A stretch of DNA of 64,000 nt from Bryobacteraceae bacterium (lineage in GTDB: Bacteria > Acidobacteriota > Terriglobia > Bryobacterales > Bryobacteraceae): contig JANWVY010000006.1 in assembly GCA_025056455.1 (NCBI GenBank), forward strand, positions 124,001 to 188,000. The letters run 5' to 3'. The notes beneath the pieces are model-generated. The model made no database searches. It saw only the letters and a list, made by a program, of their open reading frames with translations, and was not told the origin of the DNA. Below, one piece after another: positions 1-64,000 of this stretch. The position numbers and the translations under genes were made by a program. Positions within the stretch are counted from its first letter, which is position 1, and the number at the start of each line of letters is the position of its first letter.

Positions 1-52
1 AGGAATTCCGCGTTTTTCTCTGTGAAGATAACAAAGGCGGGTTGGAACAGGC

Positions 53-1090
53 ATGCGCGTGGCTCCAATGAATTCTCGATTTCTCGACGCCTGCCGGAGG
101 CGGCCAACTGACGTTCGCCCCGTGTGGTTTATGCGGCAGGCAGGCCGCTATATGAAACAATACCGGGAGATTCGGGCCAAACATTCGATCCTAGAAATCT
201 GTAAACGCCCGGATCTAGCAGCGGCTGTGACCCTTCAGCCGGTTGAAATCCTCGACGTAGACGCGGCCATCATCTTTGCCGATCTCTTGCTCCCCGTCGA
301 GCCCATGGGCTTAAAACTGGAATTCATTTCCGGCGAGGGACCCAGCATCGACAATCCGGTTCGTACCTCCACCGATGTTGATTCACTTTCAATTTCCAAT
401 ACCGACGATTTGGCCTACGTTGGCGAAGCCATTCAAATCGTTGTCCGCGCTCTAGGCGGCAAAGTGCCTGTCATCGGCTTTGTGGGTGCCCCCTTCACCC
501 TGGCAAGCTACATGATCGAAGGCGGTCCTTCTCGCACCTTCCTCCGCACCAAACAGCTGATGTATCGCGATGAGGTGCTCTGGCGCCGGCTGATGGGCAA
601 AATTGTCGATGTGCTCGGTCCCTTCGCTCTCATGCAAGTTGGCGCCGGCGCCCGGGCCATCCAAGTGTTCGACAGCTGGGTGGGCGCCCTCGGTCCGGAT
701 GACTATGTGCGTTACGTCGCCCCTTACTCTCGTGCGCTCATCGAGCGCATCCGCTCGGCTAGCGTGCCCGTCATTCACTTCGGTACAGGCGCTGCGGGCT
801 TCTTCAAAGAGCTCCATGCCGCTGGCGGCGACGTCATGGGAGTTGACTGGAGAATCAACATTGACCAGGCCTGGATGGACATCAGCTACCGCTCGGCCGT
901 ACAAGGCAACCTCGATCCTGCCGTTCTCTTTGCTCCGCTGCCTGAATTAAAGGCGCGCGTGCACGAGCTGCTCAAGCGTACCGGAACGCGACCCGGACAT
1001 ATCTTCAATCTTGGACATGGCATCTTGCCGGAAACCCCCGTAGAGAACGTCAAGGCTGTGGTCCAGATTGTGCGTGACTTTAAACCGTGA
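53..1090 (+). CDS. hemE: Uroporphyrinogen decarboxylase
   Basis: Cytoplasmic enzyme that removes four carboxyl groups from uroporphyrinogen III to give coproporphyrinogen III in heme synthesis. The 345-residue product has the family N-terminal signature PVWFMRQAGRY (about residues 23-33), the substrate-binding Asp in IIFADLLLP (Asp77) and the C-terminal GHGILPETP loop (His322). Length matches the family. The start at 53 has a GGA about 6 bases upstream. A second ATG at 68 (MNSRFLDA) matches the usual family N-terminus equally well, so the first five residues are uncertain. The stop overlaps the GTG of the following protoporphyrinogen oxidase gene by 4 bases, so the two heme genes are probably translationally coupled. 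Confidence 0.95.
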   Translation: MRVAPMNSRFLDACRRRPTDVRPVWFMRQAGRYMKQYREIRAKHSILEICKRPDLAAAVTLQPVEILDVDAAIIFADLLLPVEPMGLKLEFISGEGPSIDNPVRTSTDVDSLSISNTDDLAYVGEAIQIVVRALGGKVPVIGFVGAPFTLASYMIEGGPSRTFLRTKQLMYRDEVLWRRLMGKIVDVLGPFALMQVGAGARAIQVFDSWVGALGPDDYVRYVAPYSRALIERIRSASVPVIHFGTGAAGFFKELHAAGGDVMGVDWRINIDQAWMDISYRSAVQGNLDPAVLFAPLPELKARVHELLKRTGTRPGHIFNLGHGILPETPVENVKAVVQIVRDFKP

Positions 1091-2463
1091 TCGCCATTAT
1101 TGGAGGCGGCATTTCAGGGTTGTCCGCCGCCTGGCATCTTGCACAAACGGGGAAACCCTTTACCCTTTTTGAAAAGCAGCCGCGCTGGGGAGGCGTCATT
1201 GAAACCGCCTATTGGGAAGATTGTGTGCTCGAGGCTGGCCCGGACAGTTTTCTTGCCGCCAAGCCCGAGGCCTTCGAACTCATTCGCGAACTCGGCTTGC
1301 AAGCCGAACTAATCGCCTCCAACGACCATCAACGCGTCACCTTTGTTTGGAAAAACGGCCGCATGAGGCCCTTGCCGGACGGGCTTGTCATGATGGCTCC
1401 AACCCGCATTCTTCCTGTTGCCCTCTCGCCTTTGCTCAGCTGGCGCACGAAAGTCCGGATGGGATTGGAGCTATTTTCGGCGCGGCCAGGTCCAAAGTCA
1501 GAGCGCAGCGTCGCCGACTTCGTTCGGGAGCACTACGGCCAAGAAACTGTTGATTATCTCGCAGAGCCCCTGCTGTCCGGTGTTTACGGCGGCGATGTCG
1601 AGTCGCTCTCGGTCAATGCCGTCCTGCCGCGCTTTGTGGAACTCGAGGCGAAGTATGGCAGCTTGACCCGTGGCGTACTTCAATCGCGCAAATCTCAGCC
1701 TGCGGGACCATCGCCGTCCAAGGCTCTTTTTGCCACCTTGAAAGGCGGTCTTGGCCAGCTGGTCGAGGCCCTACACTCTCGCCTGGTCGCCTGCGGCAAA
1801 CTTGTTTGTGGTGAAGTGGAGGCCCTTGAGCGCAGCGCGCAAGGCTGGCGGCTCCGCCTCACCGGAGATTGGATGGAGGCTGATTCTGTTGTACTGGCCG
1901 TTCCCGCTTATCAGGCGGCAAAACTACTCGCTCCTCATGATGCCCGCTTAGCCAGCCTGCTTAATTCCATCGAATATTCCTCCTCGATCACCATGGCCCT
2001 GGTTTACCGTAACCTTCCACGTCGGCCAACCGGCTTCGGTTTCCTCGTGCCCCGGAAGGAACGCCGCCACCTGATGGCCGGTACGTGGGTACAAAACAAG
2101 TTCCCTCACCGCGCTCCGGGCGGTTACGCCATTCTGCGATGTTTTATTGGGGGCGCTGGCAGCGAAGCGCTTCTCTCGCAAAGCGACGAGGCAATCCTGC
2201 GGGCAGCGCTCAGCGACGTCCAGCTGCTAACGGGCATCAGCCGGGCCCCAGACCACCACCGCATCTCGCGCTGGAGCCGCTCGATGGCCCAATACACCCT
2301 CGGCCATCAAGCCCGCGTTCGCGAAATCGAGGAGCGGATCAAGCCGCTCGGCCGGCTCTTCCTGGCCGGAAATGCCTACTCGGGCATCGGGATTCCGGAC
2401 TGTATTCGCACCGGGAGGCTGGCGGCCGAAAAAGCCCTCGCCCTCTCTCCGCATCGCCCCTGA
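1087..2463 (+). CDS. hemG: Protoporphyrinogen oxidase (HemY-type, oxygen-dependent)
   Basis: FAD enzyme that oxidises protoporphyrinogen IX to protoporphyrin IX, the penultimate heme step; usually membrane-associated. The 458-residue product opens with the Rossmann dinucleotide motif IIGGGISGLSAAWHL and has the family hallmarks GVYGGDVESLSVNAVLPR in the middle and LAGNAYSGIGIPDCIRTG near the C-terminus. It starts with GTG, whose bases overlap the hemE stop in a GTGA, so a separate leader is unlikely. This fixes the start and places the gene in a hemE-hemG unit. Bacterial names vary (hemY or hemG); the sequence is the FAD amine-oxidase-like type, not the small flavodoxin-like E. coli HemG. Confidence 0.93.
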   Translation: MIAIIGGGISGLSAAWHLAQTGKPFTLFEKQPRWGGVIETAYWEDCVLEAGPDSFLAAKPEAFELIRELGLQAELIASNDHQRVTFVWKNGRMRPLPDGLVMMAPTRILPVALSPLLSWRTKVRMGLELFSARPGPKSERSVADFVREHYGQETVDYLAEPLLSGVYGGDVESLSVNAVLPRFVELEAKYGSLTRGVLQSRKSQPAGPSPSKALFATLKGGLGQLVEALHSRLVACGKLVCGEVEALERSAQGWRLRLTGDWMEADSVVLAVPAYQAAKLLAPHDARLASLLNSIEYSSSITMALVYRNLPRRPTGFGFLVPRKERRHLMAGTWVQNKFPHRAPGGYAILRCFIGGAGSEALLSQSDEAILRAALSDVQLLTGISRAPDHHRISRWSRSMAQYTLGHQARVREIEERIKPLGRLFLAGNAYSGIGIPDCIRTGRLAAEKALALSPHRP

Positions 2464-2584
2464 GCCCTTTCCCTCTTTTGCAACTCGAGGGCGAGGTGTC
2501 GTTTCTGCGACCCCTGCCCGCCGTTTGAAGCCGGCTCCGGTCGCCGGGCCTCGAAAACGCCGCCCGCTCACCGATAAGCATTCT

Positions 2585-2899
2585 GTGACCATCTTTTGGG
2601 ATCATGCCAAGGAGTTGATGGAAGCTGCCCTCCAAGCGGCCGCTGCGGGCGGAGGCTCTGAGTCCCTCTCAGTGTTAATTGGAGCCGGAGGAGAGATTCA
2701 CCTCATCGTCGATAGCGATTGGCCACTTCAGCGCTTGGCCGCCGAACGCGGGGCTCCCATGGCCTACCGGGTCACCCGCCGCAACGGCCAGATCGCGATC
2801 AGCGGACAGCATGGTCATACGACCTGCTGGATGCAAACCACCGCGCCTAAACCTCGGTTCTTAGCCCTGCTCCGCGATCAACCCCGCTACTCGGTTTAG
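2585..2899 (+). CDS. Small conserved-looking hypothetical protein
   Basis: I do not recognise this family. A GTG at 2585 opens a frame of about 104 residues beginning MTIFWDHAKELMEAALQ. The frame stays open far upstream into hemG, but that upstream part is arginine- and proline-rich and looks like an antisense-type shadow, whereas from 2585 on the composition is that of a folded soluble protein. It contains an amphipathic helix (residues 6-20), a short beta-rich segment (SLSVLIGAGGEIHLIVDSDW) and a tail with one His and one Cys (QHGHTTCW, 76-82). There is no signal peptide or membrane segment. It lies 121 bases after hemG on the same strand. No strong ribosome binding site is visible, so both the start and the reality of the gene are moderately uncertain. 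Confidence 0.5.
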   Translation: MTIFWDHAKELMEAALQAAAAGGGSESLSVLIGAGGEIHLIVDSDWPLQRLAAERGAPMAYRVTRRNGQIAISGQHGHTTCWMQTTAPKPRFLALLRDQPRYSV

Positions 2900-2981
2900 C
2901 CAGTCCATTCAGCCAGTCCACGTCGCCCCCCGGCCCGCAAGCAGAGCGCTAGGCCGGCCGGCCCACCAGCAGAGCAAGCCC

Positions 2982-3980
2982 TTAAACTCCTGCCTCCCGC
3001 AAAAATTTGGCCGCCTCCTCTGGCGGCGTGGGATTTAAATAAAAGCCCGATCCCCACTCAAAACCCGCCACTTTCACGAGCTTCGGAATAAACTCAAGAT
3101 GCCAGTGATAGTGCTGCAACACCGGATCATGCACCGGCGCGCTGTGCAGAACCCAGTTGTAGGGCGGCTTCTCCAGCACCTTATCCATCTTCCGCGTCAG
3201 GGTGCGCATGACCCAAGATAGGCTCTCTAAAAGCTGTGCATCGGCGGTCTCAAAATGCGAGGCGTGCCGGCGCGGCAGCACCCAAGTCTCAAAAGGGAAA
3301 CGAGGAGCATAGGGACACATGGCGATCACACGGTCGGTTTCCAGCACCACACGGGTGCCAGACTCCAGGTCTTGCCGCTCCATATCGCAGTAGACACAGC
3401 GTTCCTTGAACTCAAAGTAACGCTTGGCGCCGTCCAGTTCCTCCTGCACACGCTTGGGGATCACGGGCAAGGCGATCAGCTGTGAGTGGCTGTGTTCTAA
3501 GGACGAACCGGCCGGCTCGCCGTGATTTTTGAAAAAGAGGATGTAGCGCAGGCGCTCATCGCGCTTCAGGTCCAGGGCCCGGTCTCGCATGGCCCAGAAC
3601 ACACTCTCGATTTGTTTCTCGCTCAAGTCGCCCAGTGTCGCCTGGTGATCGGGCGTTTCGATAATCACTTCATGCGCGCCCACACCCACCATCTTGTCGT
3701 ACATCCCCTCGCCTTGCCGGTCGAGATTGCCCTCCACCCGCAGTGCAGGAAACTTATTCGGAATTACCCGTACGGTCCAGCCCGGCTGGTTCGGGCCGTA
3801 ACCATTTCGGTACGCCAAGACCTCAGGCGGCGTCTTGAGCTCATTGCCGGGACAAAACGGACAAAAGCGTCCGCCGCGAATCACAACTGATTCTCTTGTA
3901 AAATCACTCGGGCGTCGCACCCGGTCCGTGGCGATAATCACCCATCGGCCCGTAACCGGATCTTTACGCAGCTCAGGCAG
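2982..3980 (-). CDS. galT: Galactose-1-phosphate uridylyltransferase, apparent CTG start
   Basis: HIT-superfamily enzyme that exchanges UMP between UDP-glucose and galactose-1-phosphate in the Leloir pathway. The product has the family N-terminus LPELRKDPVTGRWVIIA, a zinc-binding CPFC pair (Cys40, Cys43), the active-site HSHSQ (163-167) and a C-terminal HYHWHLEF segment. The reading frame runs on upstream for about 460 bases into the next gene, but there is no ATG, GTG or TTG near the conserved N-terminus. A CTG at 3980-3978 sits 5 bases after a perfect AAGGAG (3991-3986) and gives a 332-residue protein of normal length that starts exactly where relatives start (M/L-PELRKDP). A TATACT box lies 26 bases upstream of that CTG. 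The function is confident; the CTG start is an inference. Confidence 0.88.
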   Translation of the reverse strand: MPELRKDPVTGRWVIIATDRVRRPSDFTRESVVIRGGRFCPFCPGNELKTPPEVLAYRNGYGPNQPGWTVRVIPNKFPALRVEGNLDRQGEGMYDKMVGVGAHEVIIETPDHQATLGDLSEKQIESVFWAMRDRALDLKRDERLRYILFFKNHGEPAGSSLEHSHSQLIALPVIPKRVQEELDGAKRYFEFKERCVYCDMERQDLESGTRVVLETDRVIAMCPYAPRFPFETWVLPRRHASHFETADAQLLESLSWVMRTLTRKMDKVLEKPPYNWVLHSAPVHDPVLQHYHWHLEFIPKLVKVAGFEWGSGFYLNPTPPEEAAKFLREAGV

Positions 3981-3985
3981 AGAAA

Positions 3986-4011
3986 CTCCTTCCTTGAAAC
4001 CCTTTAGTATA
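3986..4011 (-). promoter_or_regulatory. Candidate galT -10 box and ribosome binding site
   Basis: On the minus strand TATACT (4011-4006) is followed about 14 bases later by AAGGAG (3991-3986) and then CTG at 3980. If transcription starts about 7 bases after the box, the message begins downstream of every other possible start in this frame, which supports CTG. No good -35 is visible 17 bases upstream (CAAAAA), so the promoter call is weak. Confidence 0.35.
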
Positions 4012-4197
4012 CCGCCCAGACAGAAGCCTTTTTGGCGCGGTTCCCCTCGCTCGATAAAAGAGACTGCCTTGCCGCTTTCCGGCTTGTTACCGGGATAAAA
4101 TGCTGCCCGTATGCGGATTCGTTGATCAAAACCGGCCGGAGGCTTCCGCGTTCTGTTTCGAGAGGGAGTTTCGGTTGGGATTGCGAAAGGAGCGCTG

Positions 4198-4842
4198 ATG
4201 TGGCAAAGGGTGAAAGACGAATTAGCTGAGCTGATGGCGTCGCAGATTTTTAAGGTTTTGCTGGGAAACCCTGAATACCAGCTTTTCCTCAACCGTGCGG
4301 GTCTGTCTGGGAAGCTGCCAAGCAAACTCGAGCTCGTCTCAAAAGAAAAGCGGCAGGCCATTTCCGAGATGGCATTGATGCACGCAACTCTATTAGTGAA
4401 CCAGCTTTCGGATCTGAACGCCGTTCGCGCACACCGGGCCAAAGCCTTGCTGCTGGAAGGCCCCCTCCAGCTCTACCGGCTGTGGAATTCCGCCTATCCG
4501 CGCTCGAAGAACGGTTTTTGGTGGTTTAGTCAAGGCCTGCTTGATCGCAGCGCCAGCGCTGGACCCAACCCTGCCGACCGTCTTCACTGGCTGCGTGACA
4601 AACTGGCCATCAGCATGGACTGGAGCGCCTGCGACCGCGTATCGGTTCTACGCCTTCAGGTGAACGATGTGGTTCCGGCCATTCAGGCCTGGGGGCTACC
4701 GCAGCGCTACTATTCCAAAGAGGCCTGGCGAACCATCGAGCCAAAGGAGTACTTCAGCAAGATCAGCGAGGAGTTTGCGGGAGGCGCCACGCAAACGTTC
4801 CTTCCTTGGGTCCCCGAGCAGCGGGTTTCCGATTTCTGGTAG
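4198..4842 (+). CDS. Hypothetical protein, helical
   Basis: I do not recognise the family. The 214-residue product begins MWQRVKDELAELMASQIF. It is preceded by AAAGGAG 5 bases before the ATG, a good ribosome binding site. It has no signal peptide or membrane helix. The first 100 residues look alpha-helical with many Leu, Ala, Lys and Glu; the second half is rich in Trp (for example NGFWWFSQG, DWSACDR, EAWRTIEPKEYF). It is divergent from galT (217-base gap) and converges with the SelA-like gene, the two stops being 5 bases apart. Neighbours give no functional hint. Confidence 0.75.
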   Translation: MWQRVKDELAELMASQIFKVLLGNPEYQLFLNRAGLSGKLPSKLELVSKEKRQAISEMALMHATLLVNQLSDLNAVRAHRAKALLLEGPLQLYRLWNSAYPRSKNGFWWFSQGLLDRSASAGPNPADRLHWLRDKLAISMDWSACDRVSVLRLQVNDVVPAIQAWGLPQRYYSKEAWRTIEPKEYFSKISEEFAGGATQTFLPWVPEQRVSDFW

Positions 4843-4847
4843 CGGCG

Positions 4848-6044
4848 CTAGCGGTCTGAAGACAGTAACAGTTGTTTTACGCGGGCTGCAATCCGTTCCG
4901 GATCCGCCTCTTTGAGGCACCAGGGATGGAAAACAATCACGCCCGAGCGAACGCGCGAAGCATCGGCGTGCACGCTCGGGTTGCCTTGCTCGAGTTGTAG
5001 GCAAAGTTCAAGCGCCTTGAGAGGGGCTTCTGGAGATAAGTGCAACTCCAGTTTGGGAACCAGCCCGCCGGTCACGTGAAGTTGTGCGTGTGCGACGCCT
5101 TCGAGGGCGGCATGGAGCCGCGCAATGAAATTCCCCAAGCGTTGCGAACGTTTCTCTTCTGGCTCGGCGACGAACTTCCGGAGCGCGACCAGAAGTCCGA
5201 TGATGGTCTCCTTGCCCACCTTACACGGACGGCCGATGCCGTGTTGTGGCAAGCCTGGCAGCCGTTGCTTGTCGATCAAAGAAGCTGGTGGCGCCCACTG
5301 CTCCCAGTAGACATCAAGATCAAGCTGCTGGAGTGCGGCCGACATGATCAGGTCCCGTTTGCCGGCGAGAATGCCCGAGGCCTGGGGTCCCCCGATCGCC
5401 TTGCCCCCGCTGAAAGCGACTAAGTCCGCGCCTTCGGCAAGAAAGCGGCGGAGATTGCTGGCCGGCGGCAGTTGAGCCGCGGCGTCCACCAGCACCGGCA
5501 CATTCTTTGCGCGCGCCACGCCCGCCACTTCTTGAAGCGGAGGCTGAGCTGCACCGCCAGCGACGTAGACAACGGCTGCTGTCCGCTCCGTAATCGCGGC
5601 GTCAATTTCCCAAGTCTCGGCGTCGCGTACACCGGCGCCCGCGAAACGGTCGGGCAGACCCACTTCGACAATTTGAGCCCCAGCCCCGCGAATGGCGTGA
5701 TCATAGAAGTTACGCTGACTCCGCACCATGATCACTTCGTTTTTCATACCCCGGGTATCCGGCAGCCGCCCCATTTTCGCTGGGTCCAGTCCAGCAATGC
5801 AGGCCGCCGTGCCCAGCAGCAGACCTGCCGCAGCGCCCGCTGTCACCAGGCCCGCTTCCGCCCCCGTCACCTGAGCGATCTCTCGACTGGCTGCTGCTTG
5901 CAGCTCAGCCATGTCGACGCAGTATTGTGCTGCGTCCGACATCGCTGCTAAAACCTCCGGATCGAGAAATCCCCCAGAAAGACGGGTTGACGGCCCTTTG
6001 GCGTTGATGAGGGTACGCACCCCGAAGCTATCGTAAATGCTCAC
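4848..6044 (-). CDS. SelA-like PLP-dependent enzyme
   Basis: A fold-type I pyridoxal-phosphate protein of 398 residues related to SelA and to the D-glucosaminate-6-phosphate ammonia-lyase group. The probable Schiff-base lysine is Lys215 in LVAFSGGKAIGGPQASGIL, and the PLP-ring Asp is Asp187 in VLVDAAAQLP. The N-terminus YDSFGVRTLINAKGPSTRLSGG resembles the conserved start of this family (yxxlGvrpvINAsGxxTxLGg). It is shorter than bacterial SelA (about 460 residues) and lacks the long N-terminal tRNA-binding extension. No selB or selenocysteine tRNA is in the window, so a small-molecule lyase is more likely than selenocysteine synthesis. It lies 111 bases downstream of wecB on the same strand and may be co-transcribed. 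The substrate cannot be read from the sequence. Confidence 0.8.
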   Translation of the reverse strand: MSIYDSFGVRTLINAKGPSTRLSGGFLDPEVLAAMSDAAQYCVDMAELQAAASREIAQVTGAEAGLVTAGAAAGLLLGTAACIAGLDPAKMGRLPDTRGMKNEVIMVRSQRNFYDHAIRGAGAQIVEVGLPDRFAGAGVRDAETWEIDAAITERTAAVVYVAGGAAQPPLQEVAGVARAKNVPVLVDAAAQLPPASNLRRFLAEGADLVAFSGGKAIGGPQASGILAGKRDLIMSAALQQLDLDVYWEQWAPPASLIDKQRLPGLPQHGIGRPCKVGKETIIGLLVALRKFVAEPEEKRSQRLGNFIARLHAALEGVAHAQLHVTGGLVPKLELHLSPEAPLKALELCLQLEQGNPSVHADASRVRSGVIVFHPWCLKEADPERIAARVKQLLLSSDR

Positions 6045-6155
6045 CGCTCTTGCTCTCCTGTCTCAAAGAATTTGTCACTCGCGCGCAGTGAACTGCCTTA
6101 GGGTTTGCTCACCGACGGCCGCCTGCAACCAGCCTCTGCTGCTTGCTTGCCTATC

Positions 6156-7265
6156 TCACCCTTGTTCAAGCGCCTGCGCGATTCTTGGCGCCGCCATGCC
6201 ATCTCCAAACGGGTTATGAATCTTCGACCGCCGCTCGTACTCGGTTTCATCATCGAGCAAACGCGCAGCTTCCGTCAGGATCCGGCCCGCGTCCGCACCA
6301 ACCAGCGTCGCCGTACCAGCCTCTACCGCCTCCGGGCGTTCGGTTTTTTCTCGCATCACCAAGACAGGTTTGCCAAACGAAGGCGCCTCTTCCTGAACCC
6401 CACCGGAATCCGTAAGCAAGAACCGGCACCTTCGCATTAAATCCACAAACGGCACATAGTCGAGCGGTTCGATCAAGTGCACGTTCTTTCGTCCGGCCAA
6501 AATCCGGTAAACGGGCTGTTGCACGTTCGGATTAGGATGGACAGGGTAGACAATTTGGACATCCTGCCGTTCGCTGAGTTGCTGGAGCGCCTGGCAAATT
6601 TCTTCAAAGCCCTGTCCGAAGTTCTCGCGGCGATGGCCCGTCACCAGAATCAATTTCTTGGACGGATCAAGCCAGGGCCACGAAGGCGCCCGCAGCCGGC
6701 CTGATTCCAATTCCCCGCGCACGTAGAACAGAGCGTCAATGCCCGTGTTGCCCGTCACCACGATCCGGTCTGCGGGCACCCGCTCAGACAGCAGATTTTC
6801 TCGCGATTGTGGAGTGGGCGCGAAATGCCAGGTTGCCAGCCGCCCGGTGAGCAAGCGGTTGGCCTCTTCAGGAAATGGCTGATAAAGATCCCAGGTGCGC
6901 AGCCCAGCCTCGACATGGCCCACCGGGATCCGCAAATAAAAGGCTGCTAGTGCGCCGCAAAAGGTGCTGGTGGTGTCGCCCTGCACGAGCACGCAGTCCG
7001 GACGCTCGGCTGTCAACACCGGCTCCAGCGCCGTCAGGATGCGCGAGGTCGATTGAAATAACGTTTGTCCGGGAAGCATGAGGTCGAGATCATAGTCTGG
7101 CGCCAGGCCAAAAACCCCCAGCACCTGGTCGAGCAAGTGGCGATGTTGCGCCGTCACACAGACCCGAGTTTCAAATTCCTCGGGCCGCTGGCGCAAATGA
7201 AGAATCACCGGCGCAAGTTTAATGGCTTCCGGTCGCGTGCCAAAAACAAACAGAACTTTTCTCAT
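6156..7265 (-). CDS. wecB: UDP-N-acetylglucosamine 2-epimerase (non-hydrolysing)
   Basis: Interconverts UDP-GlcNAc and UDP-ManNAc for cell-surface polysaccharide synthesis. From the ATG at 7265 the product is 369 residues and starts [20 protein letters not shown], the exact family N-terminus. Further signatures in order are [49 protein letters not shown] and [11 protein letters not shown]. The frame continues about 230 bases upstream, but that segment does not resemble the family and overlaps the divergent regulatory region, so the inner start is chosen. No strong ribosome binding site precedes it. No other polysaccharide genes are adjacent; the SelA-like gene follows on the same strand. Confidence 0.93.
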
Positions 7266-7338
7266 CTTCCAGGGCAGATTTGCGAAAACACTGCAAAGGC
7301 CTATTGTCGCCTGAGAGGTGTTTCCGTTGTCTGCCAAA

Positions 7339-7381
7339 GTTTGTTTCTTCGTCTTCCACGAGCCGGCGCCTGGAAACAAAC
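7339..7381. repeat. 9-bp inverted repeat between divergent genes
   Basis: GTTTGTTTC (7339-7347) and its exact complement GAAACAAAC (7373-7381) are separated by 25 bases, inside the 270-base gap between wecB (minus) and the DUF4394-hemoglobin gene (plus). It could be a regulator site or an RNA hairpin; there is no further evidence. Nothing else is clear in this gap except a TTGACA at 7493-7498 without a matching -10. Confidence 0.45.
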
Positions 7382-7535
7382 ACCGCTGCCCGAGGAGCGT
7401 GCCCGAAAGCCGAAGGCCGCAAGTTTTCCGGGTTGGACCGCATCCGAATCCACCCATTCTTCGTAGCTTTGTCTGAGCGCTGGCTTCGAAACTTGACAAA
7501 CCAGCGTAACTCCTTCGTTTTGAGGTGGACTCTGT

Positions 7536-8750
7536 ATGCTTCTGCGCAACGCTCTCACGCTTGTCGTCTGCTTTGCAATTTCCAATTCTGCGGCGCGAGC
7601 GGAAAAACTGTATGCCATCGACTCTCGAGCCGTGCTCGTGAGTTTTGATTCTAACCGTCCTGCCCTCGCGCTTTCGATGGCGGTCGTCAGAGGCCTTCAG
7701 CCTGGCGAAACTGTTCTCGGTCTGGATTTCCGTCCGGCTAACGGACGGCTCTACGCCTTAGGTAGCACAAGCCGGATTTACATTATTGATCCAGGGACAG
7801 GAGCGGCTACCGCTATCTCAAGCGCACCCTTTCTGCCAGCCCTCAACGGAACCAAATTCGGCTTCGACTTCAATCCGACCGTCGATCGCATCCGCATCGT
7901 CAGCAACACAGGTCAGAACCTGCGTGTGCACCCGGACACAGGACTCGTGGTAGGCGTGGATGGCTTTCTTCGTTATCGAGACGACGCTGTGCCCTACGTC
8001 GTTGCCTGTGCTTATACCAACCCGATTGCCACGGCGACGTCGACCACCTTGTACGATTTCGACTTGAACCGGCGCGCGATTGTCACGCAGAGTCCCCCCA
8101 ACGAAGGCGTTCTCAACCTCAACTTCCAGATCCGCGGAGCCGATTTCTCTGAAGTCACTGGCTTCAACATCTCGGCCAGTGGAAACAAAGGTTTTCTGGC
8201 CACCCGCGAAACAAGCGCCGCCCGCAGCCAGCTCTATGAGATTGACTTTTCCCGGGGAATCACCACGTTGATCGGAACCATTGGGGTCCTCGATCAAATT
8301 TCGGCTATTGCCATCGAACCGCCAGGACTCCCCACCCTGTTCACCCGTCTGGGAGGTTTGGACGCCATTACAGCCGTAGTTGACGAATTTCTCAAAAATG
8401 TTGTGGGCGATGCGCGGATTAACCGCTTCTTCACGCAAACCCTCGCCAACCCGGCGCGCGTGGCGACGCTCCGGCAGCATCTCATTGATCAGGTATGCGC
8501 GGCGGCAGGGGGTCCGTGCGTCTACAAGGGCGCAGACATGAAAACGGCGCACCAAGGCATGAATATCAGCGACGATGAGTTCGATGCGCTCGTCGAAGAC
8601 CTGGTGCTGGCACTTGATAAATTTCGGGTGCCGGTAACGGAAAAAGCTGCCCTGCTCGGCATCCTCGCCCCGATGCGCGGGGACATTGTCGAGAGCCGTC
8701 AGATGCGGATTCTGGCTTCCGCCGGGGAGCACTCCCCAAACACTCGTTAG
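7536..8750 (+). CDS. Secreted DUF4394 beta-propeller fused to a truncated hemoglobin
   Basis: A 404-residue two-domain protein. Residues 1-22 form a signal peptide ending SNSAARA. Residues 23-262 match the DUF4394 type of repeat protein ([68 protein letters not shown]). From about 266 a group-I truncated hemoglobin begins ([50 protein letters not shown]), with His339 in the proximal (F8) heme-ligand position (HxGxxI). An extra Cys pair (Cys321, Cys328) sits in the globin part. Export of a heme-binding globin fused to a propeller is unusual; it could bind a gas or heme in the periplasm. A GAGGTGG precedes the ATG. Domain calls are confident, function is not known. Confidence 0.85.
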
Positions 8751-8774
8751 ATGCCGTGATGTCCTTGGTGGGGT

Positions 8775-8812
8775 CGGAAGGGCAAAGTGCGCTTCGGGCG
8801 TTCACCCTTCCG
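8775..8812. terminator. Hairpin between convergent genes
   Basis: CGGAAGGG (8775-8782) pairs perfectly with CCCTTCCG (8805-8812), and an inner GCGC/GCGT stem closes a TTCGG loop. It lies between the ends of two convergent genes, where a two-way terminator would sit. Neither strand has a T-tract after the stem, so it may be Rho-assisted or only an mRNA 3' end stabiliser. Confidence 0.45.
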
Positions 8813-8869
8813 CCTCTCAAAACGTTTCGAGTAATCCCAGCGCGTTCGCCATGGAGAGCCCGGGGCCCG

Positions 8870-9706
8870 CTAGCGTTGGGTTTGCGTCATCCAAAGGAAC
8901 ATCTTGAGAAAACAGATGGCGGTGACCGCGAGGCAAAACCCCGCTGCGATCTTCCAAAAGGTTTCGCTCTTGAGCCAACCCTCGCCCGGCTCGCCGGCCG
9001 CGAAGGCCGTGGCGAACCCGGCCGCGAGCCCCCCAAGATGAGCTGCGTTGTCCACCCGCAGGCCTGGCAACAAGCCGAACAGTAGCCCGTAAAGCGCCCA
9101 GCGGAGGTAGTGCCCGCGGATTGCCGAGCCAAGTGAGGTCTGGTTACGCGTCCCGAAGGCAATCATGGCCCCAATCAACCCAAAGATTCCAGCCGAAGCT
9201 CCCACGCTCAAAGCTGCTGGGTTCCACCAGGTGCTGGCCAAAAAACCGAGCACGGTCGCCGTGAAGTAGAACACAATGAGCCGCGCCGAGCCGTAAATCT
9301 CTTCCACTTGCGCTCCCAGGTCGAACAACACCCAGCTGTTCATGAGGATGTGCAACAGCCCGCCGTGCAAAAAGCCCGCTGTCACCAACCGCCACCACTG
9401 CCCTTCGAAAACCGAACGCCCAAATTTCGCTCCGAAACTGAACAACGTGAGCCCGTCAATATCATACAGGGCACCGTCCCGGCCTTTTTGCATGCTGGCG
9501 ATCATCGTTGCCACAAACAGTGCCGTGTTCACCAGTAGGATCATCACCGTCGTGAACCGGGCATGAGGAATCAGACCAGCCGCTAGCCCGCCCGAGCTGC
9601 GCAAATCGATCGCAGGCCGTCCTAAAGGGGCCTCACAGTAGGGGCAAACTCGTTCCGAAGCATCCACGAAAGCCCGACAATTGGAGCACATCCGCCGGTG
9701 ATTCAC
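8870..9706 (-). CDS. Rhomboid-family intramembrane serine protease with N-terminal zinc ribbon
   Basis: Inner-membrane protease that cuts transmembrane segments of other proteins. The 278-residue product starts with a short zinc ribbon (Cys7, Cys10, Cys21, Cys24, as CSNC and CPYC), followed by about six or seven membrane helices. Catalytic features are the Ser of SVGASAGIFG (Ser171), the His of DNAAHLGGLAAG (His223) and the HGGLLHILMN segment that supplies the oxyanion-hole Asn. It lies 11 bases downstream of the MFS gene on the same strand and may receive read-through from that operon, though nothing links it to sugar catabolism. Its substrate is unknown. Confidence 0.9.
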   Translation of the reverse strand: MNHRRMCSNCRAFVDASERVCPYCEAPLGRPAIDLRSSGGLAAGLIPHARFTTVMILLVNTALFVATMIASMQKGRDGALYDIDGLTLFSFGAKFGRSVFEGQWWRLVTAGFLHGGLLHILMNSWVLFDLGAQVEEIYGSARLIVFYFTATVLGFLASTWWNPAALSVGASAGIFGLIGAMIAFGTRNQTSLGSAIRGHYLRWALYGLLFGLLPGLRVDNAAHLGGLAAGFATAFAAGEPGEGWLKSETFWKIAAGFCLAVTAICFLKMFLWMTQTQR

Positions 9707-9717
9707 TATCGGCCATT

Positions 9718-10980
9718 CTAGCGCGACCGCCCCGGAGCTCCCGGCTGCTCACGCGGGGAAAAACTCCTCCGAACAGTAAGCAAGACGCAGATGGTCGCAA
9801 ACAAATGCAGAAAACCCATGATCCAGAAGACGGCATGGTAGCCGAAGGCGTCCACCACACGGCCGACCACGGGAGTCGAGAGTGCACCCCCTAGGCCGCT
9901 GCCTAGTCCCACGACGCCCGCCGCGCGACCCACCATGGCGCTTGGGAACACGTCATTGGTCATGGTCATGAGATTGGTCTTCCAAGCCATGTGAAGAAAG
10001 GTCACCAAACAAATCAGCGCCATCGCCGGCTGGGCGGGCAGCTCCGCCACGAATGCTCCCAGCGGCATCAATAGCGCCACCGGAATCATCGTGAGTTTCC
10101 GGGCGTCGATTGCGCTCCGGCCGCGCCGAATCCATCGACCCGACAGCCACCCTCCCGCTAGCGAGCCGATGTCTGCACTGAGATAGGGCATCCAAGCAAA
10201 CAAGGCAATCTGCGCCAGAGAAAAGTGGCGCACCTCCTGAAGATATTTCGGCAACCAGAACAGGTAGAACCACCAAACTGGATCCGCCAGCACGCGCGAC
10301 ACCAGCAGTCCCCAAGTAGCCGGTTCGCACAGCAGGTCTCTGTAGGAAGGAGCCACGTCCGTTCGTTCCACCCGGCCCTGCTCAATGTAGCGTCGTTCCT
10401 GCTCACTAATGCGGGGGTGATGAGCCGGCACATGGTAGATCAGCAGCCACGCCACAAGCCAAAAGAACCCCAGAGCGCCCGTCAGAACAAAGGAAAAGCG
10501 CCAGCCGGCAAGAAGGGTAATCCAAGCAATGAGCGGCGGGGCAAGAATGGCGCCCGTCGCCGCGGCTGCATTCACTAGACCATTGGCCAGCGCCCGTTCT
10601 CTGGCCGGGAACCATTCCGAGATTGCCTTTTCGGCTGCCATGAAATTTCCGGATTCGCCCATTCCGAGCAGGAAGCGAAAAACACCCAAACTCCAGGCCC
10701 CTCGCGCCAAAGCATGCAGGGCGTTCGCCAGCGACCACCAGGCCATAAAAAGCGCTAAACTCAGCCGCGTACCGAAGCGGTCCACCATCCACCCTGACAC
10801 GACGTACATCGCCGTGTAAGGAATAAGGAACGCCGTCAGAATGTTGGCGTACTCCGTATTGCTAATGCCCAGTTCCTTGGTCACTTTGGCGGCGATGACC
10901 GACAGCGTCTGCCGGTCAATGTAGTTAATCACCGTAGCGGCGAATAACAGTGCCGCCACTTGCCAGCGGATGGCTTTCAT
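9718..10980 (-). CDS. MFS transporter, hexuronate/ExuT-like anion:cation symporter
   Basis: A 12-helix inner-membrane carrier of 420 residues from the ATG at 10980, which overlaps the upstream dehydratase stop (ATGA). It has the ExuT/GudP-type signatures INYIDRQTLSVIAA (helix 1), GWMVDRFGTRLSL (loop 2-3) and RFLLGMGESGNFMAAEKAISEWFPARERALANG (helix 4 region). The frame stays open about 260 bases upstream but enters the dehydratase gene, so the inner start is used. In the GntR-lyase-dehydratase-MFS operon it most likely imports the sugar acid that the two enzymes degrade. The exact substrate (galactonate, glucarate, arabinonate and so on) is not readable. Confidence 0.88.
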   Translation of the reverse strand: MKAIRWQVAALLFAATVINYIDRQTLSVIAAKVTKELGISNTEYANILTAFLIPYTAMYVVSGWMVDRFGTRLSLALFMAWWSLANALHALARGAWSLGVFRFLLGMGESGNFMAAEKAISEWFPARERALANGLVNAAAATGAILAPPLIAWITLLAGWRFSFVLTGALGFFWLVAWLLIYHVPAHHPRISEQERRYIEQGRVERTDVAPSYRDLLCEPATWGLLVSRVLADPVWWFYLFWLPKYLQEVRHFSLAQIALFAWMPYLSADIGSLAGGWLSGRWIRRGRSAIDARKLTMIPVALLMPLGAFVAELPAQPAMALICLVTFLHMAWKTNLMTMTNDVFPSAMVGRAAGVVGLGSGLGGALSTPVVGRVVDAFGYHAVFWIMGFLHLFATICVLLTVRRSFSPREQPGAPGRSR

Positions 10981-12116
10981 GGCAACAGATCCGCTTTGAG
11001 ATCGATGCCGAGGCCAGGCCCTTGCGGCACCTGATAACAACCCCCTGCAATTTCGATCGGCTCGCGGAGAAAGTGGTTCGCCAGGGCGACGACTTGCGGG
11101 TTGTATTCCACCAGCGTGCAGTTGCGAAGTGCTGAGGCAAAATGCAGGGCCGCCGCAATTTGAGGCCCCATGGCGATGCTCACATGGGGAACCACGGGCG
11201 CCTGGACGAGCGCCGCCATTCGCAACCCTTCCGTGATTCCGCACCGGCCTAGATCGGGTTGGAACACCTCAACGGCGCCCTCGCGCACAAACGGTGCGAT
11301 CTCATATCGGGTGCGATAGCTCTCGCCGAGCGCAACCGGTGTGGCAATCGACGCGGCGAGTTTTCCATGTTCCTGTGCATCCTCGGGCGGCAAGGGGGCT
11401 TCAAACCACAGCGCCTGGCGCGCGTCGAGCTCGAGGCCAAATCGTTGCGCCGCCGCCAGATCAAACCGCCAAAGCGCATCGACAGCGAAGCGGCACCCGG
11501 CGGGCAGACCATCGAGCAACTCCAGAAATTCCGCCTCTCCGGGTGTGTCAAAGAAGAGTTTGAATTGATCGAATCCCTCCCCGCGGTAACGCTCTGCCGC
11601 TTCCAACCGCCCTTCGGCCGCCAGCCCGCTCACATAGGCCGCAAGTTTCGTCCGCCAACCGCCCAGCAATTCAAAGACTGGTTTTTGCGCAAGCTTTCCT
11701 GCTAGATCCCAGAGCGCAAGGTCAACCCCGCTAATCGCGTCGAGCATAAAACCGCCCGTTTGGCCGCGGACGCGCATCGTCGAATACATGCGGTGCCACA
11801 GTCTTTCAAGGCAGGCTCTCGTTCCGTCAAACTCTGCGCCTTCGAGGGCAGGCCTCAGCAGCTGGCGCACGATCTCGCAGGGCACCTCGGGCGCTAGAGG
11901 AGCCTGGGCCTCGCCCCAGCCCGAAAGCCCGTTCTCCAGCGTCACCCGCACGAGCGCCGTTTCAAATTGCGTCGAATATAAGCACGGATAAACGGCCGAC
12001 CAGCGGTATCCTTCTCCGGTTCCAGCCAGCTTGGTTGGGGATCCCGCCGTGCCGGTCGCTGAAGCCAGGTCGCGCGGCAGACGGATGGGCCAAGCTTCGA
12101 GCTGACGGATTTTCAT
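10977..12116 (-). CDS. Mandelate racemase/enolase-superfamily sugar-acid dehydratase
   Basis: A 379-residue enolase-superfamily protein, with an N-terminal capping domain and a C-terminal barrel. Metal ligands and catalytic residues are recognisable in order: VDALWRFD (Asp), WFEAPLPPED (Glu), ALGESYRTR (Glu), QPDLGRCGIT (Asp) and VVPHVSIAMG (His). At the usual KxK site it reads QFKLFF, so the second Lys is Phe, which narrows the reaction type. Superfamily members next to an MFS carrier and a DHDPS-like lyase commonly dehydrate aldonic or aldaric acids to 2-keto-3-deoxy acids. It overlaps the genes on both sides by 4 bases. Confidence 0.88.
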   Translation of the reverse strand: MKIRQLEAWPIRLPRDLASATGTAGSPTKLAGTGEGYRWSAVYPCLYSTQFETALVRVTLENGLSGWGEAQAPLAPEVPCEIVRQLLRPALEGAEFDGTRACLERLWHRMYSTMRVRGQTGGFMLDAISGVDLALWDLAGKLAQKPVFELLGGWRTKLAAYVSGLAAEGRLEAAERYRGEGFDQFKLFFDTPGEAEFLELLDGLPAGCRFAVDALWRFDLAAAQRFGLELDARQALWFEAPLPPEDAQEHGKLAASIATPVALGESYRTRYEIAPFVREGAVEVFQPDLGRCGITEGLRMAALVQAPVVPHVSIAMGPQIAAALHFASALRNCTLVEYNPQVVALANHFLREPIEIAGGCYQVPQGPGLGIDLKADLLP

Positions 12117-13006
12117 GCTGGTTCAATCATCTTGCGAAGCGTTTCTAGCTCTCGCAAACCTTCGTCATCTAGCGATGAGGTAGGATGGCGCACGCGGGCG
12201 CTGCGAATGATGCCGCGTGCCACCATGTTGTGCTTTGCTGCGGAAACTCCTAGTCCCGGCTGCAATTCAAATCGAATGAGCGGAAGTGCTTTGGTGAAGC
12301 AGTCCCAGGCCCCGCGCCGGTCCCCCGAGGTCCAGCGCTTCCAAATCTCTACATACATCCACGGAATGTCGCAGTTGGGCATCGTGCCTGCCGCCCCGCG
12401 CTCCAGTTCTTCGAGAAGAAACTGCCCGTTCAACCCGCCAAATAACACCAGTCCGTCCCCAGCCGCTGCGCGGAGCGCCGAAATCTTGGGCGCCGTGGGA
12501 GGAGCTTCCACTTTGACCAGCTTCACCCGCTCAATGTCGCGTCCCATCCGCGCCAGCAAGGCTACCGGCATTGAGACCTGGGTCATCAAAGGCGCATCTT
12601 GCACCATGATGGGAATGCTTACGGCTTGGCTGATGGCCTCGAAATAATACATCAACCCGTCGCCATCCGGCCTGAGCAGATACGGCGGCAACACCATCAA
12701 AGCGCTTGCCCCAAGATCCTCGGATTCCTTGCTCAGCTTCACGGCGGCATCCGTACCCGTGTGTCCCGAGCCAACAATCAACGGTACGCGCCCGTTGACA
12801 CGCTTCACGATCCGGCGCAACAACTCTACTCGTTCTTCGGCCAATAGGGTATAGGCTTCGCTGGCGTTGCCAAACAGCCCCAAACCATGTACGCCCTGCT
12901 CGAGTAGATATTCCACTAGCCGGTCTTGCGACTCCCAGTCGATTGATCCGTCGGGATGAAATGGCGTCGCGACAATGGGGAAGACGCCCCGCCAGGGAGC
13001 GCTCAC
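12113..13006 (-). CDS. DHDPS/NAL-family aldolase or dehydratase
   Basis: A 297-residue class I lyase of the dihydrodipicolinate synthase family. It has the N-terminal VATPFHPDGSIDWE, the GLFGNASEAYTLLAEERVELLRR segment and the Schiff-base Lys in VKLVKVEAPP. The usual YNxP strand that carries the catalytic Tyr reads VQDAP, so it is not a lysine-pathway DapA. QDAP-type members include 2-keto-3-deoxy sugar-acid dehydratases (family recollection, not verified). It is flanked by a GntR regulator and an enolase-superfamily dehydratase with 4-base overlaps. The likely job is the second step on the 2-keto-3-deoxy acid. Confidence 0.87.
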   Translation of the reverse strand: MSAPWRGVFPIVATPFHPDGSIDWESQDRLVEYLLEQGVHGLGLFGNASEAYTLLAEERVELLRRIVKRVNGRVPLIVGSGHTGTDAAVKLSKESEDLGASALMVLPPYLLRPDGDGLMYYFEAISQAVSIPIMVQDAPLMTQVSMPVALLARMGRDIERVKLVKVEAPPTAPKISALRAAAGDGLVLFGGLNGQFLLEELERGAAGTMPNCDIPWMYVEIWKRWTSGDRRGAWDCFTKALPLIRFELQPGLGVSAAKHNMVARGIIRSARVRHPTSSLDDEGLRELETLRKMIEPA

Positions 13007-13674
13007 CGCGATCCCTCCAAAGCCTTTTGTAGCGCTTCCTTCGCCCGATCGATGTGCGCTGTTAAAGCCTTGTTCAAACGCAGCGCGTCGCCTGCCCGGA
13101 GGGCCCCTAAAATCTCCTCGTGCTCGGCGCGCTCTTGCTCAAGTCGCGACTGCCACTCCTGCTCGGCTCCATGCACGCGAGCAATCTGCAAATGCGCGTT
13201 TAGGCTATCGTACATTTCCGCTAAGCGCCGGTTTCCAGAGGCCCGCACCAGCAATAAATGGAAACGCCGGTTGTTTTCTTCGTGGCGCTTTCGGTCCTCC
13301 TCGCTTTCCACAGGTTGCGCCATCTCTGCTAATAGCCTTTCCATTTCCTCCAGCTCGGCGGGCGTGATCCGTTTTACGGCTAGCTCGCCAGCCAAGCACT
13401 CTAAGGCCCGGCGGATCTGCCCCGTCTCCTCCACGTCGCGCGGCGAAAGCCGGGTTACATAGGTGCCGCTACGAGGATGGATCTCGATTAAGCCCTCGGC
13501 GGCCAACTGTTGGATGGCGTGGCGAACTGGCGTCAGACTCACTCCCAGTTTTTGGGCGATCTCTTCCACTTGAAGTCGGTCGCCTGGACGAAACACGTGT
13601 CCGAGAATCGCGCGGCGCAGCGCGTCATAGACTTCATCCACAGCCCGGCGCCGCTCTAGTCGCGTGAGCTCCAT
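13003..13674 (-). CDS. GntR/FadR-family transcriptional regulator
   Basis: Probable repressor of the downstream sugar-acid operon and first gene of it. From the ATG at 13674 the product is 223 residues: a winged-helix DNA-binding domain (about 10-75: VYDALRRAILGHVFRPGDRLQVEEIAQKLGVSLTPVRHAIQQLAAEGLIE) and an all-helical FCD ligand-binding domain with the family's D/H metal-site pattern (for example FHLLLVRASGNRRL). A TTG at 13683 is an alternative start three codons upstream. Its stop overlaps the DHDPS-like ATG. A nearby inverted repeat (13708-13728) could be its operator or the cutA terminator. Confidence 0.88.
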   Translation of the reverse strand: MELTRLERRRAVDEVYDALRRAILGHVFRPGDRLQVEEIAQKLGVSLTPVRHAIQQLAAEGLIEIHPRSGTYVTRLSPRDVEETGQIRRALECLAGELAVKRITPAELEEMERLLAEMAQPVESEEDRKRHEENNRRFHLLLVRASGNRRLAEMYDSLNAHLQIARVHGAEQEWQSRLEQERAEHEEILGALRAGDALRLNKALTAHIDRAKEALQKALEGSR

Positions 13675-13703
13675 GACCCACAAAGTGTAGCACGTAGACT
13701 AGG

Positions 13704-13728
13704 AAAATCTGAAATCTTTCGTTTCAGA
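13704..13728 (-). terminator. Weak terminator after cutA or GntR operator
   Basis: On the minus strand TCTGAAA and TTTCAGA (7-bp perfect stem, 7-base loop) are followed directly by TTTTCC. This has the form of a short intrinsic terminator just after cutA. It is AT-rich and weak as a terminator. It also lies 30-55 bases upstream of the GntR gene, where a palindromic operator for the sugar-acid operon would be expected. The sequence cannot decide between the two. Confidence 0.4.
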
Positions 13729-13730
13729 AC

Positions 13731-14063
13731 CTATTGAGTTGATTCTTCCGGCAACTCCCTCTCTAGCCACTCCAAATAGCTCCGCGATCCATCTACCACC
13801 GCAAGCACGACAAGCTCGGGCACTTCGTAGGAGTGCACCTTGCTTAGTTCCTTTTCTAGCTGGCGGAGCAGCGGTCGGCGGGATTTAATCACCAGCAAGT
13901 GCTCGCTTGCTTCTTCGATCGCACCTTTCCAGCGGTAGATACTCTTGCCGGCGGGTGCTACGTTAACGCACGCCGCTAGACGTTTCTCGAGCAAATGGCG
14001 CGCTAGGGTTTCGGCTTCCTGCGCGCTTGCACACGTACTGAGGACAACAACAAAATCTGTCAT
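13731..14063 (-). CDS. cutA: CutA1-like divalent cation tolerance protein
   Basis: Small trimeric cytoplasmic protein of the CutA1 family, linked to copper and other metal tolerance, although its exact role is unsettled. From the ATG at 14063 the product is 110 residues, starting MTDFVVVLSTCASAQEAETLARHLLEKRLAACVNVAP, with the family core YRWKGAIEEASEHLLVIKSRRPLLRQLEKELSKVHSYEVPELV and the C-terminal SYLEWLERE. A TTG at 14099 would add 12 residues without family similarity and is rejected. It is divergent from the FtsB-like gene, 87 bases apart. Confidence 0.92.
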   Translation of the reverse strand: MTDFVVVLSTCASAQEAETLARHLLEKRLAACVNVAPAGKSIYRWKGAIEEASEHLLVIKSRRPLLRQLEKELSKVHSYEVPELVVLAVVDGSRSYLEWLERELPEESTQ

Positions 14064-14150
14064 AAATGTTTCGTCCGTTTCTCTTGTCGCCTGTTTCAAA
14101 CAGTGGGATTATATTACGTGAAGCCGGCGTGCCGGCGCGAGGTCATGCCC

Positions 14151-14675
14151 ATGATTCGAGCAGTTGCGGTGATTGTCGGCGTATTAATGGCGTTCGGCTA
14201 CATCTATTTCCTGTTGAACGGACCGCAAGGCTGGTCGGCTCTTGCAGCCAAACGGGAAGAAATCCGCCGCCTGCATAGCGAGAACGCCATTCTCAAGCAA
14301 GAGATTGAGGTAAAGGCGGAACGCGTGCGCCAGTTGCGAGAAAGCCAGGCGGCGCAAGAGCTGGAAATCCGCAAGAGGATGAAATTGGTCAAGCCCGGGG
14401 AAACGGTTTTTGTTCTCTCTGACCAGTTGGGGTCCGGACCCGCTTCTGGTGGCGCTTCTCCCCCACCTGCGCAGGCCGAGGATTCTCCTTCAAAACCCGT
14501 TGTGCAGCCGCCAAAGCCCGCCGTCTCCATGCCGAAGAAGGCAAAGCCACCGGTTTGGGAAGAAGAATCCCGCAAAGCGGCAACCGCACAAGCTGAGCCT
14601 CAACCACCCCAAACTTTGCCTGCGCCGTTGCCGGCCGAACCAAACCCCGTTGAGGATCCTCCGCCCGGATTTTGA
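14151..14675 (+). CDS. FtsB/DivIC-like septum protein
   Basis: Probable small bitopic membrane protein of the divisome. From the ATG at 14151 (GAGG 8 bases upstream; another ATG at 14145) the 174-residue product has one membrane helix at the N-terminus (AVAVIVGVLMAFGYIYFLL), then a coiled coil rich in Leu, Glu and Arg (SALAAKREEIRRLHSENAILKQEIEVKAERVRQLRES). Next is the MKLVKPGETVFVL motif typical of FtsB/DivIC, then a long Pro/Ala-rich tail. The tail of about 80 residues is longer than in E. coli FtsB and probably periplasmic and disordered. No other division genes are adjacent. Confidence 0.78.
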   Translation: MIRAVAVIVGVLMAFGYIYFLLNGPQGWSALAAKREEIRRLHSENAILKQEIEVKAERVRQLRESQAAQELEIRKRMKLVKPGETVFVLSDQLGSGPASGGASPPPAQAEDSPSKPVVQPPKPAVSMPKKAKPPVWEEESRKAATAQAEPQPPQTLPAPLPAEPNPVEDPPPGF

Positions 14676-14769
14676 TGCTCCACCAGGGGCCTTGCCGCAC
14701 TTGAGCGCAGGCTGTCCAAGAGGTGCCGCCATCGAGCCACGGATGCATTTGTTGCTAAGGTATTGAAGC

Positions 14770-15807
14770 ATGCCTCAGCCAATCCATACCGTCTATGGCG
14801 GCGCGCATCTCTTCCGTCATGACACCGCAGCGAAGCTGGCCAGCCTGGCGCTGTGCGCCCTCGAGCAACACGATGACCTCATTCCAACCTCCCCCGAAAT
14901 CTTAGGCCGCGTTGAGCGCAAGCTCCGCTGCGAAGCGGTAGAGGATTTCCGGATTGACTTCGAGGATGGCTACGGATATCGCAGCGACGACGAAGAAGAC
15001 CACCACGCGCAGGCAGCCGCCGAGCACGTGCGGCGGGGTCTGGAGGAGGGAACGCTCCCCCCAATGATGGGCATCCGCATCAAGTCGTTCCATACGGCCA
15101 CTCGCGCCCGCGCCATCCGCACGCTGGAACTGTTTTTCCGCTCACTCGGCGGCAAAACACCCGATGATTTCGCGGTTTGTTTGCCGAAGGCCTCTACGGT
15201 GGAAGAGGTCGCCGACTTTCGCCAGGCGGTGTCAAACCGAGGCGAGCAGCTCGCCTTGGAGCTCATGGTCGAAACCCCTCAAGCACTGCTTGCGCTGCGG
15301 GACTTTGTTGACGCTGCCGGTCCGAGCTGCCGCGCGGTGCACTTTGGTCCGTATGATTTCACGGCGGCCTGCGGCATCGTCTCGAGCGCGCAAGGTCTTC
15401 GTCACCCGCTATGTGACTACGCCCGGAACACCATGCTCGTCGCCTTAGCCGGACGCAACATCTGGTTGTCGGATGGCCCCACGACGGTGCTGCCGCTTGG
15501 CGGGCGGGAAGAAGTGGCGCGAGCCTGGCGGCTGCAATGGGAGGACATTCAGCACGCGCTTGCCTGCGGCTTTTTTCAGGGCTGGGATCTGCATCCGGCG
15601 CAGATTCCCCTGCGCTATGCGGCCGTGTTTTCATTTTTTGAAAGCCAGCTGCCAGTGATGAAAGTTCGCCGGGATAATTTTCAAAGAGCCCAGCAACAAG
15701 CCACTCGCGTGGGTGCCGCCTTTGAGGACGCCGCCACGGCACGGGGCCTTGAGAACTTCTTCCGTTGGGAACGTTTCTTCCCGCCGAGCAGCGTAGAAGA
15801 CCCATGA
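14770..15807 (+). CDS. Citrate-lyase-beta/aldolase-like protein (DUF6986 type)
   Basis: A 345-residue TIM-barrel protein of the HpcH/CitE-like aldolase group, close to proteins annotated DUF6986 or phosphoenolpyruvate-binding. The metal-binding strand reads VEDFRIDFEDGYGYRSDDEEDHHA, and a second metal/substrate strand reads LALELMVETPQALLALRDF. Others are VHFGPYDFTAACG and GWDLHPAQIPLRYAAVFSFF. These match the enolate-forming CitE fold, in which an Asp/Glu pair holds a divalent metal. The reaction is unknown. Its stop overlaps the AddB-like ATG in ATGA, so the two are transcribed together although no functional link is obvious. A 94-base gap precedes it. Confidence 0.78.
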   Translation: MPQPIHTVYGGAHLFRHDTAAKLASLALCALEQHDDLIPTSPEILGRVERKLRCEAVEDFRIDFEDGYGYRSDDEEDHHAQAAAEHVRRGLEEGTLPPMMGIRIKSFHTATRARAIRTLELFFRSLGGKTPDDFAVCLPKASTVEEVADFRQAVSNRGEQLALELMVETPQALLALRDFVDAAGPSCRAVHFGPYDFTAACGIVSSAQGLRHPLCDYARNTMLVALAGRNIWLSDGPTTVLPLGGREEVARAWRLQWEDIQHALACGFFQGWDLHPAQIPLRYAAVFSFFESQLPVMKVRRDNFQRAQQQATRVGAAFEDAATARGLENFFRWERFFPPSSVEDP

Positions 15808-18800
15808 TGGTGCGGCTTTTTTCAACCTACGCGGAGCTCATCGAGGCGGCTTGCGCATTTTTGAAAGCCCAAGCGCCGCACTCCGAAGTGCTTGTCGTGG
15901 GGCCCAGCCGCAGTGCACTCGATGACTTGATCCGGCTTCACAGTCCGGCACTGGCAGGCATTCACCGTTACACGCTGCGGCAACTGGTCGGAGTTTTGAG
16001 CGAGAAGGCGATGGCGGAACGGGGCCTTGCCCCGGTGAATTTCTTTGGCATCGAGGCGCTGGCAGCGCGGGCCGCACATCGCTTGTTTTCGCGCAAGGAG
16101 TTTCGGTATTTCGAGCCGGTGTGCCGCAGGCCCGGTTTTGCGCGGTCGCTGGCGCGCACCTTATCAGAGTTGCGGCTTTTTGAAATCCCGCCGGAGCCGG
16201 TAGGCGCGCTTGGGCCGGCGGGGGAAGATCTTGCGCGGCTCGGCCGGATCTATGAAGAGCTGCTGGCAGAAAGCGCCTTGGCAGACGAGGCGCGAATGCT
16301 CAAGTTGGCGCTGGCTTGCGCCAAAGATCACCATTTGGCGGGCTTGCCCGTACTGTTTTTTGACGTGCCAGTCGCCAGTAAGCTTTCAGGACGGCTGTGC
16401 GCAACGCTCCGTGGCCTGGCCCGCGATTCAGCAGTGCTGCTGCTCAAGGGTGACGAAGCGAGTTTGCGCCACTGGGAGCTTGCGGCAGCGAGCGCCAGCA
16501 CGAGCCCGGCTCGGACGTCTCTCGAGCGGATGCGCCAGCACCTATTTGTGGCCTCTTCGGCCCCGCCGCAGCCGCTTGATGGGAGCCTAGAAGTGTTTTC
16601 GGCCGCTAGCGACAGCTTAGAGTGTGTAGAGGTGGCGCGGCGGATTCAAGAGTTTGCCCGGGAAGGCGTCGGTTTTGATGAGATCGCCGTTTTGCTGCGC
16701 TCGCCTGAGCGCTACCAACCACTGGTGGAGGAAGCTTTTGCCCGAGCTGGCGTGGATTGCTACTTTACGCATGGGGTTGTGCGGCCGGATCCGGCCGGAA
16801 GGGCGTTTCTGACGCTACTAGCTTGTCGCTTGGAGGACTATCCGGCGACCCGGTTTGCAGAATACCTTTCCTTTGCCCAGACTCCGGAGATTGGTGCGGA
16901 GAGTGTGCCGGAAGAGCCGGTGTGGGGTGTCGAAGACGAACTGCTGTTCCGCGAGCCAGCGGCGCCGGCGCGCGAAGCGCGGGCCGAGCCATCGCCCCAG
17001 ACGCCGGTGGCTTGGGAGCAACTGCTGGTTGATGCTGCGGTCGTGGGCGGGCGCCAACGGTGGCAGCGGCGGCTGAGTGGCCTGAAGCAGCAGTATCAGC
17101 TCAAGCTGGCTCGAGTCGAAGACGGCGACGAAGCGGCTCGCCAGCATTTTGAGCGCCAGCTGGAGCTGTTAGAAAACCTCGAGCGAGTTGCCCTACCACT
17201 GATCGAACGGCTGGCCGCGTTGCCAGCTTCAGCCTGCTGGGGAGATTGGATTTCGCATTTTTCGGATCTGGCGCAGCTGGCCCTGCGGCATCCGGACTCC
17301 GTTCTGCTCGCGTTGAACGAATTATGGCCCATGTCGGAAGTGGGGCCCCTGACTTTGGACGAGGCCTATCTCGTGCTCAGCGAGCGGATGTGTTTTCTCA
17401 GGCGCCAGCCAACTCGAAGACGTTACGGGCAGGTGTGGGTAGGAGGAATCGAAGAGGCCCGGGGCCATACCTTCCGGGTTGTGTTTCTCGTGGGTGTGTC
17501 TGAGGGCAACTTCCCGAAAAAATCTTTTGAAGATCCGTTACTCCTTGATGCCTTGCGCAAGAAGTTGGGAAGGGATCCTGGCAAACAGTCCTCGGCCGGG
17601 CTGCCCACACGGCCAGACCGCATCGGTGAGGAACGGTTCTTGTTGCAGGTGGCGGCTGCGGCAGCCAGCGAGCGGTTGATTGTTTCCTTCTCCCGCTCGG
17701 ACGTTTCTCAGAATCGTTCTCGCGTTCCCTCATTTTACGCCCTAGAAGCAATACGAGCAGCGACGGGTCGCTGGCCTGATCTCCGGGAATTCGAGCGTCT
17801 TACTAGCCAGGGATCGCTCGCTCGGCTCGGCTGGCCCGCGCCTCCGGATCCGGCTCGAGCGGTGGATGATCTGGAATTTGATCTCGCTTGGCTCGAACGG
17901 CTGGCAGCGGGCGAGAGCGGTGCAGGGCACGGTGGTGCGCGTTATCTCGTGGAGGTCAATCCGCACCTCGCGCGCTCACTCCGCGCGCGGTATCAGCGCT
18001 GGAAAGAGCGGAAGTGGACTCCAGCCGACGGTCTTGTGTTTCCGAGCGACAAACGGCAACAAGCGCAGGAATTATTGGGCCGGTACCGGCTTCGCCAATA
18101 TCCGTGGTCGGCCACTACCTTGCAACTGTTTGCCGCTTGTCCATACCGTTTTGTGCTGCACGGAATGCACCACCTGCGTCCACGCCAGGATGCAGCGCCA
18201 GTCGAGGAGATGGACCCTGTGGTTCGGGGGGAGATCTTTCACCGCGTGCAGTTTGAGCTTTTTCGAAGGACTCGAGATCCGGACGCGATGAGGGAGATAG
18301 CTGGCGAGGTGCTGGCCGAGGTCGCCGCGGAGTATGCCGAGCGACTGAAGCCTGCCATACCGCGTGTCTGGCAGCGGGAGGTAGAGGATCTAGGAGCGGA
18401 TCTGCGGGGATGGTTGCTGCGCATGCAGGACGACAAGCGGCTCTGGCAGCCCGAGTACGCGGAGTTGGCCTTTGGACTTCCACTCGACGAGGAACAACGT
18501 GACCCGCACAGCCGGCCCGAACACGCCACGATTCTCGACGGGATCCAACTCCGCGGATCGGTGGATTGGATTGAACGTCAAGCTGGTTCTCAGCAGCTCC
18601 GCATCACAGATCACAAAACGGGCCAGCCGCCCAAGGCTGCGCCTTCGTATGTGGGTGGGGGAAGCTATCTCCAGCCCTTGCTGTATGCGCTGGTCGCGGA
18701 GACGCTTTTAGGGGCTCCCGTGGCAGAGACGCGGCTTTACTACGCCACACAGCGCGGTGGCTATCAAAGCATCAAGTTTCCGGTGAATGAAAAATCGCGC

Positions 18801-18986
18801 CGCCGACTCGCTGAGGCCCTCCAGCTGATCGACGGAGCGATTGAGCGGGGCATGCTGCCTGCTGCGCCGGCTCCAGACGCCTGCAAATGGTGCGACTTCC
18901 GGCCCGTTTGCGGACCGCGAGAACCAGAGCGTGTGAGCCGGAAGGAACCCTTGAACTGGTTACTGACCCTGAGAGAACTACCCTAA
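15804..18986 (+). CDS. AddB/RecB-type PD-(D/E)XK nuclease
   Basis: A 1060-residue protein with the architecture of AddB: an inactivated SF1 helicase-like body and a C-terminal PD-(D/E)XK exonuclease domain of the kind used in double-strand-break end processing. Nuclease residues are His813 (GEIFHRV), Asp921 (GSVDWIE) and Asp936/Lys938 (RITDHKTG). Four cysteines at 779, 1027, 1030 and 1036 (CPYRF and CKWCDFRPVC) have the iron-sulfur staple spacing. The Walker A position near the N-terminus reads VVGPSRSALDD (31-41) with no GKT, so it should not hydrolyse ATP. An AddA partner is expected but is not in the window. The start is the ATG at 15804 overlapping the previous stop. Confidence 0.85.
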   Translation: MMVRLFSTYAELIEAACAFLKAQAPHSEVLVVGPSRSALDDLIRLHSPALAGIHRYTLRQLVGVLSEKAMAERGLAPVNFFGIEALAARAAHRLFSRKEFRYFEPVCRRPGFARSLARTLSELRLFEIPPEPVGALGPAGEDLARLGRIYEELLAESALADEARMLKLALACAKDHHLAGLPVLFFDVPVASKLSGRLCATLRGLARDSAVLLLKGDEASLRHWELAAASASTSPARTSLERMRQHLFVASSAPPQPLDGSLEVFSAASDSLECVEVARRIQEFAREGVGFDEIAVLLRSPERYQPLVEEAFARAGVDCYFTHGVVRPDPAGRAFLTLLACRLEDYPATRFAEYLSFAQTPEIGAESVPEEPVWGVEDELLFREPAAPAREARAEPSPQTPVAWEQLLVDAAVVGGRQRWQRRLSGLKQQYQLKLARVEDGDEAARQHFERQLELLENLERVALPLIERLAALPASACWGDWISHFSDLAQLALRHPDSVLLALNELWPMSEVGPLTLDEAYLVLSERMCFLRRQPTRRRYGQVWVGGIEEARGHTFRVVFLVGVSEGNFPKKSFEDPLLLDALRKKLGRDPGKQSSAGLPTRPDRIGEERFLLQVAAAAASERLIVSFSRSDVSQNRSRVPSFYALEAIRAATGRWPDLREFERLTSQGSLARLGWPAPPDPARAVDDLEFDLAWLERLAAGESGAGHGGARYLVEVNPHLARSLRARYQRWKERKWTPADGLVFPSDKRQQAQELLGRYRLRQYPWSATTLQLFAACPYRFVLHGMHHLRPRQDAAPVEEMDPVVRGEIFHRVQFELFRRTRDPDAMREIAGEVLAEVAAEYAERLKPAIPRVWQREVEDLGADLRGWLLRMQDDKRLWQPEYAELAFGLPLDEEQRDPHSRPEHATILDGIQLRGSVDWIERQAGSQQLRITDHKTGQPPKAAPSYVGGGSYLQPLLYALVAETLLGAPVAETRLYYATQRGGYQSIKFPVNEKSRRRLAEALQLIDGAIERGMLPAAPAPDACKWCDFRPVCGPREPERVSRKEPLNWLLTLRELP

Positions 18987-19010
18987 GGGCGGCGGGCGCC
19001 AACAGCGGTA

Positions 19011-19694
19011 TTAAAAGGCCACGCCAAACTCCGCCATCGTATTCACCCAGTGGTCTCGCGTCCGGACGCCGGGTACCGCGCCGATGGCCTCTCCGTTGGT
19101 GTAGCCGCGGTAGACCCGCGACACGACGCCAAGACGAAACCGCTGGAAACGGTCCATGGCGACGCTAAAACCTACTTGCGAGTAGTATCCCCAACCGCTG
19201 CGCGCGCCACAGACGGGGCAAGCCAGGCGGATGTAGTCGCTAGGCTGGCTGATTCGTTCGGCGTAGCGCATATAGGCGCCTCCTCCGCCAGCATGAATCA
19301 GAAGGCGGTCGCCCGCCAGTGGGATGATGGCCCGGCCGCCGAGCGGAAGAAAATACTGAAAGTCACGGATTCGCTGGACGCCTAGTTGAGTTTGAAGAAA
19401 ATCGCGGACCCCGGCTGCGCCAACCACCGTGTCTAGACCTAGATCGGCCTGGAAGAATCGCTGAAAACGGTAGCCGTAGCCAAAACGGAAGCCGACCTTC
19501 GGATCGAACAACGGTCGTAGATCGGCTTGTGGAACTCCGGCGCCGAGTCCGAGATGAACGTTGTGCCGAGGGTAACGGTATTGTGCTTCAACAAGCAAGG
19601 GAAGCGCGAGCGTCAAGGCGAATCCGAGCAAGGACGTTCCGCTGGGATGAGCGGAACGGCAAGCAAGAAGGTTTGCGAGCAGGCGGCGGCGCAT
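19011..19694 (-). CDS. Outer-membrane beta-barrel protein
   Basis: A 227-residue probable porin-like barrel of unknown function. An N-terminal stretch rich in Leu and Ala (LLGFALTLALPLLVEAQ) looks like a signal peptide with cleavage after VEA. After this come alternating aromatic/hydrophobic beta strands (NVHLGLGAGVP, VGFRFGYGYRFQRFFQADLGLD, LLIHAGGGGAYMRYAE, GWGYYSQVGFSVAMDRFQRFRLGVVSRVYRG) ending in Phe (MAEFGVAF), the usual C-terminal signal of an outer-membrane barrel. An internal CPVCGARSG places two Cys in what should be a loop. It is convergent with the AddB-like gene and divergent from the DUF1549 gene. Confidence 0.78.
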   Translation of the reverse strand: MRRRLLANLLACRSAHPSGTSLLGFALTLALPLLVEAQYRYPRHNVHLGLGAGVPQADLRPLFDPKVGFRFGYGYRFQRFFQADLGLDTVVGAAGVRDFLQTQLGVQRIRDFQYFLPLGGRAIIPLAGDRLLIHAGGGGAYMRYAERISQPSDYIRLACPVCGARSGWGYYSQVGFSVAMDRFQRFRLGVVSRVYRGYTNGEAIGAVPGVRTRDHWVNTMAEFGVAF

Positions 19695-19755
19695 CAGGCT
19701 CCCTAGTGCTACCCTAATTGTACGCGTCCGGAGCGTTGAAACGGGGAAGCCTTGT

Positions 19756-21687
19756 ATGGTTTGGGTGAGCCGCCTTCAAACAGCCGCCCTATTGCGCGGC
19801 CTGATCCTGTCTGCTGTCTGGATCTCCACGCCGGTTTTTGCCGAGGAGAACTCTGTCCCCGCAGCCGACTGCAAATTTCTGATTCAACCCGATGAGTTTT
19901 TGGGAGCGCAGGCGCGCGCGCGTCTGCGGCCCGTGGAGAGCTTCGCCAAGCTAGGCCGCATGGTGGGCGTACGCAATGTCGACCCGCAGAGCATTCCCAG
20001 ACGGAATTTCATTGATGACGAGATCTTCGGAAAACTGGCCCAGCTCGGCGTGCGATCAGCCCCACTGACTACCGACGCTGAATTCTTGCGGCGGGTGAGC
20101 CTGGATTTAACCGGGCGGATCCCCTCGCTGGAAGACTTTACGTCGTTTCTCGCTGATACGAACCCCAACAAGCGCGAGGCGCTGGTCGACCGGCTGATCG
20201 CCTCGCCGGAGTTCATCGATAAGTGGACCTGGTGGCTTGGCGATTTGCTTCAGGTGAACGCGACGGCAACCAACGTGAATCGCCAGATCAATGGCCGCAA
20301 TGCCTTCTATCTCTGGCTGCGCTCGATGCTCAGCGACAACGGCTCGTTGAAGGACATCGCCTATCAAGCGGTGACTGGCTCTGGAAATAACTACCTGATG
20401 GAGAACGGCGCAGCGAATTTCGTGGTGGCCTCGATTACGCCCGGCGGTCCAATCCAAGACCAATACGACACGATGCTGGCCAAGACAACCTCAACCTTCT
20501 TGGGCATGGGCTATTACGATTGCATCTTGTGCCACAACGGGCGCGGGCGGCTGGATCAACTAAGTCTTTGGGGCCGGACAGCGACGCGAATCGAGGCGCA
20601 GCGCATGGCGGCGTTCTTTGCCCGGCAAAGAATCAGCAATCATCCAGAAGCCAATGTGCGCGATTCGTTTTTTTCGGGCGCTTTCCTCGTGACCGACGCC
20701 ACGACGGGTGATTACGTAGCGAACACGACCAATGGCAACCGCCCGCCCCGTTGCGCACCAAACGCCACAGTGGCCAATAACCGCTGTTCCGCGGGAATCA
20801 ACTTGCAGCCGGAGTATCACTTTAGCGGCAGAAAACCGTCGCCGGGTCGAACCTGGCGCGAGGAATTTGCGGAAAACATGGTGTGGGATCCGATGTTTGC
20901 CCGTAACTTGGCCAACCGTTTGTGGAAAGAGCTGTTCAATCTGGGTTTGGTGGATCCGGTGGATACCATGGATCCGGCGCGACTCGATCCCAACAATCCG
21001 CCGCCCGAGCCGTGGACGCTGCAAGCCACGCACCCGCACTTGCTTGAAAAACTGGCGCAGCGGCTAGTGGAAGAGAACTTTCAACTGAAGAATTTCGTGA
21101 AGCTGCTCGTGATGAGCAGCGCCTATCAGTTGAGCTCGCGCTATGAGGGCGAATGGAAGCTAGAGTATGTTCCGCTGTTTGCGCGCCATTATCCTCGCCG
21201 GCTAGAAGGAGAGGAAATTCACGACGCTATTCTCAAGGCGACAGGCACCACCGCCAGCTACACGGTGCAGAACTTTCCCTATGCCGTCAACTGGGCGATG
21301 CAGTTGCCCGATCCGCTAGAGCCACGCAGCAATGGCGCGGTGGCCAGCTTTCTAAACGCTTTTTTAAGGGGCAACCGAGACACGCAACCGAGGAGCCAGG
21401 CCGGCTCGATCTTGCAACAACTGAACCTCATGAACGACGCCTTCGTTCTCACTCGAGTCAAGGTAGGAGCCTCCCCTGTCCTACGCGAGCTTGCGGCGCG
21501 GGCTGACGCGGGGAGCGCCGTGGAAGAACTGTTTATCCGCTTCCTCGGGCGAAGGCCAAGCGATCGCGAACGGGCTGAGGGGCTGAAACTTTTTGCGGCC
21601 TCGAGTCAAGCTGCAGCCCGCAACCTGGCGGTCGAAGATCTCGCCTGGGTGCTGATCAACAAAGTGGAATTTGTGTTCAGTTACTGA
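19756..21687 (+). CDS. DUF1549/DUF1553 secreted protein with a CxxCH motif
   Basis: A 643-residue exported protein. A hydrophobic N-terminus (LLRGLILSAVWISTPVFA) acts as a signal peptide. The DUF1549 region (about 90-270) has FIDDEIFGKLAQLGV, FLRRVSLDLTGRIPSLEDF and VDRLIASPEFIDKWTWWLGDLL. The DUF1553 region (about 370-640) has RNLANRLWKELFNLGLVDPVD, LVMSSAYQLSS and LFIRFLGRRPSDRERAEGL. A CILCH motif at 256-260 could bind heme c. The family is abundant in Planctomycetes and Solibacter-like acidobacteria and is nearly always followed by DUF1501, as here 11 bases downstream. The biochemical role is not established. Confidence 0.88.
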   Translation: MVWVSRLQTAALLRGLILSAVWISTPVFAEENSVPAADCKFLIQPDEFLGAQARARLRPVESFAKLGRMVGVRNVDPQSIPRRNFIDDEIFGKLAQLGVRSAPLTTDAEFLRRVSLDLTGRIPSLEDFTSFLADTNPNKREALVDRLIASPEFIDKWTWWLGDLLQVNATATNVNRQINGRNAFYLWLRSMLSDNGSLKDIAYQAVTGSGNNYLMENGAANFVVASITPGGPIQDQYDTMLAKTTSTFLGMGYYDCILCHNGRGRLDQLSLWGRTATRIEAQRMAAFFARQRISNHPEANVRDSFFSGAFLVTDATTGDYVANTTNGNRPPRCAPNATVANNRCSAGINLQPEYHFSGRKPSPGRTWREEFAENMVWDPMFARNLANRLWKELFNLGLVDPVDTMDPARLDPNNPPPEPWTLQATHPHLLEKLAQRLVEENFQLKNFVKLLVMSSAYQLSSRYEGEWKLEYVPLFARHYPRRLEGEEIHDAILKATGTTASYTVQNFPYAVNWAMQLPDPLEPRSNGAVASFLNAFLRGNRDTQPRSQAGSILQQLNLMNDAFVLTRVKVGASPVLRELAARADAGSAVEELFIRFLGRRPSDRERAEGLKLFAASSQAAARNLAVEDLAWVLINKVEFVFSY

Positions 21688-21698
21688 AGGGGAGGGCC

Positions 21699-23069
21699 AT
21701 GAAAGATCGTTTTGGATTTGACTGGTCGGGAATTTCCGGCACGCAGTTCTGGAGGAATCCTCACTTTTGCCGGCGGGTGTTTTTTCGCCATGTGGCGTCG
21801 GCCATAAGCGGCTACTTTTTGATGCCCGCGCGTCCCATGGAGAGGGTTGCCCGAGCCGCGGTCTCACCCCTTGGTACGGCCAAGAACTGTTTGTTCATTC
21901 ACCTTGCTGGCGCGCCAAGCCATGTGGATACCTTCGATTTCAAGGAGGGTCCTTGGACTCCTTCTTTCTTCAATCCCACCAGCTATGACGAGATTCGGTG
22001 GCCGCAGGGTCTGATGCCACGGCTCGCGGAACAACTCGAGCACATCGCTTTGGTGCGGTCCATCAAGCCCTGGGCGGCAGTGCACCAGCTGGCGCGGGAC
22101 TGGTTGTTGATTGGGCGGAATCCAGTAGCCAGCACCTCGAAAATCGCGCCTCATATCGGGTCGGTGGTGTCTTTGGAACTCGGGCCGAAGTCGCCAAACC
22201 GCACCTTACCAGCCTTCCTTGCCTTGAATACAAACAACGGTCCCGGCGCGGGCTACTTTCCAGCCGAGCACGGGCCTTTTTACGTGAACCCCGCGGGCGG
22301 TGGGCTGGCCAACACAGCTCACCGGGATGGGCCAGCGGCCTATGAACGGCGCGCTAAGTTGCTGCTGGCCATGGAGACGGAGATGCGAGGCTCGTTCCAG
22401 CTGGGCCCGAAGCCGGAGGAGATCTTTACTTTTCAAGAAAGCGCACAGAAGCTGATGTACAACCCGGCGGTGGACCGGATCTTCACGTTCGACCAAAACG
22501 AACGCAACCGCTATGGCAACACCGCCTTCGGCAACGCCTGCATCACGGCGCGCAATCTTTTCCGAGCAAACTTGGGCACGCGCTTTGTTCAAATCACACA
22601 AGGCGGTTGGGACCACCACGTCAATATTTATCAGCCCAATGCCAATCTCCAGGCCTTGAGCCGGCAGTTTGACACCGCCCTGGGGGCGCTTTTGGCGGAT
22701 CTCAAATCGGACGGTCTGCTGGATGAGACGCTGGTGATTGCCATGGGGGAATTTGGCAGGACGGTGGGTCCGCTGAACGTCTCCGCAGGACGCGATCACC
22801 ATATGCAGCAAACGGCTCTGTTCGCGGGCGCAAAGATCCGGGGCAAGCGCGTGCTGGGATCCACCGACGAGCTGGGACGCGCCACCAAGGAGCCGGGTTG
22901 GAAGCGCGAACGCGACATCCGGCCTGAAGATATCGAAGCCACGATTTATTCCGCTCTGGGCATTGACTGGACGACGATCCGGCGGGATGATCCGCTTGGC
23001 CGCGGGTTTGAGTATGTGCCTTTTGCGGACCGAGATCTTTACGGACCGGTCCATGAATTGTGGGCCTGA
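21699..23069 (+). CDS. DUF1501 protein (sulfatase/phosphatase-like fold)
   Basis: A 456-residue partner of the DUF1549/1553 protein. DUF1501 proteins have an alkaline-phosphatase-like fold. Visible blocks are NCLFIHLAGAPSHVDTFDFKEG, LEHIALVRSIKPW, TRFVQITQGGWDHHVNIY, LVIAMGEFGRTVGPLN, GRDHHMQQTALFAGAKIRGK and IYSALGIDW. The WDHH and GRDHH histidines probably hold metal. The N-terminus lacks a strong signal peptide but has GYFLMPARP after a moderately hydrophobic stretch; the family often uses Tat-type leaders, which I do not see clearly. It converges with lpxA, with 8 bases between the stops. Confidence 0.88.
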   Translation: MKDRFGFDWSGISGTQFWRNPHFCRRVFFRHVASAISGYFLMPARPMERVARAAVSPLGTAKNCLFIHLAGAPSHVDTFDFKEGPWTPSFFNPTSYDEIRWPQGLMPRLAEQLEHIALVRSIKPWAAVHQLARDWLLIGRNPVASTSKIAPHIGSVVSLELGPKSPNRTLPAFLALNTNNGPGAGYFPAEHGPFYVNPAGGGLANTAHRDGPAAYERRAKLLLAMETEMRGSFQLGPKPEEIFTFQESAQKLMYNPAVDRIFTFDQNERNRYGNTAFGNACITARNLFRANLGTRFVQITQGGWDHHVNIYQPNANLQALSRQFDTALGALLADLKSDGLLDETLVIAMGEFGRTVGPLNVSAGRDHHMQQTALFAGAKIRGKRVLGSTDELGRATKEPGWKRERDIRPEDIEATIYSALGIDWTTIRRDDPLGRGFEYVPFADRDLYGPVHELWA

Positions 23070-23077
23070 GACGGGAG

Positions 23078-23899
23078 TTACTCTTCGAGCGCGCGAGCCG
23101 AGCGTGTGGCGGGTTCGCGAGCGATGCCGCGCTTGCAGGATCGAATGAACGCCACCAGGTGTTGGGCTAGCGGGCCGCCGATTTCGTTTTCAATGCGCGC
23201 GAGCGCTTCTTCAAGCTTCAGATTCATGCGGTAAAGCAGCCGGTAGGCGTATTTGAGCTTTCTGAGGTCCTCAGCGGAGTATCCGGCGCGCCGCAGTCCC
23301 ACGCTATTGAGCCCGTGTGGCACCACGTTGAACCCGGTGTAAAGAAAGAAAGGAGGCAGGTCGCTGTTGACGCGGGTATTGCCTCCAACCATGGCGAGTT
23401 TGCCAATTTTCGAAAACTGGTGCACCACAACGCCGCCTGAGAGAAACACTTGATCCTCGATTTCCACGTAGCCGGCAACCAGCGCGCAGCTGGCGATGAC
23501 GCAGCGGTTCCCGATAGTGCAGTTGTGGGCGATGTGTCCGCTGGTCATGATGTAGTTCTCATCACCGATGATGGTTTTGGATTCGGGTTTGGTGCCGCGG
23601 GAGATTGTATAGTGTTCGCGAATCTTATTGCGGTGGCCGATGATCAGATAGCTGCGCTCGCCCGTGAAGTTTTTGTCCAGCGGGTCGGTTCCCAGGACGG
23701 TGCAGGCCGAGATTTCATTCCCATCGCCGAGCGTTGTCCAACGTTTGATGTAGACATAAGGCTCGAGACGGCAGCCAGCGCCAATGACGACATCTTGTTC
23801 GATGACGCAGTATTCACCCACGATCGAGCGCGGACCGATGACCGCATCGGGATGAATGCGGGCGGTCGGTGCGATGGATGCGGAAGGGTCAATCGGCAT
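23078..23899 (-). CDS. lpxA: Acyl-ACP--UDP-N-acetylglucosamine O-acyltransferase
   Basis: First enzyme of lipid A synthesis; transfers a 3-hydroxyacyl chain from ACP to UDP-GlcNAc. The 273-residue product has a left-handed beta-helix of hexapeptide repeats (ARIHPDAVIGPRSIVGEYCVIEQDVVIGAG and on) and the catalytic His125 in TSGHIAHNCTIG, the same number as in E. coli. The helical C-terminus (LKYAYRLLYRMNLKLEEALARI) is also typical. It is divergent from lpxD with only 44 bases between starts, so the two share a regulatory region. fabZ, which often lies between lpxD and lpxA, is absent here. Confidence 0.95.
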   Translation of the reverse strand: MPIDPSASIAPTARIHPDAVIGPRSIVGEYCVIEQDVVIGAGCRLEPYVYIKRWTTLGDGNEISACTVLGTDPLDKNFTGERSYLIIGHRNKIREHYTISRGTKPESKTIIGDENYIMTSGHIAHNCTIGNRCVIASCALVAGYVEIEDQVFLSGGVVVHQFSKIGKLAMVGGNTRVNSDLPPFFLYTGFNVVPHGLNSVGLRRAGYSAEDLRKLKYAYRLLYRMNLKLEEALARIENEIGGPLAQHLVAFIRSCKRGIAREPATRSARALEE

Positions 23900-23943
23900 A
23901 ACCTTAAATCATACGGTGAGTATGGAAAGCGAGGCAGACGGCC

Positions 23944-24975
23944 ATGCGAGTGCGGGAAATCGCGGAGTGGTTGGGCGCCACCTATGAAGGCGACGGCGAG
24001 CGAGAGCTAAGCGGCGTCGCCGCGCTTGATTCGGCCGGCGCTGCGGAGATCAGCTTCGTTGGGAACAGAAAAGCGGTCGTGCAAGCTGAGCGCTCGGCAG
24101 CAGGTTGTCTGATTGTGCCGCTGAACTTCAACAATGAGAAGCAACGGACCGTCATTCGGGTGCAGGACCCGCGCGGGGCTTTCGCGCGCGTAGTGCACCT
24201 GTTTCATCCGGCTCCCCGCCTGAGTGCGGGTATTCACCCCACGGCGGTGATCGCCGAGGATGTAGAACTGGGGGCCGAGGTCGCCATCGGTCCTTATGTG
24301 TCGATCGGAGCGGGGTCGCGCCTTGGAGATCGGGTGCAGATTGGCGCAGGCAGCGTGTTGGGCCAGCGCGTAGCTATTGGCGCCGACACCGTCTTGCACG
24401 CGCGGGTGACGATTTACGATGACTGTTCCGTGGGCAAACGGGGTGTGCTGCACTCAGGCTGTGTGATCGGGGCAGATGGTTTTGGTTTCGTGCTGAGTGG
24501 AGACAAATATGAGAAGTTCCCCCAAGTGGGGCGGGTGGAAATTGGAGACGATGTTGAGATTGGCGCCAACTCATGCATTGATCGCGCGGCGCTTGGCGTC
24601 ACCTGGATTAGCGATGGAGTCAAGCTGGATAACTTAGTGCATGTGGGTCATAACTGCCGTTTGGGCAAGCACGTGGTTGTGGCAGCGCAGACAGGGTTTT
24701 CGGGTGGGGTGGTGGTGGAAGACTATGCGGTGATTGGCGGTCAAGTTGGCGTTGGAGATAAAGCGCGCATTGAGTCGCGGGCCGTACTTGGTTCTGGTTG
24801 CGGGGTGCTGACATCCAAAGTGATCCGCAGTGGGGAAGTGGTTTGGGGGACGCCAGCGCGCCCGCTTAAGGAGATTCTCGAACAGCTGGCGAATTTGGCC
24901 CGGTTGCCCGCCCTGCGGCAGGAAGTTGCGGAACTCAAGGCGCAGCTGGCCCAGTTGATGGAGGAGAGACGGTAG
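23944..24975 (+). CDS. lpxD: UDP-3-O-acylglucosamine N-acyltransferase
   Basis: Third step of lipid A synthesis, adding the N-linked hydroxyacyl chain. The 343-residue product has the N-terminal uridine-binding domain (IAEWLGATYEGDGERELSGVAALDSAGAAEISFVGN), then hexapeptide-repeat beta-helix. It has GADGFGFVLSGDKYEKFPQVGRVEIGDDVEIGANSCIDRAALG and the catalytic HVGHNC (His236). It ends in a helix (LARLPALRQEVAELKAQLAQL). GAGG precedes the ATG. Its TAG shares a base with the GTG of the next gene, so the P-loop protein downstream is translationally coupled. Confidence 0.95.
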   Translation: MRVREIAEWLGATYEGDGERELSGVAALDSAGAAEISFVGNRKAVVQAERSAAGCLIVPLNFNNEKQRTVIRVQDPRGAFARVVHLFHPAPRLSAGIHPTAVIAEDVELGAEVAIGPYVSIGAGSRLGDRVQIGAGSVLGQRVAIGADTVLHARVTIYDDCSVGKRGVLHSGCVIGADGFGFVLSGDKYEKFPQVGRVEIGDDVEIGANSCIDRAALGVTWISDGVKLDNLVHVGHNCRLGKHVVVAAQTGFSGGVVVEDYAVIGGQVGVGDKARIESRAVLGSGCGVLTSKVIRSGEVVWGTPARPLKEILEQLANLARLPALRQEVAELKAQLAQLMEERR

Positions 24976-25583
24976 TGTTAGTAGTCGTGGGTGGCCACAG
25001 CCGCAATATCGGCAAAACGTCCGTGATGGCTGCGATTATTCACGCCACGCGGGAGCTCAACTGGCAGGCCATCAAAGTGACGCAGCATGGTCACGGCGTT
25101 TGTTCTCGGGATGGCGAGCCCTGTGATTGTGAGCCCCGCCAGGCCATCCACCCTTACCTGATAGAAGAGCAAACCACCCCCGATGGAACGGATTCTGGGC
25201 GGTATCTGGCGGCCGGGGCGGTGCGTTCCTGGTGGTTGCGCACGGCCCAAGGACAGCTGGGCGACGCGATGCCTGTTGTGCGGAAGCTGCTTGGCGAATG
25301 GGAACACACCATTGCGGAATCAAATAGCCTTCTCCGCTTCCTGAAGCCCGATCTCTACATCGCGGTGCTCGATTACGCCGTCTCCGACATGAAGGAATCG
25401 GCACGGCTGTTTCTCAACCGTGCCGACGCCTGCGTAAGGGTGCGGCGCGAGAGGAAAGAAAATCCCTGGGGCCTACCCGAGCGCTGGATCCGCTCGAAAG
25501 CAATTTTTGAGGTGGAGCCGCCGGACTACTGCTCGGAGGGTCTCATCGATTTGGTGAGAGCCCAGGCTAGTAGGAAGGTTTGA
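24975..25583 (+). CDS. P-loop NTPase, MobB-like
   Basis: A 202-residue P-loop protein starting MLVVVGGHSRNIGKTSVMAAII, with the Walker A motif GGHSRNIGKTS at residues 6-16. The overall pattern recalls MobB (molybdopterin-guanine dinucleotide synthesis) and other small SIMIBI GTPases. It also has a Cys cluster, CSRDGEPCDC (Cys43, Cys50, Cys52), which could bind metal, and LKPDLYIAVLDYAVSDMKESARLFLNRADACVRV, which resembles the nucleotide-specificity region of such proteins. No molybdopterin gene is nearby. The GTG start overlaps the lpxD stop, so its synthesis is tied to LpxD. It converges with the epimerase gene and their ends overlap by 17 bases. Function unknown. Confidence 0.75.
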   Translation: MLVVVGGHSRNIGKTSVMAAIIHATRELNWQAIKVTQHGHGVCSRDGEPCDCEPRQAIHPYLIEEQTTPDGTDSGRYLAAGAVRSWWLRTAQGQLGDAMPVVRKLLGEWEHTIAESNSLLRFLKPDLYIAVLDYAVSDMKESARLFLNRADACVRVRRERKENPWGLPERWIRSKAIFEVEPPDYCSEGLIDLVRAQASRKV

Positions 25584-26535
25584 TCCAAAAACTTTCCCGC
25601 CATTGGCCTCCCGGAGCGATCTTTTGCAGACCGTCGTATTTACCGGCGTGGGCGAGATTAAACGCGTTGGTGAGGCCGGACATGGGTTCAAAGCACACGA
25701 AGTCGCGGCCGGATGGGGCGTACACCACACCCACGCGCCATTTCTCACCGAAGCGCACGGCGATTTTCTTGCCAGGCCCTTCTAAAACGAAATCTGAGCC
25801 CGGATCGAGCGATGTGAAAACATCGTCGAATTGCCGGCCGTGTAAAGGAAAGCGTTCCGAGGCGGGAAAGGGCTTTCGCTCCCCGGTTGGCGTGAGCTTC
25901 GAATTCAGCACGACGTGTTCGCGCGCGGGGATGCGGATGGCCCAGGCGTCGCGCGGTGAGCCTGGCAGAGTGAAGTAGCCGTGATAGGCAATCGAAAGAG
26001 GCATGGGCTCGCTGGAAAGATTTTCCACGACGGTTTCTACTTCGAGCTGGCCCTGGGCCAAACGGTAGGTCATCTCATAAACATGGGCGAAGGGGAATTG
26101 CGCCATCCAGTCCGGGTAGCGCCAGAATTCCAAACGGCTGGTGACGGAGGCATGATCATCGCCGCTGCGCAGGGACGTTACCTGCCAGTGGGGGGCATAG
26201 ACTAAGAGGCCGTGAATGGGCTGCTGAAAAGCGTCGTAACGGAAATTTTTGAGTTCCGGGTTCAGCAGGTATTTCCTTCCGTTCGCCCAGTAAAAGTTTT
26301 GATCCAGGCGGTTTGCCCAGGGAGCAAGGAAGGGATTTCCCACTTGTGCGGGCTTGGCCTTGAGCTCCGCCAAACTTTGGTAAGGGCACCAGAAGACGGC
26401 CTGTCCGGCCACCTTCATGTCATAGGAATTGTTTCCAAACGAGGGCGCAATGCGCACTTCCGTTTGTGTGCTTTTGTCCGTTAAGCAGACGACTTCAGTA
26501 CCGTCGATGATTTGCCGTTCGGCTCGATGGGTCAT
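25567..26535 (-). CDS. Aldose 1-epimerase family protein
   Basis: A galactose-mutarotase-like beta-sandwich protein of 322 residues from the ATG at 26535. Blocks are VCLTDKSTQTEVRIAPSFGNNSYDMKVAGQAVFW, GNPFLAPWANRLDQNFYWANGRKYLL, QQPIHGLLVYAPHWQVTS (likely catalytic His), PLSIAYHGYFTLPGSPRDAWAIRIPA (second His) and FVCFEPMSGLTNAFNL (likely catalytic Glu). It is a likely hexose or hexose-phosphate mutarotase of unknown sugar preference. Its ATG overlaps the stop of the preceding small secreted protein (ATGA). galT lies some 20 kb away and is not in this unit. Confidence 0.85.
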   Translation of the reverse strand: MTHRAERQIIDGTEVVCLTDKSTQTEVRIAPSFGNNSYDMKVAGQAVFWCPYQSLAELKAKPAQVGNPFLAPWANRLDQNFYWANGRKYLLNPELKNFRYDAFQQPIHGLLVYAPHWQVTSLRSGDDHASVTSRLEFWRYPDWMAQFPFAHVYEMTYRLAQGQLEVETVVENLSSEPMPLSIAYHGYFTLPGSPRDAWAIRIPAREHVVLNSKLTPTGERKPFPASERFPLHGRQFDDVFTSLDPGSDFVLEGPGKKIAVRFGEKWRVGVVYAPSGRDFVCFEPMSGLTNAFNLAHAGKYDGLQKIAPGGQWRESFWIKPSY

Positions 26536-26969
26536 GAGTTGGAGATTTCCAGGGACTCCCGCAAGTCGAGTGCCGTCTCTTCTTGACAGCACCAGCAGAT
26601 GCCCGGCGTGTAAGTGCGAATGGCGCACACCGCGCACCAGTAGGTGACAAACAGCTTTTTGCCGTCCTTGTGAACGAACATGGCACGCTTGTGAATCGGC
26701 TCAATTTCAAACCAGCCGGGCCTCAGGCGCCGGCCGATGACTTCAAAGTCTACGCCGTTGAGGCGGGCGTCACGCAGAACACCGCGAGTTGGTTCATCGC
26801 CCGTGAGGAAAACGAGTTCGCCCCCGGGCAGGGTAAGGGCACCGGCTTGCTCGCCCACCGTCGTGAGCTTGCCACGCAAGGAACTGGGGGAGGACTCGGC
26901 TCGGGCTCGTCGAACCAGCGCGCCCTGTGCGCACAAGAGGGACAAAACAGAAAATGTGCGGCGGGTCAC
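26532..26969 (-). CDS. Small secreted Cys-rich hypothetical protein
   Basis: A 145-residue exported protein of unknown family. The N-terminus MTRRTFSVLSLLCAQGALVRRARA looks like a signal peptide with a Tat-like twin Arg (TRRTF). The middle resembles a small beta-barrel domain (GKLTTVGEQAGALTLPGGELVFLTGD, GVDFEVIGRRLRPGWFEIEPIHK). The C-terminus holds a Cys cluster WCAVCAIRTYTPGICWCC (Cys112, 115, 125, 127, 128) suited to a metal site. It is translationally coupled to the aldose epimerase by ATGA and lies 57 bases after the CocE gene on the same strand. Confidence 0.75.
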   Translation of the reverse strand: MTRRTFSVLSLLCAQGALVRRARAESSPSSLRGKLTTVGEQAGALTLPGGELVFLTGDEPTRGVLRDARLNGVDFEVIGRRLRPGWFEIEPIHKRAMFVHKDGKKLFVTYWCAVCAIRTYTPGICWCCQEETALDLRESLEISNS

Positions 26970-27026
26970 ACTCCTAGTTTAGCGCGCGGCGCGCAAGGCC
27001 GATGCACAGGAGCTCTAAGCAAACCG

Positions 27027-28721
27027 TTATTGTGGGATCAGCGGCAAGAGGATGTGGGAAGGATGGCTCGGGCCTAGGTAGAGGGTTTGCTCGGCGATGC
27101 GCCCGGTGGATTCCGATCCGTGAATTCCTCCGGTGTTGAGATTCCGATCAAAGCGGGGGAAGTTGCTGCTAGAGATTTCGACGCGAATGCGGTGTCCAGC
27201 GCGGAAAACATTGCTGGTCACGCCGACGTCGATGGTGATGGGATAGATTTTTCCTGGTTCTGCCAGGACGGGTTTTTCCAAACTGTCACGGTAGCGCAAG
27301 CGAAGAATGCCATCGGTCAGGTTGATGGCGCGGCCATCTGGGTAGACGTCAACGAGCTTGGCCGTAAAATCTGTGTCACGAGCTGTCGTGGAGACGAAGA
27401 GCGAGGCCTTGATTGGACCGGTAACTTCGAGATCGTGATCGAGTTCCGGGCTCGTGTAAACGAGCACATCACGACGGTTTTCCACCGGAGTTTGATCCTG
27501 CGGCCCCCAAGGAAAAACTTTTGGATTACAACACGTGGCTCCGCCTTGCGTGGGTACCGGGTTGTTGGGATCGTAGGTGAAACGATCCTGGTGTGAGCGC
27601 TGCGGGGGGCGCCGCATCAGTCGCCCGTCGCCTGCGAGGCTGTTGGCGCCTTTGCGGCTGTGAAAATAAAAGGCGGTTGGGACGGCGCGAGCCAGCGGCC
27701 ATTGCTGCTCCTCGCGCCACTTGTTGACGCCCATCACAAAGAGACGCAGCGGCGGCAACGGGGGCGACTCCCGGCCACGAAGGTGCCGGTCAAACCACTG
27801 CATTTGATATTTGCTGATGGGCGCTCGCGACTCGGGCCCAAAATCAAACTTCTCAAAACCAGCCGACATATTATGCGGCCAGGGACCGATCATCGTGTGG
27901 ACCTCGCGGCCAAGGCGGCGCAATTCGGCAAATGCCTCGAGATCGCTCTGCACGAAAGTGTCATACCAGCCGCCGACGCTAAAAACCGGAATGTTGATGC
28001 GGGCCAATTGCTGCTTGGTGCTCACCGATTTCCAGAACTCATCGTAGGAAGGATGATCAAGGGCTGTTTGGAATAGTTCGCTTCCTTGCCCGGTGGCCAA
28101 GCGATCGGCCTCGCGCAGCGGCAGGTGGGTCACGTAAACCCAGAAGTTCGGGGGCGCATAAGCGGGAGCGCGGAGATTTGCTGCGAGCCACATGAGCCGG
28201 TGGCCGAGCCTCATGGCGCCGCCAGTTGAATAGAAGCGGTCGAAGTAATCGTCGTAGCCGGAAACAACCGGGAAGATGCACTTGAGGTGAGGGTTGCCAG
28301 TAAGAGCAGCCTTCCATTGCACGATCCCCAGGTAAGATCCTCCCAGCATGCCGATGTTGCCGTTGGACCAGGGCTGTTTGGCGATCCAGCGTAGGGTGTC
28401 GTCGCCATCCTGCGGCTCCTGGCCGAGCGGATCAAACACGCCTTGAGAATCATAGCGCCCGCGCACGTCTTGGATGACGATGGCGTAGCCGTTTTCAAAG
28501 AATGGTTTCAGGTTTGGGGGCAGGCTCCGGCTCTTGCCGTATGGCGTGCGAAGTAAGAGGACGGGGAGACGCTGAGCTTGGGTAGGCCGGAACAAATGAG
28601 CGGCCAAAAGAACGCCGTCGCGCATGGGAATGCGCAGCGGTTCGGCGACGGCGCTGTTGCTGGAGGCTTGAGGGACCACCCCCAAACAAATCCAAAGGCC
28701 GACAACCCAAGGTCGGAGCAT
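27027..28721 (-). CDS. CocE/NonD-family serine hydrolase, secreted
   Basis: A 564-residue X-Pro dipeptidyl-peptidase S15-like alpha/beta hydrolase that would cleave esters or amides such as acylated amines or peptides. A signal peptide (WVVGLWICLGVVPQASS) precedes the catalytic domain: IPMRDGVLLAAHLFRP, DVRGRYDSQG, nucleophile Ser129 in MLGGSYLGIVQW, and an acid/His region including MIGPWPHNM. The C-terminal jelly-roll domain (LEVTGPIKASLFVSTTARDTDFTAKLVDVYPDG) is typical of the family. It follows the MBL-fold gene by 21 bases and precedes the Cys-rich secreted gene. Substrate unknown. Confidence 0.88.
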   Translation of the reverse strand: MLRPWVVGLWICLGVVPQASSNSAVAEPLRIPMRDGVLLAAHLFRPTQAQRLPVLLLRTPYGKSRSLPPNLKPFFENGYAIVIQDVRGRYDSQGVFDPLGQEPQDGDDTLRWIAKQPWSNGNIGMLGGSYLGIVQWKAALTGNPHLKCIFPVVSGYDDYFDRFYSTGGAMRLGHRLMWLAANLRAPAYAPPNFWVYVTHLPLREADRLATGQGSELFQTALDHPSYDEFWKSVSTKQQLARINIPVFSVGGWYDTFVQSDLEAFAELRRLGREVHTMIGPWPHNMSAGFEKFDFGPESRAPISKYQMQWFDRHLRGRESPPLPPLRLFVMGVNKWREEQQWPLARAVPTAFYFHSRKGANSLAGDGRLMRRPPQRSHQDRFTYDPNNPVPTQGGATCCNPKVFPWGPQDQTPVENRRDVLVYTSPELDHDLEVTGPIKASLFVSTTARDTDFTAKLVDVYPDGRAINLTDGILRLRYRDSLEKPVLAEPGKIYPITIDVGVTSNVFRAGHRIRVEISSSNFPRFDRNLNTGGIHGSESTGRIAEQTLYLGPSHPSHILLPLIPQ

Positions 28722-28742
28722 GGCGTGGTCACTTCTAGAGGC

Positions 28743-29441
28743 CTACCACTGGACCGCGACGCCCGGCTCCAAGGTCCAGACGGAAGTTCCAGGAAGATCC
28801 TGAATTTGTTCGGCCAGCTCTTCCGGCCGCCCGATGAGTGGCGGGAATGTGCCCCAGTGCATGGGGATGACTTTTTTGGGTCGCAGCAAGCGGCAGGCGT
28901 GGGCAGCTTCTTTTGGGCCCATGGTGTAGAGATCGCCGATGGGCAGGAAGGCCAGTTCTGGCTGGTAGAGTTCGGCAATCAAGCGCATGTCGCCAAAGAC
29001 AGCCGTATCGCCAGCGAAATAAGCGCGGCGGCCGTCTGGGAAGGTGAGGATATAGCCCGCGGCTTCCCCTCCGTAGAGTACGCGGTCGCCATCTTGGATG
29101 GAGGAGGAGTGCAAGGCATGGACCATGGTGGCGGAGATGCCCGCTAGTTGCGTAGAGCCTCCTTTGTTCATGCCAATGGTGCTGGCGACCCCCTTTGAAG
29201 CAAGCCACGTGGCGATTTCAAAGATGGCGACAACGGTGGAATTGTGCTTTTTGGCGATGTCCACAACGGAGGCAATGTGATCGAAGTGCCCATGGCTCAC
29301 CAGAATGGCGTCGCAGCGTTTTACCTTGTAGCCGGGCGGACATTTCGGATTGCCCTCAAGCCAGGGATCGATGAGGATGGTTTCGCCGCTGGCGAGCTGA
29401 AACTGGAAACTGGAGTGGCCAAGCCAAGTGATCTCGATCAT
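28743..29441 (-). CDS. UPF0173-type MBL-fold metal-dependent hydrolase
   Basis: A 232-residue metallo-beta-lactamase-fold protein from the ATG at 29441, preceded by AAAGGA at a good distance. Metal motifs are LVSHGHFDHIAS (His50, His52, Asp54, His55), the Asp of AYFAGDTAVF and the His of KKVIPMHWGTFPPL. The order and the N-terminus MIEITWLGHSSFQF match the UPF0173 family (YtkL-like), whose substrate is not established. The frame continues upstream to 29582, but that part overlaps the cytochrome c gene and does not match the family. It is the first gene of a minus-strand group with the CocE hydrolase. Confidence 0.9.
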   Translation of the reverse strand: MIEITWLGHSSFQFQLASGETILIDPWLEGNPKCPPGYKVKRCDAILVSHGHFDHIASVVDIAKKHNSTVVAIFEIATWLASKGVASTIGMNKGGSTQLAGISATMVHALHSSSIQDGDRVLYGGEAAGYILTFPDGRRAYFAGDTAVFGDMRLIAELYQPELAFLPIGDLYTMGPKEAAHACRLLRPKKVIPMHWGTFPPLIGRPEELAEQIQDLPGTSVWTLEPGVAVQW

Positions 29442-29558
29442 GATATTCCTTTGAGTTCCCCTGTCTACTGATGATACAGGGCGCGCTGGGGTAAGAAGGC
29501 AGCGGGCGTTCGAAGGGGGGAGGCGCCAGCTAGGCGGAAGGTTATAAATCGAGGGAAA

Positions 29559-30389
29559 ATGGTAGCCGCATCTATGTGGCATTCGAGGATCGGGTTTGTT
29601 GGCGCGCTTGCTTGCGCCTCGTTATGGGCCCAACATGCCGTGGAGGGAGAAGGCAAGAAGCATCCTGCACTGGGCGACCCGCAAGCCATCGCCGAAGGGC
29701 AAAAGCTCTATATGGCTTCCTGTGCGGGCTGCCACGGTCCGAAGGGTCAGGGCGGGCGCGGGCCGAATCTGCGTCATCGTGGGATGTGGCATCCGCTGGA
29801 TGATAACGAGCTGTTCAAAACCATCCAAAAGGGTGTTCCGGGAGCAGATATGCCGGCGACGAATTTGCCGGAAGATAAAATTTGGCAACTGGTGGCCTTT
29901 GTGCGGTCGTTGACGGCGCCGGCCATCGAGAACCGCGTGCCGGGGAACCCCGAAGCTGGCGAGCGAGTTTTCTGGAGCGCCGGCGCGGGTTGTAGCAACT
30001 GCCACCGGATTCTGGGCCGCGGGGGAATGTTGGGGCCAGACCTCAGCAACATTGGCGCTACCAAACCGGTGGAGGAAATCCGGGAATCGGTTGTGGACCC
30101 CCATGCCGATGGCTTTCATCACTACCGGGCTGTCACGGCTTTTTTGAAAAACGGCAAGTCAATTCAAGGGGTGGCCCGGAATCGCACCAATTATTCCATT
30201 CAAATTCAAGATGCGCAGGGTCAGCTGCATCTGTTGTCCATAGCTGAAGTGGCGGATCTCAAGATTTCGCCCCGCTCGCCCATGCCGGGAGATTACGCCA
30301 AGAGACTTACGCCTCAGCAACTTGAGGATTTAATTGCTTATTTAAGCCGCCAGTCGGTGCGGCCTTACAATGCGGCGGAGAAGAAATAG
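29559..30389 (+). CDS. Di-heme cytochrome c, probable PQQ dehydrogenase partner
   Basis: A 276-residue periplasmic electron carrier. A signal peptide (IGFVGALACASLWAQ) is followed by two c-type cytochrome sites, CAGCH (55-59) and CSNCH (145-149), each in a fold with downstream Met candidates (GADMPATNLPEDKIW and GMLGPDLSNIG). The C-terminal part (about 170-260) is a small beta domain (FLKNGKSIQGVARNRTNYSIQIQDAQGQLHLLSIAEVADL) seen in Planctomycete/acidobacterial heme-binding proteins, ending LTPQQLEDLIAYLSR. GAGG precedes the ATG. The PQQ dehydrogenase starts immediately after, so it likely accepts electrons from that enzyme. Confidence 0.9.
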   Translation: MVAASMWHSRIGFVGALACASLWAQHAVEGEGKKHPALGDPQAIAEGQKLYMASCAGCHGPKGQGGRGPNLRHRGMWHPLDDNELFKTIQKGVPGADMPATNLPEDKIWQLVAFVRSLTAPAIENRVPGNPEAGERVFWSAGAGCSNCHRILGRGGMLGPDLSNIGATKPVEEIRESVVDPHADGFHHYRAVTAFLKNGKSIQGVARNRTNYSIQIQDAQGQLHLLSIAEVADLKISPRSPMPGDYAKRLTPQQLEDLIAYLSRQSVRPYNAAEKK

Positions 30390-30390
30390 C

Positions 30391-31995
30391 ATGAAACGGC
30401 TCGCTGTTGTCGCCATCTTATCGCTACCGCTGAGCGCTCAGGTGCGCTACGAGGACATTTTGAAGGGGCCGGGGGCAGACTGGCTCACCTATGCCGGCGA
30501 TTATCAGGGCAAACGGCACAGCCCGCTGGCGCAAATCACGGCGGCCAACGCCAGCTCGCTAGTGCCCAAGTGGGTGTATCACATGCCCAAGGCCAACGGG
30601 TTGCGGACCAACCCCATTGTCTACCAAGGGGTCATGTATGTCACCAATTCCAACGAGGTTCGCGCCCTCGATGCTCGAACGGGGCGGCTGATTTGGGCTT
30701 ATAAGGACACGCGGGCGAAAAAGGAGGCGGTGAACCGTGGCGCTGCCATTCTGGGCGACAAGGTTTTCTTCGTGACGGCGGATGTGCATTTGGTGGCGCT
30801 CGACCGGCGCAACGGCTCCGTGATCTGGCAAAAACAGTACGGGAGTGTCGAAGACGGGTTATTTGCTTCGCTAGCTCCTCTGGTGGTGAAAGATAAGGTA
30901 CTGGTTGGGGTTGCCGGCGGCGACAGCGGAATGCGCGGCTACATCGCTGCCTTTCGTGCCGAAACCGGGGAGGAGGTGTGGCGGCTCTATACCGTGCCCG
31001 CGAGAGGCGAGCCGGGATCGGAAACCTGGGGCAACTACATCGAATATGGCGGGGCGGCAACTTGGCTCAGCGGCACCTATGACCCTGATCTCAATCTCGT
31101 CTATTGGACGACGGGCAATCCTTGGCCGGACTTCTACGGAGGCGACCGCAAAGGCGACAACCTGTACTCTTGCTCGCTGCTGGCCATCGATGCCGATACG
31201 GGCAAAATGAAATGGTATTTCCAGTTCACACCGCACGATGTCCATGACTGGGACGCGCAGGCCTGGCCCGTGCTCGTGGACTTGCCGTTTGGCGGGAGGA
31301 TGCGCAAGCTGGTGCTGCACGCCAACCGCAACGGGTTTCTCTATGTCTTGGACCGGGTGACGGGGGAATACTTACGAGCGACTCCCATTGTCGATAAATT
31401 GGATTGGGCCACAGGAATCGACGCCAAGGGCCGGCCGGTTCGCGTTCCGGGGAAGGAACCGACGCCATCAGGAAATCGTGTTTGTCCGGGGGTTCGAGGC
31501 GCCACCAACTGGATGTCGCCTTCCTTCAACCCGGCCACGGGCTTGCTTTATGTTGTGACGCTGGAACAGTGCGATATTTTCACAAGCTCGGCGAAAGAGC
31601 CGGAACCGAAGAAGAATTTTTCGGGCGGAGGGGCCGGGCCGCGGCCTCAGGATCTCGGCCAGTTCTTCTTGCGCGCATTCGACCCGAAAACGGGGAAGCG
31701 CGTTTGGGAGTATCCAATGACGGGTCCTGCGGAATCTTGGGCAGGGACCGTGTCCACGGCGGGCGGCGTAGTGTTTTTCGGTGATGATGACGGGCATCTC
31801 GTCGCAGTGGACGCCAAGACGGGCAAGCATCTGTGGCATTTTCAGATGGGCGAGGGGCTGACGGCGTCGCCTATCACCTACGCGGTGGAAGGCAAACAAT
31901 ACGTTGCGATTGCGTCGGCCACGGCGATTTTTGCCTTCGGATTGTTTGAGCCAGCGCCGAGCCTGCCACTGCCGACGCTACGCGTATCGCAATAG
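30391..31995 (+). CDS. PQQ-dependent alcohol/aldehyde dehydrogenase
   Basis: Periplasmic quinoprotein of 534 residues from the ATG at 30391 (GGAGAAG upstream). After a short signal (LAVVAILSLPLSAQ) comes an eight-bladed propeller with tryptophan-docking repeats (DWLTYAGDYQGKRHSPLAQI, VRALDARTGRLIWAYKD, LVALDRRNGSVIW, LVAVDAKTGKHLWHFQMG). The Asn in YWTTGNPWPDFYGGDR and the Asp in HDVHDWDAQAWPVLVD sit where methanol-type dehydrogenases hold calcium and the catalytic Asp. The vicinal Cys-Cys ring of methanol dehydrogenase is absent (AVNRGAAIL region). It is paired with the di-heme cytochrome 1 base upstream. Substrate unknown; no PQQ synthesis genes are in the window. Confidence 0.9.
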   Translation: MKRLAVVAILSLPLSAQVRYEDILKGPGADWLTYAGDYQGKRHSPLAQITAANASSLVPKWVYHMPKANGLRTNPIVYQGVMYVTNSNEVRALDARTGRLIWAYKDTRAKKEAVNRGAAILGDKVFFVTADVHLVALDRRNGSVIWQKQYGSVEDGLFASLAPLVVKDKVLVGVAGGDSGMRGYIAAFRAETGEEVWRLYTVPARGEPGSETWGNYIEYGGAATWLSGTYDPDLNLVYWTTGNPWPDFYGGDRKGDNLYSCSLLAIDADTGKMKWYFQFTPHDVHDWDAQAWPVLVDLPFGGRMRKLVLHANRNGFLYVLDRVTGEYLRATPIVDKLDWATGIDAKGRPVRVPGKEPTPSGNRVCPGVRGATNWMSPSFNPATGLLYVVTLEQCDIFTSSAKEPEPKKNFSGGGAGPRPQDLGQFFLRAFDPKTGKRVWEYPMTGPAESWAGTVSTAGGVVFFGDDDGHLVAVDAKTGKHLWHFQMGEGLTASPITYAVEGKQYVAIASATAIFAFGLFEPAPSLPLPTLRVSQ

Positions 31996-32023
31996 AGGTT
32001 GGGCGGAGGACCGGGTTTGTGGA

Positions 32024-32071
32024 TTGACAGGAGGGTAAAACGAACGTATGATCAACTCAAACGGACGTTTG
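32024..32071 (+). promoter_or_regulatory. Promoter and operator of the TetR-efflux operon
   Basis: A near-consensus sigma-70 promoter: TTGACA (32024-32029), 17-base spacer, TATGAT (32047-32052). Two direct copies of AAACGRACGT occur at 32038-32047 and 32059-32068, 21 bases (two helical turns) apart. One touches the -10 box and one covers the expected start point. The second lies in a 14-base inverted repeat, CAAACG GA CGTTTG (32058-32071), ending 1 base before the ATG. This is the expected arrangement for autorepression by the TetR protein that follows. Confidence 0.75.
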
Positions 32072-32072
32072 T

Positions 32073-32744
32073 ATGAACCCTGCCGCTGCCGCCTCTCGCC
32101 GGACTGCTTCCGCCGCCCTGCAAACCAAGGACCGCATCCTCGATGCGGCTGAAAAACTTTTTTCTCTGTACGGTTTTGATGCAGCGTCGGTGCGCATGAT
32201 TGCGGCCGCAGCGAAAGTGAATCTAGCAGCGATCAACTACCATTTCCAATCCAAGGAAGCGCTGCTTCTTGCGGTCTATGAGCGGCGGGTTGCGCCCATC
32301 AATGCGCGCCGGGTGGAGCTTTTACGGTCTTATCTCAAAGGATCGGTCGGGCGGCCGCTGAAGTCGGAACCGATTTTGGAGGCCTTTTTACGCCCTGCGA
32401 TTGAGATTCTAGATGAGGCGCCTCACATTCCGATGTTGATGGTCCGGACTGTGTACTTGCAGGACCGGGAGACGTTCCGCGAAATTTTCGATGCGCTATT
32501 CCGCCCCGTGAGCTTGGAGTTTTTCGAAGCCTTGCGGCTCGCTTTGCCTCACCTGTCGGGACCGCAGCTCTTTTTACGGATGCAGTTTTTCTTGGGGTCT
32601 TTTTTGCAGATGATGGCGGCCCGTCGGGCCATGGAAGGCCTTCAAGGTTTCCCAGAGTTGCCGGCACCCGAGGAGATGATGCGGCAGCTCATCCACTACA
32701 CAGCAGCGGGCTTGCGGGTGCGGGCTTTGGAGAGTTCAAAATGA
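32073..32744 (+). CDS. TetR-family regulator of the efflux operon (CecR-like)
   Basis: A 223-residue TetR-type repressor. The N-terminal HTH (about 20-65: TKDRILDAAEKLFSLYGFDAASVRMIAAAAKVNLAAINYHFQSKEALLLAVYERRVAP) is followed by a helical ligand domain resembling the CecR/YbiH type. In E. coli CecR controls the ybhGFSR-type ABC exporter, and the same kind of exporter follows here. The message should start only about 13 bases before the ATG and has no Shine-Dalgarno sequence, so the operator and the translation start are almost superimposed. The stop overlaps the TolC start (ATGA). Confidence 0.9.
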   Translation: MNPAAAASRRTASAALQTKDRILDAAEKLFSLYGFDAASVRMIAAAAKVNLAAINYHFQSKEALLLAVYERRVAPINARRVELLRSYLKGSVGRPLKSEPILEAFLRPAIEILDEAPHIPMLMVRTVYLQDRETFREIFDALFRPVSLEFFEALRLALPHLSGPQLFLRMQFFLGSFLQMMAARRAMEGLQGFPELPAPEEMMRQLIHYTAAGLRVRALESSK

Positions 32745-34063
32745 GCCGGTGGAGTGTGTTGGTCTTCAGTTTTGCCATGTGGAGTGTGGCAATCGCAGAA
32801 GAGGCGATCCCGCTTACACTTCGCAAGGCGGTGGAAATCGCGACAGCCCCCGAAGGCAACACGAAGGTGGAACTTGCCGCCGAAGCTTTCCTGCAGGCGC
32901 AAGCACGAAGTTTGCAGGCGCGGGCCGCGCTGTTTCCGGCGCTTGAGGGAGTGATTGGCTATCAAGATGTAACGCGGAATTTACAGGCCTTTGGTATTGA
33001 GCTTCCTTCGATTCCGGGATTCACCTTTTCTCCTTTTGTCGGGCCGTTTCGAATTTTTGACGCTCGTGCTTCTTTATCGCAAAGCGTTTTCGATTTGAGC
33101 CTCGTGGGCCGTTATCGTGCAACTCGTTCGGTTGTGGAAGGCGCAAAATTGGACCGCGACTGGGTTCGTCAGCAGGTCACCGAGCAGGTGGCCCGCGCGT
33201 ATTTGGCGGCGCTGCTTGCCGAAGGTCATGTCGAGGCAGCGCAAGCCAACCTGGTGCTAGCCGAACGAATGCTGCGGTTGGCGCGGTCACAGAAAGAAGC
33301 GGGGACTGGCACCGCCATTGAAGTGACTCGGGCTGAGGTGCAGCTGGCCCATGAAAGGCAGCGCCTGCAGATTGTTCAAAACGAACGGGCGCGAGCGCAC
33401 TTGCGGCTGTTGCAAGCCCTCGACCTGCGTCTCGATGCGCAGCTCCAGCTTGTGGACCGGCTGGGCTTCCAAGTCACCGAGCCGCTGAGCATCGAGCAAG
33501 CGCTGGAGATGGCTCTGAACAACCGTGCCGATTACCAGTCTCAACGGCAACGCGAGTCCGCGGTCCGGATGCAGTATGCGGCGGTGAAGGCCGAAAGGCT
33601 GCCTTCGCTCGGTGCTTTTGCCGATTACGGCTCGATCGGGCCGGGCGCGGGTCAGGCGCGCGCAACCCGGACCATCGGGTTCGCTCTCCGCGTGCCGGTT
33701 TGGGATGGAGGCAGGCGGCAGGCCCGTCAGGTGGAAGTGGCCTCGCAGTTGCGTGCTGAGGAGATTCGCAGCCGCGAATTGCGTCGACAACTGGAGCTCG
33801 ATTTGCGGATTGCCTTCGATAACTTGCGGTCCGCCGAGACGCAAGTCGCCACGGCTGAGGAAGGCTTGCGGCTCGCGCAGAAGGAATTTGAGCAAGCTGA
33901 GCGCCGTTATCAAGCCGGCGTGGCGTCTAGCCTTGAGGCCACAGACGCGCAAACTCGCCTGGTGCGGGCGCGGGACAACCGCTTGCAAGCCTTGTATCAA
34001 CATAACGTCGCCAGGCTCGAGCTGGGTTCTGCGCTCGGAGCCATCGACCGTTATTTGCCCTAA
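32741..34063 (+). CDS. TolC-family outer-membrane efflux protein
   Basis: A 440-residue outer-membrane channel protein forming the exit duct of a tripartite pump. A signal peptide (MSRWSVLVFSFAMWSVAIA) precedes two repeats of long helices and strands typical of TolC: LTLRKAVEIATAPEGNTKVELAAEAFLQAQA, SQSVFDLSLVGRYRATRSVVEGAKLDRDWVRQQV, then LSIEQALEMALNNRADYQSQRQRESAVRMQYAAVKAERLPSLGAFADYG and RDNRLQALYQHNVARLELGSALG. Its ATG overlaps the regulator stop and the adaptor follows 32 bases later. Confidence 0.9.
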   Translation: MSRWSVLVFSFAMWSVAIAEEAIPLTLRKAVEIATAPEGNTKVELAAEAFLQAQARSLQARAALFPALEGVIGYQDVTRNLQAFGIELPSIPGFTFSPFVGPFRIFDARASLSQSVFDLSLVGRYRATRSVVEGAKLDRDWVRQQVTEQVARAYLAALLAEGHVEAAQANLVLAERMLRLARSQKEAGTGTAIEVTRAEVQLAHERQRLQIVQNERARAHLRLLQALDLRLDAQLQLVDRLGFQVTEPLSIEQALEMALNNRADYQSQRQRESAVRMQYAAVKAERLPSLGAFADYGSIGPGAGQARATRTIGFALRVPVWDGGRRQARQVEVASQLRAEEIRSRELRRQLELDLRIAFDNLRSAETQVATAEEGLRLAQKEFEQAERRYQAGVASSLEATDAQTRLVRARDNRLQALYQHNVARLELGSALGAIDRYLP

Positions 34064-34095
34064 AGGCATGCTCTTTCTAGAAAGGGTGCAGAGCC

Positions 34096-35262
34096 ATGAA
34101 GAAGATCCTTGCCGCTGTAATTCTCCTGGCGATTCTGGCCGCAGCCTACTTATACTCCGGATGGTTCAAGAAGGAGAGCGTTCCGTTTCTGCGCGTCTCA
34201 GGCAACTTAGAGCTGACGCAAGTGGACCTCGCTTTTAAGATCCCGGGCAAACTGGTGGAGCTCCCTGTTCGAGAAGGGGAGCGGCTGGCTCGAGGGGCGC
34301 TCGTGGCGCGTTTAGACGCCACGGCGACGCTGCAGGCGAAGGCCCAACAGCAGGCCATGTTGGAAGCAGCGCGCGCGCAGTTGGAACAGATTTTGACGGC
34401 GGTCCGGCTTCAGCGCGAGCAACTGGACAATGAACTCGCCTTACGGCGGGCGGAGCTGCGCGCGGCCGAGGCGCAACTTCAGGACTTGTTGTCTGGTGCA
34501 CGTCCGCAGGAAATCGCGCAAGCGCGTGCAGCTTTAGAGGAGGCCAAGGCCTGGCGCCAGCAGGCCAGTGAAGATTGGGAGCGGGCGCAAAAGCTGTTTT
34601 TGAATGAGGACATCTCGCGCGCGCAGTACGATCAGTTTCGCGCCCGACTGCAGAGCACGCAACAGCTCGTCGCGCAAGCTGAGCAACGGTTGGCCCTGGT
34701 TGAAGAAGGACCGCGCAAACCGCAAATCGAAGTGGCCCGGTCGCAACTGGAGCGGGCCCGGGCAGCGATCCGGTTGACCGAGGCCAACCGGCTCGAGCTC
34801 CAGCGCAAGGAGCAAGAAATTGCCGTTCGCCGCGCTGAGATGGAACGGGCGAAGGCTGGCGTGGCGATCGTTGACGCACAGCTGGAGGACACCCGGATTT
34901 TGTGCCCGATGGACGGGATCGTCCTAGTGAAAGCGGCGGAAGTGGGCGAGGTGCTTGCCGCGGGCGCCGTGGTGGTCACGGTTGGCGATCTGGACCGGCC
35001 CTGGTTGCGCGCTTTTATTGGTGAGCGCGAGTTGGGCCGGGTGAAGCTCGGGGCGAAAGTAAAACTGACCACCGATTCCTATCCCGGAAAGATTTACTGG
35101 GGCCGGGTCTCTTTTATTTCTTCCGAGGCAGAGTTTACACCCAAGCAGATTCAAACGCCAGACGAGCGGGTGAAACTGGTCTACCGGATCAAGGTGGACG
35201 TCGAAAATCCCAATCAAGAGCTGAAGGCAAACATGCCAGTCGATGCGGAGATCCAGCTATGA
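34096..35262 (+). CDS. HlyD/YbhG-like periplasmic adaptor
   Basis: Membrane-fusion protein of 388 residues that bridges the ABC exporter and TolC. One N-terminal membrane anchor (ILAAVILLAILAAAYLYSGW), a lipoyl-like half (VSGNLELTQVDLAFKIPGKLVELPVREGERLARGALVARLD), then a very long coiled-coil hairpin of about 170 residues (roughly 75-265), the second lipoyl half (ARAGVAIVDAQLEDTRILCPMDGIVLVKAAEVGEVLAAGAVV-type region) and the beta-barrel (LGAKVKLTTDSYPGKIYWGRVSFISSEAEFTP). This matches YbhG. It overlaps the first ATPase gene by 4 bases. Confidence 0.9.
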   Translation: MKKILAAVILLAILAAAYLYSGWFKKESVPFLRVSGNLELTQVDLAFKIPGKLVELPVREGERLARGALVARLDATATLQAKAQQQAMLEAARAQLEQILTAVRLQREQLDNELALRRAELRAAEAQLQDLLSGARPQEIAQARAALEEAKAWRQQASEDWERAQKLFLNEDISRAQYDQFRARLQSTQQLVAQAEQRLALVEEGPRKPQIEVARSQLERARAAIRLTEANRLELQRKEQEIAVRRAEMERAKAGVAIVDAQLEDTRILCPMDGIVLVKAAEVGEVLAAGAVVVTVGDLDRPWLRAFIGERELGRVKLGAKVKLTTDSYPGKIYWGRVSFISSEAEFTPKQIQTPDERVKLVYRIKVDVENPNQELKANMPVDAEIQL

Positions 35263-36176
35263 CAATGGTCGAAGCGCGGGATTTGACCCGCCGTTTTGGC
35301 GCGGTAACGGCCGTGAACCGACTGAACCTGACTGTCGCCCGAGGCGAAGTCTTCGGCCTCGTCGGGCCGGATGGGGCGGGAAAGACAACTACGCTGCGAA
35401 TGTTTTGCGGACTCTTGGAGCCAAGCTCTGGCGAAGCCTTTGTCGGGGGCAGGAGCGTCCAAAGCGAGGCCAAAGCAATCAAAGATCGCATCGGCTACAT
35501 GGCGCAGAAATTCGGTCTCTATACGGACCTCACGGTGGAAGAAAACCTGAAGTTCTATGCCGATCTATTTGGTTTGCGTCCCGCGGCGCACAAAAGGTTG
35601 ATGGCGGAGCTCTTCGCGCAGATGCGCATGGAGCCTTTTCGAAACCGGGCAGCAGGGAAGCTTTCCGGGGGGATGAAACAGAAGCTGGCGCTAATGTGCG
35701 TGCTGTTGCACCGGCCCGAGATCTTATTTCTCGACGAGCCCACCAACGGCGTGGATCCAGTTTCGCGCCGCGACTTCTGGTTGATTCTCACGCAACTAGT
35801 TCAACAAGGGATGACCGTCTTGCTGACAACTTCCTACTTGGATGAGGCAGAACGTTGCGACCGGGTGGCGTTAATGGACCGCGGCGAGCTGATTTGCGTC
35901 GATTCTCCCTGGACGCTGCGCCGCAGTTTGCGCGAGCGCTGCCTGGAGGTCCGATCACTCGATCTGAGAGCCACGCGCGACCAGCTCCGGGTTCATCCGG
36001 CAGTACTTAGCGCCGATCTTGCGGGCTGCTCACTGCATGTTTTGGTGAGTGGAGAAGTTTCGCTCGAAGAGCTCGGCAGAATTGCGCCAGAAGCGCAATT
36101 TCGGGAAATTCTCCCTTCTATCGAGGACATTTTTATTGCCACGATCCGCGGACGGCAGATTCATGCAACCCCTTAG
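35259..36176 (+). CDS. ABC transporter ATP-binding protein 1
   Basis: A 305-residue cytoplasmic ATPase of an ABC-2-type exporter. Walker A is GPDGAGKTT (36-44), the Q-loop region is GYMAQKFGLYTDLTVEENL, the signature is KLSGGMKQKLALMC and Walker B is EILFLDEPTNGVDP. Walker A has Asp in place of the usual Asn (GPDG rather than GPNG), as in the N-terminal half of E. coli YbhF. The last 80 residues (SLDLRATRDQLRVHPAVLSADLAGCSLHVLVSG) form an accessory domain. It is followed by a second ATPase whose start lies 14 bases inside this gene, so the two behave like a split YbhF. Confidence 0.93.
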   Translation: MTMVEARDLTRRFGAVTAVNRLNLTVARGEVFGLVGPDGAGKTTTLRMFCGLLEPSSGEAFVGGRSVQSEAKAIKDRIGYMAQKFGLYTDLTVEENLKFYADLFGLRPAAHKRLMAELFAQMRMEPFRNRAAGKLSGGMKQKLALMCVLLHRPEILFLDEPTNGVDPVSRRDFWLILTQLVQQGMTVLLTTSYLDEAERCDRVALMDRGELICVDSPWTLRRSLRERCLEVRSLDLRATRDQLRVHPAVLSADLAGCSLHVLVSGEVSLEELGRIAPEAQFREILPSIEDIFIATIRGRQIHATP

Positions 36177-36924
36177 GCCCAGTATCGTCTTAGAACAGCT
36201 GGTGAAGCGCTTTGGCGACTTCACGGCAGTTGACCATGTGACGCTCGAAGTTGCCCCGGGTGAAATTTTTGGATTTCTTGGACCAAACGGAGCCGGTAAA
36301 TCGACCACGATTCGGATTCTCTGCGGCTTGCTGCAACCGACCTCGGGCCGGGCGATGGTCGCCGGATTGGATGTGAGCCACGAGCCAGAGCAAGTGAAGC
36401 AGCGCATTGGCTACATGTCGCAGAAGTTTTCGCTGTACGACGATTTGACTGTGGAGGAGAATCTCGATTTCTTTCTTGGCGTATACGATGTTCCGAGAGC
36501 GAAGCGGGCCGCACGGAAGGCCTATGCGCTCGAGATGGCCGGTCTTGCGGAACGGAGGCGGGATTTGACGCGATGGCTGTCAGGTGGCTGGAAACAGCGT
36601 CTCGCCTTAGGCTGTGCGATTTTGCATGAGCCCGCTGTGATTTTTTTAGATGAGCCGACCAGTGGTGTAGACCCAATCGCCCGCCGCGCTTTCTGGGATC
36701 TGATCAACGATCTCTCGCATGCCGGCCATACCGTGCTGGTGAGCACGCATTACATGGAAGAAGCCGAATACTGCCGCCGCTGTGCGCTCATGCACAGGGG
36801 GCGCGTGATTGCGCTGGGCTCGCCAGAAGAGCTCAAGGCTTCGGTTCAGTCGGCGAGCTGTCTGGAGCCAACAATGGAGGATGTCTTTGTGGCCATGATT
36901 GAAGCCCAGGAGGCGAGGCTGTGA
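36163..36924 (+). CDS. ABC transporter ATP-binding protein 2
   Basis: Second ATPase of the exporter, 253 residues from the ATG at 36163, overlapping the previous gene by 14 bases in another frame. Walker A is LGPNGAGKSTT, the Q-loop area is IGYMSQKFSLYDDLTVEENLDFF, the signature is RWLSGGWKQRLALG and Walker B is AVIFLDEPTSGVDPIARR; the H-loop is VLVSTHYMEEAEYC. It corresponds to the C-terminal half of YbhF. The frame runs about 110 bases further upstream, but that segment is out of family and lies within ATPase 1. The stop overlaps the GTG of permease 1 (GTGA). Confidence 0.93.
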   Translation: MQPLRPSIVLEQLVKRFGDFTAVDHVTLEVAPGEIFGFLGPNGAGKSTTIRILCGLLQPTSGRAMVAGLDVSHEPEQVKQRIGYMSQKFSLYDDLTVEENLDFFLGVYDVPRAKRAARKAYALEMAGLAERRRDLTRWLSGGWKQRLALGCAILHEPAVIFLDEPTSGVDPIARRAFWDLINDLSHAGHTVLVSTHYMEEAEYCRRCALMHRGRVIALGSPEELKASVQSASCLEPTMEDVFVAMIEAQEARL

Positions 36925-38057
36925 TCTGCTACCGGCGCACGAAGGCGATTGCCAAAAAAGAATTTCTGCACGTCCTGCGCGACCCGCGCAGCTTGTATCT
37001 CGCGCTCGCGATTCCTATGCTCTTGCTGGTGCTGTTTGGCTATGCACTGTCGCTTGATGTCGATCAGATTCCGCTCGCGGTTTTTGATCACGATGACAGC
37101 GGGGAGAGCCGAGAGCTGATTCGCCGCTTCACCGCTTCTCCGTTTTTTCAATTCAAAGCCCGCGTGGAAAGCTACCGCGAGATTGAAGCTGGGTTTCGCC
37201 GTGGAGGAGCGCTGGCTGCGCTCGTGGTTCCTACCGACTTTTCGAGAAAGCTAAAACAAGGCGAGACTGTGGCGATCCAATTCCTGCTGGATGGCAGCGA
37301 TTCAAATACCGCTTCGATTGCGCTTGGTTATGCCAAAGCGCTCGTCTCCTCCTATTCCAGCCAGCTTCGGACGGCCTGGCAAGTCCGCAAGGGGGCCGGA
37401 GAAATCAAGCCGCCGGTCGAGCTCGAGCTGCGCGTCATCTACAACGAAGAATTGAAATCCAAAAACTATATTGTTCCGGGCCTTATTGCGGTGATTTTGA
37501 TGATTATTGCCGCTTTGTTGACTTCGTTGTGTATTGCCCGGGAGTGGGAAAACGGCACGATGGAGGAACTGCTGTCAACGCCACTCCGGCCGGCAGAGCT
37601 CGTGTTGGGGAAACTTGCCGCTTATTTTGCTTTGGGGTTTGTGGACATGCTTACGGCCGTGACAGCGGGCATTTTTATTTTCGGGGTTCCGATGCGGGGA
37701 AGCGTCTGGCTGTTGTTTTTGTCTGCTTGCGTGTTTCTGTTTGGGGCGCTGTGTTGGGGAATTTTCTTGAGCGCCACGATGCGCAACCAGTTGCAGGCGT
37801 TTCAAGCTGGGTTGCTGAGCTCGTTTCTGCCAGCTTTCTTGCTGTCCGGTTTTGTTTACTCCCTTGAGCAGATGCCTCTGATACCTCGCTTGCTCAGCTA
37901 CATCGTACCCGCGCGCTATTTTGTTGCGCTCATGAAGGGCATCTTTCAAAAAGGTGTGGGGCTGGAGGTGCTCTGGCTCGAGCTCGTTTTCTTAGTGGTC
38001 TACGCGGGGATTGTGTTCGTGCTCACGACGCGCAAATTGAAGGAGAAGCTGGCATGA
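36921..38057 (+). CDS. ABC-2 type permease 1 (YbhS-like)
   Basis: A 378-residue inner-membrane permease. One N-terminal membrane helix (LYLALAIPMLLLVLFGYALSL) is followed by a large periplasmic domain (about 45-190, with PLAVFDHDDSGESRELIRRFTASPFF), then five helices at the C-terminus (YIVPGLIAVILMIIAALLTSLCIAREWENGTMEELLSTPLRPAELVLGK and on). That block is the ABC-2 signature. It starts with GTG overlapping the ATPase 2 stop and ends in an ATGA overlap with permease 2. It would form the transmembrane dimer with permease 2. Confidence 0.92.
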   Translation: MICYRRTKAIAKKEFLHVLRDPRSLYLALAIPMLLLVLFGYALSLDVDQIPLAVFDHDDSGESRELIRRFTASPFFQFKARVESYREIEAGFRRGGALAALVVPTDFSRKLKQGETVAIQFLLDGSDSNTASIALGYAKALVSSYSSQLRTAWQVRKGAGEIKPPVELELRVIYNEELKSKNYIVPGLIAVILMIIAALLTSLCIAREWENGTMEELLSTPLRPAELVLGKLAAYFALGFVDMLTAVTAGIFIFGVPMRGSVWLLFLSACVFLFGALCWGIFLSATMRNQLQAFQAGLLSSFLPAFLLSGFVYSLEQMPLIPRLLSYIVPARYFVALMKGIFQKGVGLEVLWLELVFLVVYAGIVFVLTTRKLKEKLA

Positions 38058-39205
38058 GTGGCGGCCGGATTGTGGAGATGATGCGCAAGGAATTCCGACA
38101 GTCCTTTCGCGAGCCGCGTTTGCGCGCTTTGCTGGTGGGGCCGCCCATTATTCAATTTCTAGTTTTTGGATTTGTCGTGAATTTGGACGTTGAGCGCTCC
38201 CGGCTCGCATGGTTGGACCAAGATCAAACGGCGGCCTCGCGGCAGTTGCGCGACGCCTTTCTTGGCTCGGGGCGTTACCAGCTAACGGCCGTAGCGGATA
38301 CGCAGCGGCAGTTACAGAAGGTCTTGGATCAAGGACTCGTGGATTCGGCCGTAGTGGTCCGAAGAGGTTTTGCCAGAGACTTGGTGCGGGGAAAGCAATC
38401 TGCGGTGCAGGTGCTGGTCGATGGCACAAACTCCAACACCGCCTCCATTCTTTCGGCTTACGCTGGGGAGATCGTGCGTTCCTTTGCCGCGGAACGGCTG
38501 GCAGACTTGCAAAACCAGAAACGGCTGGCTCGAGGCGGCGAGCTCGCCCGGTTGAGCGCGCCGGGGATCGAGATGCAGCAGCGGGTGTGGTTTAATCCGG
38601 AGCTAAAGAGCCGAAATTATTTCATCCCAGGCATTTTGGTGAACATTATGACGCTGGTCACTCTCATGTTGACTTCCTTGGCCATTGTCCGGGAGAAGGA
38701 AATTGGGACCATGGAGCAGCTGATGGTGACGCCACTCGAGCCCGTGGAATTGATGCTCGGTAAGACGCTCCCCTTTGCGCTCGTTGCTTTATTTGATCTG
38801 GGCTTGATTATTGTTCTATCGCTTGTTGTCTTCCGAATTCCGTTTCAAGGGAGCGCCGTCTTGCTATTCGGATCGGCGATTTTGTTCTTGTTTACGACGC
38901 TGGGCTTTGGATTGTTCATCAGCACGATTTCCCACACCCAGCAGCAGGCGATCATGACCACGTTTTTCTTTTTCCAGCCCGCGTTTATGCTGAGCGGATT
39001 CGCTTTCCCGATTCGCAACATGCCCGAACCGGTGCAATATCTGACCTTGCTCAACCCGAACCGTTATTTTCTTGAGATTTGTCGGGGAGTTTTTTTGAAG
39101 GGCAGCTCCGTGGACACATTATGGCCGCAGATGGTTTTGCTGGGCGTGTTTGGAGTGAGTATTTTGTTTTTTAGCGCGCGGCGCTTCCACAAAACGCTGG
39201 ACTAA
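38054..39205 (+). CDS. ABC-2 type permease 2 (YbhR-like)
   Basis: A 383-residue paralogue of permease 1 with the same plan: a membrane helix (LLVGPPIIQFLVFGFVVNLD), a periplasmic domain (RLAWLDQDQTAASRQLRDAFLGSGRYQL), then NYFIPGILVNIMTLVTLMLTSLAIVREKEIGTMEQLMVTPLEPVELMLGK and four more helices. It is the last gene of the seven-gene efflux operon starting at 32073. It converges with the CHAT gene, 19 bases between stops, with no clear terminator hairpin. The pump's substrate is unknown; E. coli relatives affect drug and cation sensitivity. Confidence 0.92.
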   Translation: MSGGRIVEMMRKEFRQSFREPRLRALLVGPPIIQFLVFGFVVNLDVERSRLAWLDQDQTAASRQLRDAFLGSGRYQLTAVADTQRQLQKVLDQGLVDSAVVVRRGFARDLVRGKQSAVQVLVDGTNSNTASILSAYAGEIVRSFAAERLADLQNQKRLARGGELARLSAPGIEMQQRVWFNPELKSRNYFIPGILVNIMTLVTLMLTSLAIVREKEIGTMEQLMVTPLEPVELMLGKTLPFALVALFDLGLIIVLSLVVFRIPFQGSAVLLFGSAILFLFTTLGFGLFISTISHTQQQAIMTTFFFFQPAFMLSGFAFPIRNMPEPVQYLTLLNPNRYFLEICRGVFLKGSSVDTLWPQMVLLGVFGVSILFFSARRFHKTLD

Positions 39206-39224
39206 AGCGGCTGCTGGAGCGAGC

Positions 39225-41639
39225 TCAAGGCCGGCCTTCCATGAAGGTCCAAGCACCCCAGTAGTAAGCGGCGCGGAAGGGCGTGTTGCTGCGAAGCAGG
39301 TCCAAGCGCGCCTGGCGCAGGGCTTCTGGGGCGGGCATTCCTTGGCGGATGAAACGGTACATGGTGGTGTGGAGGTGCAGGGAGGCGGAGTCCTGGATTT
39401 CCCACAAGCCGGCGGTAACACCTTCAGCGCCAGCCCGTAGAAAAGCCCAGCCTAAGCCGATGAGACCTGTGCCGCGGTAAGCGCGGACGCCGGCGCTGTG
39501 GCAGACTCCCAGCGTCACGAGGCGGGCGCGCAGCTTCTGGCGGACGATCTGGCGTGCGGTCAAACGGTAGTCGCCTTGCCCGGGCGAGAGGATGAGGGCA
39601 GAGTCTAGGGGGGTCCGGTTGTTGGCCACTCCGTGGGTCGCAAAGTGGATGAAGTCGAACTGCTCAAGGCGGCTACCGAGTACGCCTTGAGGGGTGGCCT
39701 GGGCCTCAGCAAGCAGCACGACGTTTTGAGGACCCATCTCGTTGAGAATGCTTGCAAGTTCTTCTTTCACGCGCGGAAGGGGCGAAAAGCCGGAGAGAGC
39801 CAGGTTGGCGTTGCCCACCAGCAGAAGTTTGCCCGCTCGAGCGGGAAAGGGGGCTGAGGCCTCGAGTAAAGACCGGAGCGAGGGGGCTCGAGACAGGGTG
39901 ACGTCTTCAATCCAAAAGCGTCCTGGGCGGGGATTCAGGGTGTCAAACGAGAGGCGGTGAAGCACGCCGTCGCCGATTACAATGACGCGAGTGTGGCTGC
40001 TCGCCAGGCGATCGCCCACGAGAATTTGAAAGAGTTTTTGTCCGGTGTCCGGATCTTGGCGAGAATTGCGCAGGTTGGCATGGTGCTTCTCAATCAGCTG
40101 GCCGAGCTCGTCTTCGCCGGGCAGTTCATCGTGACGGACGGCATCTGCGGTAACCACCCACACGGAAGACCGGCGAGGCGCCAGCCAGTAGATAAGAATG
40201 GCGGCGTTGCGTTTCGAGGCGATGGTCCGGGGATCGACGTTACGGAGGGGAACGGCACGGTCGCCGAACTTGCTCCAGCGCGCGGCGTCGGCCACCCAGA
40301 GCGCGTCTGTGATCCGTCCCGCATCGAGAAGAAACCGCGCGTAACGCCGAAATAAGCTCAGGTTGGTGGCTGGATAGGAGAGGCGGAAGTCCTCGCGGCG
40401 CAGGTCGCTGGCGCGAGCGAGGGCTTCGCGGAGACCGGTTTCAAACTGGACAGCGGCTTGCTCGCGGCGCTGCGTATGGGCTAGCAGTTCGGCGTAAGTT
40501 TCCCGGACTCCCAAGTGCTGGTAGAGCTCTGCCTCTTTCGATTGGAGCAGGGAGCGAATACGGTTTTCGGCCTCCGGGTATTGTTTTGCAGCTAAGAGGA
40601 TGTTGGCTGCAGTGACATCGCTAAAAAAGCGAGTCCGGTGGTCGGAAGGATGAAGCATTTCGATGGCGCGCTGGTGCGCTTGGGTGGCCTTTTCCAAGTC
40701 CCCGAGTGCGAGATGGAGCGTGGCGAGATTAATTAGACAGTCGGCGGCGTCGGTGCGGCGGTTGGAGCTTTCAATGAGGCGGTAGGCCTCGTGGTAAAAC
40801 TGGGCCGCCAACTGGTGCCGGTTGAGCAAGAAGGCAGCGACACCACAGTTGTTGCGCCATTTGATCTGATCTCCGATGTTGTCGGTGCGAAGGGCGAGGT
40901 CGGCGGCTTGCTGGCTGAGGGCGAGGGCGAATTCGGTTTCGCCGAGCATGAGGTAACACCAACCAAGATTCCCGAGCGTGCGGGCGCGATTTGGAATATC
41001 GTTGGACTGTTCGGCCGCCTCGAGGGCGCGCTCAAACCATTCCACGGCTTCGCCGCAGCGCTCCGCGCGCAGATGCTGAGTTCCCATCTGCCCGTAAACG
41101 GAGGTTTTCAGCTGCAGGTTCTGAGTTTTGTCGAGCAGCTGAAGGGCCTGGCGCAGATAGGAGGTTTCCTCGTCAAAATTCTGCCCTCGACCGCCGAGAT
41201 AGAGGAGGGCTCGGATTTCCAGTTCGTGCCACTGATGTTGACGGGCTTGTTGACGGGCTTGTTGCAGCATGGATATGCCGCTGGCAAAATCGCCCGTGCG
41301 TATCGCCGCCAAACCATGAAGAATGCGCCAGAGAGTGGCGATCTTCGGCTCGGCAGCCGGGGGAATAGCTTCAGAGAGGATCTTTTGCCATTCCCCGCGC
41401 CAAGATAGCACTTCCAGGTAGCGCGCTCGAGCCAGGGGTTTTTCCTCAGGTTTTGCCAGGGCTAAACAGGTTTCCGCCTGTTGCAACGCGGAGCGATAAT
41501 TTTTCAGTTTCCACTGCTCGACTTCGGCCAGGCACTGCGCGAGCGGAGAGGGACTGGGTGAGCGATGGCACCCAGCAAGCGCGAGGATCAAGAACAGAAA
41601 AGCACCGGAAACCGTTCTCTTAGGGATACCAAGTCCCAT
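39225..41639 (-). CDS. TPR-CHAT lipoprotein (caspase-like protease)
   Basis: An 804-residue protein with a lipobox (ILALAGC, lipidated Cys24), about 350 residues of tetratricopeptide-like helical repeats (for example AVEWFERALEAAEQSNDIPNRARTLGNLGWCYLMLGETEFALALSQQAADLAL), and a C-terminal CHAT domain. CHAT is a caspase/separase-like cysteine protease fold; the catalytic pair is His669 (FIHFATHG) and Cys713 (LVTLGVCHSAG), both intact, followed by GLIGLGWAFLRAGAEGVTAGLWEI. The lipobox implies export and membrane anchoring. It is the last gene of a minus-strand group with an ECF sigma factor, an anti-sigma factor and an unknown protein whose 3' end it overlaps by 20 bases. It may cleave something outside the cytoplasm, perhaps the anti-sigma factor (inference). 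Confidence 0.87.
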   Translation of the reverse strand: MGLGIPKRTVSGAFLFLILALAGCHRSPSPSPLAQCLAEVEQWKLKNYRSALQQAETCLALAKPEEKPLARARYLEVLSWRGEWQKILSEAIPPAAEPKIATLWRILHGLAAIRTGDFASGISMLQQARQQARQHQWHELEIRALLYLGGRGQNFDEETSYLRQALQLLDKTQNLQLKTSVYGQMGTQHLRAERCGEAVEWFERALEAAEQSNDIPNRARTLGNLGWCYLMLGETEFALALSQQAADLALRTDNIGDQIKWRNNCGVAAFLLNRHQLAAQFYHEAYRLIESSNRRTDAADCLINLATLHLALGDLEKATQAHQRAIEMLHPSDHRTRFFSDVTAANILLAAKQYPEAENRIRSLLQSKEAELYQHLGVRETYAELLAHTQRREQAAVQFETGLREALARASDLRREDFRLSYPATNLSLFRRYARFLLDAGRITDALWVADAARWSKFGDRAVPLRNVDPRTIASKRNAAILIYWLAPRRSSVWVVTADAVRHDELPGEDELGQLIEKHHANLRNSRQDPDTGQKLFQILVGDRLASSHTRVIVIGDGVLHRLSFDTLNPRPGRFWIEDVTLSRAPSLRSLLEASAPFPARAGKLLLVGNANLALSGFSPLPRVKEELASILNEMGPQNVVLLAEAQATPQGVLGSRLEQFDFIHFATHGVANNRTPLDSALILSPGQGDYRLTARQIVRQKLRARLVTLGVCHSAGVRAYRGTGLIGLGWAFLRAGAEGVTAGLWEIQDSASLHLHTTMYRFIRQGMPAPEALRQARLDLLRSNTPFRAAYYWGAWTFMEGRP

Positions 41640-42453
41640 TGCCGGCTACGCCCCCAGCGGCAAACTCGCCCTCATTTGGGCTTCCGAGTTCGAAGCGTAG
41701 CATATTCAAGCGGCGGGAACGGTTTTCGACGATTATTTCCGCCAGGTAAATTTTGCCAAAGTCTGGGATGCGGATGGCGAAGCCTTCGGTGTAGCCGCCG
41801 CGCACGTGAATGGGGTGCTTGAGGAGTGTAGCGGCGATTGCGCCCCCGCGCTCGGGAATTTCCTCGTCGCTGAACTTCCGGGTCCATTCCGGGTCAGCTC
41901 GATCGAGCAGCGGGCAGTTCTTAAGGTGATCTTTCCAGCCACAGATCGCGTTCAACTCGCTTCGGGCTGAAGGATCATCGTGATAACGCTGACGCAGGGC
42001 GCTTTGAGTGGGGCAGTCTTTCCAAAAATCTAGATTCAAATCAGCGTCAATGGCCTGGCCGTTGATGCGGAGTTCCTCGAAGTGGGTTCCAGAAAAGGAA
42101 AACTCGTGTTCTGAAGACGGAACTGGGTTCCTGTTATCAGTGCGAATTTTGGTTGACAGCTGGGCCACCACGCGTTTTGCGGAAACCACTTCTTGAAGGC
42201 GAAAATCCTCAAGGACGGCGGTAGCCTGGGCGTTGTAGACAGGGACCGCTCCCCGGTTGTCCACGCTGCCGGAAACTTGAGTGTAAGCGCGCTGAAACGA
42301 GAGAATCCCGTTCAGTTGAAAAGGGCCACTCTCCGAGGACTGGAACCCGCCTACCCAAGAAAGACTGCTCGCAGCAGGGACGTTGATCACCTGCTGGAAG
42401 GGACGCCGCAAAAATCCCCCCAGTGCGTAGGCATTGGCTGTATAGACGTACAT
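41620..42453 (-). CDS. Hypothetical protein between anti-sigma and TPR-CHAT genes
   Basis: A 277-residue protein of no family I recognise. The N-terminus MYVYTANAYALGGFLRRPFQQVINVP has no clear signal peptide. The first half is rich in beta-strand residues (PFQLNGILSFQRAYTQVSGSVDNRGAVPVYNAQATAVLEDFRL), the middle has three Cys in a hydrophilic region (DFWKDCPTQSALRQRYHDD, AICGWKDHLKNCPLLDRADPEW) and the C-terminal part again looks beta-rich (IRIPDFGKIYLAEIIVENRSRRLNMLRFELG). Gene order and the 20-base overlap with the TPR-CHAT gene make it a likely partner or substrate of that protease. The start could be later. Confidence 0.75.
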   Translation of the reverse strand: MYVYTANAYALGGFLRRPFQQVINVPAASSLSWVGGFQSSESGPFQLNGILSFQRAYTQVSGSVDNRGAVPVYNAQATAVLEDFRLQEVVSAKRVVAQLSTKIRTDNRNPVPSSEHEFSFSGTHFEELRINGQAIDADLNLDFWKDCPTQSALRQRYHDDPSARSELNAICGWKDHLKNCPLLDRADPEWTRKFSDEEIPERGGAIAATLLKHPIHVRGGYTEGFAIRIPDFGKIYLAEIIVENRSRRLNMLRFELGSPNEGEFAAGGVAGNGTWYP

Positions 42454-42485
42454 GAGTCCTTCTCCATGACCGTGGCGGTTCCAGA

Positions 42486-43181
42486 CTATTCGACACGGAA
42501 CGCGCCTTGCTGCAGTAGTTGCGCGCTACCTCCGATGGCCCGGCCGAAGACGCGAATCTGATAATTCCCTGGCTTGAGGCTGCCTTTTGGCAAGACCAGG
42601 GGGACCGATTGCTCCACACGATCGGCAGGTACCGAGAGTGGGGGTGGGTTCGAGGGTCCTGAGATCCGGATTTCGTAATCGAGCCAGCGCGCTTCATGAG
42701 GGATATCGAGGTTGAGAATGAGCGGCTCGCCATGGCGGAACACGACCGGTGCTGGTTCACCGGCACGTTCCCCCATTCGGAAGGGCACGAGATGAGTGGC
42801 GATGTAGGGAGAAGTAGCCCAGCGAAGGCTCTCTTTCAGACGGGGAAGCTCAACGAGGTTTTGATAGCCAAGCCCGCATAAGAGCAAGCCTGCGGCCCAG
42901 GCGGCCCAGTTCCGGCGCAAGCCTTCTACCCACCCCCAGGTTGGCCGGTGGCTGGATTTAGCGACTGGAACGGTTTTGGAAAGTGGCGTGGTGCGCTGGA
43001 TTGTTCCTTGTTGTTGAAGTTGTTGAATCGTTTCTCGAAGACGGTAACCTGCCACCATATCCGCGGCACAAACGGCGCACTCAAAAAAATGCTGTTCAAA
43101 CTCCTCCTTTTCGTGGTCCAAGAGTTCCCCGAGCAGATATTTTTCGGCCATGTTTGCGGCGACCGCTTGCTCGTGGGTCAT
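42486..43181 (-). CDS. Zinc-finger anti-sigma factor, membrane-bound
   Basis: A 231-residue bitopic protein. The cytoplasmic N-terminus carries the ZAS-type zinc motif H-x3-C-x2-C (His31, Cys35, Cys38 in HFFECAVCAADM), which clamps ECF sigma factors. One membrane helix (about 92-111, WAAWAAGLLLCGLGYQNLVEL) separates it from a periplasmic domain with an immunoglobulin-like look (PVVFRHGEPLILNLDIPHEARWLDYEIRISG, LPKGSLKPGNYQIRVFG). It lies 82 bases after the sigma gene. Release of the sigma factor would need the periplasmic domain to be cut or to change shape. Confidence 0.88.
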   Translation of the reverse strand: MTHEQAVAANMAEKYLLGELLDHEKEEFEQHFFECAVCAADMVAGYRLRETIQQLQQQGTIQRTTPLSKTVPVAKSSHRPTWGWVEGLRRNWAAWAAGLLLCGLGYQNLVELPRLKESLRWATSPYIATHLVPFRMGERAGEPAPVVFRHGEPLILNLDIPHEARWLDYEIRISGPSNPPPLSVPADRVEQSVPLVLPKGSLKPGNYQIRVFGRAIGGSAQLLQQGAFRVE

Positions 43182-43263
43182 ATCTTGGACCTCAACATCT
43201 TGTTCGCTGGAATAGTGTCCGATGGATACAAAACTGTTTCAAAAAGAGGCTGGTTTTGCGACG

Positions 43264-43968
43264 TCATGGGGCTGGCTCCCCTGCTTGGGTCTTCCGCGAA
43301 GTCGAGGTAGAGAGTTTTTGGCGAAAGGCCGCCTTGGCCCGGTGAACGAGAACACGAAGGTAGCCGCGGTCAATTCCAAACTGGTGGCAGATGGCATCCT
43401 TGTCGGCTTCCTCAAGGAAAACCGCCTCGAGGATGGCCCGTTCCCGGGTGGGGAGGGATTGGAGAATGGAGTGGACGATTTGCTGGCGTTCGCGGACCAG
43501 GAGGGCCTTTTCGGTATTTTCTGGAGCTGCAAGTTGATCTAAGTTTACGTCATCGACAGCGCTCCAGCGGGAGTCTCGCCGATAATATTCAGCCAGAACG
43601 TGATTACACACAGAGTTGACAAAGGAGCCGAGCTTGCGGCCATCCCGAATTCCTTCGGGTTTGCGGAGAGCAGCAAAGACACGTGCAAACGTTTCCTGGC
43701 GAATTTCGTCGATGACCAGCGGAGGGAGCATGCGAGCGCGCAGTTTGATTAGCAAGAGTGAGCCAAAGTACTGTATAAAATGCCGGATTGCCTCTTCGTC
43801 AGAAGAGGCTAGTTTGACCAGGTAGTCATCGGTGAGGGGCTCGAGGTTCAAGCCTACCAGTATATCTAGTAAATGTTCGATTGCTGCCTGTCTGGGATCA
43901 GCGTGGACGTAAGGCGCCAGCGCGGCGGAGGAGCTCCACCACTTTTTCTTTCGGAAGGGCTTCGACAC
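43264..43968 (-). CDS. ECF-family RNA polymerase sigma factor
   Basis: A 234-residue sigma-70 family factor. Region 2 includes DEEAIRHFIQYFGSLLLIKLRARMLPPLVIDEIRQETFARVFAALRK (promoter melting and core binding); region 4 includes HSILQSLPTRERAILEAVFLEEADKDAICHQFGIDRGYLRVLVHRAKAAFRQKL (-35 recognition HTH). It starts with GTG at 43968, GAGG 5 bases upstream, and its first 71 bases overlap the end of the P1 peptidase gene. A TTG at 43851 would give a shorter protein starting near region 2. The zinc-finger anti-sigma follows. Confidence 0.88.
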   Translation of the reverse strand: MSKPFRKKKWWSSSAALAPYVHADPRQAAIEHLLDILVGLNLEPLTDDYLVKLASSDEEAIRHFIQYFGSLLLIKLRARMLPPLVIDEIRQETFARVFAALRKPEGIRDGRKLGSFVNSVCNHVLAEYYRRDSRWSAVDDVNLDQLAAPENTEKALLVRERQQIVHSILQSLPTRERAILEAVFLEEADKDAICHQFGIDRGYLRVLVHRAKAAFRQKLSTSTSRKTQAGEPAP

Positions 43969-45025
43969 GCAGGCCTCGATACCCGGTCATGGTCTCGGCA
44001 AGAAACAGCGAGTTGTAGACGGCTTCCTCCGTTGCTTCCTTCACGGCCTGAAAAAGCGGAGACATAGCGTCGTTGGTGAGATATTCGCCGGTCAGGGTCT
44101 GGCGGCCGGGATTCATGGGGACGAGATTGCGGGTCGAGAAAGCCAGCGCGTACTCGCCGCTTCCGTTGCTGGCTGAGGATCCCGTGGCGGCAAGGCCAAG
44201 TAGCGACCTACCTGCCAGGCGCTTCAAGTTACGGGCATCCAAAGGGGCATCCGTTGCAATAACAACCATGCAGGAGCCTCCCGGCGCGGGTTCGGCAAAT
44301 TCCTTGAGATAGTAGCGGCCGAGCAGCCGGCCTACGGGGACCCCTTCCACCTGAAGGATGCCGCCGTAGTTGGTTTGTACGAGAACGCCAACGGTGTATC
44401 CGCCGAGCGATGCTGGCAACCGCCGGGAAGCAGTCCCGATTCCGCCCTTAAACCCGAAGCAGATGGTTCCAGTACCCGCACCCTGGTTGCCTTCGGCCAC
44501 CTCACGGGACGCTTGGGCGATGGCTTGGCGGACATGTTCCTTCGTCACGTGGCGACCGCGAATGTCGTTAAGGCGACCATCGTTGGTTTCCCCCACCACG
44601 GCGTTGACGGACAGGACTTGTTCGTTGCCGGGTTGTGAGAGCGTGTATTCGACAACTGCTGCAATGCCTTCCGCCACGCTGAGCGTGTTGGTGAGAATGA
44701 TTGGGGTTTCAAGGTTGCCTAGCTCTTCGACTTGGGTGCTGCCAGCGAGCTTGCCAAAGGCATTTCCAACGCAGATTCCTGCTGGGGCTTTCTGTTGAAA
44801 CAAGTTTCCGTCATGGGGCAGGATTGCGGTGACTCCCGTGCGGACAGAGTCACCTTGGATCAGGGTGACGTGACCAACCCGCACGCCCTCGACGTCAGTA
44901 ATGGCGTTGCGCTTGCCCGGAGACAAGACCCCGGGACAAATGCCGAAATCCCGGGCACGGCGTTTGGCTTGAGCCTGCATGGGCGCCACGGCGGTTAGAG
45001 TAGCAAGGGCGCGGCGGCGTGTCAT
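43898..45025 (-). CDS. P1-family peptidase (DmpA-like aminopeptidase)
   Basis: A 375-residue N-terminal-nucleophile-type hydrolase of the DmpA/BapA (MEROPS S58) family that acts on N-terminal amino acids, D-amino acid amides or beta-peptides. Visible blocks are DVEGVRVGHVTL, APAGICVGNAFGKLAGSTQVEELGNLETPIILTNTLSV, GAGTGTICFGFKGGIGTASR and the autocleavage/nucleophile site PGGSCMVVIATDAPLDARNLKRLA (Gly-Ser). The N-terminus MTRRRALATLTAVAPMQAQAKRR looks like a Tat or Sec leader. It overlaps the DUF1080 gene upstream by 4 bases and the sigma-factor gene downstream by 71 bases. Confidence 0.9.
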   Translation of the reverse strand: MTRRRALATLTAVAPMQAQAKRRARDFGICPGVLSPGKRNAITDVEGVRVGHVTLIQGDSVRTGVTAILPHDGNLFQQKAPAGICVGNAFGKLAGSTQVEELGNLETPIILTNTLSVAEGIAAVVEYTLSQPGNEQVLSVNAVVGETNDGRLNDIRGRHVTKEHVRQAIAQASREVAEGNQGAGTGTICFGFKGGIGTASRRLPASLGGYTVGVLVQTNYGGILQVEGVPVGRLLGRYYLKEFAEPAPGGSCMVVIATDAPLDARNLKRLAGRSLLGLAATGSSASNGSGEYALAFSTRNLVPMNPGRQTLTGEYLTNDAMSPLFQAVKEATEEAVYNSLFLAETMTGYRGLRVEALPKEKVVELLRRAGALRPR

Positions 45026-45822
45026 TTTCTTTGGCGGGTCGGCTTGAGCGGGTGGAGCTCCACTTTGCGAAACCAGATTTCGGCGCCTTCGGATTGAAGT
45101 TGAATCTTACCTTCTTGGTGGCTCAGATCGTAGCCTTCCGCCATCACGACTCCGTTCAGAATGTTTGTGATTCTTGCGCCGTCGCAGATAACCTCCTGGC
45201 GATTCCATTGACCGAGGGGTTTTTCGATGTCCTGTTTGCCGCGGAAGTTAATAACGTCCTTCCAGTCAGGATCTCGGCCCCACCAGTTGAAGCGGCCGCG
45301 ATCCTTGGTGAGTGGCATGCCGTTTTTGTCCCAATAGGCTTCACCGTTAGGGCTCATGCGGACGTTGGCGGTCATGCGGGGTTGATTCTTTCCCCCAACG
45401 AGAATAAAATCCCCCGATCCACCTTCAATGATTTGGGATTCAATGGATTCGAGCCAGGTGTTGCGATAAGCGCCATCCTCGCCGACTGCATGCACCAAAA
45501 TGCCACTGTCACGGGCTCGATCTTTGCGTTCACCGTGCGTCGGGCCGCCCCACTTCCACTCCACAATCAAGTGGTAGTCCCGGTAGGCCTGACGGGTGGC
45601 CAGGCCGCCCCAGTGCGTTCCAGTGATACGAAGCATGTTGTTTTCCACGCGAAAAACCCGCTCTGGATCTTGATAGCCGAAATCGCGAAGCCAGGTGTAC
45701 CAGCCGTCCAAATTCCGGCCGTTAAAGAGGGGGATTTTTTGCGTAGGAACCACGGCTTGCTCGCTGGCGAAAGCGGGCGCAAGGAGGCAGACAAGCAGGG
45801 CTAACATGTGTGAATCCAACAT
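45022..45822 (-). CDS. DUF1080 (3-keto-disaccharide hydrolase-like) secreted protein
   Basis: A protein of about 266 residues from the ATG at 45822 (alternative ATG at 45807). The N-terminus LLVCLLAPAFASEQ is a signal peptide. The body is a concanavalin-like jelly roll of the DUF1080 family: IPLFNGRNLDGWYTWLRDFGYQDPERVFRVENNMLRITGTHWGGLATRQAYRDYHLIVEWKW, SGILVHAVGEDGAYRNTWLESIESQIIEGGSGDF and EGKIQLQSEGAEIWFRKVELHPL. Some members hydrolyse 3-keto-glycosides. It overlaps the P1 peptidase start (ATGA). The frame extends to 45897, but the extra residues precede the signal peptide and are unlikely. Confidence 0.85.
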   Translation of the reverse strand: MLDSHMLALLVCLLAPAFASEQAVVPTQKIPLFNGRNLDGWYTWLRDFGYQDPERVFRVENNMLRITGTHWGGLATRQAYRDYHLIVEWKWGGPTHGERKDRARDSGILVHAVGEDGAYRNTWLESIESQIIEGGSGDFILVGGKNQPRMTANVRMSPNGEAYWDKNGMPLTKDRGRFNWWGRDPDWKDVINFRGKQDIEKPLGQWNRQEVICDGARITNILNGVVMAEGYDLSHQEGKIQLQSEGAEIWFRKVELHPLKPTRQRK

Positions 45823-45924
45823 AACACTGGACGCGCCCGCTCGCTCGGCGCGGTTTTCAACCGGTTTACGCGAAGCCACCCGGCTGAGGTTTGCCAAAGG
45901 GCTTGGCGGCTTGGAAATCTTTCG

Positions 45925-46707
45925 TTAACGCCCGGCCATCAACGGCGGGGAAAGCTGGTTCATGATCTCCGTCACGCGGTCATAGTAATCCGATCGTGCC
46001 GGGTTATAGAGCTTGAGCTTGGTGCGCAGGTCCTTGCCCGCGTAGATGGGCGAGTTGGCGAGACGTTCTGCAACGTGATAAATCGAGGCCTGTAAGGATT
46101 GGAAACGCACTTTGCCCGAAGCCCATCCGAGAGGATTGCGGTTCTTGAGATGCTTGCCTCCGCTGGACTCAAGGAAGGCGATGCTCGGCAGTAAACGCCA
46201 GTCCAGGCCGTGACGGTCGGCGGCAGCAAGGAAGTCGGCCGAATGTTCTCCGATCGGGCAGTTGCGGTCTCCAAAGAATTTGCGGAGGCTCCTTAGCCGC
46301 GGATCGTCTTTCTTGGCAATCGTGCTGGCCTGGGTCTGGGTCTGGCCCGCGGCGGAGGATGGGCCATGGACCAAGAACAGGAGAGCCAGTCCTTGAGCGG
46401 TTTTCTCCTTAATGTAGCGGGCCAGCGTGTGGTTGGCCAGCGCGCGGGCTTCGGCTTCCATCGCTTCGCGAGCGGCCTTTTGCATCCGAAACTTCAGCTC
46501 CTCGGCGACATCCTCATCGATGGCACGAGCGTACTGAAGCAAGAAGCTGTTCCGGTAGATGCCGCTCGGCAGCTTATCAAAATCCAGATCCTCGATTGCT
46601 TGCAGATAGTAACGCGAGATCTTTGTCTGCTCAGAGATGGCATTCAAAGAAATGCCTCGACTCTGGCGCAAAGCGGTTAGCTGCAAAACAATAGACTTCA
46701 AATTCAT
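45925..46707 (-). CDS. HTH protein fused to a lysozyme/transglycosylase-like domain
   Basis: A 260-residue two-domain protein. Residues 5-65 form a RodZ-like Cro/C1-type HTH (LTALRQSRGISLNAISEQTKISRYYLQAIEDLDFDKLPSGIYRNSFLLQYARAI). Then comes a helical linker with a short hydrophobic stretch (GLALLFLVHGPSSAAG, 106-121). Residues 140-252 resemble a lytic-transglycosylase/glucosaminidase fold, with Glu180 in IAFLESSGGKHLKNRNPLGW as the catalytic candidate, AIYHVAERLA-like ASIYHVAERL, and LKLYNPARSDYYDRVTEIMNQL. If the hydrophobic stretch spans the membrane, the HTH would be cytoplasmic and the wall-active domain periplasmic. AAGGAG lies 3 bases before the ATG. Confidence 0.82.
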   Translation of the reverse strand: MNLKSIVLQLTALRQSRGISLNAISEQTKISRYYLQAIEDLDFDKLPSGIYRNSFLLQYARAIDEDVAEELKFRMQKAAREAMEAEARALANHTLARYIKEKTAQGLALLFLVHGPSSAAGQTQTQASTIAKKDDPRLRSLRKFFGDRNCPIGEHSADFLAAADRHGLDWRLLPSIAFLESSGGKHLKNRNPLGWASGKVRFQSLQASIYHVAERLANSPIYAGKDLRTKLKLYNPARSDYYDRVTEIMNQLSPPLMAGR

Positions 46708-46759
46708 GCACTCCTTGTAACGCTTCTGTGGTCAGGGGAGGACTACAGAAAACTTCGAA

Positions 46760-46848
46760 CCGATCCAGCACCAATCGGAAGACCGGGCTGGATACCGATG
46801 GATTAAAAAAGACAATGGTACCATAAAGGGGGGGTGGGGCTGGAAGGG
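46760..46848. repeat. Nested inverted repeats and a G-run cluster upstream of the HTH-lysozyme gene
   Basis: ATCCAGC (46763-46769) pairs with GCTGGAT (46787-46793). Within it, CCGAT (46760-46764), ATCGG (46774-46778) and CCGAT (46795-46799) allow two mutually exclusive stems. Just beyond, the plus strand has seven G, T, four G, six bases and three G (46828-46848), which fits a G-quadruplex pattern. The 220-base gap between this gene and the ferredoxin gene otherwise shows nothing I can name. Confidence 0.4.
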
Positions 46849-46926
46849 ACAGCGTAGCCGGGGTTCGGGGAAAACTGCTAATCTCCTCCTGGATTCCCCT
46901 CAGGCCGCTTCCGAGGCGGGTTCGAT

Positions 46927-47361
46927 CTAGCTTTCATGCCGGCTCGTATCTCCAAGAATCTGAAACTCCTCCACGGGTTCACCGCCCAAGAGATGTTCTT
47001 GGATGATGCGTTCCAAAACGGCCGGGTTTGCCGAGTGATACCAGACGCCATCGGGATAAACCACAGCGATAGGCCCGTGTTCACACAGCCGGAGGCAGTT
47101 GGCTTTGGTACGGTAGAGGCAGTTGGCTTTGGTACGGTAAATGACGCGACTCCCCCGGGTCAGTCCGAGTTCAGAGAGCCTGCGCTTCAAATATTCCCAA
47201 GCTTCGAGGCCTTCCTGCTTCGAGCAGCAAGCTGGGCTGGTCTGGTCGGCGCACAAGAAAATGTGACGCTCGATCTTCGCCAGGCCGAGGTTGGCGGCGA
47301 CTTGATTCAGGTGGTCTTTTTCTTGGGGTGTCAAGACAGGCGGCTCGGTGTTCTGATCCAC
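46927..47361 (-). CDS. Thioredoxin-like [2Fe-2S] ferredoxin with internal duplication
   Basis: A 144-residue thioredoxin-fold [2Fe-2S] ferredoxin. Family blocks are [36 protein letters not shown] and [38 protein letters not shown]. Cluster ligands are expected at Cys37, Cys45 or 46, Cys89 and Cys93. Residues YRTKANCL occur twice in a row (75-82 and 83-90), giving an extra Cys81 right before the third ligand; relatives have this block once. The duplication is exact at DNA level and in frame. The protein may still fold, but ligand choice is uncertain. Confidence 0.88.
47092..47139 (+). repeat. Perfect 24-bp tandem duplication inside the ferredoxin gene
   Basis: Bases 47092-47115 and 47116-47139 are identical (unit begins GAGGCAGTTGGC and ends GGTACGGTA). 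The unit is 8 codons and keeps frame. No mismatch means it is recent or under gene conversion. Confidence 0.95.
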
Positions 47362-47422
47362 CCTTTTAGTTTAGTCAAAAAGGATTTCGCTGCTGGCCAC
47401 GGAGGCCGGGGCGGGGTTGGTC

Positions 47423-47806
47423 ATGACGCCGAAAAAGTTTGACGCGCTCGTCGAACGGGCGCTTCGCCAAATTCCGGCGCGTTTCCGCAAACGCTTGAAA
47501 AATTTGGTTTTTGTGGTGGAGCAAGAACCTCCGAGTCCGGGCTTGTTGGGGCTTTACGAGGGGCGCCCCTTAATCTACCGCAGCGTCACCGAGCCAGTTG
47601 CCTTGCCCGATCGCATCACGATTTATCAAGGGCCCCACGAACGGCTTGCGCGCGACGAGGAGGAGTTGCGGGACTTGGTTGCCGAAACGGTTTGGCATGA
47701 AATCGCGCATTATTTTGGGCTGGAGGAAAACGAGGTGCTCCGCGCCGAGCGGAAGCGCCGCCTGGTGAAGCGGGCCGCCTCGTGGCGGCAAAAGCCCCGT
47801 TATTGA
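47423..47806 (+). CDS. Small zincin-like metallopeptidase family protein
   Basis: A 127-residue protein of the minimal zinc-metallopeptidase family (DUF1025/PF06262 type). HExxH is at 92-96 (VWHEIAHYFGLEENEV), with the acidic residues after it as the third-ligand region. The N-terminal MTPKKFDALVERALRQIPARFRKRLKNLVFVVEQEPP and the central LLGLYEGRPL and DRITIYQGPHER are also typical. The ATG at 47423 is preferred over a TTG two codons upstream. Its last 7 bases overlap the end of the convergent HELRH gene. Members of the family are often near genes for metabolism, but the substrate is unknown. Confidence 0.88.
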   Translation: MTPKKFDALVERALRQIPARFRKRLKNLVFVVEQEPPSPGLLGLYEGRPLIYRSVTEPVALPDRITIYQGPHERLARDEEELRDLVAETVWHEIAHYFGLEENEVLRAERKRRLVKRAASWRQKPRY

Positions 47807-48279
47807 ATGTGAGAGCTCCAGGCGAAGAGCTGAGCGGGGGTGAAGACCGCAGAAAATCCACCCGTAGGATCGTGCTGACAGCGCTGTTCGAGAAAATGGC
47901 GAAGCTCATGAAGCGTCACCAGCACCATGGCGCGAATCTCAAAAAACGGTAAGTCACTCAACAGCATGCGCCGGATGGGAAAGCGGAACAGGTAAACCTC
48001 GGGCAGAATCCGTCCCCCCTCCGCCCGTGTGGCCCCTAAAACATGGAGATCCGCTGAGAATGACTCGGGGAGGATGGTGATCCAAACTGGCGAGGCCGAC
48101 CTGCAGGATTCCTCTAGTTGCCAGCCATATGAGCTTGCTGCCGAGATCAGAAGTTGTTTGTATTGAGCCAGATCACTGGCTCGCCAGCGAGACTGATCCT
48201 CGAGACAAAACGGAACCGTCCGGGCAGACATCCAGGCCTGCGCGGCAATGAACACGAGGGTGGTCAGCCGGACGACCAT
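47800..48279 (-). CDS. Hypothetical secreted protein with an HExxH motif
   Basis: A 159-residue protein of no family I recognise. The N-terminus MVVRLTTLVFIAAQAWMSART looks like a signal peptide. Near the C-terminus it has LVTLHELRHFLEQRCQHDPTGG, an HExxH (His124, Glu125, His128) within a helix, so a zinc metalloprotease is possible; His136 or Asp137 could be a third ligand. Three Cys (25, 59, 134) may form a disulfide outside the cytoplasm. It is convergent with the zincin-like gene (3' ends overlap by 7 bases) and divergent from the PEP-CTERM gene. Confidence 0.7.
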   Translation of the reverse strand: MVVRLTTLVFIAAQAWMSARTVPFCLEDQSRWRASDLAQYKQLLISAASSYGWQLEESCRSASPVWITILPESFSADLHVLGATRAEGGRILPEVYLFRFPIRRMLLSDLPFFEIRAMVLVTLHELRHFLEQRCQHDPTGGFSAVFTPAQLFAWSSHIQ

Positions 48280-48334
48280 TCCACCCGTATGTTAACACGA
48301 AAGAAAACGAATTGTAATTTAAAATTAACTGTCT

Positions 48335-48396
48335 GTAAGGTAGAGTCTGTAGGAGCTTCGGGAACCCGAAGAAGGCGAATTCCCTCTAAGCCTTAC
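48335..48396 (+). ncRNA. Structured leader candidate upstream of the PEP-CTERM gene
   Basis: Bases 48335-48345 (GTAAGGTAGAG) pair with 48384-48396 (CTCTA, 2-base bulge, CCTTAC), enclosing an inner 7-bp perfect stem CTTCGGG/CCCGAAG (48356-48371). A second imperfect hairpin can form further on (GGTGG..GGGCAG with CTGTCC..CCACC), and AAAAAT/ATTTTT lies just before the ribosome binding site. It lies in the 280-base gap before the PEP-CTERM gene. It resembles no riboswitch class I can recall. The call is structural only. Confidence 0.4.
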
Positions 48397-48558
48397 CTTC
48401 TCGCCCAGGCAGCGGCGAACTCGTCATCGCAGCTTGAGAAAGCCGTTCTTTCCTTGTAGTCGGGCTGCGTGACGGGTGGTGGGCAGTCCATGCTGTCCGA
48501 ATGTGCTCCCACCTTAGAAAAATCAAATTTTTGTTTGACGGGAGGAGAACACATCTGC

Positions 48559-49418
48559 ATGTTTTCTAGCGCCATCATTCGTTTCCTGTTGGGTGCTTGT
48601 TGGGGCTTTTTCCAAGTGTGGCGGCTGTCATCTACTCCAACAACAGTCCGCTCAGTGATCAGTTCACAAACCCCACAAATTTGAATTTGGGGCAGGCCAT
48701 TGGCTCCTCGGGTTGGTACTACAACAACGTGCGCAATAACGGCACGGTGGGAGTTCGCGCTTCGTTTCCCTACCTGTCAAGCGGCTCGGTCTTCTTTCAG
48801 AGCCCTTCCGGGGCGGCCAAAGCAGACATTGAGTATCTCCCAAACGCGGCGAATGTGTTTGGAAATTATGTCTCGGGTGCCTCGTTAGGGCGGTTCTCGG
48901 ATTTGCAGAGTTTTTCCTACAGCTGGTACCGGAGTAGTTCCAGCACAGTCGCTTCCCACCTCCATCCTGTGATGCGGGTCCTCTTAGATGCCGACGGAAA
49001 TCTTGCTACGACGGGGGATCGTGGCGGGCTGGTTTTCGAGCGGGTCTATAACTCCGGCAGCGTCGCTGTGAATACTTGGGTGTCGGACACTGTGAGTTCC
49101 GGGACTTATTTGTGGAACTTCGGCCTAGGTCTTGGTTTTGCTGCCAACATTAATGCGACTCCATTCGCCTACGATGCGACGCTGGCCGAATGGCAAGCCT
49201 ATTTCCCGAATGCTTTGGTCATTGGATTCAGCGCCGGAGTTGGCAGCGGCTGGAACGGCGTGTTTTCTGGCGCGGTGGATTCGATTTCCTGGAGCCTGGC
49301 TGGGCAGAGTTTGACATTCAATTTTGAAGTTGCCCCAGCGGCCGACATTCCGGAGCCCAGTACGCTTCTGCTGACCGCGTCTGGAGCGGCTTTACTCTTA
49401 CTGAGTTTGCGGCGGTGA
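48559..49418 (+). CDS. PEP-CTERM protein with signal peptide in a different frame
   Basis: A secreted protein with a C-terminal sorting signal DIPEPSTLLLTASGAALLLLSLRR (Pro-Glu-Pro, membrane helix, Arg), the target of an exosortase. The mature part (frame ending 49418) is beta-rich (SSGWYYNNVRNNGTVGVRASFPYLSSGSVFF, FNFEVAPAAD). That frame has a stop at 48567-48569 and only weak starts (TTG 48597). The ATG at 48559, with GGAGGAG 11 bases upstream, opens a frame shifted by one: MFSSAIIRFLLGACWGFF, clearly a signal peptide that should continue as PSVAAVIYSN in the mature frame. The switch falls in the G4-C-T5 run at 48602-48611. One missing base, a sequencing indel or slippage could explain it. 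Confidence 0.7.
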
Positions 49419-49442
49419 GACACTGGCGGCGGTCTCTGCCGC
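49409..49442 (+). terminator. Hairpin across the PEP-CTERM stop codon
   Basis: GCGGC (49409-49413) with GCCGC (49438-49442) and GAGAC (49417-49421) with GTCTC (49432-49436) form a two-part stem that includes the TGA. No T-tract follows, so it is at best a Rho-assisted or processing hairpin. Confidence 0.3.
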
Positions 49443-49456
49443 AACCCGTTAGTGGC

Positions 49457-49486
49457 TTGCCCGTGCGGCTCCGGCCACGATACAGT
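49457..49486 (+). promoter_or_regulatory. Candidate icd promoter
   Basis: TTGCCC (49457-49462), 18 bases, TACAGT (49481-49486), 31 bases before the icd ATG. Both boxes are two mismatches or fewer from consensus. Confidence 0.35.
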
Positions 49487-49517
49487 AAAGAGTTCACTTC
49501 CTACTTCATTCAAACCC

Positions 49518-50963
49518 ATGGCCAACAGAGCAATCACGGTAGCCCGGGGCGATGGCATCGGCCCGGAAATTATGGACGCCACCTTACACATTCTCAAAGA
49601 GGCCGGCGCGCGCATTGATATTGAGGAAATCGAAATCGGCGAGAAGGTTTACCTACGCGGATACACAGCCGGAGTGGAGCCGAGCGCCTGGGAGTCGCTA
49701 CAGCGCACGAAGGTGTTTTTGAAGGCCCCGATCACCACGCCGCAGGGAGGCGGCTTTAAGAGTCTCAACGTGACCACGCGGAAGATGTTTGGTCTGTATG
49801 CCAACGTACGTCCCTGCGTGGCTTACCATCCTTACGTGCGCACCAAGCATCCGCAGATGGATGTGGTGATTGTGCGGGAAAACGAAGAAGACTTATATGC
49901 GGGGATCGAGCACCGTCAATCCGATCAGGTGTATCAATGCCTGAAACTCATCACTCGCCCCGGCTGTGAGCGGATTGTCCGTTACGCTTTTGAATACGCC
50001 CGTCGTAACAATCGCAAAAAGGTGACTTGCTTCACGAAGGACAACATCATGAAGCTGACCGACGGGATCTTCCACAAGGTGTTCGATGAAATTGCCGCCG
50101 AATATCCCGACATCGCAAACGAACACTGGATTGTCGACATTGGGGCGGCTAAGCTTGCGGACACGCCCGAGGCGTTTGACGTGATTGTAATGCCCAATTT
50201 GTATGGGGATATTCTCTCCGACGTGGCGGCACAAATTGCGGGTTCGGTTGGGCTGGCAGGCTCAGCCAACATTGGCGAGAAGTACGCTATGTTTGAGGCG
50301 ATTCACGGTTCGGCGCCACGCCGCGCGGGCCAGAATCTCGCCAATCCCTCGGGGCTGTTGCTGGGAGCGGTGATGATGCTCGTGCACATCGATCAGCCCG
50401 ATATCGCTGAGCGCGTACACAACGCTTGGTTAAAGACGATTGAAGATGGCATCCACACCTATGACATTTACTCCGAGGGTGTAAGCAAAGAGAAGGTTGG
50501 CACCAAAGAATTCGCCCAGGCGGTGGTGGCACGCCTCGGGCAAAAGCCGGAAAAGTTGAAGCCCGTCACCTACAGCGCGGCTCCAAAACAGACACTCACT
50601 TCGATGGTGAGCGCCCGCCCGCCGCAAAAGAAAGAGCTGGTCGGCGTGGACATTTTTATTAACTGGTGGGGCGGCACGGCTGAAGAATTTGGCCGGCTGG
50701 TGGAAAAGTACAACGGCGACGGCCTCAAACTGGTCATGATTTCCAACCGCGGCGTGAAGGTCTATCCCGAGGGTTTCCCCGACACGACGGTGTGCGATAC
50801 CTGGCGCTGCCGTTTTCAAAGCGAGTCGGGCGGCGCGATTGCTCCTCAGCAGATCCTCAACCTCATGAAGCGAATCACGGAGGGGGGGCTGGACTTCACC
50901 AAGATTGAGACCTTGTGCAATTTTGACGGCCAGGCCGGATTCTCCTTAGGTCAAGGGCAGTGA
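49518..50963 (+). CDS. icd: Isocitrate dehydrogenase with C-terminal extension
   Basis: TCA-cycle enzyme converting isocitrate to 2-oxoglutarate, probably NADP-dependent. The 481-residue product from the ATG at 49518 has [93 protein letters not shown] and [19 protein letters not shown], all standard. A C-terminal extension of about 140 residues ([45 protein letters not shown] and on) places it with the longer Thermus/Rickettsia-like type. It is followed 10 bases later by purE. Confidence 0.93.
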
Positions 50964-50973
50964 TTCTAAGAGC

Positions 50974-51474
50974 ATGTCGAGTGAACGGCCACTGGTCGGC
51001 ATCATCATGGGCAGCAAGTCGGACTGGGAGACGATGCGGCATGCCGCAGAGACTCTTCGCAAGTTCCAGGTGGCCCATGAGTGCCGGATTGTGTCCGCCC
51101 ACCGAACTCCGCAGTGGATGGCGGAGTATGCAGCGAGCGCCGAATCGAGAGGTTTAGAGGTGATTATCGCCGGCGCTGGGGGGGCTGCCCACCTGCCGGG
51201 GATGGTGGCTGCGCACACGATTCTTCCGGTGCTTGGCGTTCCGGTAGAAAGTCAGGCTCTTCGCGGTTTGGATTCGCTGCTATCGATTGTGCAAATGCCG
51301 GGAGGTGTGCCTGTTGGCACGCTGGCCATTGGCAAAGCGGGCGCGGCGAATGCGGCGTTGCTGGCGATTGCCATTTTGGCGAACTCGCGTCCAGAGCTGC
51401 GCAAGAAATTGCATGCGTTTCGCCGCGAGCAAACAGAAAAAGTTCTCGCCGACATCTTGGAAACCAGCGCATGA
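50974..51474 (+). CDS. purE: N5-carboxyaminoimidazole ribonucleotide mutase
   Basis: De novo purine synthesis: moves the carboxyl group from N5-CAIR to give CAIR. The 166-residue product has [56 protein letters not shown] and the C-terminal helix. This is the class I PurE that works with PurK, whose ATG overlaps the stop here. It is 10 bases after icd and likely in the same transcript. Confidence 0.95.
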
Positions 51475-52697
51475 GCTATCCTGCTGACGGAACACCTGTC
51501 CTGCCGGGTTCCTGTATTGGTGTGCTTGGGAGCGGGCAGCTCGGGCGGATGTTTGCAATCGCGGCGCGGCGTATGGGCTACCGTGTACACACCTATTCGC
51601 CAGATTCGGATACGCCCACGGGCCAGGTGAGCGATGAGGAAATCACCGGTTCCTATGAGGATTTGGATAAGGTGAGGGAATTCGCCTCGCGGGTCCAGGT
51701 GGTGACGTTCGAATTTGAAAACGTGCCGGCGGCGACCGCAGCAGCGGCGGCGGAACGCGCTCCGGTACGTCCTGCGGGCATTGTGCTACACACCACGCAG
51801 CAACGCGTGCGCGAAAAAACGTTTCTTTCGCGGAATGGTTTGCCAGTGACGCCCTACCGGGTCATTGACCGCTTGGAAGATTTGCGCGTAGCGATTGCTG
51901 AGCTTGGCTGTCCGGCCATTCTCAAAACAGCGGATTTCGGCTACGACGGCAAAGGGCAACGGCGCATCAACGCGCCATCTGAGGCGGCGGCGGCGTGGGC
52001 CGCACTTGGCGAACGGGAGGCTGTACTAGAAGCTTTTGTGCCCTTCACCAAAGAGGTGTCTGTTGTGGCGTCGCGCAGCATTCGAGGGGAATTCGCGCAC
52101 TACGGCGTCGTTGAGAACGAACATCGCAATCACATTCTCGATGTAACGGTTGCTCCGGCGCGAGTTTCCGATCGGGTGCGGGCGCAGGCGGAAGAAATCA
52201 CCCGTACGGTTTTAGAAAAACTCGACGTCGTTGGTGTGCTGTGCGTGGAGTTTTTTCTGACCGGCGAGGATGAACTTCTCATCAACGAGCTTGCGCCTCG
52301 CCCCCACAACTCTGGTCACTTCACTTTTGATGCCTGCATCACAAGCCAGTTTGAGCAACAATTACGAGCGGTGTGTGGTTTGCCGCTTGGGTCCACCGAA
52401 TTGATGCGTCCTGCGGCGATGGCCAATCTCTTAGGCGACCTCTGGGCCGGTCAAGAGCCCGACTGGAGTGCTGCCGCGGCCTTCCCCGAAGTGAAGATCC
52501 ATCTCTATGGCAAAACCGAAGCCCGGCCCGGCCGTAAAATGGGGCATCTGACGGCGTTGGCGCATTCTCCAGACGAAGCCTCGCAAATTGTGCGCGCAGC
52601 CCGTGCAGCCTTGACTAGGAACGCGGCGTTGAGTGGTCCGGCATGCGAAGAGGCCGCCTCGGCGGACCGCGCAGGGAAGATTTGCGGGCCGGGCTAG
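51471..52697 (+). CDS. purK: N5-carboxyaminoimidazole ribonucleotide synthase
   Basis: ATP-grasp enzyme that makes N5-CAIR from AIR, bicarbonate and ATP, feeding PurE. From the ATG at 51471 the product is 408 residues: [60 protein letters not shown] (ATP-binding), [54 protein letters not shown]. The frame is open well upstream but only within purE, so the inner start (ATGA overlap with the purE stop) is used. The stop codon lies in a GGGCTAGCCC palindrome. Confidence 0.95.
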
Positions 52698-52729
52698 CCC
52701 CGACGACGACCACCCCGTGATGTTTTCTG

Positions 52730-52760
52730 AGGCACTCCGCTAGCGCGCCTACCGTTTTTT
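52730..52760 (+). terminator. Weak terminator after purK
   Basis: AGGC (52730-52733) can pair with GCCT (52747-52750) around an inner GC/GC, followed by ACCG and six T (52755-52760). The stem is short, so confidence is low. Confidence 0.35.
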
Positions 52761-52790
52761 CCTTGCGGCGAGTTCGCATGTTTTTCCGGA

Positions 52791-54146
52791 TTAAGCTCGG
52801 GAAGCGGCCACCGGTTGCGAGGGAAGTGCAGGCGGGGTTGCCGCAGCAAACACCGTTGCCGGGATTTCAATTTCGGTGCGTGTGCCTTCCCCGACTTTGC
52901 TCATCACCGAAAAGCGGAACTCGTTGCCGTAGAGCACCTTCAATCTTTCGTTGACGTTGCTAATTCCAATGCCCTGCTCGAACAAAGTGGCTAGGCGGTC
53001 CTCGGCAATTCCTACCCCGTCGTCTTCCACGGCAATCAGGAGCATTCCGTTCGCAAGAGCGCTCTCAATCCAGATCCGTCCCCCTTCCACCTTGCTGCTA
53101 AGGCCGTGCTTGATGCTGTTCTCCACCAGGGGTTGAAGCAACATGCTTGGAACGGCGCAGTCGAGCGTCGAGGGATCAATCTTTTTTTCAATTTTCAGCT
53201 TGTCGCCAAACCGCACCACCTCGATCGAAAGGTAATCGTCGATGAAGGCGAGTTCCTCGCGTAAGGGGGTCACGTTTTCCTGTTTGCGCAGGAGCCTGCG
53301 CATGATGCTGGCTAGTTTCTGAATCATGTTTCGCGCTTGATCTGGATCGAGGCGAACGAGGGTGGAAATCGAGTTCAGCGTGTTGAAAAGGAAATGCGGG
53401 TTAATCTGGCGCGCCAGAGCTGCCAGGCGGGCCTCAGTGAGTAACACTTGTTGCGACTCGAGCTTGCGTTCGACGCGGATGGTGTTCCAAACCTTCAGGG
53501 GCAAAGTCACGGTGAACACGGTTGTGCCGTAGGTGGCGGCAACGGTGAGCAGGTGTGCGTCCGGCCAGCCCGGATAGATGACAAACAGATACTTGGCTCC
53601 GAAGTTGTGCGCCAGGTTGAAGCGCAGAAACTCAGCAAAGAGAATCGAGGCGAGACAGACGTGCTGAAAAAAAACATGACGATAGGTTGCCTGTTTGCGG
53701 ACCAGACGGAGCCATCCCAAATCAAAGAACGGCGAGAACCGCCAGATCTCTTCCTTATCTGGGGCGAGATCGCGCAAGAGACCTCCCATGACTCCTAGTC
53801 CGGCGAACAAGGGCATGGAAAGCAGTTCTCCGTTCAAAAGCATTGCGGGCAGCGAAATGAGCAATCCGGAGACGAGTCCCGTCACATAGCCCGCCACAAG
53901 ACCCGCTAGCAAAGCACCTTCGAGGCCGATATCCACCGCCTGATAGTTATTGCGGCTAACCACGCGGATGGCAACGCCGGTGCCGAAGACGATGGTGAAG
54001 GCAAGGGCAAGGCGGAGGCGCTGGCTTAGAGTTCGCTCCTCGAGCAGAAGCAAGCGCTGGATGGCGGCAGGCCGGGCAAAGATGGAAGCAAGCGATGCGG
54101 AAACCGCTAATTTCACAAATAAAATGACCAGGTACTCTTCGAGCAT
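52791..54146 (-). CDS. LytS/YehU-type sensor histidine kinase
   Basis: A membrane histidine kinase of 451 residues. The N-terminal half has several membrane helices of the 5TM-LYT type (LVAGYVTGLVSGLLISLPAMLLNGELLSMPLFAGLGVMGGLL), then a His-kinase domain with the phospho-acceptor His in ALARQINPHFLFNTLNSISTLV and a HATPase domain (LLQPLVENSIKHGLS, AVEDDGVGI, GIGISNVNERLKVLYG). No LytR-type response regulator is adjacent. An ATG at 54164 is possible, but ATG 54146 has GGAG 4 bases upstream and is clear of the ribA promoter region, so it is preferred. Confidence 0.88.
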   Translation of the reverse strand: MLEEYLVILFVKLAVSASLASIFARPAAIQRLLLLEERTLSQRLRLALAFTIVFGTGVAIRVVSRNNYQAVDIGLEGALLAGLVAGYVTGLVSGLLISLPAMLLNGELLSMPLFAGLGVMGGLLRDLAPDKEEIWRFSPFFDLGWLRLVRKQATYRHVFFQHVCLASILFAEFLRFNLAHNFGAKYLFVIYPGWPDAHLLTVAATYGTTVFTVTLPLKVWNTIRVERKLESQQVLLTEARLAALARQINPHFLFNTLNSISTLVRLDPDQARNMIQKLASIMRRLLRKQENVTPLREELAFIDDYLSIEVVRFGDKLKIEKKIDPSTLDCAVPSMLLQPLVENSIKHGLSSKVEGGRIWIESALANGMLLIAVEDDGVGIAEDRLATLFEQGIGISNVNERLKVLYGNEFRFSVMSKVGEGTRTEIEIPATVFAAATPPALPSQPVAASRA

Positions 54147-54161
54147 CGCGCTCCGATGGCT

Positions 54162-54171
54162 CATTATAATG
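54162..54171. promoter_or_regulatory. Bidirectional -10 palindrome
   Basis: CATTATAATG is a perfect 10-bp palindrome that provides TATAAT on the plus strand (54165-54170) and on the minus strand (54168-54163). It lies between the divergent kinase (ATG 54146) and ribA (ATG 54211). No clear -35 is visible on either side. Confidence 0.55.
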
Positions 54172-54210
54172 AAGAAGGCTGAGCGCTTTCAGGCGCGCTG
54201 CTCGGCTTCG

Positions 54211-54828
54211 ATGAGCGCAACCTCCACATTTCGTCTTGAGAAATCGGCCGAAGCGAATTTGCCCACTCGCTTCGGACAGTTTCGCATTTATGGCTTCCAG
54301 GGCCACTTTGAACAGCGCCAGGAAGAAGCGGCTGTGCTGGTGATGGGCGATGTCGCCTCGGGTGCGCCTCCCCTGGTGAGGATCCACTCTCAGTGTTTAA
54401 CAGGGGATGTCTTCCACAGCCTACGGTGTGACTGCCGCATGCAGCTGGAGCTCGCCTTTGAGAAGATTGCGGCGGAAGGACGCGGTGTCATCCTCTATGA
54501 GATGCAGGAAGGCCGGGGAATCGGCTTGATGAATAAGATACGCGCTTACGCTCTTCAGGATGAAGGTGCGGACACGGTAGAAGCCAACCAACGTCTCGGT
54601 TTCGAGGCCGATCTGCGAAATTACGAATTGGCAGGCGCGATTCTCCGCCATCTCGGCGTCACTCGCGTTCGCTTATTGTCGAACAACCCAGAAAAGATCG
54701 AAGCGCTCGAACGGGCTGGCGTGAAAGTTACGGAACGAGTGCCTTGCGTCGTTCCTGTGTTGGGGAGCACAGAGGAGTATCTGCGCACAAAAAAAGAGAA
54801 ACTCGGCCATCTCATCGAAGGGTTTTAA
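54211..54828 (+). CDS. ribA: GTP cyclohydrolase II
   Basis: First step of riboflavin synthesis, opening GTP. From the ATG at 54211 the product is 205 residues. The zinc site is Cys62, Cys73 and Cys75 (HSQCLTGDVFHSLRCDC); nucleotide binding includes ILYEMQEGRGIGLMNKIRAYALQD; NYELAGAILRHLGVTRVRLLSNNPEKIEAL is typical. An ATG at 54169 would add 14 residues but overlaps the TATAAT promoter box, so a message starting from that promoter would not contain it. Alone rather than fused to ribB. Confidence 0.92.
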   Translation: MSATSTFRLEKSAEANLPTRFGQFRIYGFQGHFEQRQEEAAVLVMGDVASGAPPLVRIHSQCLTGDVFHSLRCDCRMQLELAFEKIAAEGRGVILYEMQEGRGIGLMNKIRAYALQDEGADTVEANQRLGFEADLRNYELAGAILRHLGVTRVRLLSNNPEKIEALERAGVKVTERVPCVVPVLGSTEEYLRTKKEKLGHLIEGF

Positions 54829-54845
54829 CTTCCGCACTTCTCCCA

Positions 54846-54874
54846 TTGACTCCATGCGGGTAGTGGGCTATAAG
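54846..54874 (+). promoter_or_regulatory. Sigma-70 type promoter for the H-box protein gene
   Basis: TTGACT (54846-54851), 17 bases, TATAAG (54869-54874). Each box is one mismatch from consensus. A purine-rich leader of about 95 bases follows before the ATG at 54977. Confidence 0.6.
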
Positions 54875-54976
54875 ATCAAAAAAGCTCCCCCGAAATCGCT
54901 TCTCGTTGCGAACAACATTTTCAAGAGAAGAGAAAGAAAAAGGCAATCCGAAAACAAACTACCTGTGTGATTACCC

Positions 54977-55678
54977 ATGCTCCAATCCTCACTTGTGGAC
55001 ATTGAAGGAAGCGCTTCTTCTGTCGAGGGAAATAAGGTCGACGCTGCCGGTGTCGTCCGGCATCTGGCGCATGAACTTCGCCAGCCGCTGAGCACGATTG
55101 AATCCTCAGCGTTTTATTTACAGGTCCTTCTCCAAAATCATCCTAATGCCAGTATCACCTCCCACTTGTCGAGAATTCAGGCAGGTGTCCAGCACCTTGA
55201 TTGGATTCTGGCAGACTTCGTACACTACCTGTGCAGCATCGAACCGAAACCGCAGCTGGTGGATCTTTGCGAGATCCTGGGTGGGATTCTGGCGGAGCCG
55301 CCCTTTGCGAACGCGAGCGAAATTGTTTTCACTGCCAGCGATAGTCCAATCCTGGTCCTTCTCGATCCAGCCCACGCACAGCACCTAGTGCGCACTGCGA
55401 TTCATGTATTTCGCCAGCTTGCGGCAGGCGATCAGCCCTTGCGCATTCAATTAGCGAGTGAGGGCGAATCCGTTCTCTTCGAGGTTTCCGTGAGTGTCTC
55501 CCGCTGGGAAGGGGATGGCGGAAATTTGTTCAAACCCTTTTCGCCGCATGTACCAAGCGGTCTAGGACTGGCGTTTGCGAGTGTCCAGACCATTTGTGAG
55601 AAGCACCGCGGCTGTGCAAGACTTCTTGCGGAGCAGAAAGGCTTGCGCCTGCAGGTAAGGCTGCCGGGCTCCCGCTGA
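54977..55678 (+). CDS. Degenerate histidine-kinase-like protein
   Basis: A 233-residue soluble protein with a HisKA-like H-box (VVRHLAHELRQPLSTIESSAFYL, His32) and a C-terminal region shaped like HATPase_c, including SGLGLAFASVQTICEKHRGCARLLAE. The N-box Asn and the DxGxG motif are not recognisable (LVRTAIHVFRQLAAG instead), so ATP binding is doubtful. There is no sensor domain and no membrane helix. It may be a phosphotransfer or scaffold protein, or a decayed kinase. No response regulator is nearby. Confidence 0.78.
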   Translation: MLQSSLVDIEGSASSVEGNKVDAAGVVRHLAHELRQPLSTIESSAFYLQVLLQNHPNASITSHLSRIQAGVQHLDWILADFVHYLCSIEPKPQLVDLCEILGGILAEPPFANASEIVFTASDSPILVLLDPAHAQHLVRTAIHVFRQLAAGDQPLRIQLASEGESVLFEVSVSVSRWEGDGGNLFKPFSPHVPSGLGLAFASVQTICEKHRGCARLLAEQKGLRLQVRLPGSR

Positions 55679-55789
55679 AGGCCTCAAGCACCTGGCTGGC
55701 TCTCAGGGCGAAGGTTTTCGCAGGCAGGCCGGCGGTGAGCGTGAGCGAAAGTGTCTGGGCGGGGTGGCCATCGGCTATGATCGAAAGGG

Positions 55790-56461
55790 ATGCGACTTCG
55801 AAATCTTTTTCTCCTCCTTGTTGTTTCAGCGACACTTACGGCGGGCCCCGAAGAAGACAAACGGCTTGAAAACGCAGCCTTAATGTTTGAAGAAATCATG
55901 GGCATCAAGGACAAACAGATCCCGCAGGATTTGTTGGATAAAGCCGCGTGCGCGGTTTTGGTGCCGGGACTCAAGAAGGGCGCCTTTGTCTTCGGCGCAA
56001 AGTACGGGCGAGGGTTCGTGCTTTGCCGGAAAAAAAGTGGGCCAGGTTGGTCTGCTCCAGGGGCTGTACGCGTGGAGGGCGGCAGCTTCGGATTGCAGAT
56101 TGGCGGGTCCGAAACAGATGTCGTGATGCTCGTCATGAACGACCGCGGAGCAGAACGTCTCCTTGGCAGTAAATTCACGGTCGGAGGGGATGCCTCGGCA
56201 GCTGCCGGTCCGGTCGGTCGCACAGCGGCCGCGGAGACCGACGCTACCATGCGGGCAGAGATTCTCACCTGGTCGCGGGCGCGCGGTGTCTTCGCCGGCA
56301 TTTCTCTTCAAGGCGCTACCTTGCGGCCAGATCGAGAAGCGATTCGCGGACTTTATGGCAAAGACCTCGACAACCGGGCGATCGTCCTGGGGGACACAGC
56401 CGTGCCGCCGAGCGCGCAGAAACTCGTTGCGGCTTTGAACAAGTATTCCGGCAGAAGGTAA
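55790..56461 (+). CDS. SYLF-domain (Ysc84-like) lipid-binding protein
   Basis: A 223-residue exported protein. A signal peptide (LFLLLVVSATLTAG) precedes a SYLF domain (about 25-215): IPQDLLDKAACAVLVPGLKKGAFVFGAKYGRGFVLCRKK, GWSAPGAVRVEGGSFGLQIGGSETDVVMLVMNDRGAERLLGSKFTVGGDASAAAGPVGRTAAAETDATMRAEILTWSRARGVFAGISLQGATLRPDREAIRGLYG. Eukaryotic members bind phosphoinositides; bacterial ones are periplasmic or outer-membrane-associated with unknown ligands. GAAAGGG precedes the ATG. Confidence 0.9.
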   Translation: MRLRNLFLLLVVSATLTAGPEEDKRLENAALMFEEIMGIKDKQIPQDLLDKAACAVLVPGLKKGAFVFGAKYGRGFVLCRKKSGPGWSAPGAVRVEGGSFGLQIGGSETDVVMLVMNDRGAERLLGSKFTVGGDASAAAGPVGRTAAAETDATMRAEILTWSRARGVFAGISLQGATLRPDREAIRGLYGKDLDNRAIVLGDTAVPPSAQKLVAALNKYSGRR

Positions 56462-56530
56462 AGCAACCGCTCGAAAACCAGGATATTTAAAGCAAAGGGA
56501 TGGACAACGCCGCGGGGGCCGGAGGACCAG

Positions 56531-56556
56531 TTTCGCGTGCCCCTTTCGCGTGCCCC
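56531..56556. repeat. 13-bp tandem repeat after nuoN
   Basis: TTTCGCGTGCCCC occurs twice in a row (56531-56543, 56544-56556), just downstream of the nuoN stop, in the gap between the SYLF gene and nuoN. No hairpin is obvious. Confidence 0.8.
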
Positions 56557-56571
56557 CCACCACTCGAGCTT

Positions 56572-58032
56572 CTATTTGAGCGCGGCTTTCCCGGCGAAGT
56601 CTAACACCCAGGAAGGAAAGACTCCTAAAATTAACGTGGCTGCGGCCGAAGCCCAAAGGACGGCTTGAATACCAGGCGCGGGTGATTGAAGGTCGGCTAC
56701 GCTTTCACTCGGTTCGTGGAAGTACATCACCACGATGATGCGCAGATAGTAGTAGGCGGCTACGGCGCTGTTGAGCAGGCCGAGAACTGTTAGCCAGACG
56801 AGGTTGGCGTCCAGTGCCGCTTTGAAGATATAGAACTTCCCGAAAAATCCCGCCGTCAGAGGCACGCCGATGAAGGACAGCAAGAAGATCGACAGCAAGG
56901 CGGCGGTAACAGGCTGCCTCTGGCCGAGTCCTGCCAAATCCTCGATGTTCACGTAGCGTTCGCCCTGGCGCGCAAAATGCGTGACAACGGCGAAGGCTCC
57001 GACGTTCATGAAGGCATAGGCAGCTAAATAGAACATGGCCGCAGCGGTGCCGATCTGAGAGTGTGTGGTTACCGCCACTAACACGTAGCCAGCGTGGGCG
57101 ATCGAGCTGTAGGCAAGCAGCCGTTTAATATTCGACTGGAGAAGGGCTGCGAAGTTGCCGACGATCATCGTGGCCAGAGCCGAGGCCCACAACACTGCCT
57201 GCCACTGATCGGCAATGGGTTCAAAGGCCGTAATGTAAACCCGAAGGAAGATTGCAAAAGCCGCTGCCTTTGGACCGGCCGAGAGAAAGGCGCTCACTGG
57301 CGCTGGGGCGCCCTGGTAAACATCTGGCGCCCAGACCTGGAACGGGGCGGCGGAAACCTTGAAGGCGAAACCCACAAACATCAGCGCAGCGGATGCGCCA
57401 ATCAGATTCACGCTCGGCGCGATGTCACGGTTGCTGAGCACGCGCTGGATCTCGGCTAAATTCGTCGAGCCAGTGATGCCGTAAATCCAAGCGATTCCGT
57501 AGAGCAGAAACGCAGTGGCGAAGGAGCCTAGCAGGAAATACTTGAGCGCCGATTCGTTGTTGCGCTTGTCGTCGCGGAGATACCCAGCCAGCACGTAGCT
57601 CGCGATGGAGGAAATTTCCAGACCAATGAAAATCATAATGAGCTCATTGGCGCTCACCATGACACACTGGCCAGCGATCGAAAACAGCAGCAAGGCGTAA
57701 TATTCGCCCGAGTCGGCCTGTTCACGCTTCAAATAAGCAAACGAGCAAGCAAGCGTGAGCACTCCGACGAGAATCGACAAGTATCGGAAGAAGGTGGCAA
57801 AGCCATCCACCAGGAGCATGTCGGAAAAAGCAGTTCCGGGATTCGCCGCGGCGACAGCGGCACCCCAAGCCGCCGCTAGCAGGCCCACAAGGGCAAGAAT
57901 TCCCAATCGGTGCTTCTCTCCCTCCTTTGTCAACGGGTCGAGCACCATGATTAGGGTGGCGAACACCGTCAATAGCAATTCGGGCGCGAACCGTATCAGA
58001 TGAACCGGTTCGGGAATGAATCTAGCGTCCAT
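56572..58032 (-). CDS. nuoN: NADH-quinone oxidoreductase subunit N
   Basis: Antiporter-like proton-pumping membrane subunit of complex I, 486 residues, about 14 helices. The ATG at 58032 (MDARFIPEPVHLIRFAPELLL) overlaps the nuoM end by 11 bases. The conserved core is FIGLEISSIASYVLAGYLRDDKRNNESALKYFLLGSFATAFLLYGIAWIYG, PFQVWAPDVYQGAPAPVSAFLSAGPKAAAFA and LLQSNIKRLLAYSSIAHAGYVLVA (conserved Lys and His/Glu of the pump path). It is the last gene of the operon. Confidence 0.95.
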   Translation of the reverse strand: MDARFIPEPVHLIRFAPELLLTVFATLIMVLDPLTKEGEKHRLGILALVGLLAAAWGAAVAAANPGTAFSDMLLVDGFATFFRYLSILVGVLTLACSFAYLKREQADSGEYYALLLFSIAGQCVMVSANELIMIFIGLEISSIASYVLAGYLRDDKRNNESALKYFLLGSFATAFLLYGIAWIYGITGSTNLAEIQRVLSNRDIAPSVNLIGASAALMFVGFAFKVSAAPFQVWAPDVYQGAPAPVSAFLSAGPKAAAFAIFLRVYITAFEPIADQWQAVLWASALATMIVGNFAALLQSNIKRLLAYSSIAHAGYVLVAVTTHSQIGTAAAMFYLAAYAFMNVGAFAVVTHFARQGERYVNIEDLAGLGQRQPVTAALLSIFLLSFIGVPLTAGFFGKFYIFKAALDANLVWLTVLGLLNSAVAAYYYLRIIVVMYFHEPSESVADLQSPAPGIQAVLWASAAATLILGVFPSWVLDFAGKAALK

Positions 58033-59569
58033 GTGCGATCTCTCCAAGTTGCGCCAAGCCTGGATGCGGATTCAAATCGACGCGAAACTCGACCCCTTGC
58101 TTGCTCTGCTCGAGAACGCGCGCGTTGGCGGCGCTGATCGTGGGCAGAAAGCTTTTGGTGTAAACTCCCATCCAAACCATGAGGATCAACAAGGGGAGGG
58201 CCGCTGCCAACTCCCGAGCGTTCAAATCCGCCATGTGCCCTTTCAACTGCTCATTGGTTTCGCCGAGAAAGGCGCGCTGGTAGAGCCACAGCATGTAGGC
58301 CGCGCCGAGAATGACGCCAATGGCGGCCAGAACAGTCCAGGTGAAGTTGACCTGCGCCGTGCCTTGCAACACCAGGAACTCGCCGACGAAATTGTTTAGA
58401 GTGGGCAGACCAATGCTGGCCAGGGAAGTGATGAGGAATACCGTTGCGAGAACAGGCGCGGGCGTGGCCACGCCGCCATAGTCTTTGATCTCAAGCGAAT
58501 GAGTTCGTTCGTAGCAGTAGCCCACCAGCATGAACAAGGCGCCGGTGGAGATACCATGATTGAGCATCTGGTAAACGGCGCCGTCTAAACCATTCTGGGT
58601 GAAGGAAAAGATGCCGAGGACGACAAATCCCAAGTGGCTCACCGAGGAGTAGGCCACCAGTTTTTTCATATTCGGCTGCACCAGGGCCACGAGCGCCCCG
58701 TAGATGATCCCGATGATGGCCAGCGCGGCAATCCAAGGTGCGCATTCCCGTGAGGCAGATGGGAACAAAGGCAGGCAAAACCGCACAATGCCATAAGTAC
58801 CCATTTTCAGCATCACGGCGGCAAGCATGACGGAGCCCGCAGTGGGAGCCTCGACGTGCGCGTCTGGCAGCCAGGTGTGCAAGGGGAACAAAGGCACCTT
58901 AATCGCGAAGGCAAAGAAGAAGGCAAGGAACAGGGCCATCTGTTCGGTGCTGCTGAGCACCAGCCGCCCGCTTTGAAGCAGATTCAAAATGTTGACATAG
59001 TCGAAGGTCTGCGCCTTGTTAAACAGGTAGATGATGGCCGCGAGCATCAAAACGGAACCGGCCATCGTATAGAGAAAGAATTTGACGGCGGCATAGATGC
59101 GGCGTTCGTGTCCCCAGATGCCTATGAGGAAATACATGGGGACGAGGCACACTTCCCAGAACACGTAGAACAAAAACAGGTCCCAGGCTACAAAAACGCC
59201 AATCAGCCCAAACTCGAGCAGGAGTAAAAACGCATAGAACTCTTTCACGCGATTGTCGATGTATTTCCAGGAGACGAGCACCGAGATAGGAGTCAGCAGC
59301 GTGGAGAGGATCACCAGCCAGATGCTCAAGCCATCTACGCCGACGTGATAGCGAATTTCTGGCGTGCGGATCCAAGGCACGTCCGTAACAAACGCATTTC
59401 CGCTCGGGGTCTCATAAAACGGGATGGTGAGACCTAGCGAGAGCACGAAAACGATCAGCGAGATAACAAGTGCGGCAAGCCGAATGGTGTTCTCGGCAGA
59501 GCGCGGAAGCAGCAACAAGGCGACAAAGCCCAGGAGAGGAAGCAGCAGGGTGACGTCGAGCAGGGTCAT
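58022..59569 (-). CDS. nuoM: NADH-quinone oxidoreductase subunit M
   Basis: Antiporter-like complex I subunit of 515 residues. Family blocks are HVGVDGLSIWLVILSTLLTPISVL, WDLFLFYVFWEVCLVPMYFLIGIWGHERRIYAAVKFFLYTMAGSVLMLAAII (the Glu of VFWE is the conserved pump residue), FPLHTWLPDAHVEAPTAGSVMLAAVMLKMGTYGIVRFCLPLFP and VALVQPNMKKLVAYSSVSHLGFVVLGIFSF. The ATG overlaps the nuoL stop by 4 bases. Confidence 0.95.
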   Translation of the reverse strand: MTLLDVTLLLPLLGFVALLLLPRSAENTIRLAALVISLIVFVLSLGLTIPFYETPSGNAFVTDVPWIRTPEIRYHVGVDGLSIWLVILSTLLTPISVLVSWKYIDNRVKEFYAFLLLLEFGLIGVFVAWDLFLFYVFWEVCLVPMYFLIGIWGHERRIYAAVKFFLYTMAGSVLMLAAIIYLFNKAQTFDYVNILNLLQSGRLVLSSTEQMALFLAFFFAFAIKVPLFPLHTWLPDAHVEAPTAGSVMLAAVMLKMGTYGIVRFCLPLFPSASRECAPWIAALAIIGIIYGALVALVQPNMKKLVAYSSVSHLGFVVLGIFSFTQNGLDGAVYQMLNHGISTGALFMLVGYCYERTHSLEIKDYGGVATPAPVLATVFLITSLASIGLPTLNNFVGEFLVLQGTAQVNFTWTVLAAIGVILGAAYMLWLYQRAFLGETNEQLKGHMADLNARELAAALPLLILMVWMGVYTKSFLPTISAANARVLEQSKQGVEFRVDLNPHPGLAQLGEIAHGR

Positions 59570-61422
59570 CGCGCTCCTCCCACCGCGATGCCAAGCACCA
59601 CCAGTACCGCGACCGAGCCTAGCGTGACCCAGGCGGCATAGTTGCGGATATTGCCGGATTGGAAGGCGCGGAGAACACCGCCCACGCCTCGCGCCAGCGT
59701 TGCGGTTCCGTTCACACAGCCATCAATCAGGCCGACATCGACGACGCGCCACAACAGGGACCGGGAACCGTGGACAATTGGCCTCACAACTGCAGCGTCG
59801 TACAATTCGTCGACCAGGTATTTGTTGTAGACCAATTTGTAGAAGCCGCCGAGCGCGCTCGCGATCGAGTCCGCAAGCCCTGGCTTGACGACATACAGCA
59901 CATACGCAACGCCAATCCCGAGCACGCCTGCGGCCACTGAGATCGCCACAAGCGCCATCTCATGCCCGCCTTCGGCAAGTGGGAACAGCGGAGCCAGATA
60001 GTTTGGCACTTTGAAATACCAGCCCCCGAAAAGTGACAGAGCCGCCAGCACAGCAAGCGGTCCCCACATGATAAAGGGCGACTCGTGGGGGTGATGATGT
60101 CCGCGATACTGGCCAAAGAAGCACAGGAACATCGCGCGCGAAACGTAGAACGCGGTCATCGCCGCCGTAACCACTCCAACCCAGTACATCCAGGGATGGT
60201 GGTGATGCGCGGCCAACAGAATTTCGTCTTTCGAGAAATAACCCGCAAAGGGTGGAATGCCCGCAATGGCGACCCAGGCACAGCACAGCACAGCGAACGT
60301 AATGGGGATTTTTTTACGCAAACCACCCATCTGACGGAGGTCCTGTTCACCCTCCAGGGCGTGGATCACGCTGCCCGCGCCAAGAAACAAGAGCGCTTTA
60401 AAGAAGGCGTGCGTCACCACGTGATAAATCCCTGCTGCAAAGGCGCCCACGCCGCAGGCCAGAAACATGTAGCCCAGTTGCGAGACCGTTGAGTAAGCGA
60501 AGACCTTTTTGATGTCATACTGCGTGATTCCGATGGTGGCGGCGAGAACAGCGGTCAACAGCCCAATGATCGCCACAACCTCCATGGCTAGCGGAGCATG
60601 CTGATAGATCACCGCGGAGCGAGCCACCATGTAGACACCGGCGGTGACCATGGTTGCGGCGTGGATTAAGGCCGATACGGGAGTGGGGCCCTCCATGGCG
60701 TCAGGCAGCCAGACGTAAAGCGGGATTTGTGCGGATTTACCGGTTGCGCCAACAAACAGCAGGAGAGCGATCGCCGTAAGCAAGCCAGCGGAGTGTTCGA
60801 CGGGCATCGGCGCGACGGCAGCAAACACTTTGCCGAAATCCAGCGATCCGAACTGCACGAACATCAGGAACAGGGCCAGCGTGTAGCCGAAATCTCCGAT
60901 GCGGTTTACGATGAAAGCCTTCTTGGCAGCGTCGGCAGCGCTCTTTCTGACAAAGTAGAAACCGATGAGCAAGTAGCTGCACAGGCCTACGCCTTCCCAG
61001 CCCACAAACATGAGCAAGTAGTTGGCGCCGAGCACCAACGTCAACATGAAAAACATGAACAGATTGAGGTAGGCGAAAAACCGGTAATAGCCGCCCTCGT
61101 GCGCCATATATCCAACGGCGTAGAGATGGATCAAGGAACCGATGCCGGTGACCACCAGCAGCATAACTGCTGTCAACCGGTCCACCATGAAGTCCACGCC
61201 GATGTTTAAGGCGCCGCTTTCTATCCAGGTGAAATAGCGCTCGATGTAGGCGGTCTCCAAACTGCCTAGCGAAGACAGCGTCTTTAACACCCACAGGAAG
61301 CTGAGCACGGGCATTGCGACGGCGATCAAACTGACGGCGATCTGGGGCAAGCGTTTGCCAACCGTCCCGTTGAGAGCGAAGCCGGCCAGTGGGAGTGCGG
61401 GAATAAGCCAGAGATGTTCCAT
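59566..61422 (-). CDS. nuoL: NADH-quinone oxidoreductase subunit L
   Basis: Largest antiporter-like complex I subunit, 618 residues, with the long lateral helix at the C-terminus. Blocks are LTAVMLLVVTGIGSLIHLYAVGYMAHEGGYYRFFAYLNLFMFFMLTLVLGANYLLMFVGWEGVGLCSYLLIGFYF, AQIPLYVWLPDAMEGPTPVSALIHAATMVTAGVYMVARSA, DIKKVFAYSTVSQLGYMFLACGVGAFAAGIYHVVTHAFFKALLFLGAGSVIHAL. Two bases separate its start from the nuoK stop. Confidence 0.95.
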   Translation of the reverse strand: MEHLWLIPALPLAGFALNGTVGKRLPQIAVSLIAVAMPVLSFLWVLKTLSSLGSLETAYIERYFTWIESGALNIGVDFMVDRLTAVMLLVVTGIGSLIHLYAVGYMAHEGGYYRFFAYLNLFMFFMLTLVLGANYLLMFVGWEGVGLCSYLLIGFYFVRKSAADAAKKAFIVNRIGDFGYTLALFLMFVQFGSLDFGKVFAAVAPMPVEHSAGLLTAIALLLFVGATGKSAQIPLYVWLPDAMEGPTPVSALIHAATMVTAGVYMVARSAVIYQHAPLAMEVVAIIGLLTAVLAATIGITQYDIKKVFAYSTVSQLGYMFLACGVGAFAAGIYHVVTHAFFKALLFLGAGSVIHALEGEQDLRQMGGLRKKIPITFAVLCCAWVAIAGIPPFAGYFSKDEILLAAHHHHPWMYWVGVVTAAMTAFYVSRAMFLCFFGQYRGHHHPHESPFIMWGPLAVLAALSLFGGWYFKVPNYLAPLFPLAEGGHEMALVAISVAAGVLGIGVAYVLYVVKPGLADSIASALGGFYKLVYNKYLVDELYDAAVVRPIVHGSRSLLWRVVDVGLIDGCVNGTATLARGVGGVLRAFQSGNIRNYAAWVTLGSVAVLVVLGIAVGGAR

Positions 61423-61424
61423 GG

Positions 61425-61736
61425 TCAGTTTTTGAGCGAGCTGACGTCGTCAATGGCGAGCGTGGCCCGGTTTTTAAACACAGTCAAAATGATGGCCAGA
61501 CCAACGGCCGCTTCGGCTGCCGCCACCACCATGACGAAGAATGAAAAGATGTGGCCATCGACCTGGCGCAATTGATAGGAAAAGGCAATGAAACTCAGGT
61601 TCACGGCGTTCAGCATGAGTTCAATCGACATGAAGACCGTGATGATGTTTCGGCGGACGACGAAGCCTGCCACACCAAGGCCGAACAGGATGGCACTCAG
61701 GATCAGATACCAGGACAGAGGCACAGAACTCGGCAT
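61425..61736 (-). CDS. nuoK: NADH-quinone oxidoreductase subunit K
   Basis: Small three-helix complex I subunit, 103 residues from the ATG at 61736: PLSWYLILSAILFGLGVAGFVVRRNIITVFMSIELMLNAVNLSFIAFSYQLRQVDGHIFSFFVMVVAAAEAAVGLAIILTVFKNR. The Glu in MSIELMLNAVNL and the Glu in AAAEAAVGLAI are the conserved membrane acids. The frame continues into nuoJ upstream, but only the shorter product matches the family. It lies 5 bases after nuoJ. Confidence 0.95.
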   Translation of the reverse strand: MPSSVPLSWYLILSAILFGLGVAGFVVRRNIITVFMSIELMLNAVNLSFIAFSYQLRQVDGHIFSFFVMVVAAAEAAVGLAIILTVFKNRATLAIDDVSSLKN

Positions 61737-61741
61737 GGCTT

Positions 61742-62239
61742 TTAAATCTCCTTCCGCGCGAGCACAACCGCACCTAAAATGGCGATCAAAATCAGTAAGG
61801 AAGTCACTTCGAAGGGCAGAAGATACTCGGTGAAAAGCTTCAGGCCCACCCCGCGGGCGGTTCCTTCGGTGAAGGTTCCAAAAACTACGTTCTCGGTCTT
61901 CGGGAGCAAGGTCCGGATGAGGAAGCCGATGAGCACGATGAAACCGATAAGAGCGGGAACACCAAAGAGGCGCGCAAAAAGGGCCTTGTCCGTTTTTCGT
62001 TCTGACCCCGCATTGAGCAGCATAATGGTGAAGACAAACAAAACCATAATGGCTCCGGCATAGACGATCATCTGAGCCGCAGCCATGAACTCGGCGCCTA
62101 GAAGCAAATAGAGCACCGCGAGAGCAGCCATCACGCCGACTAAGGACAAGGCGCTTGAGATCGGGTGCCGCTGCACCACTAAGTTGACGCCGCAGCCGAC
62201 GGCAATTGCCGCAAAAATCAAAAAGAGAATCGCATCCAT
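61742..62239 (-). CDS. nuoJ: NADH-quinone oxidoreductase subunit J
   Basis: Five-helix complex I subunit of 165 residues. Blocks are GVNLVVQRHPISSALSLVGVMAALAVLYLLLGAEFMAAAQMIVYAGAIMVLFVFTIMLLNAG (the VYAGAIMVLFVF motif is diagnostic). It lies 15 bases after nuoH. In most bacterial operons nuoI sits between nuoH and nuoJ; here it does not. Confidence 0.95.
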   Translation of the reverse strand: MDAILFLIFAAIAVGCGVNLVVQRHPISSALSLVGVMAALAVLYLLLGAEFMAAAQMIVYAGAIMVLFVFTIMLLNAGSERKTDKALFARLFGVPALIGFIVLIGFLIRTLLPKTENVVFGTFTEGTARGVGLKLFTEYLLPFEVTSLLILIAILGAVVLARKEI

Positions 62240-62254
62240 CGTCGAGCTCGAACT

Positions 62255-63448
62255 TCAATTCACGATCGCCACAAGAATTCCGGTGGCGAGCAGTTGAACG
62301 ACTGACACCGGGAACAGGAACGTCCAGGTGAACTTCATGAGCTGGTCATAGCGGAACCGCGGCAAGGTGCCGCGAACCCAAATGAACAGGAAGAGAATCG
62401 CGCCGGTCTTGGCGGCGAACCAGAACAAGGGGGTTAACGCGTCGCGCAACAGGGGAAGCGTGAAAATACCCGCCAAACCGAGAAGGACGACGCCTAGAAC
62501 GGGAAACGTGTACTTATCCCAGGGACGCGTGGGACTGGTTTGGGTGGCGTGATAGAACGCCAGCAAGGAGAATCCAACGAAGATGGCCGGGGGGATCCAA
62601 TTTGAAATGACTTCTGGCAGGGGTGGATTCCAACCCCCCAGGAACAAATGGGTGGCTACGGCGGAAATCGTCACCATGTTGCAGTATTCCGCGGTAAAGA
62701 ATGCGGCGAAATTGGTGCTACTGTATTCGGTGTGAAAGCCGGCTACCAACTCGTTTTCGGCTTCTGGCAGGTCGAAGGGCACACGGTTGGTCTCCGCGAA
62801 GCCAGCAATGAGAAAAACAATAAAAGCGAGTAGCTGCGGCATCGGCATCTGAAAAATGTGCCACTTCGGGATGAGGCCAAAGTAGAAACCCGCCTGAGCC
62901 TCTGCAATTTCGCGCAAGCTCAGTGTGTTGCACATCAGCAAGGGCGAAACGATAGCCAGCGCTAGCGGAAGCTCGTAGCTAATCATCTGAGCCGAACTGC
63001 GCAAACCGCCCAGCAAGGCATATTTGTTGTTGGAAGCCCAACCGCCAAGCGCGACAGCGTAGACGCTAACCGACGAGATCGCTAGAATCACCAGAATGCC
63101 CAGATTGACGTTCGCCAGTTCGAGATAGGTCTTGTAGCCAAAGACTTCAACTTGCTTTCCAAAGGGGATGACCGAGATCGACACAAGCGCCAGGGCGACG
63201 GCCAAGAAAGGCGCCAGAAGGTAATAAAATTTGTTGACCTGGGCAGGCAGCACACCTTCCTTGGTCACCAGCTTGATCAAATCGGCGAGAGGCTGGAGCA
63301 AACCATGCGGACCGACGCGGTAGGGTCCCACGCGCAACTGGATATGGGCGAGCACCTTGCGTTCGATCCAAACTAAGTATGCGGCGGTAGTGAGCAAAAC
63401 GAAGGCCACTAACGCGGCCTTGATGCCGGTGATGATGAAAAATTCCAT
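62255..63448 (-). CDS. nuoH: NADH-quinone oxidoreductase subunit H
   Basis: Membrane subunit at the quinone site joining the arms of complex I, 397 residues. Blocks are VWIERKVLAHIQLRVGPYRVGPHGLLQPLADLIKLVTKEGVLPA, GLRSSAQMISYELPLALAIVSPLL, AGFAETNRVPFDLPEAENELVAGFHTEYSSTNFAAFFTAEYCNM and RGTLPRFRYDQLMKFTWTFLFPVSVVQLLATG. It is about 50 residues longer than the E. coli protein (325), the usual range outside gamma-proteobacteria. It lies 15 bases after nuoG. Confidence 0.95.
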   Translation of the reverse strand: MEFFIITGIKAALVAFVLLTTAAYLVWIERKVLAHIQLRVGPYRVGPHGLLQPLADLIKLVTKEGVLPAQVNKFYYLLAPFLAVALALVSISVIPFGKQVEVFGYKTYLELANVNLGILVILAISSVSVYAVALGGWASNNKYALLGGLRSSAQMISYELPLALAIVSPLLMCNTLSLREIAEAQAGFYFGLIPKWHIFQMPMPQLLAFIVFLIAGFAETNRVPFDLPEAENELVAGFHTEYSSTNFAAFFTAEYCNMVTISAVATHLFLGGWNPPLPEVISNWIPPAIFVGFSLLAFYHATQTSPTRPWDKYTFPVLGVVLLGLAGIFTLPLLRDALTPLFWFAAKTGAILFLFIWVRGTLPRFRYDQLMKFTWTFLFPVSVVQLLATGILVAIVN

Positions 63449-63463
63449 TCTTTGTCCGCTAGA

Positions 63464-64000
63464 CTAAGGGCGGTACAGCTCGCCCGGGTATTCGAGAACA
63501 GACGTCAACTTCTTCGAATAACGACCCAAAGAGCCAGACGTGAACAGAGTGTTGCTCGCCGACTGGATCAGGTCCGGCCGAGAAATCACCGGAATCCTGC
63601 CATTCAGGGGGCTGGTTTGCGCAGCCTGTCCTGTGGCGACGACTGGCAAAGGAATATTATAGCCTCGAACTTGGGTTCGGATTTGCTCAAAGACGCTTTG
63701 CACCGTCCAAATTCCGAGGTTCAGCTTCATTTCCTTCGCCAGTAAGCCCATGATTTCGAGGTCCGGTTTCGTTCCCATGGTCTTGGCGGCGGCCGTCAGC
63801 TTCTGGCACTGACCCGTGACATTGGTCACCGTGCCGTTCTTTTCATAGGCGCTGGCCGCCGGTAGTACAACGTCAGCCCGCTGAGCGGTTTCGGTGAGAA
63901 ACATCTCTTGGACGACAACGAAAGCGTTTGCCGCAGCTAAGGAATAGCGCGCGAGAGGATTGGCTCCAACCACCCAGAGCACATCAAGATCGGTTGCGGC
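63464..64000 (-). CDS. nuoG: NADH-quinone oxidoreductase subunit G, C-terminal part (cut by window)
   Basis: The reading frame is open from the window end to the stop at 63464, so only the last 178 or so residues are present. They show the molybdopterin-oxidoreductase-like end of NuoG: LDVLWVVGANPLARYSLAAANAFVVVQEMFLTETAQRADVVLPAASAYEKNGTVTNVTGQCQKLTAAAKTMG, followed by ALLAKEMK-like GLLAKEMKLNLGIW. The phrase FLTETAQRADVVLPA.YEKNGTVTN.G is typical of this domain. The true start and the iron-sulfur N-terminus lie beyond the window. Confidence 0.9.
   Translation of the reverse strand, partial: AATDLDVLWVVGANPLARYSLAAANAFVVVQEMFLTETAQRADVVLPAASAYEKNGTVTNVTGQCQKLTAAAKTMGTKPDLEIMGLLAKEMKLNLGIWTVQSVFEQIRTQVRGYNIPLPVVATGQAAQTSPLNGRIPVISRPDLIQSASNTLFTSGSLGRYSKKLTSVLEYPGELYRP

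What the first reader, a model, noticed from the sequence alone, without database searches (positions are those of the whole stretch)
39225..43968. ECF sigma / zinc-finger anti-sigma / unknown / TPR-CHAT lipoprotein cluster: a possible proteolytic sigma-release switch
Four minus-strand genes lie in order: an ECF sigma factor, a membrane anti-sigma with a periplasmic domain, an unknown beta-rich protein, and a TPR-CHAT protease with intact His669 and Cys713 and a lipobox at Cys24. Known systems link TPR-CHAT to sigma control: in type III-E CRISPR (Craspase) the TPR-CHAT protein Csx29 cleaves Csx30, which restrains a sigma factor. Here there is no CRISPR. The lipobox puts the protease outside the cytoplasm, next to the anti-sigma's periplasmic domain. 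A plausible model is that CHAT cuts either the anti-sigma or the unknown protein to release the sigma factor. The cluster membership is seen; the model is inference.
Basis: partly seen in the sequence, partly recalled or inferred. Interest (0 to 1): 0.72.

Follow-up and report, generated by a model that had tools for sequence, protein, structure and literature searches.

The report
CHAT protease and anti-sigma switch
A conserved set of four genes in soil bacteria pairs a gene switch (a sigma factor), the membrane protein thought to hold it back, a caspase-like protease that appears to sit outside the inner membrane and a mystery protein, which suggests a new kind of protease that turns genes on from the outside.

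Summary
Of 47 loci with the "unknown" gene, all in Acidobacteriota, TPR-CHAT follows it in 45, the zinc-finger anti-sigma is in the cluster in 44 and sigma in 34. In 7 genomes sigma lies elsewhere yet is kept; over 61 relatives sigma and unknown co-occur (20 both, 1+1 single, 39 neither).

CHAT keeps His669 and Cys713 wherever readable (43/43, 42/42) and mostly an export signal; by a crude hydropathy scan the unknown protein has none. It is a distant "choice-of-anchor P" relative. The anti-sigma has one membrane helix and a flexible periplasmic linker with a near-invariant Arg (37/40) before an Ig-like domain. Other CHAT/ECF operons of the family, without the unknown gene, share domain and Arg.

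Best explanation: extracytoplasmic CHAT makes the site-1 cut in the anti-sigma. This is inferred; no cleavage is shown. Cutting the unknown protein, as Csx29 cuts Csx30, is less likely because the two seem to be in different compartments. A new variant of protease-controlled ECF signalling, not a Craspase.

The parts
39225..41639 (-). TPR-CHAT lipoprotein, 804 aa (signal sequence plus lipobox C24; TPRs; CHAT 532-799 with H669/C713)
   Evidence: dyad conserved in homologues; N-termini
41620..42453 (-). 'Unknown' beta-rich protein, 277 aa: distant choice-of-anchor P relative without a recognisable signal peptide; overlaps the CHAT start by 20 nt
   Evidence: (model pLDDT 91.3)
42486..43181 (-). 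Membrane zinc-finger anti-sigma factor, 231 aa: helical HX3CX2C domain, long helix with the TM segment (83-123), flexible linker with Arg139, Ig/FnIII-like periplasmic domain (about 154-230)
43264..43851 (-).
43898..45025 (-). S58 (DmpA/P1-type) peptidase, upstream neighbour of sigma in this genus; probably not part of the switch
   Evidence: next to sigma in 6 genus-mates; not found in the other fetched loci tested

Best explanation
A membrane-spanning sigma-factor switch. Shown from sequence: the genes, their conserved grouping, the conserved protease dyad, the export signal on CHAT and the predicted topology of the anti-sigma. Inferred: at rest the anti-sigma's cytoplasmic zinc-finger domain holds the ECF sigma factor. 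An envelope signal, probably read by the TPRs, activates the membrane-anchored CHAT protease, which cuts the anti-sigma in the flexible periplasmic linker, perhaps at the near-invariant Arg139. A general intramembrane M50 (site-2) protease then finishes the job and frees sigma. The unknown protein is a CHAT partner or an output protein of unresolved role, most likely cytoplasmic.
For: (1) Order SIG-ASIG-UNK-CHAT in 34 of 47 loci; CHAT is the next profile-matched gene after UNK in 45, ASIG is in the cluster in 44. (2) In 7 genomes without sigma in the cluster its orthologue is encoded elsewhere, and profiles over 61 genomes match (20 both, 1 UNK only, 1 SIG only, 39 neither; Fisher 7e-14, not corrected for relatedness, sigma cut-off of 140 bits set after seeing the gap in scores). 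(3) Where sigma has left, ASIG stays with UNK-CHAT (6 genus-mates as ASIG-UNK-CHAT, 2 Acidobacteriaceae as UNK-CHAT-ASIG), which ties CHAT to the anti-sigma rather than to sigma. (4) H669 in 43 of 43 and C713 in 42 of 42 readable of 45 aligned sequences. (5) 42 of 45 CHAT rows hold a 13-residue stretch more hydrophobic than any of 44 UNK starts (CHAT scanned over 150 residues, UNK over 60); 27 of 45 CHAT rows match a lipobox pattern, several more by eye. (6) The linker with R139 is predicted flexible (pLDDT 66-70 for 121-150); R139 is kept in 37 of 40 where the median periplasmic column reaches 28%. (7) Other CHAT/ECF/anti-sigma operons of the family lack UNK but keep the periplasmic domain, the Arg and mostly an exported-looking CHAT. 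(8) M50 proteases are present in the genome, as in all 14 control genomes.
Against: No cleavage, binding or expression data. The Arg persists in at least two anti-sigmas with no CHAT in the fetched stretch (L179, L186), so it may be structural. The hits came from a profile that already contains it. Three of 41 type-1 anti-sigmas lack it (G034 first copy, G144, G316). Studied Craspases cut at non-conserved sites (passages of PMC11106740), so an invariant residue is not what that relative predicts. Five of 18 related ECF loci have no CHAT in the fetched stretch. The model leaves UNK, the most faithful CHAT neighbour, without a role. No common promoter motif was found.
Confidence: 0.5

Rival explanations
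1. CHAT and UNK are simply the output of the sigma factor (an autoregulated operon); the anti-sigma is cut by ordinary site-1 proteases and CHAT acts elsewhere in the envelope.
For: Sigma operons often carry their own targets (general knowledge); there is no substrate evidence; UNK has no place in the cleavage model; the unknown gene overlaps CHAT, as in a plain operon.
Against: When sigma is unlinked, the anti-sigma and not sigma stays with CHAT. Other CHAT/ECF operons share the anti-sigma periplasmic domain with CHAT but not UNK.
Confidence: 0.25
2. Csx29/Csx30-like logic: CHAT cuts the unknown protein, which would itself act on sigma or the anti-sigma, or be released as an effector.
For: UNK is the most faithful CHAT neighbour (followed by CHAT in 45 of 47 loci, often overlapping). 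Two loci have UNK-CHAT without ASIG (L092, L093), though L093 lies at a contig end. Csx29 cuts its neighbour Csx30 (PMC10028731, passages).
Against: CHAT has an export signal and UNK shows none in 44 sequences (hydropathy only), so they should not meet. The UNK profile matches no solved chain at E<=1. Other CHAT/ECF operons exist without UNK.
Confidence: 0.15
3. CHAT is a non-proteolytic TPR sensor that binds the anti-sigma's periplasmic domain and changes its hold on sigma by contact.
For: TPRs bind proteins (general knowledge); the anti-sigma's periplasmic domain is FnIII/Ig-like (weak Foldseek matches), a fold often used for binding.
Against: Both catalytic residues are present in every readable type-1 sequence, which a pure binder would not need.
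Confidence: 0.1

Closest known systems
Craspase / CASP-sigma (type III-E CRISPR: Csx29 TPR-CHAT, Csx30, CASP-sigma)
   Same: TPR-CHAT protease encoded beside an ECF-like sigma factor and a candidate inhibitor; proteolysis proposed to relieve inhibition (passages of PMC10028731).
   Different: Csx29 model score 17 against a cut-off of 300; CHAT has a signal sequence and lipobox; the inhibitor is a zinc-finger membrane anti-sigma; no CRISPR-like repeat array in window 30000-64000 (the rest was not scanned).
RseA/DegS/RseP-type regulated intramembrane proteolysis of anti-sigma factors
   Same: Single-pass membrane anti-sigma with cytoplasmic zinc-finger part and periplasmic part; site-1 then site-2 cut expected; M50 proteases present.
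   Different: The candidate site-1 protease is a CHAT protein. Site-1 proteases named in the 12 of 23 passages shown of review PMC10202637 are DegS, PrsW, SipS/SipT/SipP, Prc and, for a non-sigma substrate, PerP; that main text holds neither 'caspase' nor 'CHAT'.
ECF group ECF54 (CHAT, subtilase and carboxypeptidase proteins in the gene context)
   Same: CHAT conserved near an ECF sigma factor and proteolytic control proposed (passage of PMC8999054).
   Different: That proposal is for control without an anti-sigma; here a membrane anti-sigma is conserved. ECF group models were not available and the classification paper is not held.
Bacterial gasdermin / caspase-like protease pairs (recalled)
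   Same: Small beta-rich neighbour encoded with a CHAT or caspase-like protease.
   Different: UNK resembles choice-of-anchor P proteins; no Foldseek match with E<=0.001 to a solved structure; sigma and anti-sigma are present.
choice-of-anchor P family (NF040603)
   Same: Distant sequence similarity (window residues 35-138; 26 of 40 family members).
   Different: Window protein below cut-off; no recognisable signal peptide; sits in an ECF operon.

Membership tests
Type III-E Craspase (Csx29) | Csx29 family score over the curated cut-off | tested here: not met
   NF041237 17 bits against 300
Type III-E Craspase (Csx29) | CRISPR array and Cas7-11 beside it | tested here: not met
   No CRISPR-like repeat array in window 30000-64000; the seven proteins of the cluster and upstream scanned include no Cas protein. 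The rest of the window and the genome were not scanned for CRISPR.
Type III-E Craspase (Csx29) | Csx30 homologue as partner | tested here: inconclusive
   UNK profile: no solved chain at E<=1; fold search gave no clear match, which does not exclude one
Active CHAT protease | His-Cys dyad | tested here: met
   H669 43 of 43, C713 42 of 42 readable of 45 aligned
Active CHAT protease | Proteolytic activity | not testable with these tools
   Needs biochemistry
Zinc-binding membrane anti-sigma factor | HX3CX2C helical domain at the N-terminus | tested here: met
   39 of 40 rows hold H31, C35 and C38; the other is cut by a contig end; helical model; Pfam zf-HC2 below cut-off
Zinc-binding membrane anti-sigma factor | Single TM helix and periplasmic domain | tested here: met
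   Hydropathy and model, (no TM predictor was available)
Zinc-binding membrane anti-sigma factor | Binds and inhibits the sigma factor | not testable with these tools
   No complex prediction was available
Regulated intramembrane proteolysis | Site-1 cut in the periplasmic part | not testable with these tools
   Inferred only
Regulated intramembrane proteolysis | Site-2 (M50) protease in the genome | tested here: met
   7 PF02163 matches; also in all 14 controls, so not discriminating
ECF sigma factor | sigma70-ECF family score over cut-off | tested here: met
   TIGR02937 52.9 against 42.9
ECF54 | CHAT in context and no anti-sigma | tested here: not met
   CHAT is present but a membrane anti-sigma is conserved; group models not tested
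choice-of-anchor P | Score over cut-off | tested here: not met
   Window protein 18.9 against 27; 26 of 40 family members match at E<=0.01
choice-of-anchor P | Signal peptide / surface anchor (feature recalled) | tested here: not met
   No strongly hydrophobic start in 44 sequences (hydropathy only)
Bacterial gasdermin | Gasdermin fold | tested here: inconclusive
   No clear fold match for the UNK model; a family not listed is not excluded

The most novel reading that the evidence does not exclude
Extracytoplasmic TPR-CHAT (caspase/separase-clan) proteases are a new class of site-1 protease. They form multi-copy signalling modules in Acidobacteriota in which an exported CHAT cuts a dedicated membrane anti-sigma factor at a near-invariant linker Arg, a transmembrane counterpart of Craspase sigma release; the type studied here adds a signal-peptide-less choice-of-anchor-P-like protein as a near-obligate partner.
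Probability: 0.38. Interest if true: 0.85.

Novelty: new variant of a known kind. Interest (0 to 1): 0.66.

Why it matters
Site-1 proteases decide which outside signals reach ECF sigma factors, and those named in the review passages I saw do not include a caspase-like enzyme. A CHAT site-1 protease would extend CHAT biology from the cytoplasm (CRISPR) to envelope sensing, explain what some exported CHAT proteins of Acidobacteriota do, and give a single residue (R139) and a dyad (H669/C713) to test.

Tried and rejected
Gasdermin-like or Csx30-like identity for the unknown protein: a good model (pLDDT 91.3) gave no Foldseek match with E<=0.001 in PDB or BFVD, best VIA Z 5.0, to a beta-barrel. 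No gasdermin was among the 50 rows shown of 427 Foldseek matches or the 50 shown of 158 VIA matches; not excluded.

Common promoter motif upstream of sigma in 26 loci (2 near-duplicates dropped from 28 usable; the window, 2 loci whose start motif was not recognised and the unlinked sigmas were left out): no two-box pattern above shuffles, ECF-like motifs at chance.

Control for the Arg in CHAT-free anti-sigmas with the same domain: few exist. Of 17 extra loci taken from the hits, 12 had a CHAT within the fetched stretch (in 2 of them, L187 and L189, on the opposite strand), 1 only a weak, distant one (L176) and 4 none (L179, L181, L186, L192; L181 and L192 lie at contig ends). L179 and L186 lack CHAT and keep the Arg, so the control speaks against a strict CHAT-Arg link. 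The profile alignment A6 used 37 of the 58 domains printed and left out the three type-1 rows that lack the Arg (G034 first copy, G144, G316), so its 36 of 37 is biased; the fair counts are 37 of 40 in A3 and 38 of 41 type-1 rows (read by eye).

A second control, zf-HC2 proteins elsewhere in the own genome (17 matches), was only partly read: my pattern showed six of them, and apart from the second CHAT-linked one none of those shown had the periplasmic Ig-like domain by eye.

PADLOC gave no family for UNK, anti-sigma or sigma at E<=1, and only low-scoring ones for CHAT (best 24 bits, a TPR model). Papers: the listings of searches (capped for 86 and 88) showed no paper linking exported CHAT with membrane anti-sigma factors; I saw passages only of PMC8999054, PMC10028731, PMC10202637 and PMC11106740. 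Most subscription papers, including the ECF classification of 2021, are not held.
Full report
What is there. The window holds, on the minus strand and in this order, an ECF sigma factor, a membrane zinc-finger anti-sigma factor, a 277-residue protein and a TPR-CHAT lipoprotein. The sigma gene most likely starts at TTG 43851 (195 aa), because its homologues begin there and the GTG at 43968 lies inside the S58 peptidase gene. The unknown gene overlaps the CHAT start by 20 nt.

Is the cluster conserved? Yes, though patchily distributed. I searched 61 relatives with the unknown protein (20 with a match, own genome included), then 396 genomes drawn from the phylum with its profile (25 with a match, own genome included; only six candidates per genome were scored, so this is a lower bound). 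I fetched the surroundings and annotated them with profiles of the four families; two more loci came later. Of 47 loci in all (45, 2), CHAT is the next profile-matched gene after the unknown gene, on the same strand, in 45; gaps of 387 to 595 bases in three of them (L046, L092, L093) were not checked for other genes. The anti-sigma is in the cluster in 44, and the full order sigma, anti-sigma, unknown, CHAT holds in 34. Two pairs of these genomes look near-duplicate (G292/G388, G154/G223). Loci without sigma in the cluster: six genus-mates, two Acidobacteriaceae (G396, G215), G320 and G232a, which are cut by contig ends, G296 (unknown and CHAT only), G068 (unknown on the other strand) and G247, a secreted 718-residue choice-of-anchor P protein with no cluster.

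Is sigma really part of it? In seven genomes where sigma is not in the cluster, its orthologue is encoded elsewhere (G003, G006, G008, G009, G011, G215, G396). In the five genus-mates among them it still sits beside the S58 gene, as in the window, so the other three genes moved or sigma was left behind. Over the same 61 relatives, sigma (at least 140 bits; the next genome scores 121) and unknown occur together in 20 genomes, unknown alone in one (G004, 87% complete), sigma alone in one (G027, 62% complete) and neither in 39. Fisher's p is 7e-14 over all, 3e-8 within the window's family and 0.018 within the genus; these ignore relatedness, and the cut-off was set on the same data.

The parts. 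CHAT: H669 is present in 43 of 43 and C713 in 42 of 42 readable of 45 aligned sequences. In 42 of 45 rows its N-terminal part holds a stretch more hydrophobic than any of the 44 unknown-protein starts; G296, G396 and G215 are the exceptions, one of the 45 rows is a short fragment, and CHAT was scanned over 150 residues against 60 because many predicted starts are too far upstream. A lipobox pattern matches 27 of 45 rows, and several others show one by eye. Anti-sigma: the model (mean pLDDT 84.8) shows a helical N-domain, a disordered stretch, a long helix with the TM segment, a flexible linker at 124-152 and an Ig/FnIII-like domain; Foldseek's matches are weak (one at E<=0.001, a phage connector protein; fibronectin type III domains from E 0.0025). 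In that linker Arg139 is kept in 37 of 40, followed by Gly in 34 of 40, while the median column of the periplasmic part reaches 28%. Unknown protein: confident beta-rich model, no clear fold match, distant similarity to choice-of-anchor P (26 of 40 members), no Pfam match at E<=0.01, no strongly hydrophobic start in 44 sequences.

A wider theme. The genome's only other CHAT gene is also next to an ECF sigma and anti-sigma pair, in the order CHAT, sigma, anti-sigma, without the unknown gene (L027). Among 18 such non-type-1 loci, 13 hold CHAT in the same gene string, 12 of them CHAT first; five (L106, L122, L123, L124, L125) show none in the fetched stretch. A profile of the anti-sigma periplasmic domain led to 17 further loci, 12 of which have a CHAT in the fetched stretch. 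The 12 second-type anti-sigmas readable and the one of G001b all hold the linker Arg, and I read it by eye in 16 of the 17 loci (L192 is a doubtful domain), but that profile already contains it. Most CHAT proteins of these loci have exported-looking N-termini and an intact dyad. Exceptions: the G004 and G006 copies show no signal at the listed start, G001a is cut, L185 is partly masked; my patterns miss both residues in G035, the Cys in G019 and the His in L190.

How it most likely works. An exported CHAT and a membrane anti-sigma with a periplasmic part share a compartment; CHAT and the unknown protein seemingly do not. When sigma leaves the cluster, the anti-sigma stays with CHAT. Together these favour the anti-sigma as the CHAT target: a site-1 cut in the linker, then a site-2 M50 protease (present), then release of sigma. 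The cut, its place and the signal are inferred. Separase's preference for Arg is recalled; against it, Craspases cut non-conserved sites (passages of PMC11106740).

Against what is known. The logic recalls Craspase (passages of PMC10028731), but this is not a member: Csx29 score 17 against 300, and CHAT is exported. It recalls RseA/DegS/RseP, with a CHAT protein in the DegS place. CHAT near ECF54 sigma factors has been noted, with control without an anti-sigma proposed (passage of PMC8999054). In the listings of the held library I found no paper on exported CHAT with membrane anti-sigma factors.

Verdict. A new variant of a known kind.

Noticed in passing
L027:4665-8797 (own genome, contig 22): Second CHAT/ECF/anti-sigma operon without the unknown gene, in the order CHAT, sigma, anti-sigma; the same type recurs in the window's family (12 of 18 loci).
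   Followed up: yes
L028, L177, L183, L187, L189, L191 (genome G002): One genome carries six loci with a CHAT gene near an anti-sigma of this periplasmic type (in L187 and L189 on the opposite strand), suggesting a multiplied signalling family.
   Followed up: partly
L124:4323-4838 and L125 (genomes G032, G037): Related sigma genes sit beside a small protein that matches the anti-sigma profile weakly; in L124 it carries a STAS domain and L125 looks alike by eye.
   Followed up: no
window 43898-45025 and L028, L098, L099, L100, L101, L104: S58 peptidase gene directly upstream of sigma in the genus, also where sigma is unlinked from the rest.
   Followed up: partly
L046 (genome G014): Two unknown-like ORFs between anti-sigma and CHAT, possibly a duplication.
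   Followed up: no
L096:4296-6449: 718-residue choice-of-anchor P protein with a hydrophobic start and two matched stretches, found with the unknown protein's profile.
   Followed up: partly
window 47092-47139: Exact 24-nt tandem duplication inside ORF 46927-47361.
   Followed up: no
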